A stretch of 64,000 bases of DNA from Rhodospirillaceae bacterium (GTDB lineage: Bacteria; Pseudomonadota; Alphaproteobacteria; MPNO01; UBA2964): the NCBI GenBank assembly GCA_002709075.1, contig PAPV01000019.1, forward strand, positions 1 through 64,000, in the 5' to 3' direction. The first letter of the stretch is position 1. Every line of letters starts with the position of its first letter. A program made the position numbers and the translations under genes. The notes beneath the pieces are model-generated. The model worked only from the letters and a program-made list of their open reading frames with translations, was not told the DNA's origin and did not search any database. Below are positions 1 through 64,000 of this stretch, piece by piece.

Positions 1-1
1 A

Positions 2-889
2 ATAGCGTGGTTGATTGGATTTTCTACTTTTATTTTTGGAAATGAGGAATGGGCTGTAAGACTTTTTTCACCCATAACACACTTATTTATTTCTTTAGTT
101 TTATGGGGAACCGCAAAATTTGCATTTGGATCAAACTCTGGAAAAATTGCAGCTTTAATTTGGATATTTACACCCGCAGCATCCTTGGGTGGATTTATAA
201 TTTCAACTGATACTCCACTATTATTATTTTGGTCTTTATCTTTATTTTTTTTATTCATATCATTAAGACAAAATTCTAGCTTTTCATCTTTATTTGTAGG
301 TATTTTTCTAGGTCTTGCATTTTTATCCAAATATGCAGCTTTGTATTTTTTAATTTTCTTCATTATATGGTGGATAATTTACGACCGAAGTACATTTTTA
401 AGTATTAAAAATATAATAATAATACTTTTTACAAGTTTCTTGATAGCAAGCACAAATTTATATTGGAATTACTTAAATGATTTTGTAACGGTAAGTCACA
501 CAATTTCAAATGCAGATCTTTCAGCAATAACTCTCAACTATAAAAATGTGATTGATTTTTTGTCTTCTCAATTTTTAGTGTTTGGGCCTTTATTATTTTT
601 ATTATATCTTTTAATAATAATAGATAGCTTATTTAAGAACAGAGATATAACTCTTTTATCAATGATTTCTTTTCCTATAATTATTTTAATTACAGTTCAA
701 AGTTTTTTAAAAATTGCAAATGCTAACTGGGCAGTTACTGCTTACGTAGGCGCGACTTTAATCATAAGTTACTACGCAACCTTGACAAGAAATTGCGAAT
801 GTTTTTTTATAGTTAATGATCTTTCTTGCATAACAGACGACCGAACTTTGATATGCGGTTCGGTCGTCTACTTACCGTTGCGTTGTTAA
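2..889 (+). pseudogene. Glycosyltransferase family 39 (ArnT/PMT-like) membrane protein; 5' end off window, 3' end truncated
   Basis: Frame open to window edge; 'NEEWAVRLFSPITHLF', 'STDTPLLLFWSLSLFF', 'ANWAVTAYVGATLIISYY' are GT39-like; homology-like sequence ends near nt ~775 and is followed by an unrelated short tail; very AT-rich. Confidence 0.6.
836..868. repeat. Perfect inverted repeat GACGACCGAAC-(11 nt)-GTTCGGTCGTC
   Basis: Read directly; lies between convergent ORFs 11..889(+) and 886..1260(-); no T-tract. Confidence 0.8.
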
Positions 890-1260
890 AGTCTTTTTCC
901 AAAGTTTTTTAAAGGCTGATAATCTTTTAGTTGGCAAACGTTATCTCCTCCAACCGGTCTCCACCCCATATCCTCAAGACCATCGTGATCAGGATGATCA
1001 AAGATTTTCCATTCCTTCAATTTGTCTAATAGGACTGCCGAACGGAAGCGCTCCAATTCGCGTACATGCAAGCCTTGATAATAATTGAAACTCCACCACT
1101 CATTGGCATGACGCTTAAAATAAATATGTTGTTTAGCTTTACATTCCGGCGGGCCCCAATATCGAATACCGGCAGGAAAAACCCGTTGTCTTGGGATTTT
1201 TCGTTTTGGCGGTCGTTTTTTTCTTGGTGGAAATTTTAAAATATCAGCGACCATATCCAT
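886..1260 (-). CDS. Hypothetical protein (124 aa, basic N-terminus)
   Basis: ORF with coherent composition, on the outer mobile element. Confidence 0.55.
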   Translation of the reverse strand: MDMVADILKFPPRKKRPPKRKIPRQRVFPAGIRYWGPPECKAKQHIYFKRHANEWWSFNYYQGLHVRELERFRSAVLLDKLKEWKIFDHPDHDGLEDMGWRPVGGDNVCQLKDYQPLKNFGKRL

Positions 1261-1305
1261 CCTCCCTTCTCAGGTTGAAGGCGTAAGGTTGTATATCGAT
1301 CGGTG

Positions 1306-1323
1306 TTCTCAACTTTGAGAACG
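1306..1323. promoter_or_regulatory. Operator-like palindrome GTTCTCAA-CT-TTGAGAAC
   Basis: 8-bp perfect arms in the intergenic region upstream of the 886..1260 gene. Confidence 0.5.
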
Positions 1324-1397
1324 CGATTTTCATGCGAGGCATATTAGGTGCTCCTCTCTTTAGTGCTTTAGGCCCAATGCCACGGCGCACAAGCTGA

Positions 1398-1709
1398 AGT
1401 TCAAATGCCGAACCTGTTAAGGTAGGTCAGTCCAATAAAAAAGCCGCCACAGCCAAGCTGGGCGACCCCAACGCTTTAGCTGTATTTCTAAATCGCCCGC
1501 AAGCTGAATTCAAATCGGCGAATTTCTTTCCTAATATTTTACCGGATGAAATCAATATTATCAACAATATGTTTGCTGAAGGTAAAAAAATGAGTAGTCT
1601 TTTTTTAAGAATGATCACTGAAACTTGGATTGTAACCCATGGAAAAGTTCACAGTAACAGCCAAGTTAAAAACGCCAATCATATTTGGAGGCGGTTACTG
1701 TACGCTTGA
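1398..1709 (+). pseudogene. Open frame without start codon upstream of the RAMP gene; possible frameshifted gene beginning at ATG 1333
   Basis: Frame reads SSNAEPVKVGQSNKKAATAKLGDPNALAVFLNRPQAEFKSANFFPNILPDEINIINNMFAEGKKMSSLFLRMI...; ATG-initiated frame 1333..1425 (MRGILGAPLFSALGPMHGAQAEVQ...) is offset by -1 and overlaps it. Confidence 0.3.
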
Positions 1710-2136
1710 TGCGGTGCTCGGTTCCATCCTATTCGAGGAACTGGGAGACGTTGAGGCGGCCCATTCAGCAATCCCATTGCGCTGCACTGATGGGCTTTTT
1801 CACGCTAGTGCGGCGATCATGGAGCCGTTTTATTCCCGCCCGGTGACTTTCGTCGCGAACCTACGAGCAGATCATACTGTCAATCCAGCTCTGCTACAAA
1901 AGAATAAAGCGGGTAACGTTCACAGACGGATGGGGAAAAAAAGGAGGCAAGACTTCGGTGCTGTTTTGAATAAATATTCGTTATATAGTGCTGAAGATGT
2001 CGTGTGGTATGCGGAAGGTGATCGGGAACGCGCGCAAGAACTTCTGACCCCAATAGCTTTTATTGGTAAAAGACGGGGAAGCGGATTTGGAGAGGTAAAG
2101 ATTAAAAAAATAGCCACAGTCACACCCGTACCTTAA
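1639..2136 (+). CDS. RAMP-superfamily protein, Csf3/Cas5/Cas6-like (orphan)
   Basis: N-terminal 'FTVTAKLKTPIIFGGGYCTLDAVLGSILFEE', 'IPLRCTDGLFHASAAI' and a C-terminal glycine-rich loop 'FIGKRRGSGFGEV' as in RAMP proteins; no other cas genes in the window. Confidence 0.55.
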   Translation: MEKFTVTAKLKTPIIFGGGYCTLDAVLGSILFEELGDVEAAHSAIPLRCTDGLFHASAAIMEPFYSRPVTFVANLRADHTVNPALLQKNKAGNVHRRMGKKRRQDFGAVLNKYSLYSAEDVVWYAEGDRERAQELLTPIAFIGKRRGSGFGEVKIKKIATVTPVP

Positions 2137-2160
2137 CGGTACGGGTGTGTGACTATGTGG
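2114..2160. repeat. Long inverted repeat; perfect core CACACCCGTACC-TTAAC-GGTACGGGTGTG (2121..2149)
   Basis: Read directly; 12-bp perfect stem with 5-nt loop containing the RAMP stop codon, extended imperfectly by CCACAGT/TGACTATGTGG. Confidence 0.85.
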
Positions 2161-2185
2161 TGTTAACCTCAATGAAAGGGACGGT

Positions 2186-3991
2186 TCACACAATTGGCCC
2201 CAGAAGGTAACCGTTTTTATCTTTAATTATGTGTTTGTTTTCGACACCGCGGCTTAAAGCCATTTTAACAGCGGAGTCTGTGACAGGGCTGAGGTCGTTC
2301 TCTTTTGAGTATTCTACCACGCAATTAATGATTTCTTTTTGCGATAAAGGCGCTCGATCTCGAAGGATCGCTTTGATACGCTCACCTGCCGGCACTTTTT
2401 GATTGGCCGGGACGGGCACCAATTCGCCCTCAATCTCGCCTGTCAGTTCGTGGGTAACTTCTGTATTTTGAAGTTGAAACTCTAAACTCAAGCTGTCATC
2501 ACCATCTTTCTGTTTTTCCACCGAGACTGTGACAAATCGACTTTCACCTTGTCGCTTTACAAGAAGCATTGTGTCCACGTTTGCTTTAAGTGCAGATGCA
2601 CCTCGAGCACCCCGCGATTGGTCTTTACCAGTATGGGCTACGATCAGCACAAAACACTGCCAAAGGGTCGATAAGTTGTAGGCAATCTCGATGGCAGCTG
2701 CCATCTCGCTATTACTATTTTCATCAATCCCCGGGGTGGCTTTAGATAATGTATCGATAATGACAAGCTCAAACCGCTCTGCGTTAGTTTCCAGCCATTC
2801 GATGTCACTTAAATTTGCGAGAGTGATGCCTTCCCATAACCCAACACCAGTTTGATCTAAATCATAGTAATTTGCTGTAGCAACAAGCCTCCGCCCCATT
2901 CCGCGTCGTCCTTCATGAGCGGTATAAAGTGAACGCCCGAGCTTGGATGAGACACCAGGGTAAAATTCAGCCCCATTGGCGATACACAAAGCGAGGTAGC
3001 CACAGATATAGGATTTAAATGACCCACTGGCTCCACTGATAATCCCAACTCCCACTTCGGGAATGAGGTCTTTGACAAGCCAACTAATTGGCTCAGCAAG
3101 GTACACCTCACGGGGCGTTTCTATAGGACGCCTCTTTGTGTCTCGCTCTTTGGCCTTTTTGGCAAATTTTTGAAGAGCGCTGTCGATCAGATTAGCGAGC
3201 TCTTTATCCGTTTGTTCAATAGTGTAGCCCGATTGGCGAAAGGGCCTGAATAAATGCATCATTTCGCCTTGGGTTAACCCGAGGTTGGCGTAGGATGCCG
3301 CGAGGTCTCGGAGGGGATTATGCCAAGCCTCTCCGCGGATCAGTTGCTCGAGGCGAATTTCATTTTTTGTTAATGGAAGTCCTGAATGCTGTGGTTGATT
3401 GATTGGGAGATCTTCTGAGGAACGACTTGGCAGTGCGCCAGCGCGAGATTGCATAATCCGTTCCCCTTGTTGCAAAAACTCTGTAAGCGCCTGCTCTGAG
3501 ACCAAGGGTAATTGATCGGCGGAAAAATCCAGGAGTTCATCATTGGGCCATTCGTACTCTGATCCCGTCTCAGGATGGATACCGTAGGCAATAAATTGTT
3601 GCCCCTCTCCAAGAATCTCGATGGCACATTCCTGCCCCTCAATGAAGAAGGTGTTACTCTGCCTTTTTTTTAATGCGGAAGGAGCGCGAAACACATACAA
3701 AAATTTTGGCGTTGCCCCAATTCTTTTAGGAGCGGGTCCAAGAAGATCAATCAGGAGCCTTTCAATCTCGGCTGAGGTCGCGGGGTCTCGGACATCAATA
3801 TCGATAGCAATAATGTTTTGAGCTCCGCCACAGAGAACGCCCGTATTCGCTTTAGAAAATTTATCAAAATTTTTTGCCTCATTGGGACGGGTATTCCAAG
3901 CACGAAGGGTAGGGCGTTTTCCGTTCGTTGGCGTGACATCAAAACCTTTTTCAACCAGCAGGGGGGCTTTTTCTTTGTAACTGTTAGACAT
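2186..3991 (-). CDS. Bifunctional primase/polymerase (prim-pol) + RepA-like AAA_25 helicase replication protein
   Basis: N-terminal 'NTGVLCGGAQNIIAIDIDVRDP' prim-pol-like; Walker A 'GIISGASGSFKSY'; 'ELVIIDTLSKATPGIDENSN'; 'VLIVAHTGKDQSRGARGASALKANVDTMLLV'. Confidence 0.85.
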   Translation of the reverse strand: MSNSYKEKAPLLVEKGFDVTPTNGKRPTLRAWNTRPNEAKNFDKFSKANTGVLCGGAQNIIAIDIDVRDPATSAEIERLLIDLLGPAPKRIGATPKFLYVFRAPSALKKRQSNTFFIEGQECAIEILGEGQQFIAYGIHPETGSEYEWPNDELLDFSADQLPLVSEQALTEFLQQGERIMQSRAGALPSRSSEDLPINQPQHSGLPLTKNEIRLEQLIRGEAWHNPLRDLAASYANLGLTQGEMMHLFRPFRQSGYTIEQTDKELANLIDSALQKFAKKAKERDTKRRPIETPREVYLAEPISWLVKDLIPEVGVGIISGASGSFKSYICGYLALCIANGAEFYPGVSSKLGRSLYTAHEGRRGMGRRLVATANYYDLDQTGVGLWEGITLANLSDIEWLETNAERFELVIIDTLSKATPGIDENSNSEMAAAIEIAYNLSTLWQCFVLIVAHTGKDQSRGARGASALKANVDTMLLVKRQGESRFVTVSVEKQKDGDDSLSLEFQLQNTEVTHELTGEIEGELVPVPANQKVPAGERIKAILRDRAPLSQKEIINCVVEYSKENDLSPVTDSAVKMALSRGVENKHIIKDKNGYLLGPIV

Positions 3992-3995
3992 TATG

Positions 3996-4304
3996 CTACT
4001 CTCCCGTCTGCCCGGAGATTACCGGCATATAGAAGTACCCAGTCTTTAAATGTGAAGGGGGGGCTGACAGAAAGGCCAGGGCCTCAACGAAAAGGTCCTC
4101 TCTGTTGAACAGCCCAAACTCTGCAACTGCGACGGCCAAGGCTTGTTTATTGGAAGTAATGAAACGCATTGCCTTGACTTTTGGCATCGGCGAAAGCGTA
4201 ACTTTCTGACACAAAACCCATTGCAGCTCATCAGCTCCAATGAACCAATCAGGGGTGATGTCGAGTTGAAAGTTTAAGAGTGATGCTGATATAAATGACT
4301 TCAT
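3996..4304 (-). CDS. Hypothetical protein
   Basis: 102-aa ORF immediately upstream of the replication gene, same strand. Confidence 0.5.
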   Translation of the reverse strand: MKSFISASLLNFQLDITPDWFIGADELQWVLCQKVTLSPMPKVKAMRFITSNKQALAVAVAEFGLFNREDLFVEALAFLSAPPSHLKTGYFYMPVISGQTGE

Positions 4305-4436
4305 AAAGGAGCCCTCCTTTGTTAAAAGTGAGCTCTTATTTATTACGACAAGACCTACTAGCTCCAGAATCGTCAGTCCGAGAAACGGATCAGAAAATCA
4401 TCTAAGTATATGAAATAACTGTGTAAAATAGATTAA

Positions 4437-4880
4437 TTATTCCACGGCACCGGACGTTCTGGATCTTAAAACAAACTCGTCATAATCCTTGCAAATTCTT
4501 GAGATTGTTATTTCACTAGCTTTGAAACTTCTTCCAGTAAGTTCCCGCGATATTGTCTGAATAATTTGGCGTTTGGAAAAAACACCTTTTTTCTCATAAA
4601 ATTTTTTATGGTGCACGCCTGCTAGTCTGAGCCGTTTTTTGTGTGCGGCGATTGCAGCAATTTTATCTATGCCATTCCCTCTGTCCGCACTGATCCTATC
4701 AAGGGACTCTTGAATTACTCGGGCATACTTACTCCCTGAAAAAATTCTTCTCTTGGCATCTTTCTTGGCCGACTCCCGAGCTATTTCGCTGACCTTGATC
4801 CCAATAAGCAAGCGATCCATTCTAGATAGCCTTTTTAGCCCACTGTTCGGTTTTCGAACTTTCGGTCCGGGTTTTACCAT
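4437..4880 (-). CDS. Hypothetical protein (basic, 147 aa)
   Basis: ORF between integrase 3' half and replication genes, same strand. Confidence 0.55.
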   Translation of the reverse strand: MVKPGPKVRKPNSGLKRLSRMDRLLIGIKVSEIARESAKKDAKRRIFSGSKYARVIQESLDRISADRGNGIDKIAAIAAHKKRLRLAGVHHKKFYEKKGVFSKRQIIQTISRELTGRSFKASEITISRICKDYDEFVLRSRTSGAVE

Positions 4881-4943
4881 ACAAGTTACTCAGACTTAAA
4901 AATCAAAAGTTTAAACAAAATATTTTATACCCACGCGTCGGAA

Positions 4944-5227
4944 TCAGCGAAGTTTTTTAGCAAGATCTTCTGCTCTAAGATGTGTGTAGCGTTGTAACAT
5001 TCTGAGATCTTTGTGACCTGTAATAGAGGCTACCTCCATCACATTAAGTCCTTTTTCAAAGAACCTTGATGTTGCCTCGTGTCTTAGGTCATGAAAGTGA
5101 AGATCTTCTATTTGTTGTTTTTGAATTAATCTTTTCCAGCAGCTCTGTAATGCGGCTGGTTTTATGGGGAAGACAAAGCCAGAGATGTCTCTTGGCAGGG
5201 TGTTGAGTATTTCTAATGCTTTAGGAG
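4944..5227 (-). pseudogene. Outer-element tyrosine integrase, C-terminal half (interrupted gene)
   Basis: Minus-strand reading PKALEILNTLPRDISGFVFPIKPAALQSCWKRLIQKQQIEDLHFHDLRHEATSRFFEKGLNVMEVASITGHKDLRMLQRYTHLRAEDLAKKLR*; catalytic HxxR and Y motifs; absent from the ORF track because it lacks a start. Confidence 0.9.
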
Positions 5228-5245
5228 GGCAGCGCTCTATCCAGC
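5224..5245 (-). other. Partial tRNA-Arg(CCG) sequence (D-loop to anticodon), left attachment junction
   Basis: Minus strand GCTGGATAGAGCGCTGCCCTCC. Confidence 0.8.
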
Positions 5246-5310
5246 AATATATTGAAAACGCTTAGTTTTTCACAGATTGTTCTATCTGAATTAGTATATC
5301 TGAATAGTCT

Positions 5311-5331
5311 ACTGTGTCAAATCTGTGTCAA
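5311..5331 (+). repeat. 21-bp direct repeat ACTGTGTCAAATCTGTGTCAA, copy 1
   Basis: Identical to 9384..9404; itself contains TGTGTCAA twice. Confidence 0.9.
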
Positions 5332-5341
5332 TTATTGGTTT

Positions 5342-6574
5342 CTATTTTTTCACTGAGTTAAGAAAATGAAGTAAAGAGGTTGCAACTGCGTGACCAAGAT
5401 TAACCGGAACAGCGTTGCCTATCTGTTTATATTGACTTGAGAGACTACCCTCAAAATCCCAAGTGTCAGGAAAGGTTTGAATACGCGCATATTCTCTCAC
5501 GGTTAGAGGTCTTGTTTCGGTTGGATGGCAACGTTCCGTTTGCTTTTGTGCAGGTGCGCATGTGAGTGTAAGACTTGGTTCATCCCAAGATAAACGTCTT
5601 GCCATCCCTGTCTTTCCTCCGCCCAAATGATAACTGCCTTTCATGTATTCGCTCTGAAGTTTGTCGGGTAAATCTCTCCAATACCCGCCTTCTGGCACTT
5701 GTTGCATTATATTTGCCTTACTTTTGGGGTAATTTTGTCCTCCAGATATTGGAACGTCAGAATTATATAACTCGCCAGATTTCAAAGCGTCATTAAGAGT
5801 AAAAATTTTTGGATATTTTTTGGGCCAAAAAAATTCCTCTTCAGTTGCTAAATCCTTTTTTACAGCAACTAAAAATAGTCGTTCTCTTTTTTGCGGAACC
5901 CTGTAAAAAATTGCTTTGAGAATTTTGGGTTCAATAAGTTTATACCCAAGTTCATCTATAATATTTTTAATTGTTTGAAGCGTTCGCCCAGAGTCATGCG
6001 CCGATAATCCACGAACATTTTCTGCAAGAATTACTCTTGGTTGAATTTGCTTGATTGCTCGAGCAAATTCAAAAAATAGTGTCCCCCTTATATCTTCAAA
6101 CCCTAGTTTTTTACCGGCATATGAGAATGCTTGGCAGGGAAACCCACCCGAAAGCAAATCGACTTTCCCTGAGAAATCCCCAAAATCTATATTCCTGATA
6201 TCATCATTAATGACGTTCCAGTTTGGTCTATTTTTTCGAAGGGTTAAACATGCATCTTTATCAATTTCGTTATGGAGTAGTGTCTGAAAACCTGCCATTT
6301 CTAACCCAAGTGCTAACCCTCCAGCGCCAGCAAAAAGTTCCAGTGCAGTGTGGGTTTTCGTGCATTGTTCGATATTTTCTAGATATCCAAGTTTTGTCTC
6401 TCTAAAAAATTCTAACTCTGGAAATCGTCCATATAGTTCATCCAACTCAAAGTATTCAAGTCCTGTAATCTTATCTATTTTTGGGTTTAACAAACCCTTT
6501 TTGACCCTTTGCTCTATGTTTCTTTTTGACACGCCAAGGATGTCTGCAAGTATCTGTTTTGAGAGTGATGTCAT
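5342..6574 (-). CDS. DNA (cytosine-5) methyltransferase with N-terminal HTH-like domain
   Basis: 'ALELFAGAGGLALGLEMAGF', 'GGFPCQAFSYAGKK', 'AENVRG', 'QKRERLFLV', 'QIGNAVPVNLG'; N-terminus 'SKQILADILGVSKRNIEQRVKKGLL'. Confidence 0.95.
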   Translation of the reverse strand: MTSLSKQILADILGVSKRNIEQRVKKGLLNPKIDKITGLEYFELDELYGRFPELEFFRETKLGYLENIEQCTKTHTALELFAGAGGLALGLEMAGFQTLLHNEIDKDACLTLRKNRPNWNVINDDIRNIDFGDFSGKVDLLSGGFPCQAFSYAGKKLGFEDIRGTLFFEFARAIKQIQPRVILAENVRGLSAHDSGRTLQTIKNIIDELGYKLIEPKILKAIFYRVPQKRERLFLVAVKKDLATEEEFFWPKKYPKIFTLNDALKSGELYNSDVPISGGQNYPKSKANIMQQVPEGGYWRDLPDKLQSEYMKGSYHLGGGKTGMARRLSWDEPSLTLTCAPAQKQTERCHPTETRPLTVREYARIQTFPDTWDFEGSLSSQYKQIGNAVPVNLGHAVATSLLHFLNSVKK

Positions 6575-6576
6575 GA

Positions 6577-6589
6577 CAGAAATTTTCTG
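6577..6589. promoter_or_regulatory. Candidate operator CAGAAA-T-TTTCTG in the divergent methyltransferase/endonuclease promoter region
   Basis: 13-nt palindrome directly upstream of the methyltransferase start, between divergent R and M genes. Confidence 0.4.
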
Positions 6590-6651
6590 AAAATAATTTT
6601 GCTGTGTTTTCTTGCCATGCTAACATTCTTATCGGGGTAGAGGAAATACAT

Positions 6652-7386
6652 ATGGAAAATAACGATAGAATTCTTAACCTAGCAGGCAAATGGTTTGTTA
6701 AAACGGTAGTTGCCAGTCATATAAAAAATACAAAAAAATTAATTAGTTATAAAGAATTTAATGTTAATCCTTTTCTAACTCCGTATTTGTCTGTGTTTCT
6801 AAAAGGCGAGTTATCAGAAAGAGGTGTCGCTGAGGCGCTTGTCTTGCCGAGGGCGCTTCAGACTTCTATCGCAACATCATTCGGAACACATATGCAGCAC
6901 TTTATTTCTGAGGTTCTATCAGATGCTTATCCAAGTGTTGTCTCGGGTCTTGATATTGAGTTTGACGACCAATTGGATGGGCGAAAAAAATATTCTCAGG
7001 TAAAGTCAGGCCCTAACACAATTAACGCAGATGATGTTGAAACTATCCATAACCATTTCAACTCCATCAGACAACTTGCCAAGACTAATCGTTTATCCAT
7101 TCAATTAAATGACCTTGTGGTTGGTGTTATTTATGGCAATGAGAGAGAATTGAGTCCGCATTACAAAATACTTCGGGACAAATATAACTATACGGTAGAG
7201 GTGGGAAAGGATTTTTGGGTCAGGGTTACTGGAGATGAACTATTCTTTGAAAAACTAATAGGTGTAATTGTTGAAGAAACAAAATCTCTGGATGTTGAAA
7301 ATATACTTGAGGAAGTGATCGAGGGCCTATCAAAAACCCCCGAAATCAAGTTACTTGTTAACAATCTTAAAATTTCAAAAATCTAA
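6652..7386 (+). CDS. Type II restriction endonuclease, EcoO109I/PmeII-like
   Basis: 'NVNPFLTPYLSVFL', 'GLDIEFDDQLDGRKKYSQVKSGPNTIN', 'DLVVGVIYGNERELSPHYKILRD', 'VGKDFWVRVTGD'; divergent from the methyltransferase; start 6652 preferred over 6604. Confidence 0.75.
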   Translation: MENNDRILNLAGKWFVKTVVASHIKNTKKLISYKEFNVNPFLTPYLSVFLKGELSERGVAEALVLPRALQTSIATSFGTHMQHFISEVLSDAYPSVVSGLDIEFDDQLDGRKKYSQVKSGPNTINADDVETIHNHFNSIRQLAKTNRLSIQLNDLVVGVIYGNERELSPHYKILRDKYNYTVEVGKDFWVRVTGDELFFEKLIGVIVEETKSLDVENILEEVIEGLSKTPEIKLLVNNLKISKI

Positions 7387-7566
7387 TTCTTATAAATAAT
7401 TCCATATCAGTTTCAGTGAGCATGCAAACCCATTGAGAAACAGTAACTCTGGTTCGGAACTTGGTTAGGCATCAAATTTAGATTATGACGCACCAAAGTT
7501 GGATATGGGTGCATAAAGATTTCCAATAGGACAAGGGAGAAATAACCCTTAAGTGATACAGGTAAT

Positions 7567-7827
7567 CATCCAGTCGGTTCTGTTTCACTGCCGTAGTTTT
7601 AGTAGAGTGTAAAGGGATATCGGATTACCCACCCTGCCTATTCGATTAGGTTACTCTGACTGGATGTGTTGACGGACGCAGACGCAGATTTGTTTTCTAG
7701 ACATGCTTTCCCTGTGGAGGGGTTAGTGTGTCTAGAACGCACCGCAGATTAAATATTCTAAAGATTGTTAATTTACATCTAGAGACCATGCATCTTCGGT
7801 GCATTCATCCACCAACGGTGGATGAAT
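7567..7827. ncRNA. Candidate structured non-coding region with several inverted repeats
   Basis: CATCCAGTC(7567-7575)/GACTGGATG(7658-7666); TTCTAGACA(7695-7703)/TGTCTAGAA(7729-7737); ATGCA(7788-7792)/TGCAT(7800-7804); ATTCATCCACC(7803-7813)/GGTGGATGAAT(7817-7827). Confidence 0.4.
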
Positions 7828-8217
7828 TGGTTAACTAAATTTCACCTAAATAGTTCTATGAAAGACATGGTAGAACTAACAAGACTTTTTCTAAATGAGA
7901 CACCAGACAGTGACGATTTAGAACTCTTGAATGAATTCATCGGACTGAGAACTGGTGCAATCGTGATGGGATTAGGAAAAGTTAAACAATATGCAACAAG
8001 ACTAGACCAAGAGATTAATTCACTCAGAGCAGACTTATCAGACCTCAGAAAATCTTCACCAGAAGATGGCCCTCGGAAACTTGCTGATGCATTAGAAACG
8101 ATGGGGAAAATTTTCTGGTTACAAAGAAAGATGGGAATGTATACCGCACTAACTGCTGCCGCGACTGGTGTGGGTGTAGAGAAAACAAATAAGTTACTCA
8201 AGAAACGCGGGAAGTAG
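7822..8217 (+). CDS. Hypothetical protein (annotated start lies inside a perfect hairpin; internal ATG 7858 possible)
   Basis: 131-aa ORF with hydrophilic helical composition. Confidence 0.55.
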   Translation: MNWLTKFHLNSSMKDMVELTRLFLNETPDSDDLELLNEFIGLRTGAIVMGLGKVKQYATRLDQEINSLRADLSDLRKSSPEDGPRKLADALETMGKIFWLQRKMGMYTALTAAATGVGVEKTNKLLKKRGK

Positions 8218-8379
8218 AGGTGCGACTCCTTCATTTGCGGAAAAGAAAACGGAAGATGCATTTTAATAGCGTTCCTTTGTGTTCTAAATCAGGTATCTAT
8301 GGTTTCGTAAAATATTGTTTTCCCTGAATCAAAACTGGGACACCCAGGCAATCTATAAATGCATTTAAGACACCTCTAT

Positions 8380-9369
8380 TCATAGAGAAAAGGCAGCATA
8401 TTTTTTGAATACATTTTCTGGATTGAGGTGGGTGTATCTGAACAACTGTCTTACATCTTTATGTCCAGATATGAGTGCCACTTCTGGCACTGACATTCCC
8501 ATCTCAAAGAACCTTGAGACTGCTTCATGTCTTAAGTCATGAAATCGTAAATCGGTAATACCTGCTTTTTTGCGTGCTCTGTTCCATGCAAGACGGAGAC
8601 AAGTGGCAGAGATAGGAAAGACTCTCTCATCGGTTTGAGGCCCTCTCTGAAGAATTGCTGTGCACCTTCTAGTTAGGGGCACTCGTCTATCTTCCTCATT
8701 CTTCGTGTCAAAAAGAGATGCAAAACCATTATCTAAGTCAACATCACACCATCTGAGTTTCAGCATCTCAGAACGACGCATACCAGTTTCAATTGCAAAC
8801 TCAATTATGGAACAGATATAGATATTGCGTTGAGATGATGCGGCAACGAGGAGGCGTTCTTTTTCGTCACCGATAAGACGCCTCGTTCTCGCTTTAGAAC
8901 CCTTTGGAAACTGAATATCTTTGATTGGGTTGTAGGGTATCCCATATCCCCATTTCTTAATTGCGGTATCCAGAACTCTTTTTATGAGTGCGAGTTCTGA
9001 ACCAACACTCCCACCTTTCACAACTTTTAACCTGTCATCACGATATTGGATGAAGTGTTGTTTGGTTAGATAGCGAATATCTAACTCACCAATCCATCTC
9101 TTAGCGATGGATTTCAATCGACAGGTTTCAGGCCCACAACCTTTGTGATTAGGAGAAATTTCTTCTGCATATTTGAGAAGGAGTTCTTTCAGCGTAACTT
9201 TGGTTTCAATGATTAAATCTGGAACAGGGGCAGATTTGAGTTTGTGTTCAAGTTCATTGACCCAAACAACAGCATCAGACTTCTTAGAGAATGATTTGGT
9301 GAAACTTCTCCATCCAGCAATCCTCACCTGAGCATTCCAAGACTTACCTCTTTTACGCACACAACCCAT
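8380..9369 (-). CDS. Tyrosine recombinase/integrase of the inner element
   Basis: 'ETGMRRSEMLKLRW', 'LRFHDLRHEAVSRFFEMGMSVPEVALISGHKDVRQLFRYTHL'. Confidence 0.95.
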   Translation of the reverse strand: MGCVRKRGKSWNAQVRIAGWRSFTKSFSKKSDAVVWVNELEHKLKSAPVPDLIIETKVTLKELLLKYAEEISPNHKGCGPETCRLKSIAKRWIGELDIRYLTKQHFIQYRDDRLKVVKGGSVGSELALIKRVLDTAIKKWGYGIPYNPIKDIQFPKGSKARTRRLIGDEKERLLVAASSQRNIYICSIIEFAIETGMRRSEMLKLRWCDVDLDNGFASLFDTKNEEDRRVPLTRRCTAILQRGPQTDERVFPISATCLRLAWNRARKKAGITDLRFHDLRHEAVSRFFEMGMSVPEVALISGHKDVRQLFRYTHLNPENVFKKYAAFSL

Positions 9370-9383
9370 TGATTTGACCTTTC

Positions 9384-9404
9384 ACTGTGTCAAATCTGTG
9401 TCAA
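9384..9404 (+). repeat. 21-bp direct repeat ACTGTGTCAAATCTGTGTCAA, copy 2
   Basis: Identical to 5311..5331. Confidence 0.9.
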
Positions 9405-9473
9405 AACTGAAGTTTTTTGATAACAGACTGAAATCAAAAAAATCGTAAATATATGAATATATTAAAAGATTTA

Positions 9474-9518
9474 TGGCGCACTCGAGAGGATTCGAACCTC
9501 TGACCTCTGCCTTCGGAG
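9474..9518 (-). other. Partial tRNA-Arg(CCG), anticodon to CCA end, right attachment junction
   Basis: Minus strand CTCCGAAGGCAGAGGTCAGAGGTTCGAATCCTCTCGAGTGCGCCA. Confidence 0.9.
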
Positions 9519-10215
9519 AAAGAGGCACATTTCTTGTGGCTCCATTCTTAGTCTCCGGCAAATGAACATATTTCTTCTCCAGAAACACATACTGCCATTG
9601 GAGTTTTAGCAGCTCCCCTCTTCTCATGGCGGTCTCAATGGCAAACAGCATGAGAGGTTTGGTCCATATATTTGTTATTTGGTTCAGACCATGAAGGAGT
9701 TTTTCTTCTTCGCCTTCCTCTAACCTTCTATTTCTAGAACTACTAGGAGGTGGCTTTCTGATCTTAGACACAGGATTACAGGTTAGCTCATAACCCCAAT
9801 CTTGCATCGCTACGGTAAAGATATGAGACAACAACGTCAGCTCACGCAGAACGGTAGAAGGTTGAACCAGTTCCAATCGGTTATCGCGATACTGAGCAAT
9901 ATGAGATTGTGTAATGTTGTGAATGGGAAGTTCAGATAGGAATGATTGCTTCAAACCTTTTAATCTAAATTTTTCTATCTCGTGTGACTTTTTATCTACC
10001 GAGACGGTTTTCTCGTAGCGATTGATAATATCCAGAAATAGATATGAAGATTGGGGTATTAATCCATTTTCTAAATCGATCTCTGTCTGTCTAGACCATC
10101 TCAGCGCATCTTCTCTTCTGCCGAAGCTTTTACAGAGTGTTCTTGAGCCCTTCCGTCTGACCCTTACGTAGTAGCGACCTAGCTTCTTTGTAATACTCGC
10201 CATAATCTTTTTCAC
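9519..10215 (-). pseudogene. Outer-element tyrosine integrase, N-terminal half (interrupted gene)
   Basis: Reads ...ETAMRRGELLKLQWQYVFLEKKYVHLPETKNGATRNVPLSP, then enters tRNA-Arg sequence; 697 nt + 284 nt (4944..5227) = 981 nt, a multiple of 3. Confidence 0.9.
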
Positions 10216-10330
10216 TCCCCTAATGGAGCAGGAATGGAGAAAAAAAGAAAAACGACAAACGTGCCGATGACCGCCAGAATTATCTCTAAACGTAAATATC
10301 TGACAACATTGCAGCTTTCGGAACGATTTA

Positions 10331-10407
10331 TGGTCGGAGTGAGAGGATTTGAACCTCCGGCCCCTGCCTCCCGAAGACAGTGCTCTACCAGGCTGAGCTA
10401 CACTCCG
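10331..10407 (-). tRNA. tRNA-Pro(CGG)
   Basis: Minus strand CGGAGTGTAGCTCAGCCTGGTAGAGCACTGTCTTCGGGAGGCAGGGGCCGGAGGTTCAAATCCTCTCACTCCGACCA; anticodon loop TTCGGGA. Confidence 0.95.
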
Positions 10408-11129
10408 CAGTTTACCACGCTAGCAAAATTCCAAAACTATAATGACATACGGAATACGGATTGTGAATCCTTGAAAAAAAACTGTGTATATTCAATCTCA
10501 AATAATTAAACCTGAATTGGTCTGATACGACGAGGGCCCGTTTAAAATATGCCACTGTTGTTCATGTTATGTACAAATTTTTTAACGAAATTAATAAAAA
10601 AATGGAAAACATTATTAAAAGTAGATGTTTCCTGGAATTGTTATAGTTCCCGGTTACAGGAACAATGATTTAGTTGTTTTATTTATTTTTGATTTAAAAG
10701 TTGGATCTATTGATAGCAACTTTTGGTGTTTCTCTCCCCTCCAGAACATCTAGTGATTTGCGTTGCAGAAGATGGAGAAATGATAATGGCTATTGTCATG
10801 TTAATCACTGTTTCAATTAATGCCCCCGATAAATTATCGATATTGTGTAAAGGTGATGGGTGCCATGGTGATAAAGGAGGGCAATGAGGCCATACTTTAT
10901 ATTTCAGCAATCTTGCAAAAATGGCTGGTGGAAAAGAATTTCCAAATGTAATGACAATTGTTTCAGCTTCCCAGTTTCCGGGTGCAAAAAGTTTTTGCAT
11001 TAAGCAAAAGGACCTCTATTTCTATGGGCTCGTGCATTAGATGGTCCACCCTCAAAGGTTAGCCGGAACTGGAGTCCATGGCAGCGTCGGCTAATGTTTA
11101 AAGATGCTGTTAATCAACAGTGAAGTTGG

Positions 11130-12167
11130 TCAATATGAACGATTAACAGCAAAATCTATGGCTTCTAACAACGCACGTTTATATTCGCTGTCAGGGAAAA
11201 TTTCAAGATTGGTCGCTGCTTTTTTCCCAAAATATTGTGCTCTGCCGATTGTAGCTTTCATGGCACCACTAGCCTCCAGCATTTGTGTTGCACGTTTTAA
11301 ATCACCCCTCTTTTGCTCCATATCTTCTAGGGTTCTGCGCCAAAAAGCTTTACCATCATCATCCGCGGATTGGAACGCTAAAACCACAGGCAAGGTTATT
11401 TTACCCTCCCGAAAATCGTCCCCCACGGTTTTTCCTAACGTTGCCTGCCGAGCTGAATAATCAAGAACATCATCAATTAATTGAAAAGCCATGCCTATGT
11501 TAAGTCCAAAAGTCTCCAAAGCCTCACGTTCCTCGGGTGATCTATTGCAGATAACCGGACCAATTTCGGTAGCTGCAGCAAAAAGTTTTGCGGTTTTGGC
11601 TTCTATTACTTCGAGATAATCGCTTTCTTTTGTATCAGTATCATTTGCGGTAACTAATTGATGTACTTCCCCCTCCGCGATTACAGCTGAGGCTCGTGAG
11701 AGTATCCGAAGTACGTCGATCGAGCCATCTGCCACCATAAGTTCAAAGGCGCGTGAAAAGAGAAAGTCCCCAACCAGAACACTCGATTTGTTGCCCCAAA
11801 CTGTGTTAGCTGTTGCGGTACCTCGCCTCATGTCACTCTCATCAATAACATCATCGTGTAGTAGTGTTGCTGTGTGGATAAATTCAACACAGGCGGCGAG
11901 ATTTACATGTCTATCACCCTGATAACCGCATAATTTGGCCGAACTCAGAGTGAGCATAGGTCGCAATCTCTTACCTCCTGAAGCAATGATGTGCCCTGCC
12001 AACTGCGGAATTAGCATTACAGGACTTTGCATTTGTTCCATAATCACAGCATTTACAGCACTAATGTCGGTTTTTGTTAATTCAAATAACAAATCCAACG
12101 ATGGTTTCTGGGGACTATCACGATTTTCGTTTAAATTAACAATTACGGTCACTATTTTCTCTTTCAA
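11130..12167 (-). CDS. ispB: Polyprenyl (octaprenyl-type) diphosphate synthase
   Basis: 'GGKRLRPML', 'LLHDDVIDESDMRRG', 'QLIDDVLDY'. Confidence 0.92.
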   Translation of the reverse strand: MKEKIVTVIVNLNENRDSPQKPSLDLLFELTKTDISAVNAVIMEQMQSPVMLIPQLAGHIIASGGKRLRPMLTLSSAKLCGYQGDRHVNLAACVEFIHTATLLHDDVIDESDMRRGTATANTVWGNKSSVLVGDFLFSRAFELMVADGSIDVLRILSRASAVIAEGEVHQLVTANDTDTKESDYLEVIEAKTAKLFAAATEIGPVICNRSPEEREALETFGLNIGMAFQLIDDVLDYSARQATLGKTVGDDFREGKITLPVVLAFQSADDDGKAFWRRTLEDMEQKRGDLKRATQMLEASGAMKATIGRAQYFGKKAATNLEIFPDSEYKRALLEAIDFAVNRSY

Positions 12168-12242
12168 TGTTTGTGTTGACCAAAACTTTTAACTATTACC
12201 TTATACACATAATATACATACATATATTGCGCGGTAAGTAGA

Positions 12243-12461
12243 ATGAAAGTCCTTGTGAAAACAAATAATATTGTTTTGTTGTCTTGGTTGCGGGCTTTAT
12301 TGAAGTCCGAAATGATTAAAACATACATATTGGATAACCACGCCAGTATACTTGAAGGAAGTACTTCAGCAATTCAAAGAAGGCTCGTGGTTGATGAAAT
12401 TGACTATGAATCGGCTAAACAAATTTTGGCTGATGCCGGTGAGGGACAACATCTTGAATAG
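12243..12461 (+). CDS. DUF2007-type small protein
   Basis: 'MKVLVKTNNIVLLSWLRALLKSEMIKTYILDNHAS' typical of this family. Confidence 0.75.
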   Translation: MKVLVKTNNIVLLSWLRALLKSEMIKTYILDNHASILEGSTSAIQRRLVVDEIDYESAKQILADAGEGQHLE

Positions 12462-13236
12462 GGGTAATGAGCATACTTTGTCATTGACGGATTGGCCGGA
12501 AGACAGTTTGTCGGAAGATTATCTTTTGGGAAGAAAAATAATACTCTTCCAGCCTAAACAGGGCTTTCGAGCTTCAATTGATGCAGTATTTATGGCTGCA
12601 GCAGTGCCAGCTAAAAAGGGACAAAGAATTTTTGAGGCAGGCAGTGGCAGTGGAGCTGCTGCTTTGTGTTTGGCACAACGTGTTGCAGATATACAGATTG
12701 TTGGGATTGAAATTTTGCCAGAGATGGTAAGTTTAGCGAGCTACAATATTCGTGTAAATGGAAAAGCCGAGCACGTGACTGTCATAAATGGAGATATCAC
12801 TGGATTGCAACCACCAAATTTGTACGGTGTTTTTGATCACGCTATGGTTAATCCACCATTTTTGAAGGATACTGATGGAAACTTACCCAAAAATCCAATA
12901 AAAGCGAGGGCAAAGACGCTCAGTGAATATTCATTGGCTGATTGGATCTCGGGAATTTGCATGAATATCAAACGGCGCGGTACAATTACTATGATTTGGA
13001 GAGCCGATCGTTTAGATTGCGCACTTACTGCACTTCATAAAGAATTTGGAGAAATTTGTCTTTTTCCTTTTTGGCCCAAGCTTGGCAAATCAGCCAAACG
13101 GGTATTGATAAGGGCTCGAAAGGGAGTTAAATCTCCCATGAAATTGTCAGCAGGTTTGACTGTTCATAAGGATACTGGAGAGTATACTTGTGCTTGTGAA
13201 TCTGTTTTAAAATACGGACAACCATTGGTTTTCTAA
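12352..13236 (+). CDS. TrmN6-like (tRNA1Val) methyltransferase; true start probably ~12.45-12.5 kb
   Basis: 'FEAGSGSGAAALCLAQR', 'MVNPPFLKD'. Confidence 0.8.
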   Translation: MKEVLQQFKEGSWLMKLTMNRLNKFWLMPVRDNILNRGNEHTLSLTDWPEDSLSEDYLLGRKIILFQPKQGFRASIDAVFMAAAVPAKKGQRIFEAGSGSGAAALCLAQRVADIQIVGIEILPEMVSLASYNIRVNGKAEHVTVINGDITGLQPPNLYGVFDHAMVNPPFLKDTDGNLPKNPIKARAKTLSEYSLADWISGICMNIKRRGTITMIWRADRLDCALTALHKEFGEICLFPFWPKLGKSAKRVLIRARKGVKSPMKLSAGLTVHKDTGEYTCACESVLKYGQPLVF

Positions 13237-13280
13237 TTTTTACAATTGGCTCAAATGCTTTAATCCATTATTTTAATCAC

Positions 13281-14132
13281 ATGATAAATAAACTACTTAA
13301 AATTTTACCTATTAAACGTTTTCGAAATCCTGATCCAATAGTTTCAGTTTTGAGGCTTCATGGGGTGATAGGCCGGGCAGGGCCAATCGGATCAAGTGGA
13401 TTGAGTCAACAATCACTGGACAAAGATATAGAAAAAGCTTTCTCGATCAATCGGGCTTGTGCTGTTGCACTTTCTATAAATTCACCGGGGGGTTCGCCAG
13501 TTCAGTCCTCACTGATTGCAAAGCGTATTCGCAATCTGTCAGGTGAAAAAAATATACCTGTGTTTGGGTTTGTTGAGGATGTCGCTGCAAGTGGAGGTTA
13601 TTGGTTGGCTTGTGCTGCTGATGAAATTTTTGCGGATGAAAATTCAATAGTTGGATCTATTGGTGTAATCTCAGCGGGTTTTGGGTTTGTGGATGCACTA
13701 GAAAAACTTGGTGTAGAGCGAAGAGTCCATGCATCCGGAAATAATAAAGCTATGCTTGATCCTTTCCGTCCCGAAGACCCAAAAGAAATAAAAAAGCTTT
13801 TAGCCATACAAAAAGAAATACATCAGAATTTTAAAAATCTTGTTTCAAAAAGACGTGGCGAAAAGATTCGGGTTACCAAGAAAAATTTGTTTGAGGGGGA
13901 TATATGGACAGGTCGTCAGGCAGAAGAACTTGGATTGGTTGACGGGATCGGAGATTTACAAACAGTTATGAGGAAACGTTTTGGAGATAAAACAAAGTTT
14001 AAAAATATTAATCACCGTCAGGGTCCTATCCGTCGAATTCTTGGTGGTGGAGAGTCACATATGCGTGAGAGAGTCCTGCTAGGATTAGACATTATAGAGG
14101 AATGGTCCGTATGGAAACGGTTCGGGCTATAG
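13281..14132 (+). CDS. S49 family (SppA-like) serine peptidase
   Basis: 'VALSINSPGGSPVQSSLIAKRIR', 'AASGGYWLACAADEIFADENSIVGSIGVI'. Confidence 0.92.
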   Translation: MINKLLKILPIKRFRNPDPIVSVLRLHGVIGRAGPIGSSGLSQQSLDKDIEKAFSINRACAVALSINSPGGSPVQSSLIAKRIRNLSGEKNIPVFGFVEDVAASGGYWLACAADEIFADENSIVGSIGVISAGFGFVDALEKLGVERRVHASGNNKAMLDPFRPEDPKEIKKLLAIQKEIHQNFKNLVSKRRGEKIRVTKKNLFEGDIWTGRQAEELGLVDGIGDLQTVMRKRFGDKTKFKNINHRQGPIRRILGGGESHMRERVLLGLDIIEEWSVWKRFGL

Positions 14133-14316
14133 TTTTAGGTGCAGAAATCTTCACCCTAAACTTGAAAGCCGCTCTATACAGGATAATAACTATTTTTCGT
14201 TTGTATTTATATTTGAAGTTCAATTAATTAAGGATTCTTTTTTCTGTACTTCTTGACCAGAAAACAGGGTCGGATTAAATTTTAAAATTGCGTAAAATCC
14301 GTTTGGGTCCAACCAG

Positions 14317-15195
14317 ATGAACTCATCCTTGAAATATGATCAATCGTTTCAGAATTTGATACTACGGCTTCATAAATTTTGGAGTGAGAAGGGCTGTATC
14401 ATTTTGCAACCTTACGACATGGAGGTTGGAGCGGGAACCTTTCATCCGGCAACTACCTTGAGGGCAGTAGGGCCAAAACATTGGAAAGCTGCCTACGTCC
14501 AGCCATCTCGTAGGCCTACGGATGGGCGCTATGGCGAAAATCCAAATCGTTTGCAACATTACTACCAGTACCAAGTTATATTAAAACCCTCACCCGAAGA
14601 AAGTCAGCGGCTTTATCTCGACAGTTTAAGGGAACTCGGCATTGATCCTTTGAAACACGATATACGGTTTGTTGAGGATGATTGGGAGAGCCCTACACTA
14701 GGTGCAGCGGGGTTGGGCTGGGAAGTATGGTGTGATGGAATGGAAGTAACTCAATTTACTTACTTCCAACAAGTTGGTGGCATTGAATGCAATCCGGTTT
14801 CAGTCGAACTTACGTATGGATTAGAGCGGTTAGCAATGTATATTCAAGGAGTGGAGAATGTTTTTGAATTAGATTTTAATGGTGCAGGCGTCTCTTATGG
14901 AGATGTGTTTATGCAACAGGAAATAGAATTTTCCGCGTATAATTTTGAGTTTGCGGATCCAAAAAAACTTCGTCGACAATTTTCCGACGCGGAAAACGAG
15001 TGTTCGAAGCTCATCGATAATGATTTACCGCTACCCGCATATGATCAATGTATTAAGTGTAGCCATATTTTTAACTTGCTTGATTCTCGTGGTGCTGTGA
15101 GTGTAACCGAACGGGCTGCTTACATTGGCCGTGTTCGCACATTGGCGCGTGGCTGTTGTGAGTCGTGGTACAAAAAAATGAGCGGTGTAGCTTAA
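14317..15195 (+). CDS. glyQ: Glycine-tRNA ligase alpha subunit
   Basis: '[53 protein letters not shown]'. Confidence 0.97.
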
Positions 15196-15197
15196 AC

Positions 15198-17312
15198 ATG
15201 GCTCAATTTTTATTGGAATTAAGGTCTGAGGAAATTCCTGCCCGAATGCAAGGCAGCGGAGCAGAGGCTTTGCGAAACTTAGTTTGTGAAGAGTTAGAAA
15301 AATCAGCACTCAAATTTGATTGTGCACACTCATATTATACTTTTAGTCGTCTAGTAGTGGTGGTGGAAGGTCTTCCAAACAAACAACCTGACTTAAGCGA
15401 AGAAAAGCGTGGACCTCGGACTGATGCCTCAGAGGCAGCTATTAAAGGTTTCCTCCGTTCTAATGATCTTTGTTTGGATGATTGTGAAAAACGATCTGTA
15501 GGTAACGGGGAATTTTGGTTTGCAACTCGCGAAAGAAAAGGCCAAAAAACAAGTGATATTCTGTCGGATTTTTTGCCTAAAATTATCCGCAAGATGCCAT
15601 GGAAGAAGTCGATGCGATGGGGAGAAAGCTCCTTAAGATGGGTTCGTCCTCTAAAGAGTATTTTGTGTGTTCTTGAAGGGGAAGTGATACACGTTGACGT
15701 CGGTGATGATATACCCTGCTGCAATAATACATATGGTCACAGATTTCACGCACCTGAGCCAATAAGTGTTGGTTTCTTTGATGATTATGAAAAATCACTG
15801 CAACGTGCGAAAGTGGTTTTAAAGGCTCAGACACGGCGTGAGTTGATAACAGAAAAAGCGAGTAAACTTGCGGTTGGTTTAGGATTGTGTGTGAAGTCTG
15901 ACCCAGAACTTTTGGATGAGATTGTCGGACTGGTGGAGTGGCCGGTTCCTATGATTGGGCGTATTGATAATCACTTCTTGAATTTACCTGAAGAGGTTCT
16001 GATCACTTCCATGAGATCTCATCAAAAGTACTTCGCCTTAGAGGATTCAACAGGACGGCTTGCACCCTATTTTATTCTTGTTTCAAATATTAGTCCAAGT
16101 GATGGCGGCTGTTCTGTGGTCACAGGTAATGAACGTGTTTTGCGCGCCCGCCTTGCAGACGCAAAGTTCTTTTGGGATCAGGACCGGAAGAAAAAACTAG
16201 AAGAATTCCTTCCCGGTCTTGATGGAATGGTATTTCATGAAAAATTGGGTACATTGGCCAATAAAGTTTCACGTATCCAAGGACTGTCGTCTGCGTTGGC
16301 ATTGCATATAAATGCAGATGTCGACCACACTTACCGAGCTGCAACCCTGTGCAAGGCCGATCTCACTACAGGTATGGTTGGAGAATTTGCATCTTTACAG
16401 GGTATTGTTGGAAGATATTATGCGCTCAGAGATGGAGAAGCACAAGAGGTTGCGGACGCGGTTGCCCAACATTATTCTCCTGCGGGCCCGAAAGATTATT
16501 GTCCTGTTGCGCCTGTTGTTTTAGCTATCTCTATTGCAGATAAGTTAGATACGCTTGTAGGTTTTTTCATTATTGATGAAAAACCCACTGGGTCTCGTGA
16601 TCCTTATGCATTAAGGCGAGCGGCATTGGGTGTTATTCGTATGATATTGGAAAATAAGCTGCGACTGCAGCTTTCAGATACTATCTCTGCAGCAAGACTA
16701 CAGTATGAGGAGCATTGTAATACAGGGATATTCAATGACTCAAAACTAGAGAAGTCAGGAACAAATATTTCTTCCGACGAAATGACAAATAATCTAACTG
16801 CTTTTTTTGTGGAGAGATTAAAGGTTTACTTGCGAGCGAGAGGAAAAAGGCACGACCTAATCGATTCGGTATTTGCACTAAATGACGAGGATGACTTGGT
16901 TCGAATAGTTTCCCGGGTAGAAGCATTACAAGAATTTCTGAGTGGAGAAGATGGAAAAACTCTACTTGCAGCTTACCGTAGAGCAAGTAATATCGTAGAG
17001 ATTGAAGAAAAAAGAGAAAAAGAAACTTTTGATGGCAGAGTTGATATTAAATTGCTCGTTGAACCAGCCGAGAGAAAATTGTTTTCTGTATTAAATGAGA
17101 TGAAAAGCCCTTTTGAATTAGCTTTGGCTAAGGAAGATTTTACTGAAGCCATGACCACGATGGTTGCGCTTCGTGATCCAATTGATAATTTTTTTGAGTC
17201 CGTGATAGTTAACACTGACAAAGCACCAATTCGGATTAATAGACTAAAATTACTGTCACGATTTAGACAAGTGCTTAATCGTGTTGCAATATTTAGGCAT
17301 ATTGAAGGCTAG
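15198..17312 (+). CDS. glyS: Glycine-tRNA ligase beta subunit
   Basis: 'LLELRSEEIPARMQ', 'SMRSHQKYFAL', 'ADKLDTLVGFF'. Confidence 0.97.
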   Translation: MAQFLLELRSEEIPARMQGSGAEALRNLVCEELEKSALKFDCAHSYYTFSRLVVVVEGLPNKQPDLSEEKRGPRTDASEAAIKGFLRSNDLCLDDCEKRSVGNGEFWFATRERKGQKTSDILSDFLPKIIRKMPWKKSMRWGESSLRWVRPLKSILCVLEGEVIHVDVGDDIPCCNNTYGHRFHAPEPISVGFFDDYEKSLQRAKVVLKAQTRRELITEKASKLAVGLGLCVKSDPELLDEIVGLVEWPVPMIGRIDNHFLNLPEEVLITSMRSHQKYFALEDSTGRLAPYFILVSNISPSDGGCSVVTGNERVLRARLADAKFFWDQDRKKKLEEFLPGLDGMVFHEKLGTLANKVSRIQGLSSALALHINADVDHTYRAATLCKADLTTGMVGEFASLQGIVGRYYALRDGEAQEVADAVAQHYSPAGPKDYCPVAPVVLAISIADKLDTLVGFFIIDEKPTGSRDPYALRRAALGVIRMILENKLRLQLSDTISAARLQYEEHCNTGIFNDSKLEKSGTNISSDEMTNNLTAFFVERLKVYLRARGKRHDLIDSVFALNDEDDLVRIVSRVEALQEFLSGEDGKTLLAAYRRASNIVEIEEKREKETFDGRVDIKLLVEPAERKLFSVLNEMKSPFELALAKEDFTEAMTTMVALRDPIDNFFESVIVNTDKAPIRINRLKLLSRFRQVLNRVAIFRHIEG

Positions 17313-17363
17313 AATTTTTTGGTTAACAAAATCGAAAATACTTTTTAGAAGTAAGGGTAAACT

Positions 17364-20033
17364 TTGATAAAAAAAAAGTGGGTGTATGAATTTGGTAATG
17401 GCATAGCTGAAGGTGGAGCAGAAATGCAAAATCTTCTTGGCGGAAAAGGTGCCAATTTGGCTGAGATGTCAAATCTTGGCTTACCTGTACCGCCTGGATT
17501 TACAATTACTACTGAACTCTGTGCGGCTTTTTATAGTGCGGATCAGACTTATCCAGATGACCTAAAATCGCAAGTTGAGAAGGCTTTAGCGAATATTGAA
17601 ATTGCCGTTGGCTCAAAATTTAATGATTTAAAAAAACCATTGCTTGTTTCAGTTAGATCAGGGGCAAGAGTTTCTATGCCTGGCATGATGGATACCGTTC
17701 TTAACCTGGGTTTGAATGATGAAACTGTGAAAGCTCTTGCGGAATGTAGCAAGGACCCAAGGTTTGCTTGGGACTCGTACCGTCGATTTATACAAATGTA
17801 TGGCGATGTTGTCCTTGGAGTGGAACACTTTGAATTTGAGGACATTCTTGAAAGTTGCAAACAAGAAAAAAAATATCAATTCGACACTGATTTGACCGTG
17901 GAAGATTGGCAAGTGGTTACCGACAGATATAAAGCTAAAGTTAAGGAAATTCTAAATCAACCGTTTCCCCAGAATCCACAAGAACAGCTTTGGGGTGCAA
18001 TTGGAGCTGTTTTTCGTAGCTGGACAAATGCTCGAGCAATAACATACCGATCTTTACACGATATCCCCAATAATTGGGGTACTGCTGTAAACATTCAAGC
18101 CATGGTGTTCGGGAATATGGGACAAAATTGTGCTACAGGAGTTGCATTTACGCGCGACCCATCCAAAGGCGATAACACATTTTTCGGTGAGTATTTAGTT
18201 AACGCACAAGGTGAGGATGTAGTAGCTGGTATTCGAACTCCGCAACCTCTTACAAATTTGGGCCGAAAAACAACTCAGTCAGAATTACCTGCTATGGAAG
18301 AGGTGATGCCAGAGGTTTTTGCTCAACTAAATAGGGTGCGACATGTCTTAGAGCAACACTACCGTGATGTTCAGGATATTGAATTTACTGTTCAGAATGG
18401 GAAACTTTGGATGCTGCAGACGCGCTCAGCAAAACGCACGGCTCGGGCGGCATTAAAAATTGCTTGTGATATGGTTTCAGAAGGCCTGATTACTAAACAA
18501 GAGGCAGTGTCCCGCATCGACCCCTTATCGCTTGATCAGTTATTGCACCCAACAATCGACCCTGGTGCTAAACGGAATATAATGACCCGTGGTTTACCTG
18601 CCTCACCAGGCGCAGCATCCGGCGAGGTTGTTTTTAGTGCTGAGGATGCAGAGAAAGCTGTTTCAAATGGAAAAAATGTCATTTTGGTTAGGATAGAGAC
18701 CAGTCCTGAAGATATACATGGCATGCATGTTGCGAAAGGAATATTAACCAGTCGTGGAGGGATGACAAGTCACGCCGCTGTGGTGGCCAGGGGTATGGGA
18801 ACGCCCTGTGTTGCTGGTGCGGGGGAACTGCATATAGATCGGTTGGCTAGAACAATTACAGTTGGCTCGATTACTGTTAGCGAAGGAGATATAATTACAC
18901 TTGATGGAAGTAGTGGTGAGGTAATTCTGGGTGCTTTACCGAGCCTACCGGCAGAAACTTCCGAAGAATTTTCTTCTATTATGGAATGGGTGGATGAAAT
19001 TCGTACGCTTGGTGTGCGGGCTAACGCCGAAACAAGAGAAGATGCCCTTACAGCCATCCGATTTGGTGCTGAGGGCATTGGATTATCTCGCACGGAACAT
19101 ATGTTTTTTGATGTAGAACGCATTGTTGCTGTGCGTGAAATGATTCTAGCTAGTAATGATGGCGGACGAGCAGCGGCCCTAGAAAAACTATTACCCTTTC
19201 AAAGGTCGGATTTTGTTGATTTATTAAAAATAATGGATGGACGACCGATTACTATTCGGTTACTCGATCCGCCGCTGCATGAATTTTTGCCACATACCGA
19301 AAAAGATATAGATGAGGTCGCGGAGGCTATGGGTTTGCCGCGAGAAAGTATTGGGGCCCGAGTTGCAGCGTTGGCAGAGTCTAATCCAATGCTTGGCCAT
19401 CGTGGTTGCAGGCTTGCTATATCATATCCACAAATTCCAGAGATGCAGTGCAGAGCGATTTTCGAGGCAGCGGCCGAAGTTATGAAGGAAGGGCTCCAGG
19501 TCCAACCAGAAATAATGGTTCCTTTAGTTGCTACAAAGAGTGAATTTGATATTTTGAAGGAGATAATTGATCGAGTGGCCGCAGAAGTAAAAAATGAAAC
19601 TGGTATCGATTTTCCTTATTTGAGTGGTACGATGATCGAGTTGCCGCGTGCATGTCTTCATGCGGGTAAAATTGCGGAGACAGCAGAATTCTTCTCATTT
19701 GGCACAAATGACTTAACACAGACTACCTTTGGATTGTCACGAGATGACTCGGGAAGTTTTTTAACAGATTATCAATCTGCAGGAATATTGGAACGAGATC
19801 CATTCATTGGGATTGATGAAACGGGCGTAGGTGAGCTTGTCTCAATTGGTTGCGATCGTGGCAGAGCAACACGAGAGAACTTAAAACTCGGTATTTGTGG
19901 CGAACATGGGGGGGATCCAAAATCTGTAAGTTTTTGTCATAACATCGGTCTGGATTATGTTTCCTGCTCACCATATAGAGTCCCAATTGCCCGTCTTGCC
20001 GCTGCTCAGGCAGTCATAAATACAAAACAATAG
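17364..20033 (+). CDS. ppdK: Pyruvate, phosphate dikinase
   Basis: 'LLGGKGANLAEMSNLGLPVPPGFTI', 'LTSRGGMTSHAAVVARGMGTPCV', 'FSFGTNDLTQTT'. Confidence 0.97.
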   Translation: MIKKKWVYEFGNGIAEGGAEMQNLLGGKGANLAEMSNLGLPVPPGFTITTELCAAFYSADQTYPDDLKSQVEKALANIEIAVGSKFNDLKKPLLVSVRSGARVSMPGMMDTVLNLGLNDETVKALAECSKDPRFAWDSYRRFIQMYGDVVLGVEHFEFEDILESCKQEKKYQFDTDLTVEDWQVVTDRYKAKVKEILNQPFPQNPQEQLWGAIGAVFRSWTNARAITYRSLHDIPNNWGTAVNIQAMVFGNMGQNCATGVAFTRDPSKGDNTFFGEYLVNAQGEDVVAGIRTPQPLTNLGRKTTQSELPAMEEVMPEVFAQLNRVRHVLEQHYRDVQDIEFTVQNGKLWMLQTRSAKRTARAALKIACDMVSEGLITKQEAVSRIDPLSLDQLLHPTIDPGAKRNIMTRGLPASPGAASGEVVFSAEDAEKAVSNGKNVILVRIETSPEDIHGMHVAKGILTSRGGMTSHAAVVARGMGTPCVAGAGELHIDRLARTITVGSITVSEGDIITLDGSSGEVILGALPSLPAETSEEFSSIMEWVDEIRTLGVRANAETREDALTAIRFGAEGIGLSRTEHMFFDVERIVAVREMILASNDGGRAAALEKLLPFQRSDFVDLLKIMDGRPITIRLLDPPLHEFLPHTEKDIDEVAEAMGLPRESIGARVAALAESNPMLGHRGCRLAISYPQIPEMQCRAIFEAAAEVMKEGLQVQPEIMVPLVATKSEFDILKEIIDRVAAEVKNETGIDFPYLSGTMIELPRACLHAGKIAETAEFFSFGTNDLTQTTFGLSRDDSGSFLTDYQSAGILERDPFIGIDETGVGELVSIGCDRGRATRENLKLGICGEHGGDPKSVSFCHNIGLDYVSCSPYRVPIARLAAAQAVINTKQ

Positions 20034-20113
20034 ACATGTAAGCTTCACTAACGGGGCACTGAACTGAAGCAGTAAGACCAAGTTTTAGTGCGTCACCCAA
20101 TGTGATAAACATG

Positions 20114-20581
20114 TTACCCCGCAGCTTCCAAGTTTCCTGGCAGGGTTGCGGAGATTAAAATAAAAGCTACGTAGCAGGGTTCTTTCCCGTTATTTCGCCA
20201 GTTATGTATTGTACCACGCTGCACTACGACATCGCCGGCTTTTAGCTTTGTTACCTTGCCGTAATCTAATTCCATATCCAGTTCACCAGATAAAATAATT
20301 GCATAATCAATACTTTCAGTTCTGTGCATACGGGGTGAAACGCCAGGATCAAAGCAAGAAATTCTACACACGCTTCCGCCTGGGATTGTGGTTTGCTTTA
20401 TACTATGAGAAATATCATTGAGTTTACTGAGATCTGGCGAGGGTTTATCGGTTGCCCATACAACACTTGAGTGTTGCCCATGTCTAGTAGATAATATATT
20501 GGAAGTTTGTTCATCAATTAAAACAATCGATTTATTTTTTGCATCATGACCGGTAACAATTCGCCGAACAGAGAAAGACAT
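20114..20581 (-). CDS. Cupin-domain protein
   Basis: 'RRIVTGHDAKNKSIVLIDE', 'SIDYAIILSGELDMELDYGKVTKLKAGDVVVQRGTIHNWRN'. Confidence 0.85.
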   Translation of the reverse strand: MSFSVRRIVTGHDAKNKSIVLIDEQTSNILSTRHGQHSSVVWATDKPSPDLSKLNDISHSIKQTTIPGGSVCRISCFDPGVSPRMHRTESIDYAIILSGELDMELDYGKVTKLKAGDVVVQRGTIHNWRNNGKEPCYVAFILISATLPGNLEAAG

Positions 20582-20597
20582 TTTTACCTCGTTTTAG

Positions 20598-21680
20598 TCA
20601 GAAGTTAATAACTGGTTTGACTACTTCAAAATTTGCCATTGCAGACATAGCTTCATTGACTTGCTCAATGCGATAACTTCGGGTAATCATGTCATCAAAT
20701 GGGTAACGTTCAGCCCGCGTTTCAAGAAAATCAATTGCTTGAAGCCAATGCCTCGGTTCGCCAGAGCGAACTGTGAGATATGTCATTTGTTGCGGCATTT
20801 TTTCAACCGGTATCTGCCCTTTGCCGCCTGCTCCAATATCAAGGAATTGGCCTCCGTCACGAAGCATAGAAAGTCCCTCCGGCACAGCGGCATTATTGGC
20901 CACTTGAATAACAATATCTGCACCTCTTCCATCGGTATAATCTTTTACCCATTCTTGCCGGTCTCTCTCGTCTCGTGTTTCTTCTAAATTTAGGACAGCA
21001 TCTGCTCCCATAGTCTTAGAGACTTCAAGTCGGTGGGCCGGGGCCCCAATTAATAATATTTTTTTTGCTCCGTGATCTTTCGCCACTGCAGATGCAAAAT
21101 TACCGAGCGGCCCTGAACCTTGAATCAAAACCGTTTCATGATCCTTAATTGCACCGAGGCGATCATACCCATGCATTACTGTGCGGTACGCACATGCAGA
21201 AGCAGCAGCGGAAGCGGAAGAAACTTGCTCAGGAACTTTAATTATCAAACACTCCTTTGGCACATACATATACTCGGAGACCGAACCCAACAAATAAGGA
21301 TGCATATCGCAACGATTGTGACCCCAACTAGCCCGGCCGCGGCAGATGCAAGGCTGTACTGCTACAGAGCAGTAATAGCATGATCCGCAGGCAACATATG
21401 ACCATATTATACGGTCTCCTCTTTTAATTGGGGTTCCAAGAATATCAGTTTTATCTCCACAAACTTCTTCGACTATCCCACAAGGTTCGTGCCCAGTTAT
21501 GATAGGTAATGTATCATTTTTAGGCAAAGGGCCGTGCCATCTATGAACATCTGTACCGCAAAGAGTAGATGCTGCCATTTTGACCAACAATGCACCAGGA
21601 TCTAGATCAGGGATTTGTATATTCCAAACTTCAATAGGCTTTTCATGGGCTGTAATAACGGCTGCACGGCAAGTGGTCAT
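20598..21680 (-). CDS. Zinc-dependent alcohol dehydrogenase (MDR family)
   Basis: 'STLCGTDVHRWHG', 'ITGHEPCGIV', 'CGSCYYC', 'VLIQGSGPLGNFA'. Confidence 0.92.
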   Translation of the reverse strand: MTTCRAAVITAHEKPIEVWNIQIPDLDPGALLVKMAASTLCGTDVHRWHGPLPKNDTLPIITGHEPCGIVEEVCGDKTDILGTPIKRGDRIIWSYVACGSCYYCSVAVQPCICRGRASWGHNRCDMHPYLLGSVSEYMYVPKECLIIKVPEQVSSASAAASACAYRTVMHGYDRLGAIKDHETVLIQGSGPLGNFASAVAKDHGAKKILLIGAPAHRLEVSKTMGADAVLNLEETRDERDRQEWVKDYTDGRGADIVIQVANNAAVPEGLSMLRDGGQFLDIGAGGKGQIPVEKMPQQMTYLTVRSGEPRHWLQAIDFLETRAERYPFDDMITRSYRIEQVNEAMSAMANFEVVKPVINF

Positions 21681-21755
21681 GTTTTTTTCCTTAAGTCATT
21701 GTTCTCAAGTGTTCTGTTAATTAAAGTACCTCTAATATTAATCAGGGACAAATTA

Positions 21756-22619
21756 ATGAGTACAGGTGGACAAATAAAAATGGAACCACTGAGCAAATTT
21801 TCTGGTGTGAAAATTCTAGGAGTCGATCTTCGGAATACCATTGATGGATCATTGGCTGAAGTTCTCCGCGAGGCTCTTGCTTATTACTCGATTTTATATT
21901 TTCCAGGCCAGGATATTGAAGCAGAACATCAAGCAGACTTTGCGGCATTATTTGGTAAAGTTGATCGGTCGTTAATTCGGTCTGGTGAAAATCCTGATCA
22001 GAAGCAATCTAGCCGAGGGGTAATGTATGTCAGCAACATGAAAGAGAATGGGAGAAATATCGGTGTTCTTCCGGACGGAGAGATGCATTTCCATTCCGAT
22101 GGTTCTCACCGGAACAGCCCTTATCGAGCAACTTCACTTTATGCGATTAAAGTTCCAAGCAAAGGTGGTGAAACATTATTTGCTAGTATGACTGCAGCAT
22201 ATGAGGCTTTAGATGACGGTACCAAAGTTCGACTGGAGGGGATGACGGCTAAACATATCTTTAACTATAATAAAACAAAGCGTGAAGATATCCCAGAAAA
22301 AGCAGAAGCTTCGGCAGAACACCCACTTATTCTAGTGCACCCTCAGACAAAACGAAAGTCTCTCTATCTTAGCCGATTAATGACAGTAAAAATAAATGGT
22401 ATGGCAATTAGTGCAAGTAATGAATTGTTACTTTCGTTGTTTGATCACTGTGAAAAACCGGAATTCATATATACCCATGAGTGGACGCCCAGAGACTTGG
22501 TTATATGGGACAATAGAAGTGTGAATCATGCACGACGTGATTTTCCTTCCGAGGAGGATAGATTATTGCGCCGGTACACTGTTTCAGAACCGGATACAGA
22601 TGATCATGGCTCTTATTAG
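21756..22619 (+). CDS. TauD/TfdA-family Fe(II)/2OG dioxygenase
   Basis: 'FHSDGSHRNSPYRATSLYAIKVPSKGGETLFA', 'HEWTPRDLVIWDNRSVNHAR'; start 21756 preferred. Confidence 0.92.
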   Translation: MSTGGQIKMEPLSKFSGVKILGVDLRNTIDGSLAEVLREALAYYSILYFPGQDIEAEHQADFAALFGKVDRSLIRSGENPDQKQSSRGVMYVSNMKENGRNIGVLPDGEMHFHSDGSHRNSPYRATSLYAIKVPSKGGETLFASMTAAYEALDDGTKVRLEGMTAKHIFNYNKTKREDIPEKAEASAEHPLILVHPQTKRKSLYLSRLMTVKINGMAISASNELLLSLFDHCEKPEFIYTHEWTPRDLVIWDNRSVNHARRDFPSEEDRLLRRYTVSEPDTDDHGSY

Positions 22620-22687
22620 CAAATTCTTTTACTTTTTTGAAAATAATTGGATATACCTGGCCAAATTGAAACTATACTAAGAAATAT

Positions 22688-23374
22688 TTACTTATTCGTT
22701 TTGGATAATTTTTTTGGTATCTTTCTTATTTTCTCTTTAGTTGTTTGCACCTGCGTTTTAGTCATACCCCAATATGGCGGATTCATAAGGTATTTTTCTT
22801 CTTCTTGAGTATTTTTACGACATAGTATAGCGTTACGATGAGGGTATCGTCCAAAACGCTGAATAACTTTCATGTGATCAATGGCAGTCTTTTGTGTATT
22901 ATAGAATTTATCCTTATTGAGTTTTGAAAAAAAGGGTATAATAAAATTATGATCTTCGATGCACTCGCTGTGCTCAAAAGGCAAATAACAAAATATGCGT
23001 TGCCAATCACCGTAATACGTATGGTAATTAGATTTAATTGCGGATAATGCGACTTCTCTTGCTTTAGTGTCTGTTTCAAAAGCTTTAGGTGAATTTCGAA
23101 ATATATGTCTGGGAAATTGATCAAGTAATAAAATCAACGCCAGACACCCTTCTGGGTAATCTTTCAAATAATCAAGTTCACCCAAAGACGCTTCAATCTG
23201 CACATCAGAGAATCTGGATTTAATAATTGAGTCATGTGCCTCTGTAGACCTAAACCATTCTGGTTTCTTTTCAATTCTAGCTGAAGTTTCCGCGAATCCA
23301 AACCAGAAACGAAGAATTTTTGAAGTTAAGGGATACATTTGTTTAACACTTAAAGCAATCATTTCTTGTATCAC
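22688..23374 (-). CDS. DUF924 family protein
   Basis: 'ILRFWFG', 'LALILLLDQFPRHIFRNSPKAFETDTKAREVA', 'FGRYPHRNAILCR'. Confidence 0.88.
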   Translation of the reverse strand: MIQEMIALSVKQMYPLTSKILRFWFGFAETSARIEKKPEWFRSTEAHDSIIKSRFSDVQIEASLGELDYLKDYPEGCLALILLLDQFPRHIFRNSPKAFETDTKAREVALSAIKSNYHTYYGDWQRIFCYLPFEHSECIEDHNFIIPFFSKLNKDKFYNTQKTAIDHMKVIQRFGRYPHRNAILCRKNTQEEEKYLMNPPYWGMTKTQVQTTKEKIRKIPKKLSKTNK

Positions 23375-23534
23375 GCAGTGATAGATTTTATTTTATCATT
23401 TTATCATAGCTGTGAAGTTTTTAACACAATATTGAGGCTTTGTTTGGTGTCTTTATGGTGTCTTAAAGAATCCTATGCGCTTTTCCGATTGCAATATTTG
23501 AAAATGTTTGTTGTCAAAAACAAGTATTTTTAAA

Positions 23535-25706
23535 TTAATTGCCCTCAAGGATTTTATCTCGATCTATTTTGCCAGAAATCATAAGAGAGAACGCCCATGA
23601 CAGGGCCACTTCGGAAAGCTTATCAAAACGGCCAGAAGCCCCCCCGTGACCAGCTTCCATATTTGTCCGAAGAAGAATCAGGCTATCGCTGATATTGTGG
23701 TGTCGTAATTTTGCAATCCATTTCGCTGGCTCCCAATAGGTTACCCGCGGGTCAGTTAACCCACCAGTTGCTAAAATATTGGGATAAGCTATGTCGGATA
23801 CATTGGAGTATGGACAATATGCAAGCATATATTTAAATGCATTTTCATCTTTAATTGGATTTCCCCATTCAAGCCACTCTGGGGGAGTAAGCGGCAGATT
23901 TGCATCTGACATAGTATTCATTACGTCGACGAAAGGTACTTCCGCAATGATTCCATTGAAAAGTTCTGGCTTCATGTTTGCGATAGCTCCCATCAGCATG
24001 CCACCAGCACTGCGCCCTTGTGCTATGATTTTGCCCTTGGCTGAGTAGTTTTTCTTAATCAACATTTCAGCGGCAGATATAAAATCCCCAAAAGTGTTCA
24101 TTTTATTATAGAGTTTTCCATTAACATGCCATTCTTTCCCGCATTCTGAGCCTCCTCTGACATGTGCAATGGCATAAACAAAACCGCGATCTAGAAGACT
24201 AATTAAATTTGCTGAAAAGGTTGCAGGCATTGAATATCCATATGAACCATATCCATACAGAAGCAGTGGAGAGGATGAGTCGATTGGCGTGTTTTTATGA
24301 TGTAACACAGTGACTGGTATCAGCACAGAATCCGTGCTTTTTGCATAGAGTCTTTTACATATGTAGTTTTTTTGGTCATATCCATTTGGTACTTCGTGTT
24401 CTTTAAGAAGTTTTCGTTTTTGATTTCTCATATCAAAATCAAAAACTTGCTGAGGAGTAGTTGGCGATGAGTAGTAAAATCTTAAAATATTGCTGTTAAA
24501 CTCATAACCGCGTGACAAAGTAACTTCGTAAGCTTCTTCCTCAAAATCGACATAATGCTGGTTTCCGGTTAATATTTCCTTAATGCAAATCCGAGGAAGC
24601 GCATTGGAACGTTCAAGCCACACTATAAATTTTTTGAACACCAGCATCTTTTGGATGAGTCGTCCGTTTTCATGTGGCACAAAAGTTTTCCAATTTTCTA
24701 TGGAAGGTTTATTTATAGGCGTCTTACATATTCTAAAATCGATACCATCACCCTCATTTGTTAGAATGAAGAAACTATTTCCACTATCGCTGAATACACA
24801 AGTTACGCCTTGTTGTCGTTTCCAAATTAGCTGTGGGGAAAGTTCTGGTTGATCGGCCGGAATTATCCGTACTTCTGATGTATCGGAATGGTCATGGGCA
24901 GAAATGATAATAAAGTTCCTGCTCTCGGTTATGTCTATAGATAAGAAAAACTCCGAGTCACATTCTTCATACACTAATTTGTCATTTTCGACATTTTTTC
25001 CAATTTCATGGCGGTAAATTCTTGATGGCCGATGATTATCGTTCAACCATGTATAAAAAATGAAACAGCCATCTGCTGAGAACACTATATCGCCTTGCAG
25101 ACTAATCACCGAGTTATCAATAATTCGGCCGCTATGTGCTTCTCGTATTTCTAATTTGCAGTATTCTGATCCATTACGATCTACCGCGGCTGCAAAATAT
25201 TTATGATCTAATGAATGTGCTGTCCCCTTCACTGAAAAAAATCTCTCTTGCTTTGCTTCTTTATTACAATCAATAAGTATTTGTTCACTCCCGTCTGAGG
25301 AACTGAGGCGACAAAATATTGGATACTGCTCACCTGGTAAAAATCTTTTAAAGTAGGACCATTCGTTATCTTTTAAAGGAACCGTATCATCATCTTCCTT
25401 CAGCCTTGCGCGCAACTCATCGACGAGCTTGGCTCGCATTTTCTCAACTGGTTCAAGTGCATGGTTGGTCCATTGATTTTCTGCCTCAAGGTGATCTTTG
25501 ATAGCTGTGTTCAGGGTGTCTGGTTCTTTTACAACCCTTTGCCAATTGGGGTCCCTTAACCAACCGTACGGATCAGGAATGGTTTCACCAAAGCGTTTCG
25601 TATATTCGTTTCGGCGATCCGCAACTGGGGGGGATGCTGTGTTTTTGTTTTTATAAGATCTCAAGAATATTCTCTGGAGGACGTCCGAGTGTAATTTTCT
25701 CACCAT
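23535..25706 (-). CDS. S9 prolyl oligopeptidase / oligopeptidase B-like peptidase
   Basis: 'AHVRGGSECGKEWHVNGK', 'IIAQGRSAGGMLMGAIANMKPELFNGIIAEVPFVD'. Confidence 0.92.
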   Translation of the reverse strand: MVRKLHSDVLQRIFLRSYKNKNTASPPVADRRNEYTKRFGETIPDPYGWLRDPNWQRVVKEPDTLNTAIKDHLEAENQWTNHALEPVEKMRAKLVDELRARLKEDDDTVPLKDNEWSYFKRFLPGEQYPIFCRLSSSDGSEQILIDCNKEAKQERFFSVKGTAHSLDHKYFAAAVDRNGSEYCKLEIREAHSGRIIDNSVISLQGDIVFSADGCFIFYTWLNDNHRPSRIYRHEIGKNVENDKLVYEECDSEFFLSIDITESRNFIIISAHDHSDTSEVRIIPADQPELSPQLIWKRQQGVTCVFSDSGNSFFILTNEGDGIDFRICKTPINKPSIENWKTFVPHENGRLIQKMLVFKKFIVWLERSNALPRICIKEILTGNQHYVDFEEEAYEVTLSRGYEFNSNILRFYYSSPTTPQQVFDFDMRNQKRKLLKEHEVPNGYDQKNYICKRLYAKSTDSVLIPVTVLHHKNTPIDSSSPLLLYGYGSYGYSMPATFSANLISLLDRGFVYAIAHVRGGSECGKEWHVNGKLYNKMNTFGDFISAAEMLIKKNYSAKGKIIAQGRSAGGMLMGAIANMKPELFNGIIAEVPFVDVMNTMSDANLPLTPPEWLEWGNPIKDENAFKYMLAYCPYSNVSDIAYPNILATGGLTDPRVTYWEPAKWIAKLRHHNISDSLILLRTNMEAGHGGASGRFDKLSEVALSWAFSLMISGKIDRDKILEGN

Positions 25707-25995
25707 TTACCGTAATCGGGCGCTCTATAAATATTGGATGTTTCATTATCGCAGTAATAAGATTATTTATACTTTTACTTCGATCTTGAAAATTGGGTTC
25801 TATATACGATTTTTCGTCTTTCTTCATAAAATCACGTGAATCTATCCCTAGTGTTTTAAACATATATAAAAACAGTTCTTCGATCCGTGGAAACTTTAAA
25901 TACTCAAGAATTTTTGTATTTTAGCCCTTTAGTTCCAACAATCGTAACGCTGAGTATGACTTTCTGCAATTGGGATTATGATAAATTGGTATCAT
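25651..25995 (-). pseudogene. ArsC/YffB-like arsenate reductase family gene with one in-frame TAA
   Basis: MIPIYHNPNCRKSYSALRLLELKG*NTKILEYLKFPRIEELFLYMFKTLGIDSRDFMKKDE...HPIFIERPITVNGEKITLGRPPENILEIL; stop at plus-strand 25921-25923. Confidence 0.85.
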
Positions 25996-26575
25996 TATTT
26001 TTCCGTTTTCCCTTTCCATCAATTAAGATGAAGGCCATTGTGCAATACTCTTTTCCCCGATTTGCCCATGCGTGATTTGTACCTCGCTGTACCATAACGT
26101 CACCTGGTTTCATTATTACTTCAGAGTCATCCAATAGCATGGTCATCTCGCCCGATAAGCAAATCGCATAATCGACGGTCTCTGTTCTATGCATAAACGC
26201 ATGCTTATTTGTTGATTTTTCTGTATTGTTTTCACCATGCTGAAGAGCACCCTTCGCCCCATATTCTTCAAATGCTTTCTTTGCTGTTTCATCATCCACC
26301 TGCTCTATTTGAGATTCCGGTGGAAATTCAATTAACCTGAATACAGTGCCGTTTGTCGGAGGCGGGAGTGGAAGGTCTACACTGGTTGCCTCTTTGGGTG
26401 AGTCATATCGCGCTGGAGCCGTTGTTGTAGTCCACATATTATGAAAAATTACACCTGGCCTGTTCGGAGTGGTTTTTACGCCTGGGGTTGGGCCATCAGC
26501 TATAATGATTGCTTTTCCATCGTCATCATGGCCGGTAACAATCCGTCTTATGCCAACAGGTTTTTTCGTATCCAT
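25976..26575 (-). CDS. Cupin-domain protein (paralogue of 20114..20581)
   Basis: 'VGIRRIVTGHDDDGKAIIIADG', 'VDYAICLSGEMTMLLDDSEVIMKPGDVMVQRGTNHAWANRG'. Confidence 0.85.
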   Translation of the reverse strand: MDTKKPVGIRRIVTGHDDDGKAIIIADGPTPGVKTTPNRPGVIFHNMWTTTTAPARYDSPKEATSVDLPLPPPTNGTVFRLIEFPPESQIEQVDDETAKKAFEEYGAKGALQHGENNTEKSTNKHAFMHRTETVDYAICLSGEMTMLLDDSEVIMKPGDVMVQRGTNHAWANRGKEYCTMAFILIDGKGKRKNNDTNLS

Positions 26576-26600
26576 CAAAAATCTTTCTTTTAAGTTTTGT

Positions 26601-27398
26601 CTAAAGGCGTCTAAGGAATTCAAGAATCGCATTATTAAAACATTTTGGATTCTCCATGTTTGAAATATGTCCACAGTTTTCAATCACATGCAATGTTGCA
26701 CCTGATATTGAGTTGACGAGTGGTTGCATTATTTTTGGATTGGCCGCTGGGTCTTTGTCACCAGAAATGAAGAACGTGGGTATTTTTATATTCCGGATAA
26801 GTTGTTCAAAGGCTACTTGTTGAAGAGCGTTGCAGCAGCCAATATAGCCTAGCATAGAAGTAGTACGAACCATGCTGCAAATTTTTTCTATTACTGGCTT
26901 ATTTTTTGGGTTAGCGGTGAACTCTGGTACAAACCATCGCTCGGCAGTTGGCATTGCCATTTTATCGATTCCTATTTTTCCCGCCATTTTTATGCGTTCA
27001 GCCCACATTGCTGAAAATTCCGGCGAAGTTTGATATGGCATGTCGCACCCAATAAAAGCTGCCAATCTTTTTTCATGATTTAAGCATAATGAGAGCCCGG
27101 TTGCCCCACCCATTGAAAGACCACAAAAAACACTTTGTTTTACATCTAGTGCATCCCAGAGCGCCACAACATCGTTGGCAAGCATGTCAAAGTTATAAGG
27201 CGGGTCTGAAGCTTCGCTACCTCCGTGGCCTCTCTGGTCATAACGTAGGACACGCCAACTATCGGATAGCAGTTCAACTTGGTCATCCCACATATGTATA
27301 TTTGTCATTAGAGAGTTGGAAAAAGTTATCCAAGGAGCTTTTTCTGGCCCTGAAATATCATAATTAAATTTAATACCGTTGGCCTCAATTTTTGGCAT
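26601..27398 (-). CDS. Alpha/beta hydrolase, 3-oxoadipate enol-lactonase-like
   Basis: 'WRVLRYDQRGHGGSEA', 'FCGLSMGGATGLSLCLNH', 'IENCGHISNMENP'. Confidence 0.85.
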   Translation of the reverse strand: MPKIEANGIKFNYDISGPEKAPWITFSNSLMTNIHMWDDQVELLSDSWRVLRYDQRGHGGSEASDPPYNFDMLANDVVALWDALDVKQSVFCGLSMGGATGLSLCLNHEKRLAAFIGCDMPYQTSPEFSAMWAERIKMAGKIGIDKMAMPTAERWFVPEFTANPKNKPVIEKICSMVRTTSMLGYIGCCNALQQVAFEQLIRNIKIPTFFISGDKDPAANPKIMQPLVNSISGATLHVIENCGHISNMENPKCFNNAILEFLRRL

Positions 27399-27540
27399 AT
27401 TTAGGTCTCCCAGAGGTTACGCAGGATATTTTGATAAGTGGTTTGGTTAAAACGGTCAATGTAATGTGTTAGAAAGTTTTAAAAGTATTCTTTTAATTAA
27501 CTTAAAATAAACATCATGGGTTATAGCAAACAGCGTAATT

Positions 27541-28440
27541 TTAATGATCCTTATTTTGCACTCGCTTCTTGTTAAAATCTATTCTATCGGTCGACCTATT
27601 CGTTTTCCTGAGAAAATATAAGAGAATATTCAGGACAAACTCTATTTTGAGTGAAATAATTGCCTCAATTTTTGCCACAGACTACTCGCATTTTTTCAGT
27701 GGGAACACCCAAAATTATTGCAAATCCTTCCCAATGTCTCACACCGCCACCACCCCCCCGCCCAGAGTTATACTCCCTTATTTTGACTTTGTATTCTGCA
27801 ACGCCAGTACGCGTTTCCATTGGTACACTTAAAGCTTGCAAGGCCTGAATTTTAAGTGATACAGTATAAGTTGATTGCGCAACTTCTTTGGCTGTCGCGG
27901 ATTGCCAATCAATGTAGTTATCTACGCCGCGATTGTTGGGTAAATCTTCCCGGACAAGAGGACAGTTGAAAGAGCATGCACTATCCGCATCTGTTATAGG
28001 TGGCAATGCTTGACGCCTGGTATCGATTAACTTAGCCGCATACATGGCCGAGCTCAGGCTTTCAGCCAATAATGAACGCCACAGCTTACCCGCAATAACG
28101 TAATTTTTTTGCTACAAGCGGAAATTGATCACGCATTGCAGGATCGTTTCCATCTGGTGAATAAAGTTTTATGTCCGTCTGAGCAGAAGGTATCGGTCGG
28201 TTTTACATTGGCAATATACCAGCTTAAAATAGATCCAATCCGTTGCGTGTTAGCAGTGTGAAGAAGGGAGCTCTACCTTATTTGTATTTGCAGATACAAT
28301 ATCCGCATGCAAATGAGGGATGCCTACCACAACGGCATGAACTTAATGTCTTAATTTGTATTCATCACAAAAAGCAACTTTGCTTCCTAAAGGGGTTGAG
28401 CTTCTTTTCAAAACTGCTTCTTACCGATACTTTTCGACAT
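27541..28440 (-). pseudogene. Decayed CoxL/XdhA-like molybdenum hydroxylase large-subunit gene (N-terminal third)
   Basis: Minus-strand fragments in several frames in colinear order: MSKSIGKKQF / GSKVAFCDEYKLRH*VHAVVVGIPHLHADIVSANTNKVEL / RPIPSAQTDIKLYSPDGNDPAMRDQFPLVAKKLRYCG*AVAFIIG / SSAMYAAKLIDTRRQALPPITDADSA...DLPNNRGVD...SVPMETRTGVAEY...VPTEKMRVVCGKN*GNYFTQNRVCPEYSLIF / RIGRPIE*ILTRSEC. Confidence 0.85.
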
Positions 28441-28516
28441 TAAAAGACCCTTGGACTATAATTATATTACAAAATAGGCAAATATTCCGGCTAGTGACCA
28501 ATAACGGTGGATTTAA

Positions 28517-30826
28517 ATGGCTAATAGGCGTTATCTTAACCATTCTCATTGGGGTGCTTTTTGGGCTGAAGTCGACTCCAATCATGTTGTTGGTGTTAAA
28601 CCATTTGAACAGGATCCTAACCCATCTCCCCTTATTGACTCGATACCAGGAGCAACTCATTCACAAAATAGAGTGCATTCACCTATGGTCAGAAGAGGGT
28701 GGTTAGAAGGACGCGAAAGTACAACGGGGAAAGGTCGCGGTTGCGAACCTTTTGTAACACTCTCTTGGGAAAAAGCGCTCGATCTTGTTGCCGGTGAGCT
28801 GAATCGAGTTAAAAAACATTACGGGAATGAGTCAATCTTTGGCGGTTCATACGGCTGGTCGAGCGCAGGCATTTTTCATTGTGCACGCACCCAAGTAAGA
28901 AGATTTTTGTTTTCGTTTGGGGGTTGTACGGATCAATCTGCAAATTATAGTTTTGGATCTGCGACATTTTTCATACCTCATATAGTTGGTAACCTGCAAT
29001 CAGTCACTGGACCAAATACCAGTTGGTCTGCAATACATAACAATTCCGATTTAGTAGTACTCTTTGGAGGAGTAAACATTGGAAATGGCCAAGTATCTCG
29101 TGGAGGAAGTGTTGCGCACTCCCTAGTGCCTTGGCTAAAAAAAATATCTGAAAAAGAAATTGATATAGTAAATGTTAGTCCGTGCCGTAATGATGTTCCT
29201 GATTTTATGGAAGCGGAATGGTTTTCAGTCGCACCCAATACCGATACAGCATTAATGCTTGCTTTAACTCATACTCTTGTGAAAGAAAATTTACATGATG
29301 CAAAATTTCTTGATAAGTACTGTGTAGGTTTTGATTATGTATTTCAATATTTAATGGGTGATCTAGATGGGCAAATCAAAGATGCCGAATGGGCCGAAAA
29401 GATTACTAGGATTAAATCGAGTCGTATTAAAACGTTAGCACGTCGCATGGCATCTGGGCGCACTTTTCTGTCCGCAACTTGGTCGCTCCAGCGAGGAGAT
29501 CATGGCGAAATGCCATATTGGGCTTTGATACTGCTCGCGAGCGCGTTGGGTCAGATTGGTCAACCCGGTGGAGGTTTTGCTTTCGGTCATGGATCCGGTG
29601 CGGGCATGGGAGATGAGCGTCCTTTGTTTAATCCCCCATCGCTCAGCATGGGGAGGAATCCCATTAACTTTGCAATACCTGCTGCTCGTCTTGCCGACGC
29701 ATTGTTAATGCCAGGGAAAGAGATAGATCACAACGGTAAGAAACTGATTTATCCTGATATCAAACTTGTTTATTGGGCCGGAGGCAACCCCTTTCATCAT
29801 CATCAGGATCTGAACAGGCTGGTTCGGGCTTGGAGAAATCCTGAAACAATTATTGTGCATGAACCTTGGTGGACAGCCGCTGCAAGGCATGCCGATATTA
29901 TCTTGCCGGCAACCACTTCACTTGAACGAAATGACATAGGAGCAGCTAGTCGTGATCCGTATTTAGTGAAAATGGAAAAAGCAATTCAACCAGTAGGAGA
30001 AGCACGAAATGATTTCGATATATTCTCTGAACTTGCAGGTAAACTGGATTGTAAAGAACAGTTTACCGAAGGTCGCGGCGAGAGGGAATGGCTGCGTTTT
30101 TTATATAATTCCTGCCGTCAGGGTGCAGCTCAAAAGAATGTCTCGATGCCAGAATTCGAGGCCTTTTGGAAAACTGGTTATTATCAAATTCCCAAAAGAG
30201 AATCAGAATTCACTCTTTTTCAAGATTTTCGTTCTGATCCGATAAAGTTCAAACTTCGTACGCCTTCGGGTAGGATTGAATTATATTCAAAAAGAATTGA
30301 GAGATTTGAATATGATGATTGTCCACCTCATCCGGCATGGATAGAACCAACTGAGTGGCTAGGTGCTGACAAAGCCGAAATATATCCCCTTCATATGATT
30401 TCTTCTCAGCCTCGAACACGGCTTCATAGCCAGATGGATGGTCAGGGGGTTGCTTTAAAATCAAAAATATCTGGAAGGGAGCCTGTATATATTAATCCAG
30501 GTGATGCTAAGATCCGCAATATCACCTCCGGGGATCTGGTTCGCGTGTTCAACGACCGGGGTGCATGTCTTGCTGGGGCTGTTATTACAGAAAACATGAT
30601 GAGTGGGGTAATTCGATTAATGACAGGAGCATGGTTTGCACCAGCGGAAAAGGGCTCTGACAGTACAACTTGCTTACATGGAAACCCGAATATGCTCACA
30701 ATTGATAAGGGGACATCAAAACTATCACAAGCCCCAATCGCACAAACCGCACTTGTCGAGATTGAGAAATATCGAAAATATGCGGACAAAGTAGATGTGT
30801 TTTCGCCACCAGAGGTCGATGGGTAA
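28517..30826 (+). CDS. Molybdopterin-dependent oxidoreductase, BisC/TorA/DMSO-reductase type
   Basis: 'SYGWSSAGIFHCARTQVRRFLF', 'YWAGGNPFHHHQDLNRL', 'IIVHEPWWTAAARHADIILPATTSLERNDIG'. Confidence 0.93.
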   Translation: MANRRYLNHSHWGAFWAEVDSNHVVGVKPFEQDPNPSPLIDSIPGATHSQNRVHSPMVRRGWLEGRESTTGKGRGCEPFVTLSWEKALDLVAGELNRVKKHYGNESIFGGSYGWSSAGIFHCARTQVRRFLFSFGGCTDQSANYSFGSATFFIPHIVGNLQSVTGPNTSWSAIHNNSDLVVLFGGVNIGNGQVSRGGSVAHSLVPWLKKISEKEIDIVNVSPCRNDVPDFMEAEWFSVAPNTDTALMLALTHTLVKENLHDAKFLDKYCVGFDYVFQYLMGDLDGQIKDAEWAEKITRIKSSRIKTLARRMASGRTFLSATWSLQRGDHGEMPYWALILLASALGQIGQPGGGFAFGHGSGAGMGDERPLFNPPSLSMGRNPINFAIPAARLADALLMPGKEIDHNGKKLIYPDIKLVYWAGGNPFHHHQDLNRLVRAWRNPETIIVHEPWWTAAARHADIILPATTSLERNDIGAASRDPYLVKMEKAIQPVGEARNDFDIFSELAGKLDCKEQFTEGRGEREWLRFLYNSCRQGAAQKNVSMPEFEAFWKTGYYQIPKRESEFTLFQDFRSDPIKFKLRTPSGRIELYSKRIERFEYDDCPPHPAWIEPTEWLGADKAEIYPLHMISSQPRTRLHSQMDGQGVALKSKISGREPVYINPGDAKIRNITSGDLVRVFNDRGACLAGAVITENMMSGVIRLMTGAWFAPAEKGSDSTTCLHGNPNMLTIDKGTSKLSQAPIAQTALVEIEKYRKYADKVDVFSPPEVDG

Positions 30827-30978
30827 GGTTAGTCATGCAATTGTTAAATTTTTTTGGAACACTATTTTGATTTAAAGAAATCAAAAAAATAACTCATGAC
30901 AACTTATTTTTATGTTCACCCTACTTAATCAAACCTAGCGCGAGTGCTGATTGTATTTTGGCTTATTTGGAGAAAAAG

Positions 30979-31293
30979 ATGCTTTACATATGTTATGGTG
31001 TGGACGGGCCCGATGGCAAAGAGAAGCGCGATGGTGCTCGACAAGAACATTTTGAATATTTACGATCTAATCAAGATATTTTGGTTCTCGGCGGCGCTAC
31101 GTTAGCTGATGAGTCGGATGATCGAACAGGCAGTGTTTTAATAATAAATGTAAAGAATCGGGCAGCAGCTGATCTGTTCGCCGATGGTGAACCATTGAGA
31201 AGGGCTGGTGTGTTTGCGTCTTATTCTGTAACCCGAATGCGGCGCGGGCAATGGTTTCCTGATAACGCTCCTGATACACCGGAGGGAAATTAA
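30979..31293 (+). CDS. YciI family protein
   Basis: 'HFEYLRSNQDILVLGGATLADESDDRTGSVLIINVKNRAAADLFADGEPLRRAGVF'. Confidence 0.85.
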   Translation: MLYICYGVDGPDGKEKRDGARQEHFEYLRSNQDILVLGGATLADESDDRTGSVLIINVKNRAAADLFADGEPLRRAGVFASYSVTRMRRGQWFPDNAPDTPEGN

Positions 31294-31377
31294 ATTTTAT
31301 ACTTTTATTCGTTGTATTTTACGTCGTTGGTCAAATTGGCAGAGGCACATGTTGTTATTTTCATTTAACCTGCAAAC

Positions 31378-31412
31378 ACCATTACTTTGGAGCTAAGTAA
31401 TGGTTTGTTTTT
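31378..31412 (+). terminator. Candidate Rho-independent terminator
   Basis: ACCATTACTT-TGGAGCT-AAGTAATGGT followed by TTGTTTTT, downstream of the YciI gene. Confidence 0.6.
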
Positions 31413-31867
31413 ATAACTGATCAGTATCTAAAAAAGTTTGATTGAGCTCAAGGGGTTATAATAGAGGCTAAAACCAGCAGAGATTAACGGCACTAGATTA
31501 AAAAACTTGCTAAAAAAAATGCCGCGCGAGTATTGAAACAACAAAACAGATTTTTGCGATACTTTCAGCAGAGCACGAACCGAAGATACTGTTGTTTGTA
31601 GTTAGAATATTTTAGCTCGATGATATACGTGCCCTAACATTGATTGTGTTCAAGGAAAAATTTTCAAACTATTAGAATAAATCGTCAATGCATGCTGAAA
31701 GTTCCTCCGGCTAAAACGGATAACTAAATTGGAAAACGGTTACCTTTCAAAATTTCAAGGAATTACTGCAAATTATGCCAAGTGCAGATGATGTGCCTAC
31801 ACAGGTTCAGGTACATCAATTACTTGAGAAAAATCATACATGTTTTTTTGTAAACAAAAGCAATTAA

Positions 31868-32602
31868 TCAAATACTGAGGGCCTTAGAATTATCAAACGC
31901 AACATAGGTGCCAAGAATAATCGTTGCTGTTCCAATCGTAACTTGCAGTGTTGTGTTGGTAAAATTTAATGCTTTAAGTGACCAAGTTATAGGGACAGCA
32001 ATTACAGCGGATAAAGCCATCATACCCATTAAAGAACCTATGCCAAATATAAAAATGTACAGAAGACCAAGTGGCACAGAATGGACTGTTGTTGCGGTCA
32101 AAACTAATAATGCTGCCGATCCGGCTAAACCATGAACCATCCCTACTATTATTGTACGCACAGGAACCTTATACGTATGGGTATGTCTGTGAAAACCATA
32201 ATTATGCGGTTTTTTTTCATAGCGATGCGAATGCACATGAAAATGATTGGTACCATCTTCATGAAGGTGTTGATGGAAATGTATACGTTCTCGAGCAATA
32301 ACAAAAATTAGTTTTCCACCGATCCCCATCAGCATAATTCCAACTATTAATTCAATGCAGTTTTCCAGCGTTTTGTTAAATGTTAAACCCAAAATAACAA
32401 AAAAACCAGCGACAAGACCTAATGTAACCGTATGTCCAACCCCCCAGAAGGCACCATGGGTAACGATTTTTCGTAATGTATTTTGACGAGCTGCAATACT
32501 GGAAACTGCGGCAACATGGTCTGCCTCTAAAGCATGCTGCATACCAATCATCAAACCAAGAAAAAGGATGCCAACTCCACTATCTGAAAATATGTCCAGC
32601 AT
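31868..32602 (-). CDS. NicO/UreH-like nickel/cobalt transporter with His-rich loop
   Basis: 'GLMIGMQHALEADHVAAVSSI', 'GAFWGVGHTVTLG', 'HFHQHLHEDGTNHFHVHSHRYEKKPHNYGFHRHTHTYK'. Confidence 0.85.
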   Translation of the reverse strand: MLDIFSDSGVGILFLGLMIGMQHALEADHVAAVSSIAARQNTLRKIVTHGAFWGVGHTVTLGLVAGFFVILGLTFNKTLENCIELIVGIMLMGIGGKLIFVIARERIHFHQHLHEDGTNHFHVHSHRYEKKPHNYGFHRHTHTYKVPVRTIIVGMVHGLAGSAALLVLTATTVHSVPLGLLYIFIFGIGSLMGMMALSAVIAVPITWSLKALNFTNTTLQVTIGTATIILGTYVAFDNSKALSI

Positions 32603-32675
32603 CAATTCCTTTTTCCTTTCATTTGGAAGATAAGAAGTTGATGGGTATAGCCCCAAAGTGTATGGTTCGGCAAGC

Positions 32676-33536
32676 TCAGCGTTTAGTCATTTTTTTCCAA
32701 CGGTTGCCGACGAGGCACATGACCTTAGCTATCGTAAGCTGCCTACGCAAAAAATTTCCGGCATGTGAAAAATTTTGATCTGTGAGTTGTTTAAATTTGC
32801 GTGAGCTAGAAGAAATACCCGCTTTACTCAATGCGGCTAAAAGAGTCGATGGATCAGTAGAAAATGAGCGCCCTCTTCGTGGAGCGCCTGCCACATGTAC
32901 CCCAATTACTCTGCCTTCTCTATCTACCCATGGACCTCCAGAAATACCACCGAGATCTGTTCCAGCGTCTGGAATACGTCGAATTTGTGTAAATGCAATT
33001 ACTGGTTCAATTGTTGAATATCGACCATAGGCTCTCATTTTTGCTCGACCGATTATCTTTCCAAACACGTCGCCAGGTTTACCCCTGGGATAACCAAACG
33101 ACCAACCCATTTGGCCAATTCGCAATCCATCTGCAGAAACTGGTAAGGCTGGCGCAGCTAATTTCGTTCGAAATATGCTAATATCTGCGTTTCTTTCTTG
33201 AGTTAATTGGCTAACTGGTAACCCTTTTCCTATTTCTGTGTTTAAAATGATAATATCACAACCTGTAGTGACGTGGCGAGCTGTTACCCAGATGCCATCT
33301 CCAACAGAAAATGCGGTTCCTGTTGAACTAAAGTTTTTCATATCGATTTTGACATCGAAAGTTGGTGCGTTTGCATAAGCAGGTGGCAATTCTGGTTTTG
33401 CGAACTTTTCTGAGTTTGGTGGATTGAAAATATTTGGGTTGGGCCGTCGGACTTCATTATCAGTATCTGATAGGACTTTGCTTAAAATTGCAAATATCAC
33501 CAGGGCAAATAAGGCAACTTTGTCTATAATCCTCAT
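32676..33536 (-). CDS. Trypsin-like serine protease
   Basis: 'GTAFSVGDGIWVTARHVTTGCDIIIL', 'GISGGPWVDREGRVIGVHVAG'. Confidence 0.85.
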   Translation of the reverse strand: MRIIDKVALFALVIFAILSKVLSDTDNEVRRPNPNIFNPPNSEKFAKPELPPAYANAPTFDVKIDMKNFSSTGTAFSVGDGIWVTARHVTTGCDIIILNTEIGKGLPVSQLTQERNADISIFRTKLAAPALPVSADGLRIGQMGWSFGYPRGKPGDVFGKIIGRAKMRAYGRYSTIEPVIAFTQIRRIPDAGTDLGGISGGPWVDREGRVIGVHVAGAPRRGRSFSTDPSTLLAALSKAGISSSSRKFKQLTDQNFSHAGNFLRRQLTIAKVMCLVGNRWKKMTKR

Positions 33537-33946
33537 TATCCAACAGCAGCAGCATTGATCATTGCAATGGAAAGTTTTATTCCTGCAACCAAAGAAGCTG
33601 CGCTTACTTCTCCAGATTGTATTCGACCTGGTAGGTCCCGAAGCAGAACATCACTTATTCGGTAGGCAAAGAGCTGAATTGCCAATGTAACGCAGCCCCA
33701 TATTAATATATCCCAAACGTTTACACTTCTTGCCATGCATACTGCGAGTGGAATTGCTAATCCTATTAGTGCAGCAGAGAATGAGATCGCGGCCGCTACA
33801 TTCCCACCTCTTATGAGATCAAGTTCATGATAAGGTGTAACTAAGTGATAAAGAGCTGCCCCCACTGTTAACATTACCATAGTAACCATCAAATGAAGAA
33901 GCAGGATTGGAAATCCTGCAAGAAAGCTTTGTAACACTGGATCCAT
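33536..33946 (-). CDS. DUF350 membrane protein
   Basis: 'GGNVAAAISFSAALIGLAIPLA'; stop overlaps start of the downstream protease. Confidence 0.75.
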   Translation of the reverse strand: MDPVLQSFLAGFPILLLHLMVTMVMLTVGAALYHLVTPYHELDLIRGGNVAAAISFSAALIGLAIPLAVCMARSVNVWDILIWGCVTLAIQLFAYRISDVLLRDLPGRIQSGEVSAASLVAGIKLSIAMINAAAVG

Positions 33947-34327
33947 TTTTTCTTCCTTTGCTGTTTTGGTTTACAATGATGGATCAATTAAAATTTTCTC
34001 GACTATTTTTCTTTTGGTGTAATACCATTGCAATACTAAAGTATCTCAAAATTACTTAAATATATTTTTAGAGGTTATTACAAACGTTAAAAACCTCATG
34101 AAATTGCTTTAATTCTATTTAAGAGACTTAGAACTGTGCCATAATAAAAATACCGTACCTAGTTTTATTGTTAATCGAATTTCCTTAACCAACTTATCTT
34201 GCATACCGTTTTTTGATGAAGAAAAAACAAAAATGGGGGCCTCTATGATTTTTTTAAGTTTGGAGAATTAGTTAGAATTTATATAGAAAAAACTAAAAGT
34301 GACAGCGTACTAAAATTATTTAATCTA

Positions 34328-35365
34328 GTGCTTATAGATAAACAATGGAGACAGGTTATGACATTGGATAGTGTTTTATTTATCCCGTATAGACAAACTC
34401 TGGATTTACTCTCAATTTCAGAGGCTATGGATGTGTGTGAAAACGTGTATCATATGCATGCGAATAATAAAGTCCAGTGGTCCCATCCACCAAGTTGGAA
34501 GTTAGATGTTGATGCGCCTTGGCATAACCATTGGCATGTAAAAGGCGCATTTTTACCTGAAATTCCAACCACTGGCGTACGTTTGTACAATTATTATGAT
34601 AATGGAACGAGGAATACTGTTGGACAGTTGGAGTGTGCTAGATATATCATATTAACGGATCCCCAGACTGCACGATCCAAAGCAATTATTGAAGAACACT
34701 GGACATACGCAATTCGTTCAGCTGCGGCCGCAATTTTACCCCTAAAGTGGCTTGCGCCAAAAAGAACAAAAGTATTGGGATTGGTTGGTGTTGGTACAAT
34801 GGGGATTAATTGCCTTCGCTGCTTGCTTACTATGTTCGATTTTGAAAAAATTATGTGTACCTCGCGGCGCGTTGAAACACGAGAGAAATTTGCACAAAAA
34901 TGGTCAACAGAACTTGGTATCCCAGTTTATCCAGTGGAAACAATTGAAGAAGTTGTTCGTTCTTCAGATATAGGAGTGGGTGGAACTACAAGCAATGACA
35001 TTGTTGCAAAAGAAAACTGGGTTAAAGATGGCGCAACTTACATTTCGCTCTCACGGCGTGAGATGGATCCTGGAGGTTGGGCAAACTTTGACAAGGTAGT
35101 AATTGATGGCTGGGATGTAAACATCATCACACCTGAATTTAGAGCTATGATTGAAAGTGGGAAGTTTAGTCGTGAGGAACTTCACGGAGAAATTTGTGAT
35201 GTTGTTAGCGGCCAAGTGTCGGGTCGTGAAAATGATCATGAGAGAATATTAATCCACACTACAGGTCTTGTTAGTCAAGATATTGCCATCTGCGATTTTG
35301 TGTATAAAAAGGCTAAAGCAGCGGGACTTGGGATTAATTTGCCGCCAACAGACCAACTTGATTGA
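34328..35365 (+). CDS. Ornithine cyclodeaminase/mu-crystallin family protein
   Basis: 'TAYAIRSAAAAILPLKWL'-type region, 'VLGLVGVGTMGINCLRCLLTMFDFEKIMCTSRR'. Confidence 0.85.
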   Translation: MLIDKQWRQVMTLDSVLFIPYRQTLDLLSISEAMDVCENVYHMHANNKVQWSHPPSWKLDVDAPWHNHWHVKGAFLPEIPTTGVRLYNYYDNGTRNTVGQLECARYIILTDPQTARSKAIIEEHWTYAIRSAAAAILPLKWLAPKRTKVLGLVGVGTMGINCLRCLLTMFDFEKIMCTSRRVETREKFAQKWSTELGIPVYPVETIEEVVRSSDIGVGGTTSNDIVAKENWVKDGATYISLSRREMDPGGWANFDKVVIDGWDVNIITPEFRAMIESGKFSREELHGEICDVVSGQVSGRENDHERILIHTTGLVSQDIAICDFVYKKAKAAGLGINLPPTDQLD

Positions 35366-35633
35366 TCAACACCCAAATAATCTTTATCAGCATTAAACAT
35401 TTTCATGCAGGGTGTGAGGGTTGTGTTTTAATTCTGCTAACAGAGTTCAATAGTCCGTACTTTGCGCGCAGAGCAAGTAGAGTATTTTTTGGTCAATGTT
35501 GAGGTCGTATGCAATTGATCTCCCATGCAAAAAAGTTGTTAGTGTTGTGAGTCTCAAGTTTTTATATAAAGCTTTTTGTTGTCATGCTTTTATTGTGCAG
35601 TTTCCAGTATGAATTAACAGTAGGTTGGAATGA

Positions 35634-36605
35634 ATGAGATTATCCATCGCTCTTGATCGCTACGATCGACATCATCCATTCTTTGATAGTACTGTTCGTG
35701 GCGTCCATGGTGTAGAACTTGAGGTTTTTCAGGTTGGACAAAGTCAAAATTGGCGTGACGGTGAGGATAGACATGAAAGAATGTTGCATGGAAAAGAATT
35801 TGATATAGCTGAATTCTCGATGTCTAGTTTTCTAATGGCAAAGAGTAGGGGGTTTCCAATTGTCGGAATCCCAGTTTTTCCGCGTAGATTATTTAGTCAA
35901 AGTCAGATGTGGGTTCATCCCGACAGTGATCTATGGGAACCTCACCAATTGAGGGGAAAAAAGATTGCTCTTTCATCATTTCAAACAACACTCTCACTCC
36001 TCGCAAAAGGCGATCTAAAATTTTATTATGGTGTTGATTGGGAAGATATTCATTGGCTTTTGACAACCGAGGAAAAAGTTAAGTTTGAACCTAAAAAGGG
36101 TGTAAAAATAGATTTTATAGGAAATCGTGAGAAACTTGGTTTTCTTCTGGAGTCCGGCGAAATAGATGGCTTTTTTTTGCCCCACCCTCCTAAATCCGTA
36201 ATGACTGGGAAAAGTAAAGCACGTCGATTATTTCGTGACCCGCAACAAGAGGAGGTGTCCTACTACCAAGAGTACGGTGACTATCCGATAATGCACTTGT
36301 TGGTAGTTCAGGAACAGTTGATAAAGAAAGAACCTTGGATAGCGAACGCAATTCTTGAGATGTTTGATCAAGCATGGAAAATATTTAATTCTTATTATGA
36401 GGATCCAAATTGGTCATGTCTGGTATGGGGCAGACACGCATTCGAAGAACAAGGTTACCTTTTACCCGGCTCCCCCTGGGGAAACGGTTTTACAAAAAAC
36501 CGAAAAAATATTGAACGTTTTATACAGTATTCATACGACCAAGGCCTGATTAAAAATCTATTCTCTGCTGGGTCATTATTTCATGAGGAAACACTTGGTA
36601 GTTGA
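35634..36605 (+). CDS. 4,5-dihydroxyphthalate decarboxylase-like / PBP-fold protein (paralogue 1)
   Basis: 'GVELEVFQVGQ', 'HERMLHGKEFDIAEFSMSSFLMAKSRGFPIVGIPVFPRRLFSQSQMWVHP'. Confidence 0.8.
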   Translation: MRLSIALDRYDRHHPFFDSTVRGVHGVELEVFQVGQSQNWRDGEDRHERMLHGKEFDIAEFSMSSFLMAKSRGFPIVGIPVFPRRLFSQSQMWVHPDSDLWEPHQLRGKKIALSSFQTTLSLLAKGDLKFYYGVDWEDIHWLLTTEEKVKFEPKKGVKIDFIGNREKLGFLLESGEIDGFFLPHPPKSVMTGKSKARRLFRDPQQEEVSYYQEYGDYPIMHLLVVQEQLIKKEPWIANAILEMFDQAWKIFNSYYEDPNWSCLVWGRHAFEEQGYLLPGSPWGNGFTKNRKNIERFIQYSYDQGLIKNLFSAGSLFHEETLGS

Positions 36606-36720
36606 AAGTGGTTATACATTTGGCGTTAAGATTTAAACGAAGCAAAGAGGCAGCCGTCTCGACCTCTATTATTAGTGTTTAGAATAATTGGTTATTATAA
36701 AAAATTGTATTATTAAACCA

Positions 36721-38190
36721 TCATCTATTAGGTCTTCCCGTAAAGCCATTCCCAAATCCTATCAACTCAGCTGCCCAAGCTCCTGCAACGCGGCCACTGA
36801 AAAGCGACGGGCCCAGCATGGTCCCTTCCAACCCAGCTTTACCATTAATATGCCCACCGGCCATACCACAGGCTTCCCCGGCAGCAAAAAGTTTCGGAAT
36901 CGGTTCAAAGTGTTTATCAAGCACCCTGCACTTTTTGTCAGTTTTTATGCCTCCAAAATTTTTTCTCGCTGTGGGGAAAAACTGTATTGCGTAGTAAGGG
37001 GGTGTATCAAAGGCTTTTGAATTTTTGAGTGGTTTTCCAAATGCGGGATCATTCTCTAACCCATTTAATATTGCAGTATTATATGCTTCTATCTCGCCAA
37101 TAAACGCATTCACTGGAACATTAATCTTTTTAGCAAGTGTTTCAAGATTGTTGGCTTTTTGAATAAATGGTGAATTGTTAAGTAGTTCTTCAACATTCTC
37201 TCGGATAATTTTATCACCGTTCCTATAATACGGATCGGCAATTTCGAGGTTTTTTTTCATTGGTGTATCAACGATAGCCCAGCAGTGAGGTGGGCTTTGC
37301 CTTAAGACGGCGGGACTCATCGTATTTCCGCCAGAAAGAGATTCATTGTGAAAACGTTTACCTTGTTGGTTGACCCATATGTACCCTGGTATATGCCGGC
37401 ACACTAGCCCTCGTTGAGCTTTCTGATCTTTATAATCTGGTGTTGAGTAACAATAAAACCAGACATGGTTCATATGTGTTAAATATCCACCAACCTTTTT
37501 CACCATTTTATGGCCATCACCATGAGAACCAAAACCAGATCCCACCATAACACGGTGCTCTTTTAATTCTGGTTTTGCCTTTAGTACCATATCAATGTTG
37601 GAATTAAATCCTCCAGAAGTTATTATAACTGCACCAGCTTCAACCGTAATTTTTTCACCACTTACTGTGTTTGCAGCTATGAGTCCTGACACTTTGCCGT
37701 TTGTTTGGGTAATCTGATTCACTTGTACATTATTAATTATTTCACCCCCCTTAGATAGATATGCCTTGATTAGGTTAGTCATTAATCCTTTTCCATTTCC
37801 CGCGGGCCTCGTCCAACGTGTTACAGTGTTGCCTTCTTGAGGTTTCATGTCTAACCATTTAACACCAAATTGTTCCGCCCAATAATAAAGGTCGTAAAGG
37901 GTATGTTCTAGATAATATCGCGCCCAAACGGCGTCAGCAGAGGATCCTCCCCAGGCCATCCAGTCATCAAAAGCAAGGTCAGGCGTATCTTGAATGCCTG
38001 CTTTTTTTTGCACTGGCGAGCCCACGATACAACATCCGCCCCCGGAGATAGCGGCTGCACCGCCAGCCTCCGCTAATTTCTCGAACGCTATACACTTTGC
38101 ACCAGCATCTAAAACTTCTATTCCACCAGTTATGCCCGCTGCTCCGGCTCCTACTATGGCAATATCAACCTCATAGTGATTTTCAATCAT
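36721..38190 (-). CDS. FAD-dependent oxidoreductase (fumarate reductase/flavocytochrome c family)
   Basis: 'DIAIVGAGAAGITGGIEVLDAGAKCIAFEKLAEAGGAAAISGGG', 'LFAAGEACGMAGGHINGKAGLEGTMLGPSLFSGRVAG'. Confidence 0.92.
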   Translation of the reverse strand: MIENHYEVDIAIVGAGAAGITGGIEVLDAGAKCIAFEKLAEAGGAAAISGGGCCIVGSPVQKKAGIQDTPDLAFDDWMAWGGSSADAVWARYYLEHTLYDLYYWAEQFGVKWLDMKPQEGNTVTRWTRPAGNGKGLMTNLIKAYLSKGGEIINNVQVNQITQTNGKVSGLIAANTVSGEKITVEAGAVIITSGGFNSNIDMVLKAKPELKEHRVMVGSGFGSHGDGHKMVKKVGGYLTHMNHVWFYCYSTPDYKDQKAQRGLVCRHIPGYIWVNQQGKRFHNESLSGGNTMSPAVLRQSPPHCWAIVDTPMKKNLEIADPYYRNGDKIIRENVEELLNNSPFIQKANNLETLAKKINVPVNAFIGEIEAYNTAILNGLENDPAFGKPLKNSKAFDTPPYYAIQFFPTARKNFGGIKTDKKCRVLDKHFEPIPKLFAAGEACGMAGGHINGKAGLEGTMLGPSLFSGRVAGAWAAELIGFGNGFTGRPNR

Positions 38191-38464
38191 TATGGAACTC
38201 CAAATTGAGATAAGAACCGTGATTATGAGGTTAAAATAGAAATTCTCAAGCTTTATGAACGAATTACATTTTTTATAAACACAGACGCGTTACCTATGTC
38301 AGTATTTGAAAACTTTATCGTTTCACATGGTAAAATTGTGTTTACGGTAAATGAATGAACAAATTATTACTTATAAAAAAAATTTCTAGTATGTGGTATT
38401 AATTTTCAAACGCTGTCCTTTATATTTGCAATAACACATGGTTTACATAGTGGGCCAATAGGAG

Positions 38465-39004
38465 ATGTATATGCACTATTCATTAAAGGGTCAGATGCCA
38501 AACAATATAGGCGTAAATAACTGGGTCGCGGACAGCGCCGATTTGATTGGCGCTGTGACACTGGCTGCAGAAAGTAGTGTGTGGTGGCGGGTGGTAATAC
38601 GTGCTGATAACGAACCAATCATTATTGGAAGGCGATCAAATATTCAAGACGGAGCAGTATTGCATACTGATCCCGGGTATCCTCTTACTATTGGGGAGGG
38701 TGTGACCATCGGACATATGTGTATGCTCCATGGATGTAGCATTGGTGATAGCAGCTTGATTGGTATAGGAAGTATTATTCTCAATGGAGCGAAAGTAGGT
38801 AAAAATTGTTTAGTCGGAGCCAATACCCTGATAACAGAAGGTAAAAAAATTCCCGATAATTCTTTAGTGATGGGTTCTCCCGGAAATATTATCCGAGAGA
38901 TTTCACCGGAACATAAAGTTATGATAAAAAATAACGCTGAAAGTTATGTAAATCGCTGGAGAAGATATGTTGAAGAAATAGAAACAGTGTCTGCAGGAAA
39001 CTAG
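38465..39004 (+). CDS. Gamma-carbonic anhydrase family (YrdA-like) hexapeptide protein
   Basis: 'SSVWWRVVIRADNEPIIIGRRSNIQDGAVLHTDPGYPLTIGEGVTIGHMCMLHGCSIGD'. Confidence 0.93.
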   Translation: MYMHYSLKGQMPNNIGVNNWVADSADLIGAVTLAAESSVWWRVVIRADNEPIIIGRRSNIQDGAVLHTDPGYPLTIGEGVTIGHMCMLHGCSIGDSSLIGIGSIILNGAKVGKNCLVGANTLITEGKKIPDNSLVMGSPGNIIREISPEHKVMIKNNAESYVNRWRRYVEEIETVSAGN

Positions 39005-39110
39005 TTTTGTAAAATTATCATACTCAAATGGTTTAAATTTAAGGTATATTTTTTGTTGATTAATAAGTGTTCAGATACAAAATGTTTCAAACAAGAAAGA
39101 GAGATGCAAA

Positions 39111-40100
39111 ATGGCAAAATTAACAATTAGCCTTGCTTGCTGCGATTATGATCGCACTCGGGCAATTTTTGATGGACGGGTGCAGATTGAGGGATGCGAA
39201 GTTGTATGTTGTCCTATGCCTCCTGAAGAAGCTTTTCATCGGGCCTTCAAATATGAAGAATTTGATGTAACAGAATTATCATTTTCATCTTATATGAACG
39301 TTCAATCACGGGATGGTAGTCCTTATATTGGTATACCTGCTTTTATCTCTCGCCTTTTTCGTCATTCTTCGATCTACATTAGAAAGGATCGTGATATTAG
39401 CAGTCCAGAAGATCTTAAAGGCAAAACTATTGGTGTTCCAGAGTATCAGATGACCGCAGCGATGTGGGTCCGCGGTATATTGAAAGATGAATACGGCATC
39501 AATCCTGAGGACTGCCAATGGAGAAATGGTGGACTGGAGGAGGGAGGAAGAGAAGAACGCGCACCCCTTCACTTGCCATCTGAAATTGATTTACAATCAA
39601 TACCCAAAACGGAGACTTTGGCTCAGCATCTTAAACAAGGAAAGTTGGATGCACTAATATCAGCTCGAGCGCCATCTACCTATCATGAGGATCAGAACAT
39701 CGATCGGCTATTTCCGCATTATAAAAAAGCAGAACAAGAATATTACAGGAAAACAAAAATGTTTCCAATTATGCATTTGGTCGGAATACGCCGCTCACTT
39801 GTAGAACAGCATCCATGGTTGCCAGTAAATGTATATAATGCATTTGTTGAAGCAAAAAAGATTTGTTATGAGGAAATGAGTGAGGTTGGACACCTCTATC
39901 AAACAACACCCTGGCCAGTTTATGAACTAGAACAAGTGCGTGAATTAATGGGGAATGATCATTGGCGTTACGGGATAGATGAAAATTCCGCAGAAATTGA
40001 CGCTATGACCCGTTATTCCTATGAACAACATCTTTCTGCACGAAGATTGACGCCGGCCGATCTATTTGCAGAATCTACATTCGAATTAACAAAACTGTAA
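39111..40100 (+). CDS. 4,5-dihydroxyphthalate decarboxylase-like / PBP-fold protein (paralogue 2)
   Basis: 'ISLACCDYDRTRAIFDGRVQIEGCEV', 'FDVTELSFSSYMNVQSRDGSPYIGIPAFISRLFRHSSIYI'. Confidence 0.85.
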   Translation: MAKLTISLACCDYDRTRAIFDGRVQIEGCEVVCCPMPPEEAFHRAFKYEEFDVTELSFSSYMNVQSRDGSPYIGIPAFISRLFRHSSIYIRKDRDISSPEDLKGKTIGVPEYQMTAAMWVRGILKDEYGINPEDCQWRNGGLEEGGREERAPLHLPSEIDLQSIPKTETLAQHLKQGKLDALISARAPSTYHEDQNIDRLFPHYKKAEQEYYRKTKMFPIMHLVGIRRSLVEQHPWLPVNVYNAFVEAKKICYEEMSEVGHLYQTTPWPVYELEQVRELMGNDHWRYGIDENSAEIDAMTRYSYEQHLSARRLTPADLFAESTFELTKL

Positions 40101-40128
40101 TAAACTAGTATCGGAAATCTTTGCAATT

Positions 40129-41580
40129 ATGACTAAAATCGCAAAACTGTATCCTTGGATAGATGGTAATTTTTTTGAGACGCCTAATGAAAAATATGAG
40201 GAACTTTTCTCACCTTGGGATGGAAGCCCAGTGTGTAACGTTTACATGGCATCGCAATCAATAGTTGATAAATCAATAAAAAGCGCCAAAAAAGCTTATA
40301 TTTCAAATTTGACGGAAACCTCTGCCACGCGCGCTGAATGGCTTCGGGCTGCAGCGAATGAAGTTGAAAAGGCAAAGTCAGATATTGCAGATATTACCAT
40401 GAACACATTAGGAAAACCAAGGAAAGCTTGTGGGGTCGAGGTCAATAGGTCAATTCAATTCCCTAAGCTTTGCGCAGAGGAATTATTGCGGATGGAGGGA
40501 GATGTCTTGCCACTTGATGCACTACCTATGGGAGCAGGACGATTTGGATTTACTCGTCATCATCCACACGGGGTAGTAGCAGCTATTACGCCTTTTAATG
40601 CTCCCTCAAATCTCCTTATGCAAAAACTTGCTCCGGCGGTAGCGATGGGAAATTCAGTTGTTATCAAGCCGGCTATTACTGGTGTCGGTGAAGCTCTTAT
40701 TATAGCGGAGTGTTTCTCAAGGGCGGGAGTTCCCGATGGAATTGTTAACGTTGTTCCTTGTCGTCGTAACTTAGTTGCTCGTCTTGTTGCTCACAGAGAG
40801 GTTGCGCTCATCACCATTACGGGAGGAACCACGGCTGCGAATGCTTTAGCTAATGTTGCGGGCGCTAAACCTTTCGTTGGAGAACTGGGTGGAAACTCCG
40901 CGAATATTGTTTGTGCAGATGCTGATATTGAGGATGCCGTACTTCGAATAGTTCCATCAGCGTTTGATGCTAGCGGGCAGCAATGTATTTCTGCGCAACG
41001 TGTGATTGTTGAAAGAAAAGTTCTTGAACATTTTCTTGAGAAGTTCAAGGAAGCCGCAAAGAAACTCGTTGTTGGTGATCCGAGGTCAGGTGATACTGAT
41101 GTTGGAACAATGGTAAATAAGGAAGCGGCCGAACGAGTGGAAAAGATGGTTTTAGATGCTGTTTCGAGCGGCGCAAAACAAATTTTGCCCTTTAAGCGAG
41201 AGAATGCAGTTGTTTACCCATCTATTCTTTTGACTGAAAAGTTGGATATAAATTTGGTATCTGAAGAAATTTTTGGCCCTGTTGTTGTAATTATTCCTGC
41301 GGACGACGTGGATGATGCGATCAGAATTGCAAACAACTCAGTTTTTGGACTCCAATCCTCATGCTTTACCTCTAGTTTAGAGACTGCATTCAAAATGTCT
41401 GAGAAATTACATGTTGGATCTCTTTGGATCAACGAGGGCAGTCGCTTCAGGATGGACACCACCCCATTTGGTGGCGTTGGAGATAGCGGTTATGGGCGTG
41501 AAGGAGTAAAATACGCTATGGATGAACTTTCGTATATAAAATTTACGGGCATCCGATTTCCTGGACGGGAAGGAAAGTAG
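40129..41580 (+). CDS. NAD(P)-dependent aldehyde dehydrogenase
   Basis: 'GVVAAITPFNAPSNLLMQKLAPAVAMGNSVVIKP', 'FVGELGGNSANIV', 'SGQQCISAQRVIV'. Confidence 0.95.
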   Translation: MTKIAKLYPWIDGNFFETPNEKYEELFSPWDGSPVCNVYMASQSIVDKSIKSAKKAYISNLTETSATRAEWLRAAANEVEKAKSDIADITMNTLGKPRKACGVEVNRSIQFPKLCAEELLRMEGDVLPLDALPMGAGRFGFTRHHPHGVVAAITPFNAPSNLLMQKLAPAVAMGNSVVIKPAITGVGEALIIAECFSRAGVPDGIVNVVPCRRNLVARLVAHREVALITITGGTTAANALANVAGAKPFVGELGGNSANIVCADADIEDAVLRIVPSAFDASGQQCISAQRVIVERKVLEHFLEKFKEAAKKLVVGDPRSGDTDVGTMVNKEAAERVEKMVLDAVSSGAKQILPFKRENAVVYPSILLTEKLDINLVSEEIFGPVVVIIPADDVDDAIRIANNSVFGLQSSCFTSSLETAFKMSEKLHVGSLWINEGSRFRMDTTPFGGVGDSGYGREGVKYAMDELSYIKFTGIRFPGREGK

Positions 41581-41588
41581 TTAAGTAA

Positions 41589-42203
41589 GTGACACTCATA
41601 CCCCCCATAAAAAGGAAAGATTATCCTGAGCTTGATAAAAAATTTTTTGAACCTTACGAAAAATTACATGGATATGTTCCAAATTCAAACTTGGTGATCG
41701 CAAGAAAGCCAAAAATCCTGGAAGCTTTTCGTAACTTAAATTCAGCAATTTTTGCCGAAGATAACACGGTAAAACCTGGACTTTTAGCTCTTGTGGGCAA
41801 TATAGCTAGTCAGGCTGCAGGTTGCACTTACTGTGTAGCCCATACATCAAATAATGCTGAGATATTTGGGGTTTCTGCTCAAAAAATTGCAGCGCTATGG
41901 GATTTTGAACGCAATAAACTATTTTCAGCAGCTGAACGTGCTGCTCTACGTTTTGCGCAGTCAGCAGCTTCCGTTCCAAATATGGTGTCAGATCACGAGA
42001 TAAAATGTGTGGTGAAATATTTTGGTGAGGAGGGGGTAGTAGAGATACTCGCTGTTGTCAGTTATTATGGTTTTCTTAACAGATGGAATGACTCACTAGC
42101 AACCGAATTAGAGAAAAAAGCTTTTTTGAGGGCTACGCAAACTCTTAGGGACACGCCGTGGAAAGCTGGGAAACATAAGCCAAAAGCAACTACTGATTAC
42201 TAA
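41589..42203 (+). CDS. Carboxymuconolactone decarboxylase/AhpD-family protein
   Basis: 'ALVGNIASQAAGCTYCVAHTSNNAEIFGVSAQKI'; GTG start. Confidence 0.85.
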   Translation: MTLIPPIKRKDYPELDKKFFEPYEKLHGYVPNSNLVIARKPKILEAFRNLNSAIFAEDNTVKPGLLALVGNIASQAAGCTYCVAHTSNNAEIFGVSAQKIAALWDFERNKLFSAAERAALRFAQSAASVPNMVSDHEIKCVVKYFGEEGVVEILAVVSYYGFLNRWNDSLATELEKKAFLRATQTLRDTPWKAGKHKPKATTDY

Positions 42204-43074
42204 TGTTGAGATGCTTACGCAGCCGTTTTGAAAATTCACAATTACCATCCATGTGCTGGTTCATTATAGTAAAGTGGTCGTGATTTGGTTGAATCCAAAC
42301 TTCCGTTTGCATTCCTTTTTTTGCCCAAGAATCTGCGAAATCTTTTGTTTGCCTAATAAACTCTGGGCCTTCATCGCCTCCTACCGGCAACAATAAGGGT
42401 ACTTTACAAAAAGGATTTTGGTTTATTGGACTGAAATTTAAAACCTCTTCATCAGTCAGGTGTAAATCATTATTTTGCGAACACAATTTGACGGGCAACA
42501 AGTCATACAGTCCACTTGTAGCCACGGCCGATTTTATTGGTGTTTGTGGTAAATTAGTGTCATAACGTTTCCAGTCAGTTGCTAGCATGCACGCTGTTAT
42601 ATGCCCACCTGCAGAATGTCCTGAAATAGTAATTTTGTTTTGATCACCACCAATTCTCTTTGCATTTTTCCAAACCCAGGTTATTACTTGTCTGCATTGA
42701 CGAATTAATTCGTCCATTCTCACTTCTGGAATAAGTGTATATTCCCCAATAACGGTAATTGCCCCATAGGGAACTAGAGCATCTGTTACATAGGATGATG
42801 TCTCCTTGTCATTTGATTTCCAATAACCCCCATGAAAAAAAATATGTATCGGATGTGGTTTGTTGCCAGTAGGGTAATAGATGTCGATTGCCTCTCTTGG
42901 CATATCACCAAGCTTGATATTCAATTCAGAGCGATATTTTTGGCGACACATGTTCGAGCCATTTTCTTGTGCAGCCTTGAGCTTTTCGGTTTCCCCGCAG
43001 AGCCCTCGAGCATTGTACCACCAATCGAGACTTTTTTGATCATAATTACGAAAAACAGTTGTTCCCATAATCAC
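42190..43074 (-). CDS. Alpha/beta hydrolase (kynurenine formamidase/BD-FAE-like)
   Basis: 'PIHIFFHGGYWKSNDKE', 'KITISGHSAGGHITACML'. Confidence 0.88.
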   Translation of the reverse strand: MIMGTTVFRNYDQKSLDWWYNARGLCGETEKLKAAQENGSNMCRQKYRSELNIKLGDMPREAIDIYYPTGNKPHPIHIFFHGGYWKSNDKETSSYVTDALVPYGAITVIGEYTLIPEVRMDELIRQCRQVITWVWKNAKRIGGDQNKITISGHSAGGHITACMLATDWKRYDTNLPQTPIKSAVATSGLYDLLPVKLCSQNNDLHLTDEEVLNFSPINQNPFCKVPLLLPVGGDEGPEFIRQTKDFADSWAKKGMQTEVWIQPNHDHFTIMNQHMDGNCEFSKRLRKHLNISNQ

Positions 43075-43189
43075 CCCCGAATAATATAATATGAAATGAT
43101 TATACGGATGCCTTTTTAAAGGTCAAAAAGCAGTGTAGCGATTGTTCATCTCAAACTGCCAAAGCATCCGAGTTTTTATGGAGGAGTAA

Positions 43190-43543
43190 ATGTCTGAGAA
43201 ATTTACCAGTGCTCAACACTCAGGGCGAGGTTATCATGATATAGGCGGAGAAGACTTTGGTCCTATTGACCCAAAAACAACGGAGGTAAAACCGTGGGAA
43301 AAACTCTCAATAGCAATTGGCAATTCTATGGGTGGGCAGGGGAGAAAAGTTATTAACACAGACATGGGGCGTCGAGCCCGTGAGGAAATGGGGGAGAAGA
43401 TGTATAACTCTCTAGATTATTTCGAACGCACCACAGAGTCGATGAAAATTACTATGGTAGAAAAGGGTCTTTTTACCAAACAGGAACTAGAAAATCGAAT
43501 GAATAAAATCAAATCATGCTTTTCGGAGTTGAAGTCGCAATGA
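43190..43543 (+). CDS. Nitrile hydratase/thiocyanate hydrolase beta N-terminal-like subunit
   Basis: 'YHDIGGEDFGPIDP', 'YFERTTESMKITMVEKGLFTKQELENRM'. Confidence 0.8.
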   Translation: MSEKFTSAQHSGRGYHDIGGEDFGPIDPKTTEVKPWEKLSIAIGNSMGGQGRKVINTDMGRRAREEMGEKMYNSLDYFERTTESMKITMVEKGLFTKQELENRMNKIKSCFSELKSQ

Positions 43544-43827
43544 AACAACGTTTTCAGAAAGGTGATATGGTTAGTGTCTTAAATACACATCCACCTGGAC
43601 ATAGAAGGACTCCATATTACTGCCGTGGCAAGTTAGGAGAAATAGAACGCGTCTGTGGTGAGTATAAAAATCCAGAAGAACTCGCGTATGGATTTTCAGG
43701 AGAACCATTTAAGTGGTTGTATAGGGTAAGATTTAATCAAGCGGAACTTTGGGACCATTATTCTGGTTCCAAGGGCGATACAATTGATATCGATATTTAT
43801 GAGCATTGGCTTGAGGCGGCTACGTAG
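43540..43827 (+). CDS. Nitrile hydratase beta C-terminal (SH3-like) subunit
   Basis: 'FQKGDMVSVLNTHPPGHRRTPYYCRGKLGEIERVCG', 'LYRVRFNQAELWDHYSGSKGDTIDIDIYEHWLEAA'; ATG 43540 chosen within ORF 43516..43827. Confidence 0.88.
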   Translation: MKQRFQKGDMVSVLNTHPPGHRRTPYYCRGKLGEIERVCGEYKNPEELAYGFSGEPFKWLYRVRFNQAELWDHYSGSKGDTIDIDIYEHWLEAAT

Positions 43828-43838
43828 GAGAAAGAGCA

Positions 43839-44531
43839 ATGGCAGATGAAGAAGAGAAACATGGTCACAACCACGATCATAAAGGTATTGATGCTGATGC
43901 ACATGCTTTAGAACATATCCATGACCATGACCGCCAGTTTCAGGCGGACATTGAGGATAATGAGCCAGAGCATTACGAATTGATGACTTATGCAATTAAG
44001 GAATTACTTGTGGAAAAGGGCCATTTAAGTGTAGATGAAATCCGCAGGGCGCAAGAAAAATTAGACAGTTGGCAGCCTTCGCGCGGTGCAAAAATCGTGG
44101 CTCGTGCTTGGTTTGACCCTGATTATAAGCAGAGGCTTCTCAAAGATGGGAACGAAGCTATGTCAGACTTTGGAGTTGATGCCGGGGGAGCAAAGCTTAC
44201 AGTTTTGGAAAACACCGAGGATGTTCATAACGTTGTAGTTTGTACACTTTGTTCCTGCTATCCAAGGTCGGTCCTTGGATTGCCACCGGACTGGTATAGG
44301 TCGAAATCATATCGGGCAAGAGTAGTCATAGAACCAAGAGAGGTTTTAAAAGAATTTGGAACAGATATTGACGATGAAGTAACGGTCAGGGTGCATGATA
44401 GTTTGGCCGACCTAAGATATTTGGTCATACCAAAACGACCCAAAGGTACAGAGGGTTGGAGCGAAGACAAGCTTGCTTCAATTGTTACGCGAGATAGTAT
44501 GGTAGGTGTTGTAAACCCGAGTGTTTCTTAA
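43839..44531 (+). CDS. Nitrile hydratase alpha / thiocyanate hydrolase gamma-like subunit, Co-type
   Basis: Metal motif 'VVCTLCSCYPRSVLGLPPDWYRS'; unusual His-rich N-terminus 'KHGHNHDHKGIDADAHALEHIHDHD'. Confidence 0.93.
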   Translation: MADEEEKHGHNHDHKGIDADAHALEHIHDHDRQFQADIEDNEPEHYELMTYAIKELLVEKGHLSVDEIRRAQEKLDSWQPSRGAKIVARAWFDPDYKQRLLKDGNEAMSDFGVDAGGAKLTVLENTEDVHNVVVCTLCSCYPRSVLGLPPDWYRSKSYRARVVIEPREVLKEFGTDIDDEVTVRVHDSLADLRYLVIPKRPKGTEGWSEDKLASIVTRDSMVGVVNPSVS

Positions 44532-44556
44532 ATTTAGATCTTTTTAAGGATTTTTT

Positions 44557-46893
44557 ATGCCTGATGGTATAGTTGGAAACTCAGTAAAACGGCTCGAAGA
44601 CGCAGAATTGCTGGTTGGAGAGGCTCGATATGTTGATGATATAAATCCACCCGGACTTTTGCATGCGAGCTTTGTTCGAAGTGAATTTGCGCACGCTAAG
44701 ATTAAAGGTATAGATTTAGACGCAGCCTTGAATTCGCCTGGTGTTGTTGCTGTCTACACTCTAGATCAAATTATGGATGTAATGACCACGGATCGGGTTC
44801 CAGCTACCTTTCCCGCTCCTCAACCACGAGAAGAATTCGGATCCTATGTATTAGCGCATGATGAAGTTTGTTACGTCGGTGAACCTTTGGCGATGGTTAT
44901 AGCGCAATCACGTTATGAAGCAGAAGATGCGGCGGCCCTGGTGAACGTCGACTATGACCCATTGGACGCAATGACAGATTGTCGATCGGCAGCTCAGCCA
45001 GATGCTTCAGCAACAGACACGCGGAATAAAGGAAATGTTTTTAGTTCAGTTTCTATGGGGTATGGAGATTGTAAAAGTGTTTTTGAAAATGCTCCGAATG
45101 TAATTTCTGAAACGCTTTACCAGCATCGTGGCGTTGCTTTGTCTATGGAATGCAGAGGAGTGGTATCTAGCTTTGATAAAAGGCGAGGTAAATTAACAAT
45201 ATGGGCATCATGTCAGCAACCGCACGGTCATAAAGCAATCTTAGTAGATTTATTAGGACTATCAGAGGATCAAGTCCGGGTCATCGTTCCACATTTGGGA
45301 GGAGGTTTTGGTCCTAAGCTTATTTTGTATCCGGAAGATGCCTCTGTATCTGCGGCGAGTGTCAAACTAGGAAAGCCCATAAAATGGATTGAAGATAGAC
45401 GTGAGCATCTTTTAACTACAACGCAAGAACGCGATCAAGTTTGGGAAGTTGAACTAGCCGCTGATAGAGAAGGGCGACTTCTGGGGCTCAGAGGAAAGCT
45501 TTATCACGATCAAGGCGCGTACACTGTTCGAGGAACCAACATTCCATTCAGTGCAGCTACCACAATTCTAGGACCATACATATTACCGAATTACCAAATT
45601 GAAGTATCTGTGGTGCACACAAATAAAGTTCCATCCACCTCTATGAGAGGTGCAGGCCACCCTCAAGGAAATTTCACCATGGAGAGGTTGATTGACAGAA
45701 TGGCAGAAAAGATTGGGATTGACCCAGCTGAAATACGAAGTCTTAACCTAATACCCAGTGATAGCATTCCCTATGAGCAACCTCTGAGAACCCAAGCAGG
45801 CCAGCGAATAATTTACGATGGTGGTGACTATTTAAAATGCCAAGAAGAATTAATGCGAACTCTGGATTATTCTGGCTTTTCTGTTCGTCAACAACAAGCA
45901 AAGTCAAAAGGCCGTTATATCGGAATGGCGATGGCAAATTATGTAAAGCCAACTGGAAGGGGTCCTTTTGAGAGCGGGTTGGTGCGGATTGGTACCTCTG
46001 GAAAAGTCTCTGTTTACACCGGTGCTGTCGCGATGGGGCAGGGTTTTAGGACAGCAATGGCCCAAATTTGTTCAGAACAACTGGGGATTGAGCCCGACGA
46101 TGTAATTATTGTGGCTGGTGACACCGATACAGTAAGCAATGGAATAGGAGGCTTTGCAAGTCGTCAAACTGTATGCGCCGGATCTGCTATCCACATGGCC
46201 TCTTTAAAAGTCAGGAAAAAGGTTGTTTCAGTAGCTGCGCATTTACTTGAAGCATCAGAGGAAGACCTTGAACTAGAAAATGGAAAGGTTTTTGTTAAGG
46301 GTGTTCCAAATATGGTTGTATGCTTTCGAGACGTTGCGAATGCAGTTGCTGGTATTCCTGGAGTAGCACTTCCTGAAGGTATTTCTGCAGGTTTAGAGGC
46401 CGAGGTGAAATTTAAGCCAGAAAATGTTACATATGCAAACGGTGCGCATGGTTGCGAAGTTGAAGTCGATCCAGAAACTGGTAAAGTTCAAATACTTCGT
46501 TATGTTGTTATCCATGACAGTGGGCGTTTAATTAATCCATTAATTGTCGATGGGCAAGTGCAGGGTGGTATCACTTTGGGTGTAGGTCATGCCCTATATG
46601 AGCACATGATTTATGATGAAAATGGAAATCCACTGAGCACAAATCTAGCAGAATATTTGGTGCCTACCGCGCCAGAGGTGCCAAACTATGAGATTGTTCA
46701 CCAAATTTCACCAACCGAACGCAATCCAATTGGGGTCAAAGGAGTTGGTGAGTGTGGAGTAATGGGTGTTATGCCGGCTCTTCTTACTGCGGTTGAAAAT
46801 GCGTTACAAGATTTCGGAGTAAAACTAAACAGTTACCCTGTTACTCCTGCTATAATCGTTGAAAAGGTATTGGAAGGAGGCGGATATAGTTAG
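44557..46893 (+). CDS. Molybdenum hydroxylase large subunit (CoxL/XdhA family)
   Basis: 'RLEDAELLVGEARYVDDINPPGLLHASFVRSEFAHA', 'VIVPHLGGGFGPK', 'STSMRGAGHPQGNFTMERLID', 'NPIGVKGVGECGVMG'. Confidence 0.95.
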   Translation: MPDGIVGNSVKRLEDAELLVGEARYVDDINPPGLLHASFVRSEFAHAKIKGIDLDAALNSPGVVAVYTLDQIMDVMTTDRVPATFPAPQPREEFGSYVLAHDEVCYVGEPLAMVIAQSRYEAEDAAALVNVDYDPLDAMTDCRSAAQPDASATDTRNKGNVFSSVSMGYGDCKSVFENAPNVISETLYQHRGVALSMECRGVVSSFDKRRGKLTIWASCQQPHGHKAILVDLLGLSEDQVRVIVPHLGGGFGPKLILYPEDASVSAASVKLGKPIKWIEDRREHLLTTTQERDQVWEVELAADREGRLLGLRGKLYHDQGAYTVRGTNIPFSAATTILGPYILPNYQIEVSVVHTNKVPSTSMRGAGHPQGNFTMERLIDRMAEKIGIDPAEIRSLNLIPSDSIPYEQPLRTQAGQRIIYDGGDYLKCQEELMRTLDYSGFSVRQQQAKSKGRYIGMAMANYVKPTGRGPFESGLVRIGTSGKVSVYTGAVAMGQGFRTAMAQICSEQLGIEPDDVIIVAGDTDTVSNGIGGFASRQTVCAGSAIHMASLKVRKKVVSVAAHLLEASEEDLELENGKVFVKGVPNMVVCFRDVANAVAGIPGVALPEGISAGLEAEVKFKPENVTYANGAHGCEVEVDPETGKVQILRYVVIHDSGRLINPLIVDGQVQGGITLGVGHALYEHMIYDENGNPLSTNLAEYLVPTAPEVPNYEIVHQISPTERNPIGVKGVGECGVMGVMPALLTAVENALQDFGVKLNSYPVTPAIIVEKVLEGGGYS

Positions 46894-47270
46894 ATTGTAA
46901 TATAGTATTTTTCCAAGTTCTAACTCTTTAAGAAATGACTGAAAAACAATTTTTTTTTACTGATACTAAAATAGGCTTTTGGGTCATGTGACAACTTCTA
47001 TCCTGCTATTTTTCTATACTCCGAATTAGCGGTTCGTATTCAATTTCTAGTTTTGTGTGTTCGTTATACTTCTGCCATTCTGGCTGTTACGGGAAGTGGT
47101 AATCCTTGTAACAACTTTATATTGACATGCACAATATATGGTTTGTTGATTAAATTGAATTTTAAAAGGCTGGCGTAGATCGACTAATTATTGATTTTAA
47201 CTATATCAGGCATCGCCCGAAATTAATAGATATGCGATCTTCTGAAGAAATTATGTTTATTATATTTAAA

Positions 47271-48134
47271 CTAAAATGTCGCACCCGATTCTCTCCATGC
47301 GTCTATAATTTCAGAGCCGGTGGCGAACCAAACCTTGTCGTGACCAGAAATGTAATCTAATATTGATTCAAGCACCCAAATTCGATGTGAAACACCGATT
47401 ACAAAGGGATGGATGGCTATAGCCATAACACGGGCAGACCTGTCCCCTTCCAAATAAAGCCTATCAAAGGCTGCTTTTGCCATCGCATCAAATTCTTCAT
47501 TCGATCGTCCAAGACGAAACTGGGGAAGGTCGTTTATTTCTGCAGTGTAAGGTAAATTGATCATTTTATACCCATCCACATCCATATAGTAGGGCTGATC
47601 ATCATTTACCCAATCACATACATACTCAATACCCTCATTTGCGAGGTAATCAAGTGTATTCCACGTTTCGGACAGACCTGAGCCAAGCCAGCCGCGTGGT
47701 CGAACCCCTGTGAAATTAGTAATTCTGTCTAAAGCGTCGTGAATTACTTTGGCCTCAGTATGTGGAGGAATATCATGCAAACGACGCGTATTCGATTGAT
47801 TGTGCCCCAGAAATTCCCACTGAAGCGCCATGGCATCTTGAATAATCTCCGGATAAACATCGCAAACTTCTGAATTTAAAGTAATAGATCCACGAATTTT
47901 ACGCTGTGACATGATATCCATAATTCGATATATCCCAATGCGTGCGCCGTAATCACGTTGAGAAAATGCTTGAACTTCTGGAATTTTTCGATCACCGATG
48001 ATTTTTTCATCGAGAGCAAAACTCTCTATATTAGGTATAACCCAAACTGCTACGCGCGCCTCGTTTGGCCATTTTAGTAAAGGCCTTCTATTTACAGGAA
48101 TATAAGAAAATGGACCTTCACGTTGCGATTTCAT
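47271..48134 (-). CDS. Polysaccharide deacetylase family (PuuE allantoinase-like)
   Basis: 'RVAVWVIPNIESF', 'WEFLGHNQSNTRRLHDI', 'GWLGSGLSETWNTLDYLANEGIEYVCDWVNDDQPY'. Confidence 0.88.
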   Translation of the reverse strand: MKSQREGPFSYIPVNRRPLLKWPNEARVAVWVIPNIESFALDEKIIGDRKIPEVQAFSQRDYGARIGIYRIMDIMSQRKIRGSITLNSEVCDVYPEIIQDAMALQWEFLGHNQSNTRRLHDIPPHTEAKVIHDALDRITNFTGVRPRGWLGSGLSETWNTLDYLANEGIEYVCDWVNDDQPYYMDVDGYKMINLPYTAEINDLPQFRLGRSNEEFDAMAKAAFDRLYLEGDRSARVMAIAIHPFVIGVSHRIWVLESILDYISGHDKVWFATGSEIIDAWRESGATF

Positions 48135-48142
48135 TGCAGACC

Positions 48143-48838
48143 TTAACGGTTATGTCTTCGTTTTAGTTCTGCGACTATTTCATCCACATGCATTACGTCT
48201 GCATATTTGTGATGTAGATCAAAAAGGTTCATTTTGTGTGTATCCAAGTACCGATCGAAACATGCCTCTTCTGCCATGGTTACGTGAATTCCGTTAGAAT
48301 AAGCATCTAGAACGCTGGCGCGCACACAACCTGAAGTACTTTCCCCGCAAACAATCAAACTATCTATGTCCATTTGGTTAAGTTGAGCTATGAGCGGTGT
48401 TCCATAAAATGCGCTAGCGCGCTGTTTATATACTATTAAATCTCCCGGTTGTGGAGAAAACTCTTCTTTTATTTCCCAGAGTTCGGTGTCTTGTGCAACT
48501 TTTTGCCTATTTGTTGCGTAAGCCTTAGAAATATTGGCTTCGTCCCGGGACTCAGTAGTTGAATATACGATTGGAATCCCTTTTTCACGACATGCTTTAA
48601 ACAACGTTTGGGTATCTGGAATAGCATTCCAGGCATTTTCCCCACACGTACTAGGGTATTTATGTATTAGATCATTTACTGGTTTGTTGCCACCTTGATA
48701 GGCAAGTTTGTATAAATCTATGGCCAAAAGTGCTGGTTTCTCGCCAATGTATGTTTCGCGTTCATAAGCCGCATAGATTTCTAGTGCCTTGGGGTCGACG
48801 AAGTCTTTCCAACAATGATCTTCAAATTTGGATACCAA
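48143..48838 (-). CDS. Isochorismatase-family cysteine hydrolase
   Basis: 'PALLAIDLYKLAY', 'YKQRASAFYGTPL', 'SLIVCGESTSGCVRASVLDAYSNGIHVTMAEEACFD'. Confidence 0.92.
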   Translation of the reverse strand: MVSKFEDHCWKDFVDPKALEIYAAYERETYIGEKPALLAIDLYKLAYQGGNKPVNDLIHKYPSTCGENAWNAIPDTQTLFKACREKGIPIVYSTTESRDEANISKAYATNRQKVAQDTELWEIKEEFSPQPGDLIVYKQRASAFYGTPLIAQLNQMDIDSLIVCGESTSGCVRASVLDAYSNGIHVTMAEEACFDRYLDTHKMNLFDLHHKYADVMHVDEIVAELKRRHNR

Positions 48839-48954
48839 TTAACCCTCCATTTTTTTATGGAAAAAAATTGTATTACAGGCCTCATTTTACGGCAAGAATA
48901 CTTTTTGTTAATTTTAAAATTTAAGAAATTTATTAGTATTCCTTCATTTCAATG

Positions 48955-49776
48955 TTAGCTTAAATCCGGGCAACGTGTAGGATGCTTCTTCATAAAACTG
49001 TTTAGTGTAGGGTGTAGCTTAGTTAAGCCAAAACACTCTTTGGGTAGTTCCGAAATTTTTTTTGCATTCCAACTGTTTTCGTTGAAATGGGTCCCATAAC
49101 TCATGGCCTGAATTATTTCACACAATCTATTAAAAATTTTTTTCCAGTTGAGAAAACGAATTGGATACCTCGCCATAAGGTCAGGTAGCCATGCATGCTG
49201 CATTATTTCGCAGCAATCTATGGTTACTTTGATGTTATTATTGCTCGCTATGGGATGAGCCACAATGCAGATTGACGTCATACCATTTAGTGCGTGGTTA
49301 CTCAGAGGAATTATTACAAGCTCTGCCATTTCACCACCCCATGGACCAGCCCTTTCGATCCTAAAATCCATTTGTCGTGTATTCAATTTTATATTTTTCA
49401 TTGTCAGAGTTTTGAAAACATATTGTAATCGTTCGTTGTAATCCTGATCCACAATTGAAATTCTATATTCATTTCCGGCGCTTGTGCTCGCATTACCGCA
49501 TAGCTGCTCAATCACGTAGCTAGGTTTAAATTTATTGTGGTCGGCAAAAAAAACTGGTAAGTCCCCTACGACCTCCCAAACATGTGAGTTCGTGAAAGGC
49601 GTAACCATTTTTAGGTGGCAGTGGTAGAAAGAAAAATTTTCTTCGGTATTAAATCCCCAGGTTTTCCAACTTTTGGTATTAGTGGTGGATAGGTAATTTA
49701 TTTCTTTTTCTATACTTTTATCGTAGTATTCCCGGAGGAAAGCATCACAATGTTCAATAATAGCTTCATTCTGCAT
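48955..49776 (-). CDS. Hypothetical protein (273 aa)
   Basis: Long ORF with coherent composition; no family recognised. Confidence 0.6.
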   Translation of the reverse strand: MQNEAIIEHCDAFLREYYDKSIEKEINYLSTTNTKSWKTWGFNTEENFSFYHCHLKMVTPFTNSHVWEVVGDLPVFFADHNKFKPSYVIEQLCGNASTSAGNEYRISIVDQDYNERLQYVFKTLTMKNIKLNTRQMDFRIERAGPWGGEMAELVIIPLSNHALNGMTSICIVAHPIASNNNIKVTIDCCEIMQHAWLPDLMARYPIRFLNWKKIFNRLCEIIQAMSYGTHFNENSWNAKKISELPKECFGLTKLHPTLNSFMKKHPTRCPDLS

Positions 49777-49986
49777 TCTGTACTCAGTGAGTTTCGAAGT
49801 TTCTTGTAAAATGACACATGCAGGTAAAAAATTTGTAAATTTATAAACTTTGTGTTTCCGTTATTGCCAAAATTATTTTGGAAAAATATACCCAATACTA
49901 TCTATCATTAGCATTTTAGATAAGTGTCACTTTTTAACCGTATTTGTTGATTTCAAGACAATGTATACATCATTCGTTTAAATTAT

Positions 49987-51843
49987 TTAAATCGGTTTGG
50001 AGGCGAATTTTAGGCGTGCTGCTCGTTTCCGATCGTTAGGGTGAAGAAAAAGTTTGCGCAGCCGAATAGCATTAGGTGTTACCTCAACTAATTCATCATC
50101 AGCTATATAAGATATAGCGCGTTCTAGGGTCATTTTTATCGGAGGTGTTAAAAGTATATTTTCGTCTGATCCTGATGCTCTAATATTCGTAAGCTGTTTT
50201 GCCTTAAGTGGATTAGCCTCCAGATCCTGCCCCTTATTATGCTCTCCAATAAGCATCCCAGAGTACACACTCTCTCCTGGATGAACAAAAAGTGAACCAC
50301 GATCCTCTAGATTCCAAAGTGCATAAGCAACAGCTTTGCCTTGACTAATAGAAATGATTACACCGCGATGGCGCCCACTAATATGACCGCGATCTGGAGC
50401 GTATTTTAAGAAAATTCTATTCATAACTCCTGTACCACGCGTATCTGTTAAGAATTCACTGTGGTATCCGATTAGAGCACGGGAAGGAGCATGGAATATA
50501 AGTCTTTGTTTGCCTCCGCCAGAAGAATGCATATTTTGTAATTCTCCTCGTCGAGCGCTAAGTTTCTCAACCACAATACCAGAATTGGCTTCGTCCACAT
50601 CGATTGTAACTTCTTCAATAGGTTCGAGCCGCTCTCCGGTTCTCTCATCTTTTCGATACACTACGCGTGGTCGGCTGATCGATAATTCATAACCCTCACG
50701 CCGCATAGTTTCGATAAGAACAGCAATTTGTAGTTCCCCCCGCCCAGCCAATTCAAATCCATTTTCATCAGATCGGGTTGAGATTTGAATGGCCACATTG
50801 CCTTCGGCTTCTCTTTTTAATCTATCTTTTATCATCCGAGAGGTTACTTTATCTCCATCCTGTCCGGCTAAAGGTGAGTCATTTATTGAAATGGTTACTG
50901 CAAGTGTAGGTGGATCTATCGGCCGTGCTTCAAGTGGTTTTGTGACACTAGTGGTAGAAATCGTATCGGCAACGGTTGCTGCAGAAAAACCGGACAAAGC
51001 TACAATATCCCCAGCATAAGCCTCTTTTATTGGTTTTCGGTCAAGCCCTCTAAAGGCTAAAATTTTGGTCACACGAGTTTGTTCAATATTGGAACCATCG
51101 TGTGACAGTGCTATGACGTTTTCATTGGCCGAGATAGTACCAGATTCTATTCGTCCCGTGAGAAGTCTTCCAAGATATGGATCAGATTCAAGTGTTGTGG
51201 CAAGCATACAAAAAGGTGCGTCGCGTTCAACAGATGGGGGCATTACATGTTTTGTAATCAAGTCAAACAGTGGGTCGAGTCCTTCTTTTGGTCCGTCCGG
51301 CTCTTTAGCCATCCAACCTTCTTTACTTGATCCATAAAGAACTGGGAAATCAAGTTGTTGCTCGTTGGCATCAAGAGCTGCAAAGAGATCAAATACCTCG
51401 TCCAAAACTTCTTCGGGTCGAGAATCTGAACGATCGACCTTGTTAATAACTACGATTGGGCAAAGGCCTAATCCAAGCACTTTTGCAAGGACAAATTTGG
51501 TTTGTGGCATGGGTCCCTCTGCTGCATCTACTAATAAAAGACACCCGTCTACCATTGATAGGATGCGCTCTACTTCACCCCCAAAATCCGCATGCCCTGG
51601 GGTATCAACAATGTTTATTCTCATATTGGAAAGTTCTATGGACGTGCATTTTGCTAAAATAGTAATGCCGCGTTCGCGTTCTAAATCATTAGAGTCTAAA
51701 GCTTGCTCTGGAATCCTTTGATTTTCACGAAATTGACCAGATTGACGAAGCATGCAGTCAACGGTAGTTGTTTTTCCGTGATCAACATGCGCAACGATTG
51801 CAATATTGCGAAGTTTTTTAATATCGAACACAGCTTCAGTCAT
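49987..51843 (-). CDS. typA: Ribosome-associated GTPase TypA/BipA
   Basis: 'RNIAIVAHVDHGKTTTVDCMLRQSGQFRENQ', 'MDSNDLERERGITILAK'-type region; start 51843 preferred. Confidence 0.96.
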   Translation of the reverse strand: MTEAVFDIKKLRNIAIVAHVDHGKTTTVDCMLRQSGQFRENQRIPEQALDSNDLERERGITILAKCTSIELSNMRINIVDTPGHADFGGEVERILSMVDGCLLLVDAAEGPMPQTKFVLAKVLGLGLCPIVVINKVDRSDSRPEEVLDEVFDLFAALDANEQQLDFPVLYGSSKEGWMAKEPDGPKEGLDPLFDLITKHVMPPSVERDAPFCMLATTLESDPYLGRLLTGRIESGTISANENVIALSHDGSNIEQTRVTKILAFRGLDRKPIKEAYAGDIVALSGFSAATVADTISTTSVTKPLEARPIDPPTLAVTISINDSPLAGQDGDKVTSRMIKDRLKREAEGNVAIQISTRSDENGFELAGRGELQIAVLIETMRREGYELSISRPRVVYRKDERTGERLEPIEEVTIDVDEANSGIVVEKLSARRGELQNMHSSGGGKQRLIFHAPSRALIGYHSEFLTDTRGTGVMNRIFLKYAPDRGHISGRHRGVIISISQGKAVAYALWNLEDRGSLFVHPGESVYSGMLIGEHNKGQDLEANPLKAKQLTNIRASGSDENILLTPPIKMTLERAISYIADDELVEVTPNAIRLRKLFLHPNDRKRAARLKFASKPI

Positions 51844-53432
51844 CGAATTTGTTCCTTTGTTTTCGAAAATACAATCTGTGGCCAATCTTCTTGCGTTCTA
51901 TCTAGATGCCAAGTGTTTCTTGCAAGAAATACCGGATCTCCGCGATGATCAACCGCGATAGCACCCTCATTTTTGCGAATGAAATTTTTTAAATCAGTGG
52001 CGTTCTCAGTTTCAACCCAACGGGCAGTAATTAGGCTTGTTGCTTCGAAAAGCGTTGGCACCTCATATTCTGTGCGGATTCGATCAGCCATCACTTCGAA
52101 TTGTAAAATGCCTACTGCACCTACAATCCAATCTGATCCAATGTGTGGCTTGAACACAGCTACGGCTCCCTCCTCAGCAAGTTGTTGCAGTGCTCGACTT
52201 AAGTGCTTTGCTCGCATTGGATCTTCAGGCCTGGCAGCTTTAAAATGTTCGGGTGCAAATGATGGGAGACCTGAGAAGTGCAATGCCTCTCCCTCGGTAA
52301 GTGAGTCTCCAATATGAAGGTTTCCGTGATTAGGAATTCCTATTATATCTCCTGCCCAAGCATCTTCTGCTAGTTCACGGTCACGAGCAAGAAAGAGTAC
52401 AGCATTATGAAGAGAAATTTGTTTGTTATTTCTTATATTTTTTAACTTCATACCCCGTTTAAAATGTCCAGAGCACAATCTTAAAAAGGCCATACGGTCG
52501 CGATGTCGCGGATCCATATTCGCCTGTATTTTAAATATAAACCCCGAAACTTTTTTATCGTCAGGATTGACTTTACGTTCAATCGCAGGTTGAGGGCGTG
52601 GAGGCGGTGCATTTTTTGATAGACCAGAAATGAGTTCAGATACACCAAAACTATTAATCGCACTGCCAAAAAAAATTGGTGTTAAATTTCCAGAGAGGTA
52701 TGCATCTCTATTAAATTCAGGACAGAGTCCTTTAACCAGTTCAATTTCTTGTCGAAGAATTTTTAATGAGTACTCTGGCAGTAGCGCATCTAACTTTTGA
52801 TCTTCTAGACCTTCACAAGTCTCTATCTGGTACGGCTTTTCACCGCGTCGCGCTTTGTCCATTAATATGAGTTGATCATTTATTATATCGTAGCAACCCA
52901 GAAAGCTTGACCCCATTCCTATTGGCCAACTTGCCGGTGTAACCTCAATTTGAAGATTTTGTTCGATCTCGTCCATCAAATCAAATGGATCTTGTGCTTC
53001 ACGATCCATCTTATTGATAAACGTAGTAATCGGCATGTCTCTTAGGCGACACACTTCAAAAAGTTTCCGGGTTTGCTCTTGAATGCCTCGCGCTGCATCA
53101 ATCACCATTACTGCTGAGTCTACTGCTGTTAGAACACGATATGTGTCCTCGGAGAAATCTTCATGTCCAGGCGTATCTAGTAAGTTAAAGGTTTTATTAT
53201 CAAAATTAAATGTCATCACGGAAGCTGTAACAGAAATTCCGCGCTCTCGTTCAACTTTCATCCAATCGGAGTGTGCTCTACGCTGATCTCCCCGCGCTTT
53301 TACTGCGCCGGCAAGTTGAATTGCACCACCAAACAATAGCAGTTTTTCTGTTAATGTTGTTTTTCCGGCATCAGGATGAGAAATAATCGCAAAAGTTCTG
53401 CGCCGGTTTACTTGGGCTGATACAGCATTCAT
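51840..53432 (-). CDS. prfC: Peptide chain release factor 3
   Basis: 'RRRTFAIISHPDAGKTTLTEKLLLFGGAIQLAGAVKAR', 'SDWMKVERERGISVTASVMTF'; stop overlaps typA start (ATGA). Confidence 0.96.
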   Translation of the reverse strand: MNAVSAQVNRRRTFAIISHPDAGKTTLTEKLLLFGGAIQLAGAVKARGDQRRAHSDWMKVERERGISVTASVMTFNFDNKTFNLLDTPGHEDFSEDTYRVLTAVDSAVMVIDAARGIQEQTRKLFEVCRLRDMPITTFINKMDREAQDPFDLMDEIEQNLQIEVTPASWPIGMGSSFLGCYDIINDQLILMDKARRGEKPYQIETCEGLEDQKLDALLPEYSLKILRQEIELVKGLCPEFNRDAYLSGNLTPIFFGSAINSFGVSELISGLSKNAPPPRPQPAIERKVNPDDKKVSGFIFKIQANMDPRHRDRMAFLRLCSGHFKRGMKLKNIRNNKQISLHNAVLFLARDRELAEDAWAGDIIGIPNHGNLHIGDSLTEGEALHFSGLPSFAPEHFKAARPEDPMRAKHLSRALQQLAEEGAVAVFKPHIGSDWIVGAVGILQFEVMADRIRTEYEVPTLFEATSLITARWVETENATDLKNFIRKNEGAIAVDHRGDPVFLARNTWHLDRTQEDWPQIVFSKTKEQIR

Positions 53433-53797
53433 GTTATTTTCCGTGAAATTATCGCGTTGTTTCGTATCGCCTGAACGTCAGGTCAAGTTTCTTTCGACAT
53501 GTTGTAACCTATCGATGTGTATGAATTTTTGTAAATTTTTAAACGTGATAATAAACATATAATTTTTTCAAGTGTATAATCGACTTGGGTTACTCAGTTA
53601 ATAATAAAAATAATGCCCATAACTTTTTTTGTATATATTTTATAAATCAAAAAATATTTTTTAATATACATTTCTTTCTTTTTACTTGGATAGTTTTGCT
53701 TAGATCAAACACTTAATCTCGCGCGAATTTATATTTTTGCCAAATAAAACAAAAAAAGAAACTATGTTGTGGTTTGCCGTTGAAAAAATTCATAGTC

Positions 53798-54436
53798 TTA
53801 AATTGTCTCCAAGAATGCACGGCCGGGAGCACCGTCAGCCCCAACAAGTTTAAGCGGTAAACAAGTAATTTTGTATTTTCCAGGTGCCGGAAGCCGCAAA
53901 TCTAAAGCTTCAACAATGACTGTTTCTGCCTTTAATAGAACCAAATGTGTAGTTGAGACCCTGTCATTAAATAGTTGAACTGATAAATAATCAATCCCAA
54001 TAAGCTTTATTTTGTTTTCAACGATCCATTTTGCCGCATCAGGTGTGATTGCTGCAAAATCCCTCTTGAACTTGTGCTTTGGGTTTGCCCAAAGTTGTGA
54101 ATTTTTCGTTTTTATAAGAAGTCTCTCAGTCCCCGGTGGAATGGCCGCATTTTGAAGATGTTGGGTTGTTATCGCCTGCACATCAGATACTTCAATTAGG
54201 ATGCATTCTCCTACTAACACTGCGAGGTCAAGCTCATCAACGCTCTTCCCGCCCTCAATAAAGTGGCAAGGAGCATCAAGATGCGTGCCAAAATGGACGC
54301 CGGCTTCGATTCTAGAAACATTGCAGCGACTTCCGTTTGAAATACACTTTATAAAATCCATGCGTGGTTTTGGATCTCCTGGCCAAAGTGGCAAATCCAC
54401 TGTGTAAGGAACTGTGATGTCAATCATTTCGGGCAT
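53798..54436 (-). CDS. Cyclase family protein (kynurenine formamidase-like)
   Basis: 'DITVPYTVDLPLWPGDP', 'GVHFGTHLDAPCHFIEGGKSVDELDL'. Confidence 0.92.
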   Translation of the reverse strand: MPEMIDITVPYTVDLPLWPGDPKPRMDFIKCISNGSRCNVSRIEAGVHFGTHLDAPCHFIEGGKSVDELDLAVLVGECILIEVSDVQAITTQHLQNAAIPPGTERLLIKTKNSQLWANPKHKFKRDFAAITPDAAKWIVENKIKLIGIDYLSVQLFNDRVSTTHLVLLKAETVIVEALDLRLPAPGKYKITCLPLKLVGADGAPGRAFLETI

Positions 54437-54609
54437 ATTAGAATTTTAGATAATGGGAAAATAATCACTTAAGCAATATTCACTTTTTTCTAATAAAATT
54501 TCTTGGTTTAATTTAACAGGGAAACTTATAAGATCTAGGTTAATTATCTTTGTTCATATTTTTAGGGTGCCAAACTTGGAAATCTTGAGTTTAAGTGGTT
54601 ATTAATTTT

Positions 54610-55587
54610 TTAGACACCACGTTTTCTACCCTGATCCATGTTTAGAAAAAGTTCATCAACTGATAGATTACGTTTAATCAACGCTTGCTCTTTTGAGTAT
54701 TGTATCATGTTTTGCAATGTCTTTCTGTTTTGGTTACTCAACCCATATTCCCAGGGATCATCACCCAAAAGTTTCTGTTGTTCTTCCCAGAACTCTCGGT
54801 ACCACGCAAGTGGAACAATCCTTGGGTTTATTAGTTTTTTTAACGCAATGTCTTTAGCCTTGTTTAAAGCGCGATAAATATTAATCGGCACCCAAGGATA
54901 TTGATCTGTTATATTTCTTTTAATACCCAATATGTGCATAATGGGAAACATTCCAGTTTTTTTAAAGAAGGTTACTTCTTCCTCTTTAAAATTGGGCCAA
55001 AGGCGTGCTACCCGGGAGTCGCCTCGTAAAAAGGGCTTGATAATAGATGAATGTATGCAAGCATCTAATTCACCTTCTACGAGCATGGTTTCGACCGACT
55101 GGTTATTGGATAGGGTTTGTAATTTGATATCGCCTGGTAATCTTACCGGAATATCTTGATCAAGCTCTTGGTACCATTTGATAGACCGATGCGGTACCCC
55201 ATATTCGTGCTCAAGAATTCCTCTCATCCAGAGAATAGCTGTAACCTGCCAATGCTTAATGCCTACTTTTTTACCAATTAAATCTTTTGGGTCTTTTATT
55301 CCGGCGCTGGTGTTTACAAAAACAAATCCATGCCGAAAACGGCGGTGTAGATAAACCGGAATCGCATCAAAAGGTAAACCCTGATCTTTGGCAACGAGAT
55401 AAGTTGAACAAGATGCCTCGGCAATATCAAATTCTTCATTGTTAAAAAAGCGCCAGTGACGAGTGGTGGAGTCCATATCAGTTACAACAGTAAGGTCAAT
55501 ACCGTCAGCTTTCACGCTTCCATCCATGAGTGGCTGTGTAATAGCATAGTCGCCACACGCTAGTGTGATAGGGATGTTTTTGCTCAT
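54610..55587 (-). CDS. 4,5-dihydroxyphthalate decarboxylase-like / PBP-fold protein (paralogue 3)
   Basis: 'ITLACGDYAITQPLMDGSVKADGIDLTVV', 'FDIAEASCSTYLVAKDQGLPFDAIPVYLHRRFRHGFVFV'. Confidence 0.85.
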   Translation of the reverse strand: MSKNIPITLACGDYAITQPLMDGSVKADGIDLTVVTDMDSTTRHWRFFNNEEFDIAEASCSTYLVAKDQGLPFDAIPVYLHRRFRHGFVFVNTSAGIKDPKDLIGKKVGIKHWQVTAILWMRGILEHEYGVPHRSIKWYQELDQDIPVRLPGDIKLQTLSNNQSVETMLVEGELDACIHSSIIKPFLRGDSRVARLWPNFKEEEVTFFKKTGMFPIMHILGIKRNITDQYPWVPINIYRALNKAKDIALKKLINPRIVPLAWYREFWEEQQKLLGDDPWEYGLSNQNRKTLQNMIQYSKEQALIKRNLSVDELFLNMDQGRKRGV

Positions 55588-55701
55588 ATGCTATTTCCTG
55601 TGATTTTTTTTTGGAGGTTATTGTATATCCTATACACTTGCGATTTAACAGTTACACGCGATTAATTGCTGATAAAAAAGAGTTAAACATCAGCTTTTCA
55701 T

Positions 55702-56097
55702 TCAACCAATTCCTATATCTCTACCATCAACAATAAAATCAAATGCTTTTCCAGCCGGGGTGTAGATTTCAAAAATTTCAAACGGTTCAGAGCTAGAGGC
55801 ATTTTTAAGTGAATGACGTTGCCCCGCCGGTATATATATTATGTCGTCCTCACCAATGATGTATTCATTGTCTTCAACAATTAATTGTCCTTTGCCTGAT
55901 TTAACTATGTATACGTTGTCAGAGTTTGTATGGAAATGGTAAAGACCTCCTGGTTCACCTGCAGCTAGCCGATTAAAATGGACATCAATTTTTTTTGCCC
56001 CGCAATTACCATCAATCAGCGGGATTTGTTCTCCACGATTGCCTGGCATTGATTTAGTAGGACAATCTGGAAGGTGAAACAAACGGAATTCACTCAT
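55702..56097 (-). CDS. Cupin-domain protein
   Basis: 'GGLYHFHTNSDNVYIVKSGKGQLIVEDNEYIIGEDDIIYIPAGQRHSLKNA'. Confidence 0.9.
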   Translation of the reverse strand: MSEFRLFHLPDCPTKSMPGNRGEQIPLIDGNCGAKKIDVHFNRLAAGEPGGLYHFHTNSDNVYIVKSGKGQLIVEDNEYIIGEDDIIYIPAGQRHSLKNASSSEPFEIFEIYTPAGKAFDFIVDGRDIGIG

Positions 56098-56107
56098 CGA
56101 AATATTT

Positions 56108-57643
56108 TTATACCTGCCGCCCGGGCTGAGAAAAAAGGAGTGATTTTATAATCAGTGGCACCACCTGAGTTGTTTCCATTTGTTCCCCGATATCTATAAA
56201 ATCAAAATCATTTAGTTGAACGTTGTCGACTGAGATCACTTCCCCTTTTACATTTAATTCTTTGGTGAGTATATTTCCTAACGTGCGGCCTGCATCACCG
56301 TCCATAACGATTATTAGTGGTATATTTGCGTTAGAAACCGTTTTGGGAAGGCCATCACAAATTCCCGTAGCCAGTTCATAAAGTCTCGAGTGCAAAGGGT
56401 CCCCACCCCAGCGAAATGCAACAGCCAACTCGGTTTCCCCATCAGTCATGTCCAAGCGCTCTATCGCTTGGGCGATGGCTTTAGAGACGTCTTGTCTTTT
56501 AAAATCACCTGTGACATCACAAGCTAAATATGCGACGGGAATGTTGCGTACGGGAAGCATTTTGGGATTTGAAATGAAAATTGTATTTCCACTCACCTGA
56601 ACAGTAAATTGTGACGCTCCAACGACAGTTGCCCTAATACCAGCGCCAGGGTCATAAACTTTTTTATCAATTTTCTTATGCCCTAGTGCATGTCGTATTT
56701 CATGTGCAAGGGATTTTCCTAAATCTCCCCTGTCATTTTCCTCCCTTCCATATATAAATTCAGAAACTCCGCCAGAAAAAGTTATTGCATTTATCTCTGT
56801 TTCCTTAGGCAAATGTTCTGTGAGACGCAGCTCTTCGCATAGAGGGTCATTATCTGCCTCTCTGTTCGCGTATGCTATTACAACCTCTACCATTCGGGTA
56901 ACTATTTTTTTTCGGTTTTCAACTGAAAGTGTTTTTCCAATTTCGAGTCTAATTCCCAAATCCTTTGCTACTTGCTCGGCTGGTCCTTCAATTCGAACCA
57001 TATTTGAAGCTCCGTCGAATGCAATTAGACGACCTCCGACAGCAAAAGCACTAGTGGCGGTTAGTTTTCCCTTTTCGCAAAGGGCGAGTTTTACAGTGCC
57101 ACCTCCTACATCTATATTCAGCACTGTAAAATTTTCTTTTCTCGACAGTGCAACCGCACCAGAGCCGTTTGCAGCCATTAAAGACTCAAGGTGGTGTCCT
57201 GCAGATGCGCAAACAAATTTTCCTGATTTGTCGGCAAATAGATCAGCAATAGCTCTTGCGTTGTTTCGTTTCAAAGCCTCGCCGGTTAATATGACGGCCC
57301 CAGTATCGATGTCATCTGGTTTGAGCTTTGCCTCTGAATAAGCGTTGTTGAAGAAGCGAGATAATTCATCAGCATCAATCGTATAATCAGACCGATACGG
57401 AGTGAGTAAAATCGGCGAACGCCAAATCACCTCACGATTAACAACCACAAACCGGCTGGATAAACCCTCCATGAGCCGTTGAAGGTGAACTTTGGAAAAC
57501 ATAAGATGTGAAGTTGAAGAACCAACATCTACACCTACCGTTGTAAGCTCTACGTTGTCCTGTTCCCAGATGGCTTCAGCGAGTTCTGATTGTTCCTCCG
57601 GGCTCATATGTAAATGTTCGAAGCCTAGGTCGTGCACGTCCAT
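56108..57643 (-). CDS. EutA-like ethanolamine ammonia-lyase reactivating factor family ATPase
   Basis: 'VELTTVGVDVGSSTSHLMFSKVHLQRL', 'AVILTGEALKRNNARAIADLFADKSGKFVCASAGHHLESLMAANGSGA', 'NIDVGGGTVKLALCEKG'. Confidence 0.88.
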   Translation of the reverse strand: MDVHDLGFEHLHMSPEEQSELAEAIWEQDNVELTTVGVDVGSSTSHLMFSKVHLQRLMEGLSSRFVVVNREVIWRSPILLTPYRSDYTIDADELSRFFNNAYSEAKLKPDDIDTGAVILTGEALKRNNARAIADLFADKSGKFVCASAGHHLESLMAANGSGAVALSRKENFTVLNIDVGGGTVKLALCEKGKLTATSAFAVGGRLIAFDGASNMVRIEGPAEQVAKDLGIRLEIGKTLSVENRKKIVTRMVEVVIAYANREADNDPLCEELRLTEHLPKETEINAITFSGGVSEFIYGREENDRGDLGKSLAHEIRHALGHKKIDKKVYDPGAGIRATVVGASQFTVQVSGNTIFISNPKMLPVRNIPVAYLACDVTGDFKRQDVSKAIAQAIERLDMTDGETELAVAFRWGGDPLHSRLYELATGICDGLPKTVSNANIPLIIVMDGDAGRTLGNILTKELNVKGEVISVDNVQLNDFDFIDIGEQMETTQVVPLIIKSLLFSQPGRQV

Positions 57644-57724
57644 ATCCTTCTATTTTTACCTCTAAATATTGAAATTGGTGTTTTTATATTGTACCTCTCG
57701 CGACCTTGTTAATATTACTAAGGA

Positions 57725-59203
57725 TTAGTCCTGTGGAAAAGGCAAGTGGCTGAATTTTTCCCGAATTTGCTTTCGAAGTTTATTACTTACATCAACAACC
57801 GGCGGAAAAACCCCTTTTAGTAATTGATCATAAGGTATACAGGCATCTATTAGAATACGATTGTTAAAATTTCCCGGTAGATAAAGAGGGTCTCGCTTCG
57901 AAGCCCATGCTTTCTTAATAATGTCCACGTCAGTATCCGGATCAAATCTGGTCGACATCGCCCAAAGCACTTGATCAAGGTCGCCCGCATCTATGTCTTC
58001 GTCTACTACAACTGTCCACTTTCCTGCGTAAGCTCCACCCTGACAATTTGACGCTACATGAAGAACGTTTCTCGAATGGCCAGGGTAGCGTTGTTTAATC
58101 TGGATCGCAGTAAAACGTGTGGCTGGGCCACCCTCATGGTTCCAAACACCTAAAATATCTGGAAGACCGCAGGCTTCCAGTGCTCTCCAAATTTCTGCAG
58201 AACCAGCAATACCCTTTAACAAACCGGTCTCATCTACAGGTTTATGTTGTGGTGCACATGTGATAATAGGATCATTCCGATGTAGGATGGTTTTGACTTC
58301 CACATACGGCCGCGGCACTGAGTCGTCTGAATAATATCCCATCCATTCGCCAAATGGTCCCTCTTCTTTAACCTTACCCGGACGAGCCACTCCTTCAATT
58401 ACGATCTCTGCATCGGCAGGAATCGGGAACCCTGTGTATGGACCCTTTACGCAGCGAATTGCTTCACCCCGGAGGCCGCCAGCGAAATCAAGCTCTGAAA
58501 CATCTTCCGGTAACGGACTTGCTGAGAGCATGTAAAGCAGCGGATCCATACCCACAAGTATTGCGAATTTGCATTCTTCACCGCGCTCGAAATATTTATC
58601 GCGATGTATCCTACCATGTTTGCCTTCGGTTATCTGGCATCCGATGGTTTTTGCATCGTAGACCTGATTTCGATAAGTGCCCAGATTATATGAACCATCG
58701 TCTGGATCCTGGCTGATAACGCAGTTAGCAGTGCCAATGTATCGCGCTTTATCCTGTTCGTGATGTCGCGGTACAGGAAATTTAAGCACATTAATGGAAT
58801 CCCCTGTCAATATATTTTCTAAAACTGGTCCGGTATCCACCATCTCAGGAGGTATCAATTTCATATTTTGCATTCGATCATAATAACGTTGAACAATATC
58901 GGCTTTACGCTCATGTTCGAGCGGAAGTCCCAGCGTTAGAGCTACTCGCTTAACTGATGAGAGAGATCCATAGAGTGTCCTGTAGCCTTCTTCATATCCG
59001 GGAACATTGTCAAACAATATAGCAGGTGCGTTACCTCGACTTTTTTCAGTAAGCATCTGCGTAATGCTGCCCATTTCAGCATCCCAGCTTGCGTTATTGA
59101 CACGAAGCAGTTCTCCAAGACCATCAACTGTCTCTATCCATTCTCTTAAGCCTCGATAACTTACCTGATCGTTTGAAAGTGATGAAACACGAGTGTCATC
59201 CAT
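57725..59203 (-). CDS. UbiD-family (prFMN-dependent) decarboxylase
   Basis: 'LREWIETVDGLGELLRV', 'APAILFDNVPGY', 'GTYRNQVYDAKTIGCQI', 'EGPFGEWMGYYS'. Confidence 0.93.
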   Translation of the reverse strand: MDDTRVSSLSNDQVSYRGLREWIETVDGLGELLRVNNASWDAEMGSITQMLTEKSRGNAPAILFDNVPGYEEGYRTLYGSLSSVKRVALTLGLPLEHERKADIVQRYYDRMQNMKLIPPEMVDTGPVLENILTGDSINVLKFPVPRHHEQDKARYIGTANCVISQDPDDGSYNLGTYRNQVYDAKTIGCQITEGKHGRIHRDKYFERGEECKFAILVGMDPLLYMLSASPLPEDVSELDFAGGLRGEAIRCVKGPYTGFPIPADAEIVIEGVARPGKVKEEGPFGEWMGYYSDDSVPRPYVEVKTILHRNDPIITCAPQHKPVDETGLLKGIAGSAEIWRALEACGLPDILGVWNHEGGPATRFTAIQIKQRYPGHSRNVLHVASNCQGGAYAGKWTVVVDEDIDAGDLDQVLWAMSTRFDPDTDVDIIKKAWASKRDPLYLPGNFNNRILIDACIPYDQLLKGVFPPVVDVSNKLRKQIREKFSHLPFPQD

Positions 59204-59400
59204 AATTCCCTCCGCAGAATTACCTTTTAAATACTCAATTGTGAATATCAGAAATTATATGCCGATAATCGAAGTATAGCACTACGGCTGTTTAGGGAAA
59301 CCCCATCGGTTTAAAGTTTAAGGTAATTTGACAGCTATTCTATGCGCTGCTTCAATCGAGTTACATATTTAAAAATTTCGAATTCCGATGGGGGGTTGAT

Positions 59401-60144
59401 ATGAGACTAAAAGATAAAGTTGCAATTATTACTGGTGCAGGCCGAAACATAGGTGAACAGACGGCGTCTTTATTTGCAGAAGAAGGAGCGAAAGCGGTAG
59501 TAGTGGATTTTGATCCGGAAAGGGGAAATAGAACTGCTGAAGAAATTAATCATCGCTGTAAAGGCGCAGCAATTTTCGTTTGCGCAGATGTGTCTGAGGA
59601 GAAATCTGTAAAGGAAATGATTGCAATTGCTGTAAATGCATACGGTAGTATTGATATTTTGGTAAATAATGTTGCTATTTCAGACAATAAAAATATTTTT
59701 GATTGTACACTTAATGACTTTAATAAAGTTCTGGCTGTAACTCTTACGAGTCAATTTCTTACTTGCAAATACGTCGCCGAACAAATGATTGAGCAGGGTA
59801 ATGGCGGTGCGATTGTTAACATTGGTTCGACGTCAGGTTTTCAGGGTCGTGACAGTGCTATAGCCTATGCTGCAGCAAAGGGCGGGGTTGCTAATTTGAT
59901 GCGGGGATTGGCTGTTCAACTTGCTCCCAAGAATATTCGAGTGAATTCAGTAGTTCCTAATAAAATCGGATCACCAGTTGGGCAGGAAGAATTTGATCCA
60001 GCACGTTCTGTTCCTAACCTTGTGGGCCGGGCTGGAACACCCCGAGAGTTAGCTCAGGCGGTATTATTTCTCGCTAGCGATGAGGCAAAATTTATTTACG
60101 GAGAAAATTTAGTCGTTGATGGGGGTTTTAGTGCAATGATGTAA
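59401..60144 (+). CDS. Short-chain dehydrogenase/reductase
   Basis: 'KVAIITGAGRNIGEQTASLFAEEGAKAVVVD', 'NNVAIS', 'YAAAKGGVANLMRGLAVQLAPKNIRVN'. Confidence 0.95.
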   Translation: MRLKDKVAIITGAGRNIGEQTASLFAEEGAKAVVVDFDPERGNRTAEEINHRCKGAAIFVCADVSEEKSVKEMIAIAVNAYGSIDILVNNVAISDNKNIFDCTLNDFNKVLAVTLTSQFLTCKYVAEQMIEQGNGGAIVNIGSTSGFQGRDSAIAYAAAKGGVANLMRGLAVQLAPKNIRVNSVVPNKIGSPVGQEEFDPARSVPNLVGRAGTPRELAQAVLFLASDEAKFIYGENLVVDGGFSAMM

Positions 60145-60171
60145 AAAATAAATGCGCTTATCAATTAACCC

Positions 60172-61077
60172 TCAAAATTCAACCTTTGGAGGTACTAGAT
60201 TCCCATGCATGCTTTTTCGCATAGATGTTGATGGTAGATCCGCATTACCCCACATCTCATTTTTTCTGCGACGAGTTGCCCATTCCTCCGGTGTTCCAGC
60301 CTTATAATCTTCTCCGACCTGCTCAACTTCGGCAGTGTATTCCACAACCAGTCCGTTTGGTTCTCGGAAATATGAAAAAATATTATTTCCTGGTCCATGG
60401 CGTCCTACGCCCCAGTCAACCTCAAATCCGCAATGTCTAAGACGACCTACCCCGGTCATCAGCGCATTAAAATCTGGCATTTCCCATGCTGTGTGGTTCA
60501 GGCTGACGCCATTTGAGCGAGCGAGAGCTATACTGTGATGGTCGGAACTACAACGAATAAAATTCATAATTTCGGTTTGGTCGCTTAATTTGAAGCCGAG
60601 TGCATCACAAAACCATTCGGTTTGCTGGGATATGCGATCAGAATTTATAACCACGTGACTAAGTTTAAAAGGTCGGTCATTAGACATATATGATTGTTTG
60701 TGTTGTATAACGTCACTTGCAACCTCATACTCTATGCCATCAGGGTCTCGAAATGAAAAACCGTAACCGCCACCTGGGGTTAATAGTGGAGCCGGGGCTT
60801 TGGATACATGTATTTTTAAACCCCTAAGACGTTGGTAAATTGCATCGACTGTTTTTTTATCCTTCGCGCCAAAGTTGATCTTTTTTACTCCAGCCGTAGC
60901 CCCCATGTGAAGCACAACACAATGATGTTCTGAACCGGTGGCACGGAAATATAGCGCCCCATTTTCTTGCGCAACCGGTTCTAGTTTCCATATTTTTTCG
61001 TAGAAACGACTAGTTTTAGTTAAATCAGGAACCGAATATTCAATGCTCCGAAGGGTGCTTATCGATACGTTATTCAT
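60172..61077 (-). CDS. VOC-superfamily extradiol (catechol 2,3-dioxygenase-like) protein
   Basis: Two VOC repeats: 'LRSIEYSVPDLTKTSRFYEKIW' and 'LSHVVINSDRISQQTEWFCDALGFKLSD'; 'FSYFREPNGLVVEYTAEVE'. Confidence 0.88.
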   Translation of the reverse strand: MNNVSISTLRSIEYSVPDLTKTSRFYEKIWKLEPVAQENGALYFRATGSEHHCVVLHMGATAGVKKINFGAKDKKTVDAIYQRLRGLKIHVSKAPAPLLTPGGGYGFSFRDPDGIEYEVASDVIQHKQSYMSNDRPFKLSHVVINSDRISQQTEWFCDALGFKLSDQTEIMNFIRCSSDHHSIALARSNGVSLNHTAWEMPDFNALMTGVGRLRHCGFEVDWGVGRHGPGNNIFSYFREPNGLVVEYTAEVEQVGEDYKAGTPEEWATRRRKNEMWGNADLPSTSMRKSMHGNLVPPKVEF

Positions 61078-61273
61078 GGCTGCCTCCTGCACATGGGCTA
61101 CGCACCAATCATAGTATTCCTATGCCTTAAAAATTCCAAGCCATGTTGGATGAAAGTTGTATGTTTTCTCTCTGTTGCTACAAATGATTTTTGTGGTTTG
61201 GGTAATTTTATTCTGAAGAAAATTAGTTTACACTCATCATTAATTTATTGAAAACTCGTGGAGAAAAGCGTTT

Positions 61274-61564
61274 ATGAGTCTTTATGAACTGCAAAAATTA
61301 GTTTGTGATGTAAATCGTGATCCTGTCTCGCGAGAGGCTTTTTTTAAAGACGACGAAGGTTTTTCACTTAATTATGCACTCTCAGCCAACGAGCGTAGAG
61401 CAGTTTTAGAACGAAATTACGGCCAACTATATGCGGCGGGTGTACATGGGCTGATATTAAGGCCTTTTAGTTTGTTGCATAAAGTCAGTGAAACAGAATA
61501 TCTCGATGCTTTGAGAAAAGCATGTTCGCTTCGTGCCGACCCGCAGACAGGAGAACTTATATAA
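61274..61564 (+). CDS. LigA-like small subunit of class III extradiol dioxygenase
   Basis: 'LQKLVCDVNRDPVSREAFFKDDEGF', 'LYAAGVHGLILRPFSLLH'. Confidence 0.8.
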   Translation: MSLYELQKLVCDVNRDPVSREAFFKDDEGFSLNYALSANERRAVLERNYGQLYAAGVHGLILRPFSLLHKVSETEYLDALRKACSLRADPQTGELI

Positions 61565-62388
61565 TGCCACTAGTTTTTGCTTGCTCAGCCAGTCACACGC
61601 CTGGAATTACTGCATGGCCTGAGGCGGCGCCAAAAAAACAGAGGGACGCTGTACTTGGGGCTTTCAACAAACTTAAAGAAGGTCTTAAAGACTCAGGAGC
61701 TGAAGTACTTGTAGTTATTGCTCCAGAACATTTTGCTAATTTCTTTTTAAATAACATGCCGGCCTTTTGTATAGGCGTAGGAACTCAGCACATGGGGCCG
61801 GTAGAGCCTTGGTTAAACATAGAACGGAAATCGATTTCTGGTGACAGCGCTTTCGCAAATACGCTGCTGCAGGGGTGCTACGATGAGGGATTTGAAATAA
61901 GTTTTTCAAACGAATTAGATTTTGATCACGGAGTAGTTTTGCCAATTAATTTTTTGATACCGGATGGTCGTATTCCCATTGTCCCAATCATTTTTAACGC
62001 TTTGTGTGATCCCATGCCGTCACCAAAAAGATGTTTCGAATTCGGGAGGGTAATTAGAGAGGTTGCGGATAAAAATGAGAAAAAAGTAGCCATTATTGGA
62101 ACAGGTGGTTTGTCACATTGGCCCGGAGAGGCGGAGCATGGAATTATCAATGAACGATTTGATAAGCAGTTTTTGCACGATATTATACAAAACGATGTAG
62201 ATATTTTATTAAATTATTCACATGATAAAATCTCCTCATCAGGTACAGGCGGACATGAGATTAGATCTTGGATTGCTGTTGCCGGTGCCGCTACTATGTG
62301 GAAACCAGAATTGCTCACCTATCAGGCAATAAATGCTTGGGCAACAGGTTGTGGATTTGTAAGCTACCATTGCCCAAATAACTTTTAA
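61564..62388 (+). CDS. LigB-like catalytic subunit of class III extradiol dioxygenase
   Basis: 'FACSASHTPGI', 'VLVVIAPEHFANFF', 'LDFDHGVVLPINFLIP', 'IIGTGGLSHWPGE'; 1-nt overlap with LigA stop. Confidence 0.92.
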   Translation: MPLVFACSASHTPGITAWPEAAPKKQRDAVLGAFNKLKEGLKDSGAEVLVVIAPEHFANFFLNNMPAFCIGVGTQHMGPVEPWLNIERKSISGDSAFANTLLQGCYDEGFEISFSNELDFDHGVVLPINFLIPDGRIPIVPIIFNALCDPMPSPKRCFEFGRVIREVADKNEKKVAIIGTGGLSHWPGEAEHGIINERFDKQFLHDIIQNDVDILLNYSHDKISSSGTGGHEIRSWIAVAGAATMWKPELLTYQAINAWATGCGFVSYHCPNNF

Positions 62389-62423
62389 CCTTCAGCATAA
62401 TTATTGAATTTAAGGAATAAATT

Positions 62424-63296
62424 ATGAAACTTTGTCGTTATAATGACGATCGTCTAGGGGTAGTGCAAGATGAGTTTATCTACGATGTTACTGAAATTCA
62501 AAATAATGTTCGTTCACGGGTTCGATATGACTTTAAAGGTGACCCTGTGATTGCTGCATTGCCAGAAATCCGTGGTAATTTAGAAGATGCGGTTCGAATT
62601 TACCAACCGATTTCACGTGAAGAAATAAATTTATTATCGCCTGTAGCGCGCCCAGGGAAGATAATGGCGGCCCCGGTTAATTATCAGGCCCATGTAGAGG
62701 AGATGGCCGCACAACCACATATTACAGGAGAGGTGCGTGGGGTAAAGAGGCCAAATGGAATAAGCAATCAGGGAATTTTTTTAAAATCTAATACTGCCAT
62801 GGTTGGTGAAAGTGAGGGGGTTGCAATCCGTTTTCCCGATCGACGTAACGATCACGAAGTTGAATTTGTGATTATAATCGGAAAGCAGGGAAGTCGGATA
62901 AAACGACAAGATGCGATGGAGTATATTGCTGGTTACACTTTGGGGTTAGATATGACCGTTCGAGGGGTGGAGGATCGATCATTTAGAAAATCGTGTGATG
63001 GCTATGCGCCACTCGGACCTTACTTTGTAACAACTGATGAAATTCCGGATCCAAATAATGTACCATTTACGGTGCATCTCAATGGAAAGTTGCAGCAAGA
63101 TGCTCACACAGAGGGATTGATATTTGATATTCAACGATTGATCGAGTTTGCATCAGAATTTTATACCATATATCCTGGGGATGTTTTGTTTACTGGATCG
63201 CCGCCAGGGGTATCTGAAATACAGCCAGGTGATGAAATGCGTTGCAATTGTAAATTTATCGGCGAAATGAAAATAAAGGTCCGTGCTGCGGAGTAG
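62424..63296 (+). CDS. Fumarylacetoacetate hydrolase family protein
   Basis: 'GKIMAAPVNYQAHVEEM', 'DHEVEFVIIIGKQGSRI', 'YIAGYTLGLDMTVRG', 'GDVLFTGSPPGVSEIQPGDEM'. Confidence 0.93.
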   Translation: MKLCRYNDDRLGVVQDEFIYDVTEIQNNVRSRVRYDFKGDPVIAALPEIRGNLEDAVRIYQPISREEINLLSPVARPGKIMAAPVNYQAHVEEMAAQPHITGEVRGVKRPNGISNQGIFLKSNTAMVGESEGVAIRFPDRRNDHEVEFVIIIGKQGSRIKRQDAMEYIAGYTLGLDMTVRGVEDRSFRKSCDGYAPLGPYFVTTDEIPDPNNVPFTVHLNGKLQQDAHTEGLIFDIQRLIEFASEFYTIYPGDVLFTGSPPGVSEIQPGDEMRCNCKFIGEMKIKVRAAE

Positions 63297-63323
63297 GTCA
63301 TAAGAATGCAGATGCATACGATT

Positions 63324-63369
63324 AATAAGTCTCCCAGATGTAAAATAATAAGTCTCCCAGATGTAAAAT
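63324..63369 (+). repeat. Two perfect tandem copies of a 23-bp unit AATAAGTCTCCCAGATGTAAAAT
   Basis: 63324-63346 and 63347-63369, read directly. Confidence 0.95.
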
Positions 63370-64000
63370 GATGTCTCGATGTTTCTGAATCGCACCTCTT
63401 GCAGGTGAAGGCAACTTAAGGATTTATACTATTATAGTCTATGGAATATAAATTGCGTGGTGAGGGCTGGAAATAAACTTATTGCGACATGTACTGTTCG
63501 CATCGAGGGGGGCTGACCCAGCAGAGAAAGTTGTGGAATTAGCATCTGGTGTTTCATAGTCTGATAAAAAATATATAGCATTGGAGTGGCTGGGGTTGTG
63601 TAATCATTGGCATACAGCTAGCAAATTTTTGGTTGTCGATATAATTTTAAGATCGTTAGAGCGGGTGGCCGTGGGTATAAAATATGCAGAAAATTTTGCA
63701 TTAATTATGATAAAGAAAATCTTTCCAATTGCACTGTGAGATCCAGAGGTGGCTAGGGTGTTGTTTAGTATTCGAGAGTATTCCCAATACAAGGACCTGG
63801 CCAGAAGCCTCTGATTCTCCGCAAAAGAATGGTCGTTTGATTACAGCAGGTGCACATGACAGGAGCAGGTTGAATTGGACTGTGAATTTCTTTATTAAAG
63901 CAATCTAAAAAGTTTCTTACTATAAGAAACGAAAAAGAATTTTTGTTATACTCTAAAACTTTTTGAGAGTAGTAATTCACCCTCTAATATGAACGATGTG

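What the first reader, a model, noticed from the sequence alone, without database searches (positions are those of the whole stretch)
4944..10215. One mobile element inserted inside the integrase gene of another, with exact junctions readable
The 10215->9519 ORF ends '...TRNVPLSP' and runs into tRNA-Arg sequence. The missing remainder ('PKALEILNTLPRDISG...HDLRHEATSRFFEKG...GHKDLRMLQRYTHL...') is 4.3 kb away at 5227->4944 on the same strand. Removing 5228-9518 joins ...CTTTCTCC|TAAAGCA... in frame: 697+284 = 981 nt = 326 aa + stop. The outer element's integrase was therefore inactivated by the inner element. This is element-on-element parasitism that also immobilises the host element.
Basis: seen in the sequence. 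Interest (0 to 1): 0.82.

Follow-up and report, generated by a model that had tools for sequence, protein, structure and literature searches.

The report
Mobile island splitting another's integrase gene
A 4.3-kb mobile DNA island that normally lives in an arginine-tRNA gene has landed inside, and cut in two, the integrase gene of a second mobile element; it looks like a one-off landing at a second-choice site, but the island belongs to a family that carries a conserved large RNA of unknown function.

Summary
Removing 5228-9518 rejoins a 326-aa tyrosine integrase in frame, and a sister species of the same genus carries that gene uninterrupted (89% aa identity, DNA continuous across the join). 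The remaining outer ORF lacks three of four catalytic motifs checked. The insert is a complete tRNA-Arg island: integrase, a 21-bp repeat near each end, a type II restriction-modification pair, a structured RNA, a small ORF and both halves of a tRNA-Arg(CCG) attachment site. Of 18 integrase relatives, 12 sit directly beside an intact tRNA-Arg. The host assembly has no detectable tRNA-Arg(CCG). The target CTCCTAAAGCA matches the anticodon-loop core CTCCGAAGGCA at 9/11. This fits integrase-driven integration at a secondary site rather than an anti-integrase strategy: no other such split was found among 385 alphaproteobacterial genomes. Nested elements are known; I found no described case inside an integrase gene, but the search was short. 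'Immobilised' is conditional, since the insert looks able to excise. More novel is the RNA: Rfam's orphan Methylobacterium-1 RNA lies near such integrases in 26 of 34 loci, and covarying structure runs well past the Rfam model.

The parts
9519..10215 (-). 5' part of the outer tyrosine integrase gene (232 of 326 aa; likely ATG at 10203)
   Evidence: Pfam PF00589 3.5e-10; 89% aa to intact G001 gene over the joined protein
4944..5227 (-). 3' part of the outer integrase gene, with HxxR, GH and the catalytic Tyr
   Evidence: in-frame join; 89.6% nt to G001
5228..9518 (.). inner element, 4291 bp, inserted with 4-bp shared CTCC (5224-5227 / 9515-9518)
5228..5245 (-). P-side att half: tRNA-Arg(CCG) segment GCTGGATAGAGCGCTGCC
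   Evidence: sequence; a similar stretch starts the distal att of L050, L057, L059, L060
9475..9518 (-). P'-side att half: anticodon loop to 3' end of tRNA-Arg(CCG), 44/44 identical to the tRNA gene in L046
5311..5331 (+). 21-bp repeat ACTGTGTCAAATCTGTGTCAA, putative arm-type integrase or excisionase site, distal end
   Evidence: exact repeat; similar motif at the distal ends of L050, L057, L059, L060
9384..9404 (+). second exact copy of the 21-bp repeat, integrase-proximal end
   Evidence: motif present in the tRNA-int interval of nearly all relatives
8380..9369 (-). inner tyrosine integrase, 329 aa, catalytic motifs intact
   Evidence: PF00589 2.8e-27; motifs; relatives
5342..6574 (-). C5-cytosine DNA methyltransferase
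   Evidence: PF00145 3.5e-85; 65% to L060
6652..7386 (+). EcoO109I-type type II restriction endonuclease
   Evidence: PF14511 1.1e-27; 49% to L060
7495..7598 (+). Methylobacterium-1 RNA (RF01712); conservation extends to about 7455-7745
   Evidence: 94.1 bits, gathering 40; extended alignment and covariation
7861..8217 (+). 118-aa protein of unknown function; homologues near the RNA in several islands
10331..10407 (-). tRNA-Pro(CGG) next to the outer integrase start, presumed integrase-proximal end of the outer element
   Evidence: ARAGORN; a copy with an altered 5' acceptor end on contig C20
4437..4880 (-). outer-element ORF, 147 aa; a 147-aa ORF sits at the same place in G001
   Evidence: position and length; homology not scored
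3996..4304 (-). outer-element ORF, 102 aa, related to the 156-aa ORF of G001
   Evidence: nt match 79% over 3885-4283
2186..3991 (-). outer-element primase-polymerase + AAA ATPase
   Evidence: PF09250 9e-14, PF13481 6e-28

Best explanation
A small tRNA-Arg-specific integrative island integrated, by its own tyrosine integrase, into a secondary attachment site that happens to lie in the integrase gene of a second, tRNA-Pro-associated element. The excised island would carry an attP made of tRNA-Arg(CCG) from about position 15 to the 3' end, with crossover at the anticodon loop (CTCCGAA). The host assembly lacks tRNA-Arg(CCG), the target of the closest relative; the site used, CTCCTAA|AGCA in the codons for ...LSPKA..., shares the first four loop bases and 9 of 11 bases from the loop onward. 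Integration split the outer gene without loss of a base and left one att half at each junction. Shown: junctions, empty site in a sister species, att halves, repeats, intact inner integrase motifs, tRNA-Arg context of relatives. Inferred: that the inner integrase did it, that lack of the primary site favoured it, that the outer element is immobile while the insert stays, and that excision would restore it.
For: In-frame join and empty site. Complete att anatomy: two tRNA halves and identical 21-bp repeats. Of 18 relatives of the inner integrase, 12 have an intact tRNA-Arg directly upstream and L053 a tRNA-Arg repeat there. In L050, L057, L059 and L060 the distal repeat covers tRNA positions 12-19 to 73-77, with the repeat motif just inside it. 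Own genome: no tRNA-Arg(CCG) within 3 mismatches of two patterns; only ACG, TCG and CCT arginine tRNAs found. Core-to-site similarity 9/11, reached at 1.25e-4 of window positions. The joined outer gene is still constrained against G001 (dN 0.060, dS 0.705, no stop), so the insertion is probably recent relative to that split.
Against: Identity on the 5' side of the loop is poor (2 of 8), and over 25 nt the site matches at only 12/25, less than the host's tRNA-Pro at 19/25, so similarity alone does not explain the choice of site. Absence of tRNA-Arg(CCG) rests on a 26-contig assembly (99.89% complete); other tRNAs also escaped the family search, so a gap is possible. No excision product or reads were seen.
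Confidence: 0.85

Rival explanations
1. Dedicated anti-competitor strategy: the inner island evolved to target and silence integrases of rival elements.
For: The site lies in a conserved integrase motif (R-x-V-P-L-S) and removes catalytic residues of a competitor; the island's own integrase gene has no CTCCTAAAGC at that place.
Against: The DNA site is not conserved: among some 45 relatives only the window and G001 genes carry CTCCTAAAGC. Relatives use tRNA-Arg. No second case among 385 genomes.
Confidence: 0.05
2. Reversible switch ('active lysogeny'-like): the inner island excises under some condition, restores the outer integrase and so controls outer mobility.
For: Precise, in-frame, scarless join; inner integrase motifs and both att halves intact; helper-embedded satellites do this with helper late genes (PMC10111431).
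Against: Only one instance; no excisionase recognised; nothing ties excision to an outer-element signal; the mismatched core (G/T) may lower efficiency.
Confidence: 0.1
3. Assembly artefact or chimera joining unrelated sequences.
For: Draft genome in 26 contigs; no reads seen.
Against: Both junctions agree with one precise event and an empty site in another genome; the tRNA segment has no other copy here to cause a false join; GC content shows no step at either junction.
Confidence: 0.03

Closest known systems
Helper-embedded PICIs (HE-PICI; PMC10111431)
   Same: Small integrase-bearing element precisely nested in, and interrupting, a gene of a larger integrated element.
   Different: HE-PICIs target 14 recurring sites in prophage late genes with a dedicated integrase clade; here the integrase relatives use tRNA-Arg, the interrupted gene is an integrase, and the case is single.
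IMEs integrated in conserved ICE genes of Firmicutes (reviewed in PMC5704250)
   Same: Element-in-element insertion that disrupts a gene of the host element.
   Different: There the ICE genes are regular sites (Maff2-related and SNF2 helicase genes among them); no relaxase was recognised in this island.
tDNA genomic islands of the Islander type, anticodon-loop class (PMC4383910)
   Same: Tyrosine integrase next to the att, crossover at the anticodon loop, tRNA 3' half carried by the element.
   Different: Here neither junction rebuilds a tRNA, because the target is a protein gene.
Secondary-site integration of Salmonella genomic island 1 (PMC2297512)
   Same: A site-specific island found at a secondary chromosomal attachment site.
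   Different: The secondary site here lies inside another mobile element's integrase gene; SGI1's normal site is trmE (PMC8409611), not a tRNA gene.

Membership tests
tRNA-targeting integrative island, anticodon-loop class | Tyrosine integrase gene at the att-proximal end | tested here: met
   8380-9369 minus, PF00589 2.8e-27, 105 nt from the att half
tRNA-targeting integrative island, anticodon-loop class | Element carries the 3' half of a tRNA gene from the anticodon loop on | tested here: met
   9475-9518, 44/44 to tRNA-Arg(CCG) of L046
tRNA-targeting integrative island, anticodon-loop class | Integrated at, and rebuilding, a tRNA gene | tested here: not met
   Both flanks are the outer integrase gene; met in relatives. 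So this copy is related to that class by descent but does not itself sit in a tRNA gene.
Helper-embedded PICI | Nested precisely in a gene of a helper prophage, at a recurrent site | tested here: not met
   Interrupted gene is an integrase; no recurrence among 385 genomes
Helper-embedded PICI | AlpA, replication and late-gene zones | tested here: not met
   4.3 kb with RM pair, RNA, one small ORF and integrase only
Integrative and mobilizable element | Relaxase and/or oriT | tested here: inconclusive
   No relaxase among the main ORFs; oriT not searched
Methylobacterium-1 RNA (RF01712) | Match above the family gathering score | tested here: met
   94.1 bits against 40, full model
Type II restriction-modification system, EcoO109I-like | Linked endonuclease and C5 methyltransferase | tested here: met
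   PF14511 1.1e-27 and PF00145 3.5e-85, divergent genes; recognition site and activity not tested

The most novel reading that the evidence does not exclude
The orphan Methylobacterium-1 RNA is the 5' part of a structured RNA of about 300 nt that belongs to a family of tRNA-Arg-integrating islands in marine Alphaproteobacteria and serves the islands themselves (control of excision, copy number or exclusion, or defence), rather than a host function.
Probability: 0.5. Interest if true: 0.7.

Novelty: new variant of a known kind. Interest (0 to 1): 0.48.

Why it matters
The case gives base-exact evidence, with an empty site in a sister species, that a tRNA-specific island can integrate into a protein gene of another element and split its integrase, and it suggests what may happen when the usual tRNA target is missing. 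Following the island up links a structured RNA unexplained since 2010 to mobile islands: 26 of 34 detected copies lie within about 6 kb of a tyrosine integrase, most beside tRNA-Arg. That moves the question of its function from the host to the mobile element and makes it testable.

Tried and rejected
L090 (integrase matching only to residue 246) was checked as a second split case: its C-terminal part differs by another rearrangement, not an insertion at this site. A second tRNA-Pro copy on C20 (100% over 76 nt, altered 5' acceptor end) was considered as the distal end of the outer element, and C20's last 171 nt match window 885-1055 at 97%; between them lie ordinary-looking chromosomal genes, so the outer element's extent stays unresolved. 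IMG/VR gave no close relative of the inner integrase; the phage and plasmid collections gave no match to the RNA; plasmid matches to the whole island, in the eight rows listed, cover only the methyltransferase. The endonuclease has no sequence relative in the PDB. Its homology to the L046 ORF is doubtful (16% identity) and that to L135 weak (19%). My first count of relatives beside tRNA-Arg was too high; a recount gives 12 of 18 with an intact tRNA-Arg directly upstream, L053 with a tRNA-Arg repeat, L063 a fragment about 0.5 kb from two tRNA-Arg genes, L049 and L056 cut by contig ends, and L052 and L062 without a recognisable tRNA.

Full report
OBSERVATION. The window is bases 1-64000 of contig C19 of a 2.52-Mb, 26-contig genome. 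Only the 4 bp CTCC, present at both junctions (5224-5227 and 9515-9518), leave the crossover point open. The strongest test, an uninterrupted homologue, is met: genome G001 of the same genus has the gene intact, 89% identical over residues 2-326, and its DNA runs straight through the join. DNA beyond the gene also matches the window's outer element (3885-4283, 79%). Between the joined gene and G001, dN is 0.060 and dS 0.705, with no stop in either half, so the insertion is probably recent compared with that split.

LOSS OF FUNCTION. The remaining ORF from 10215 ends in a chimeric tail at 9382 (277 aa). It keeps the first arginine motif but lacks HDLRH, GHKD and the RYTH tyrosine. By what is known of tyrosine recombinases it should be inactive. 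That the outer element is therefore immobile is an inference, and holds only while the insert stays.

INNER ELEMENT. It holds a C5 methyltransferase and an EcoO109I-type endonuclease, a Methylobacterium-1 RNA, a 118-aa ORF and a 329-aa tyrosine integrase with all four motifs checked. Its two ends together make a tRNA-Arg(CCG) segment: GCTGGATAGAGCGCTGCC at 5228-5245 and CTCCGAAGG...GTGCGCC at 9475-9518. The second is identical over 44 nt to the tRNA gene in L046, a Candidatus Puniceispirillum MAG, and 41/44 to that of G001, which hints at an earlier stay in another alphaproteobacterial order. An exact 21-bp repeat lies 65 nt inside the P half (5311-5331) and 70 nt inside the P' half (9384-9404); the motif is found at corresponding places in relatives and may be an arm-type site.

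RELATIVES. A scan of bacterial genomes found 18 alphaproteobacterial relatives (60-83% for the long matches; two partial ones at 84-88%), many of them SAR116. Twelve have an intact tRNA-Arg (CCG, ACG or TCG) directly upstream of the integrase, and L053 has a tRNA-Arg repeat there. L049 and L056 are cut by contig ends, L063 is a fragment near tRNA-Arg genes, and L052 and L062 show no tRNA. L050, L057, L059 and L060 show the distal tRNA repeat as well. L060 carries the same restriction-modification pair (65% and 49%) beside tRNA-Arg(ACG). So the normal home of the family is tRNA-Arg. In the present genome two pattern searches, each with up to 3 mismatches, found no tRNA-Arg(CCG), only ACG, TCG and CCT. 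The site used matches the core from the loop onward at 9/11, a level reached at 1.25e-4 of window positions and at 2 of the 1942 positions of the joined gene. Upstream of the loop the match is poor, so the site looks like a weak secondary one.

IS IT A STRATEGY? Among 385 alphaproteobacterial genomes, 63 of which gave an integrase match at E 1e-20 (at most five candidates scored per genome), no other gene was found split at this point, and the target DNA is not conserved among related integrases. I therefore read the case as a chance nested insertion. Nested elements that interrupt genes of their carriers are established: helper-embedded PICIs (PMC10111431) and IMEs in ICE genes (PMC5704250). 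My literature search was short, so 'first in an integrase gene' is not claimed.

THE RNA. RF01712 was listed in 2010 for Methylobacterium and marine samples, without a function in the text I could read (PMC2864571). Of 34 loci (two duplicates removed), 26 have a tyrosine integrase of the inner type or of a second, 420-aa type within about 6 kb; 20 have a tRNA-Arg gene in the stretch read. Of the eight without an integrase, five lie within about 600 nt of a contig end. I judge that a random 12-kb stretch would hold such an integrase a few per cent of the time; that figure is an estimate from counts per genome, not a run control. Some loci came in through the integrase search itself (L046, L059), and loci from related genomes are not independent. 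An alignment of 29 copies shows conservation from about 40 nt before to about 150 nt beyond the model. RNAalifold pairs, 23 with compensatory changes. For three helices outside the model, 98.3% of cells pair; the covariation score is 0.372 against 0.134 in shuffles (0 of 500 reach it) and at most 0.112 when partners are slid. The structure was predicted from these same sequences, which favours it. What the RNA does is unknown.

Noticed in passing
window 7455-7745; L046, L059, L134-L136, L170-L192: Methylobacterium-1 RNA (RF01712) is linked to tRNA-Arg islands (26 of 34 loci with a nearby tyrosine integrase) and its conserved, covarying structure runs well beyond the Rfam model.
   Followed up: partly
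window 1639-2136 (+): 165-aa protein matching type IV CRISPR Csf3/Cas5 (PADLOC E 2.1e-25) on the outer element; no other Cas protein was recognised among the eight proteins scanned. CRISPR arrays were not searched for specifically.
   Followed up: partly
window 1348-1531 (-): SAM-II-like (28.5 bits) and SAM-V-like (34.9 bits) riboswitch matches in tandem upstream of a 124-aa ORF (1260-886); both below the gathering score.
   Followed up: no
contig C20:124029-124199 and window 885-1055: 171 nt of the 124-aa ORF region recur at 97% at the end of contig C20, suggesting a second related element.
   Followed up: partly
contig C20:111544-111620 (L097 7345-7421) and L097 7576-7872: A second tRNA-Pro(CGG) copy, identical over 76 nt but with a different 5' acceptor end, near a weak Terminase_2 match (E 8e-4).
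   Followed up: partly
L098 13728-14892: The intact outer-type integrase of G001 sits beside tRNA-Arg(CCG), whereas the window copy, 89% identical, sits beside tRNA-Pro(CGG): closely related integrases next to different tRNAs.
   Followed up: partly
L053 2-934 and 7001-7981: Two integrases of this family in one locus, the second preceded by a tRNA-Arg fragment, as in a tandem array of islands.
   Followed up: no

What the first reader, a model, noticed from the sequence alone, without database searches (positions are those of the whole stretch)
5224..9518. The inner element's attP contains a tRNA-Arg(CCG) segment split in the anticodon loop; insertion used a degenerate secondary site
Joining the two ends gives GCTGGATAGAGCGCTGCCCTCCGAAGGCAGAGGTCAGAGGTTCGAATCCTCTCGAGTGCGCCA, i.e. 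tRNA-Arg(CCG) from the D-loop to CCA. The anticodon stems CTGCC/GGCAG flank the 7-nt loop CTCCGAA, matching a tyrosine-recombinase core (inverted arms around a short overlap). The target in the integrase gene was CTCCTAAAGCA versus CTCCGAAGGCA in the element (9/11 identical). This suggests off-target site-specific integration rather than illegitimate recombination.
Basis: partly seen in the sequence, partly recalled or inferred. Interest (0 to 1): 0.75.

Follow-up and report, generated by a model that had tools for sequence, protein, structure and literature searches.

The report
Mobile element inserted off its tRNA target
A small mobile DNA island carrying a restriction-modification defence normally inserts into a particular transfer-RNA gene, but this marine bacterium appears to have lost that gene, and the island has instead landed inside the integrase gene of another mobile element, at a site that resembles its usual target by only a few bases.

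Summary
Removing a 4,291-bp insert (5224/5228 to 9514/9518) restores an intact 322-aa outer integrase gene. Joining the insert's ends gives an attP holding tRNA-Arg(CCG) from the D-loop to CCA, opened in the anticodon loop. The interpretation also holds. Thirteen of 13 related integrases with a readable upstream flank sit directly downstream of a tRNA-Arg gene (or, in a tandem array, a tRNA-Arg att copy). The closest (83% identity) follows a tRNA-Arg(CCG) identical to the reconstructed segment over all 63 nt. Relatives with both ends visible show the same attP layout: an arm-site repeat about 85 bp before the D-loop segment and another 67-69 bp after CCA. The host, 99.9% complete, has no detectable tRNA-Arg(CCG) gene. 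At its conserved polA/ABC-transporter locus the tRNA is missing, although 25 of 27 genomes of the order match the query. This is therefore secondary-site integration by a tRNA-Arg tyrosine integrase in a host without the primary attB, as seen in the laboratory for ICEBs1 and SGI1. One correction: the 9/11 target match is common by chance. Only the 7-bp overlap (6/7) and the place where the circle opened are informative. New member of a known kind, unusually clean natural example.

The parts
5224..9518 (-). Inner integrative element, 4,291 bp, bounded by a 4-bp direct repeat GGAG (5224-5227 and 9515-9518) that belongs to the recombination overlap
   Evidence: removal restores the outer integrase ORF
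5224..5245 (-). Distal end: attP left half, tRNA-Arg(CCG) D-loop to anticodon stem GCTGGATAGAGCGCTGCC, running into the target overlap CTCCTAA
9474..9518 (-). Int-side end: attP right half, tRNA-Arg(CCG) positions 33-77 (CTCCGAAGGCAG...GTGCGCCA)
   Evidence: 100% over 33-77
5311..5331 (-). P-arm integrase-binding repeat TTGACACAGATTTGACACAGT, arm start about 86 bp before the D-loop segment
9384..9404 (-). P'-arm integrase-binding repeat, identical 21 bp, 69 bp after CCA
8380..9369 (-). Inner tyrosine integrase, 329 aa, R-K-HxxR-H-Y catalytic set present; clusters with relatives found at tRNA-Arg(CCG)
5342..6574 (-). C5-cytosine DNA methyltransferase, 410 aa
   Evidence: PF00145 3.5e-85; PADLOC type II MTase 5.8e-112
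6652..7386 (+). EcoO109I-family type II restriction endonuclease, 244 aa
   Evidence: PF14511 1.1e-27
7822..8217 (+). 131-aa ORF, function unknown
   Evidence: no hit in Pfam, PADLOC or PHROGs
9519..10203 (-). Outer integrase gene, N-terminal part (before the HxxR box), truncated by the insertion
4955..5227 (-). Outer integrase gene, C-terminal part with HxxR-H-Y (low end approximate)
   Evidence: joined ORF of 322 aa
10331..10407 (-). tRNA-Pro(CGG), directly upstream of the outer integrase (presumed attachment site of the outer element)

Best explanation
The insert is a small integrative restriction-modification island whose tyrosine integrase normally recombines its attP with the anticodon loop of tRNA-Arg(CCG), rebuilding the tRNA from the element's own copy of the 3' half. 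This host lineage appears to have lost tRNA-Arg(CCG). The incoming circle therefore recombined at a secondary site inside the integrase gene of a resident element. That site shares six of the seven overlap bases with attP (CTCCTAA against CTCCGAA) and little else. Each junction kept a different version of the overlap, as expected when a mismatched overlap heteroduplex is resolved by replication. The resident element's integrase is cut before its catalytic C-terminus, so that element is probably immobilised, and the inner island probably excises poorly. Shown by sequence: element ends, attP content, arm sites, primary site in relatives, absence of that site in the host assembly, restored outer ORF. 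Inferred: that the integrase is active, the causal role of attB loss, and the excision defect.
For: All 13 SAR116-cluster relatives of the integrase (60-83% identity) with a readable upstream flank lie about 100 bp downstream of tRNA-Arg (CCG, ACG or TCG); one of them lies downstream of a truncated tRNA-Arg(ACG) att copy in a tandem array. The closest sits at a tRNA-Arg(CCG) identical to the reconstructed segment (L070), and the tree groups the inner integrase with the CCG users (support 93/98). Relatives with both ends visible (L074, L083, L084, L081) have the same attP: arm repeat about 83-90 bp before the D-loop segment and another 67-69 bp after CCA. The arm repeat occurs only twice in the whole host genome, at the two ends of this element. 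Remnants left by other elements at tRNA-Arg(CCG) in five genomes of the order begin at tRNA position 32 or 33, the start of the anticodon loop. tRNA-Arg(CCG) is absent from the host by BLAST and by pattern, and is missing from its conserved polA/ABC-ATPase locus, which lies inside a 408-kb contig. Removing the insert restores a full 322-aa integrase. Precedents: ICEBs1 without its tRNA-Leu attB (17 bp, 5-7-5; secondary sites with up to 12 mismatches; ends carrying different crossover sequences) in PMC3715440, and SGI1 without thdF in PMC2297512.
Against: The host assembly is in 26 contigs and its tRNA list is visibly incomplete (no Trp, for example), so a relocated tRNA-Arg(CCG) in an assembly gap cannot be fully excluded. 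The target's arms match attP poorly (3/10), so nothing in sequence alone explains why this site was chosen. There are no reads or circular-junction data showing activity. Only one such insertion is known, so a general rule cannot be drawn.
Confidence: 0.88

Rival explanations
1. The element is an embedded satellite whose regular target is the integrase gene of other mobile elements, in the way helper-embedded PICIs target prophage late genes.
For: It sits inside a mobile element's gene, and helper-embedded satellites that target phage genes exist (PMC10111431).
Against: All 13 relatives with a readable flank sit at tRNA-Arg, none in an integrase gene. The attP carries tRNA-Arg sequence, not integrase-gene sequence, so insertion destroys rather than restores the target ORF.
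Confidence: 0.03
2. Illegitimate or microhomology-mediated insertion of a circular molecule at a 4-bp CTCC match, without the integrase.
For: The junctions share only 4 bp, and the surrounding target similarity is at chance level.
Against: The circle opened inside the 7-nt anticodon loop flanked by 5-bp inverted arms. A random opening there has a chance of about 7/4291, or 0.2%. There is no deletion or duplication, both arm sites are intact, and the integrase is intact.
Confidence: 0.06
3. Assembly chimera between the outer element and an inner element that is really located at a tRNA-Arg gene elsewhere in the genome.
For: It is a draft genome, and elements at tRNA genes often break contigs.
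Against: Two independent mis-joins would have to be reciprocal, exact to the base, and leave a perfectly restorable ORF. The host has no tRNA-Arg(CCG) 5' half that could be the true neighbour.
Confidence: 0.03

Closest known systems
ICEBs1 of Bacillus subtilis in hosts lacking attB in trnS-leu2 (Menard and Grossman 2013, PMC3715440)
   Same: A tRNA-targeting element with a 17-bp core of 5-bp inverted arms and a 7-bp crossover; integration into degenerate sites in protein genes when the primary site is absent; left and right ends carry different overlap sequences.
   Different: ICEBs1 is a conjugative element and the attB deletion was made in the laboratory. Here a small R-M island did this in nature after apparent gene loss. 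ICEBs1 cores and integrase were not compared by sequence here.
Salmonella genomic island 1 at its secondary attachment site (PMC2297512)
   Same: Loss of the primary attB leads to use of a secondary site; tandem arrays also occur (compare L077 here).
   Different: The primary target is thdF/trmE, not a tRNA; the secondary site is one preferred intergenic site.
Mycobacteriophage Fionnbharth secondary integration (tRNA-dependent lysogeny, PMC10865867)
   Same: Tyrosine integrase with a core at the 3' half of a tRNA; secondary attB sites lie in non-essential protein genes and share only a few overlap bases.
   Different: The Fionnbharth attP shares only about 10 bp with the tRNA and the phage carries a separate tRNA gene. 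Here the attP rebuilds the tRNA and carries 63 nt of it.
tRNA-targeted integrative islands carrying type II restriction-modification systems
   Same: int next to the tRNA 3' half, arm-type sites, R-M cargo (L084 at tRNA-Arg(ACG) carries a homologous EcoO109I-like pair: MTase 66%, REase 49% identity).
   Different: This copy is not at a tRNA; in this family the attP extends 5' of the crossover to the D-loop.

Membership tests
tRNA-Arg-targeting tyrosine-integrase islands of the SAR116 cluster (the family defined here) | Integrase over 60% identical to family members with complete R-K-HxxR-H-Y catalytic set | tested here: met
tRNA-Arg-targeting tyrosine-integrase islands of the SAR116 cluster (the family defined here) | attP with tRNA-Arg segment from D-loop to CCA flanked by paired TTGACACAG arm repeats at fixed distances | tested here: met
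tRNA-Arg-targeting tyrosine-integrase islands of the SAR116 cluster (the family defined here) | Integrated at a tRNA-Arg gene that is rebuilt on integration | tested here: not met
   This copy is inside the outer integrase gene; no tRNA is rebuilt. It is related by integrase and attP, but sits at a non-standard site.
Secondary-site integration after loss of primary attB | Primary attB absent or occupied in the host | tested here: met
   No tRNA-Arg(CCG) in G000; missing at the syntenic locus; a draft-assembly gap is not fully excluded
Secondary-site integration after loss of primary attB | Junctions map inside the overlap, with partial overlap identity to attP | tested here: met
   CTCCTAA against CTCCGAA, 6/7; each end retains a different version
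Secondary-site integration after loss of primary attB | Integrase-dependent; excision reduced from the secondary site | not testable with these tools
   needs experiment
Type II restriction-modification system, EcoO109I-like | REase of PF14511 next to a C5-cytosine methyltransferase | tested here: met
Type II restriction-modification system, EcoO109I-like | Recognition of RGGNCCY | not testable with these tools
   specificity not assayed
Helper-embedded satellite (HE-PICI) | Recurrent insertion at the same gene of a helper element | tested here: not met
   all 13 relatives with a readable flank at tRNA-Arg

The most novel reading that the evidence does not exclude
Loss of a dispensable tRNA gene acts as a natural attB deletion. 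In this host, two elements whose closest relatives use tRNA-Arg(CCG) are found elsewhere: the inner island at a poorly matching secondary site, and the outer element at tRNA-Pro(CGG), whose anticodon arm matches the Arg(CCG) core at 13/17 positions. This would make tRNA loss a driver of retargeting and of elements inactivating each other.
Probability: 0.2. Interest if true: 0.55.

Novelty: new member of a known kind. Interest (0 to 1): 0.42.

Why it matters
Secondary-site integration has mostly been studied in laboratory strains with an engineered attB deletion. Here an apparent natural attB loss and its consequence can be read in one genome, with close relatives showing the intact primary site. 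The mismatched target also pins the family's strand exchange to the first four bases of the anticodon loop, which identical att repeats in normal insertions cannot reveal.

Tried and rejected
Integrase relatives in IMG/VR were all distant (24-26% identity), so nothing ties the element to a phage. The 9/11 target similarity was tested against shuffles and rejected as evidence. The EcoO109I-like enzyme has no PDB hit by phmmer. A second tRNA-Pro(CGG) copy on C20 was considered as the outer element's distal end, but the DNA beside it carries ordinary metabolic genes, so the outer element's far boundary stays unresolved. L076, L086 and L087 were set aside as rearranged or fragmentary integrase loci; L073 and L080 begin at contig ends.

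Full report
What is there. On the minus strand an outer integrase gene begins at 10203, next to tRNA-Pro(CGG) (10331-10407), and is interrupted after codon 229 or so. It resumes at 5227. Between the halves lie 4,291 bp bounded by the four bases CTCC (GGAG on the + strand, 5224-5227 and 9515-9518). Removing the insert gives an uninterrupted 322-aa integrase, 287/322 identical to an uninterrupted integrase in a genome of the same genus (L068). The insert carries its own tyrosine integrase (329 aa), a 131-aa ORF without matches, an EcoO109I-family endonuclease and a C5-cytosine methyltransferase.

The attP. The joined ends read GCTGGATAGAGCGCTGCC-CTCCGAA-GGCAGAGGTCAGAGGTTCGAATCCTCTCGAGTGCGCCA. 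Integrase relatives were fetched from a collection of 84,980 species genomes. In 13 of 13 with a readable upstream flank, the integrase starts about 100 bp after tRNA-Arg: CCG in L070, L071, L072; TCG in L083; ACG in the others, including L077, where the preceding copy is a truncated ACG att copy in a tandem array. The closest, L070 (83% identity, a Candidatus Puniceispirillum MAG), follows a tRNA-Arg(CCG) that contains the 63-nt segment without a mismatch. A tree groups the inner integrase with the CCG users (93/98), and its catalytic residues are all present.

Architecture. A 21-bp sequence, TTGACACAGATTTGACACAGT, occurs perfectly at 5311-5331 and 9384-9404 and nowhere else in the host genome even with three mismatches. 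In relatives with both ends in view (L074, L083, L084, L081) the same arm repeat, or a close variant, lies 83-90 bp before the distal tRNA copy, and another lies 67-68 bp after CCA; in the inner element the distances are 86 and 69. In these relatives the distal copy starts in or near the D-loop (positions 12-20), so carrying the tRNA from D-loop to CCA is a trait of the family. I interpret the repeats as arm-type integrase sites by analogy with lambda; this was not tested biochemically.

Where strands are exchanged. In normal insertions the two tRNA copies are identical and hide the crossover. Here the target differs, and the switch lies in CTCC, the first four bases of the anticodon loop. The int-side junction carries attP's CTCCGAA and the distal junction the target's CTCCTAA. 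That is what Menard and Grossman describe for ICEBs1 at secondary sites: mismatched overlaps resolved by replication leave ends with different crossover sequences (PMC3715440). Independently, remnants left by other elements at tRNA-Arg(CCG) in five genomes of the order begin at position 32 or 33, at the loop's first base.

Why it landed here. The host (G000; 2.52 Mb, 99.89% complete) gives no tRNA-Arg(CCG) by BLAST of the segment, by BLAST of the full gene or by pattern, and none among the tRNAs listed. That tRNA list is incomplete, so it is weak evidence alone. With the full-gene query, 25 of 27 genomes of the order had a match, and many of these are full-length tRNA-Arg(CCG) genes at 91-97% identity. 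The gene's neighbourhood is conserved: polA, an ABC-transporter ATPase, then the tRNA. In the host, polA and the ABC ATPase are found on the 408-kb contig C4, and the tRNA is gone, with type I restriction genes (hsdM, hsdS-like) nearby. tRNA-Arg(TCG) is present and could read CGG by wobble (general knowledge). The primary attB is thus very probably lost.

How good is the target? It matches attP at 6 of 7 overlap bases, 0 of 5 left-arm and 3 of 5 right-arm bases. The similarity therefore does not prove site-specific recombination. The opening of the circle inside the loop (about 7 in 4,291 by chance), the untouched arms and the clean restorable target do. Eight mismatches of 17 fall within the range reported for ICEBs1 secondary sites, where the site with eight mismatches gave no detectable excision (PMC3715440). 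I predict poor excision here.

Consequences. The outer integrase loses its catalytic HxxR-H-Y part, so the outer element is probably immobilised unless helped in trans. The inner island keeps its attP and integrase and could return to tRNA-Arg(CCG) if it reached another cell.

Verdict. Observation confirmed and interpretation supported, with the statistical caveat. The novelty is moderate: a clean natural case of a known laboratory phenomenon, within a small family of tRNA-Arg islands that did not turn up in the papers searched.

Noticed in passing
window 9519-10407; L068:7729-8893: The outer integrase (89% identical over 322 aa) sits at tRNA-Pro(CGG) here but its relative in the congener sits at tRNA-Arg(CCG). 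The Pro(CGG) anticodon arm matches the Arg(CCG) core at 13/17 positions (14/17 in reverse complement), suggesting a target switch.
   Followed up: partly
L132:7045-7121 (G000 C20:111544-111620): A second tRNA-Pro(CGG) copy, identical to the window's copy except at its first few bases, which breaks the acceptor stem; it looks like an att remnant.
   Followed up: partly
L003:1495-1545 (G000 C8): The 3' half of a tRNA with a CTTTTAA loop (Lys-like), broken in the anticodon stem region: apparently the remnant of another anticodon-loop integration in this host.
   Followed up: no
L077:2778-10984: Tandem array at tRNA-Arg(ACG): three att copies and two different family integrases.
   Followed up: partly
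L084:3921-10183: Complete relative at tRNA-Arg(ACG) with a homologous EcoO109I-like R-M pair and a gene weakly matching REP_ORF2-G2P, below its curated cut-off.
   Followed up: partly
L074, L081, L083, L084 P-side: The attP segment 5' of the crossover (D-loop to anticodon stem) follows the tRNA type targeted, which integration alone does not require; how it is kept in step is unexplained.
   Followed up: no
L131:4598-7146 (G000 C4): Type I restriction genes (hsdM, hsdS-like) near the place where tRNA-Arg(CCG) is expected from synteny.
   Followed up: no
window 886-4880: Outer element with a Prim-Pol/AAA replication protein and small ORFs also seen beside the congener's integrase; its left boundary was not found (contig starts at window base 1).
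   Followed up: partly
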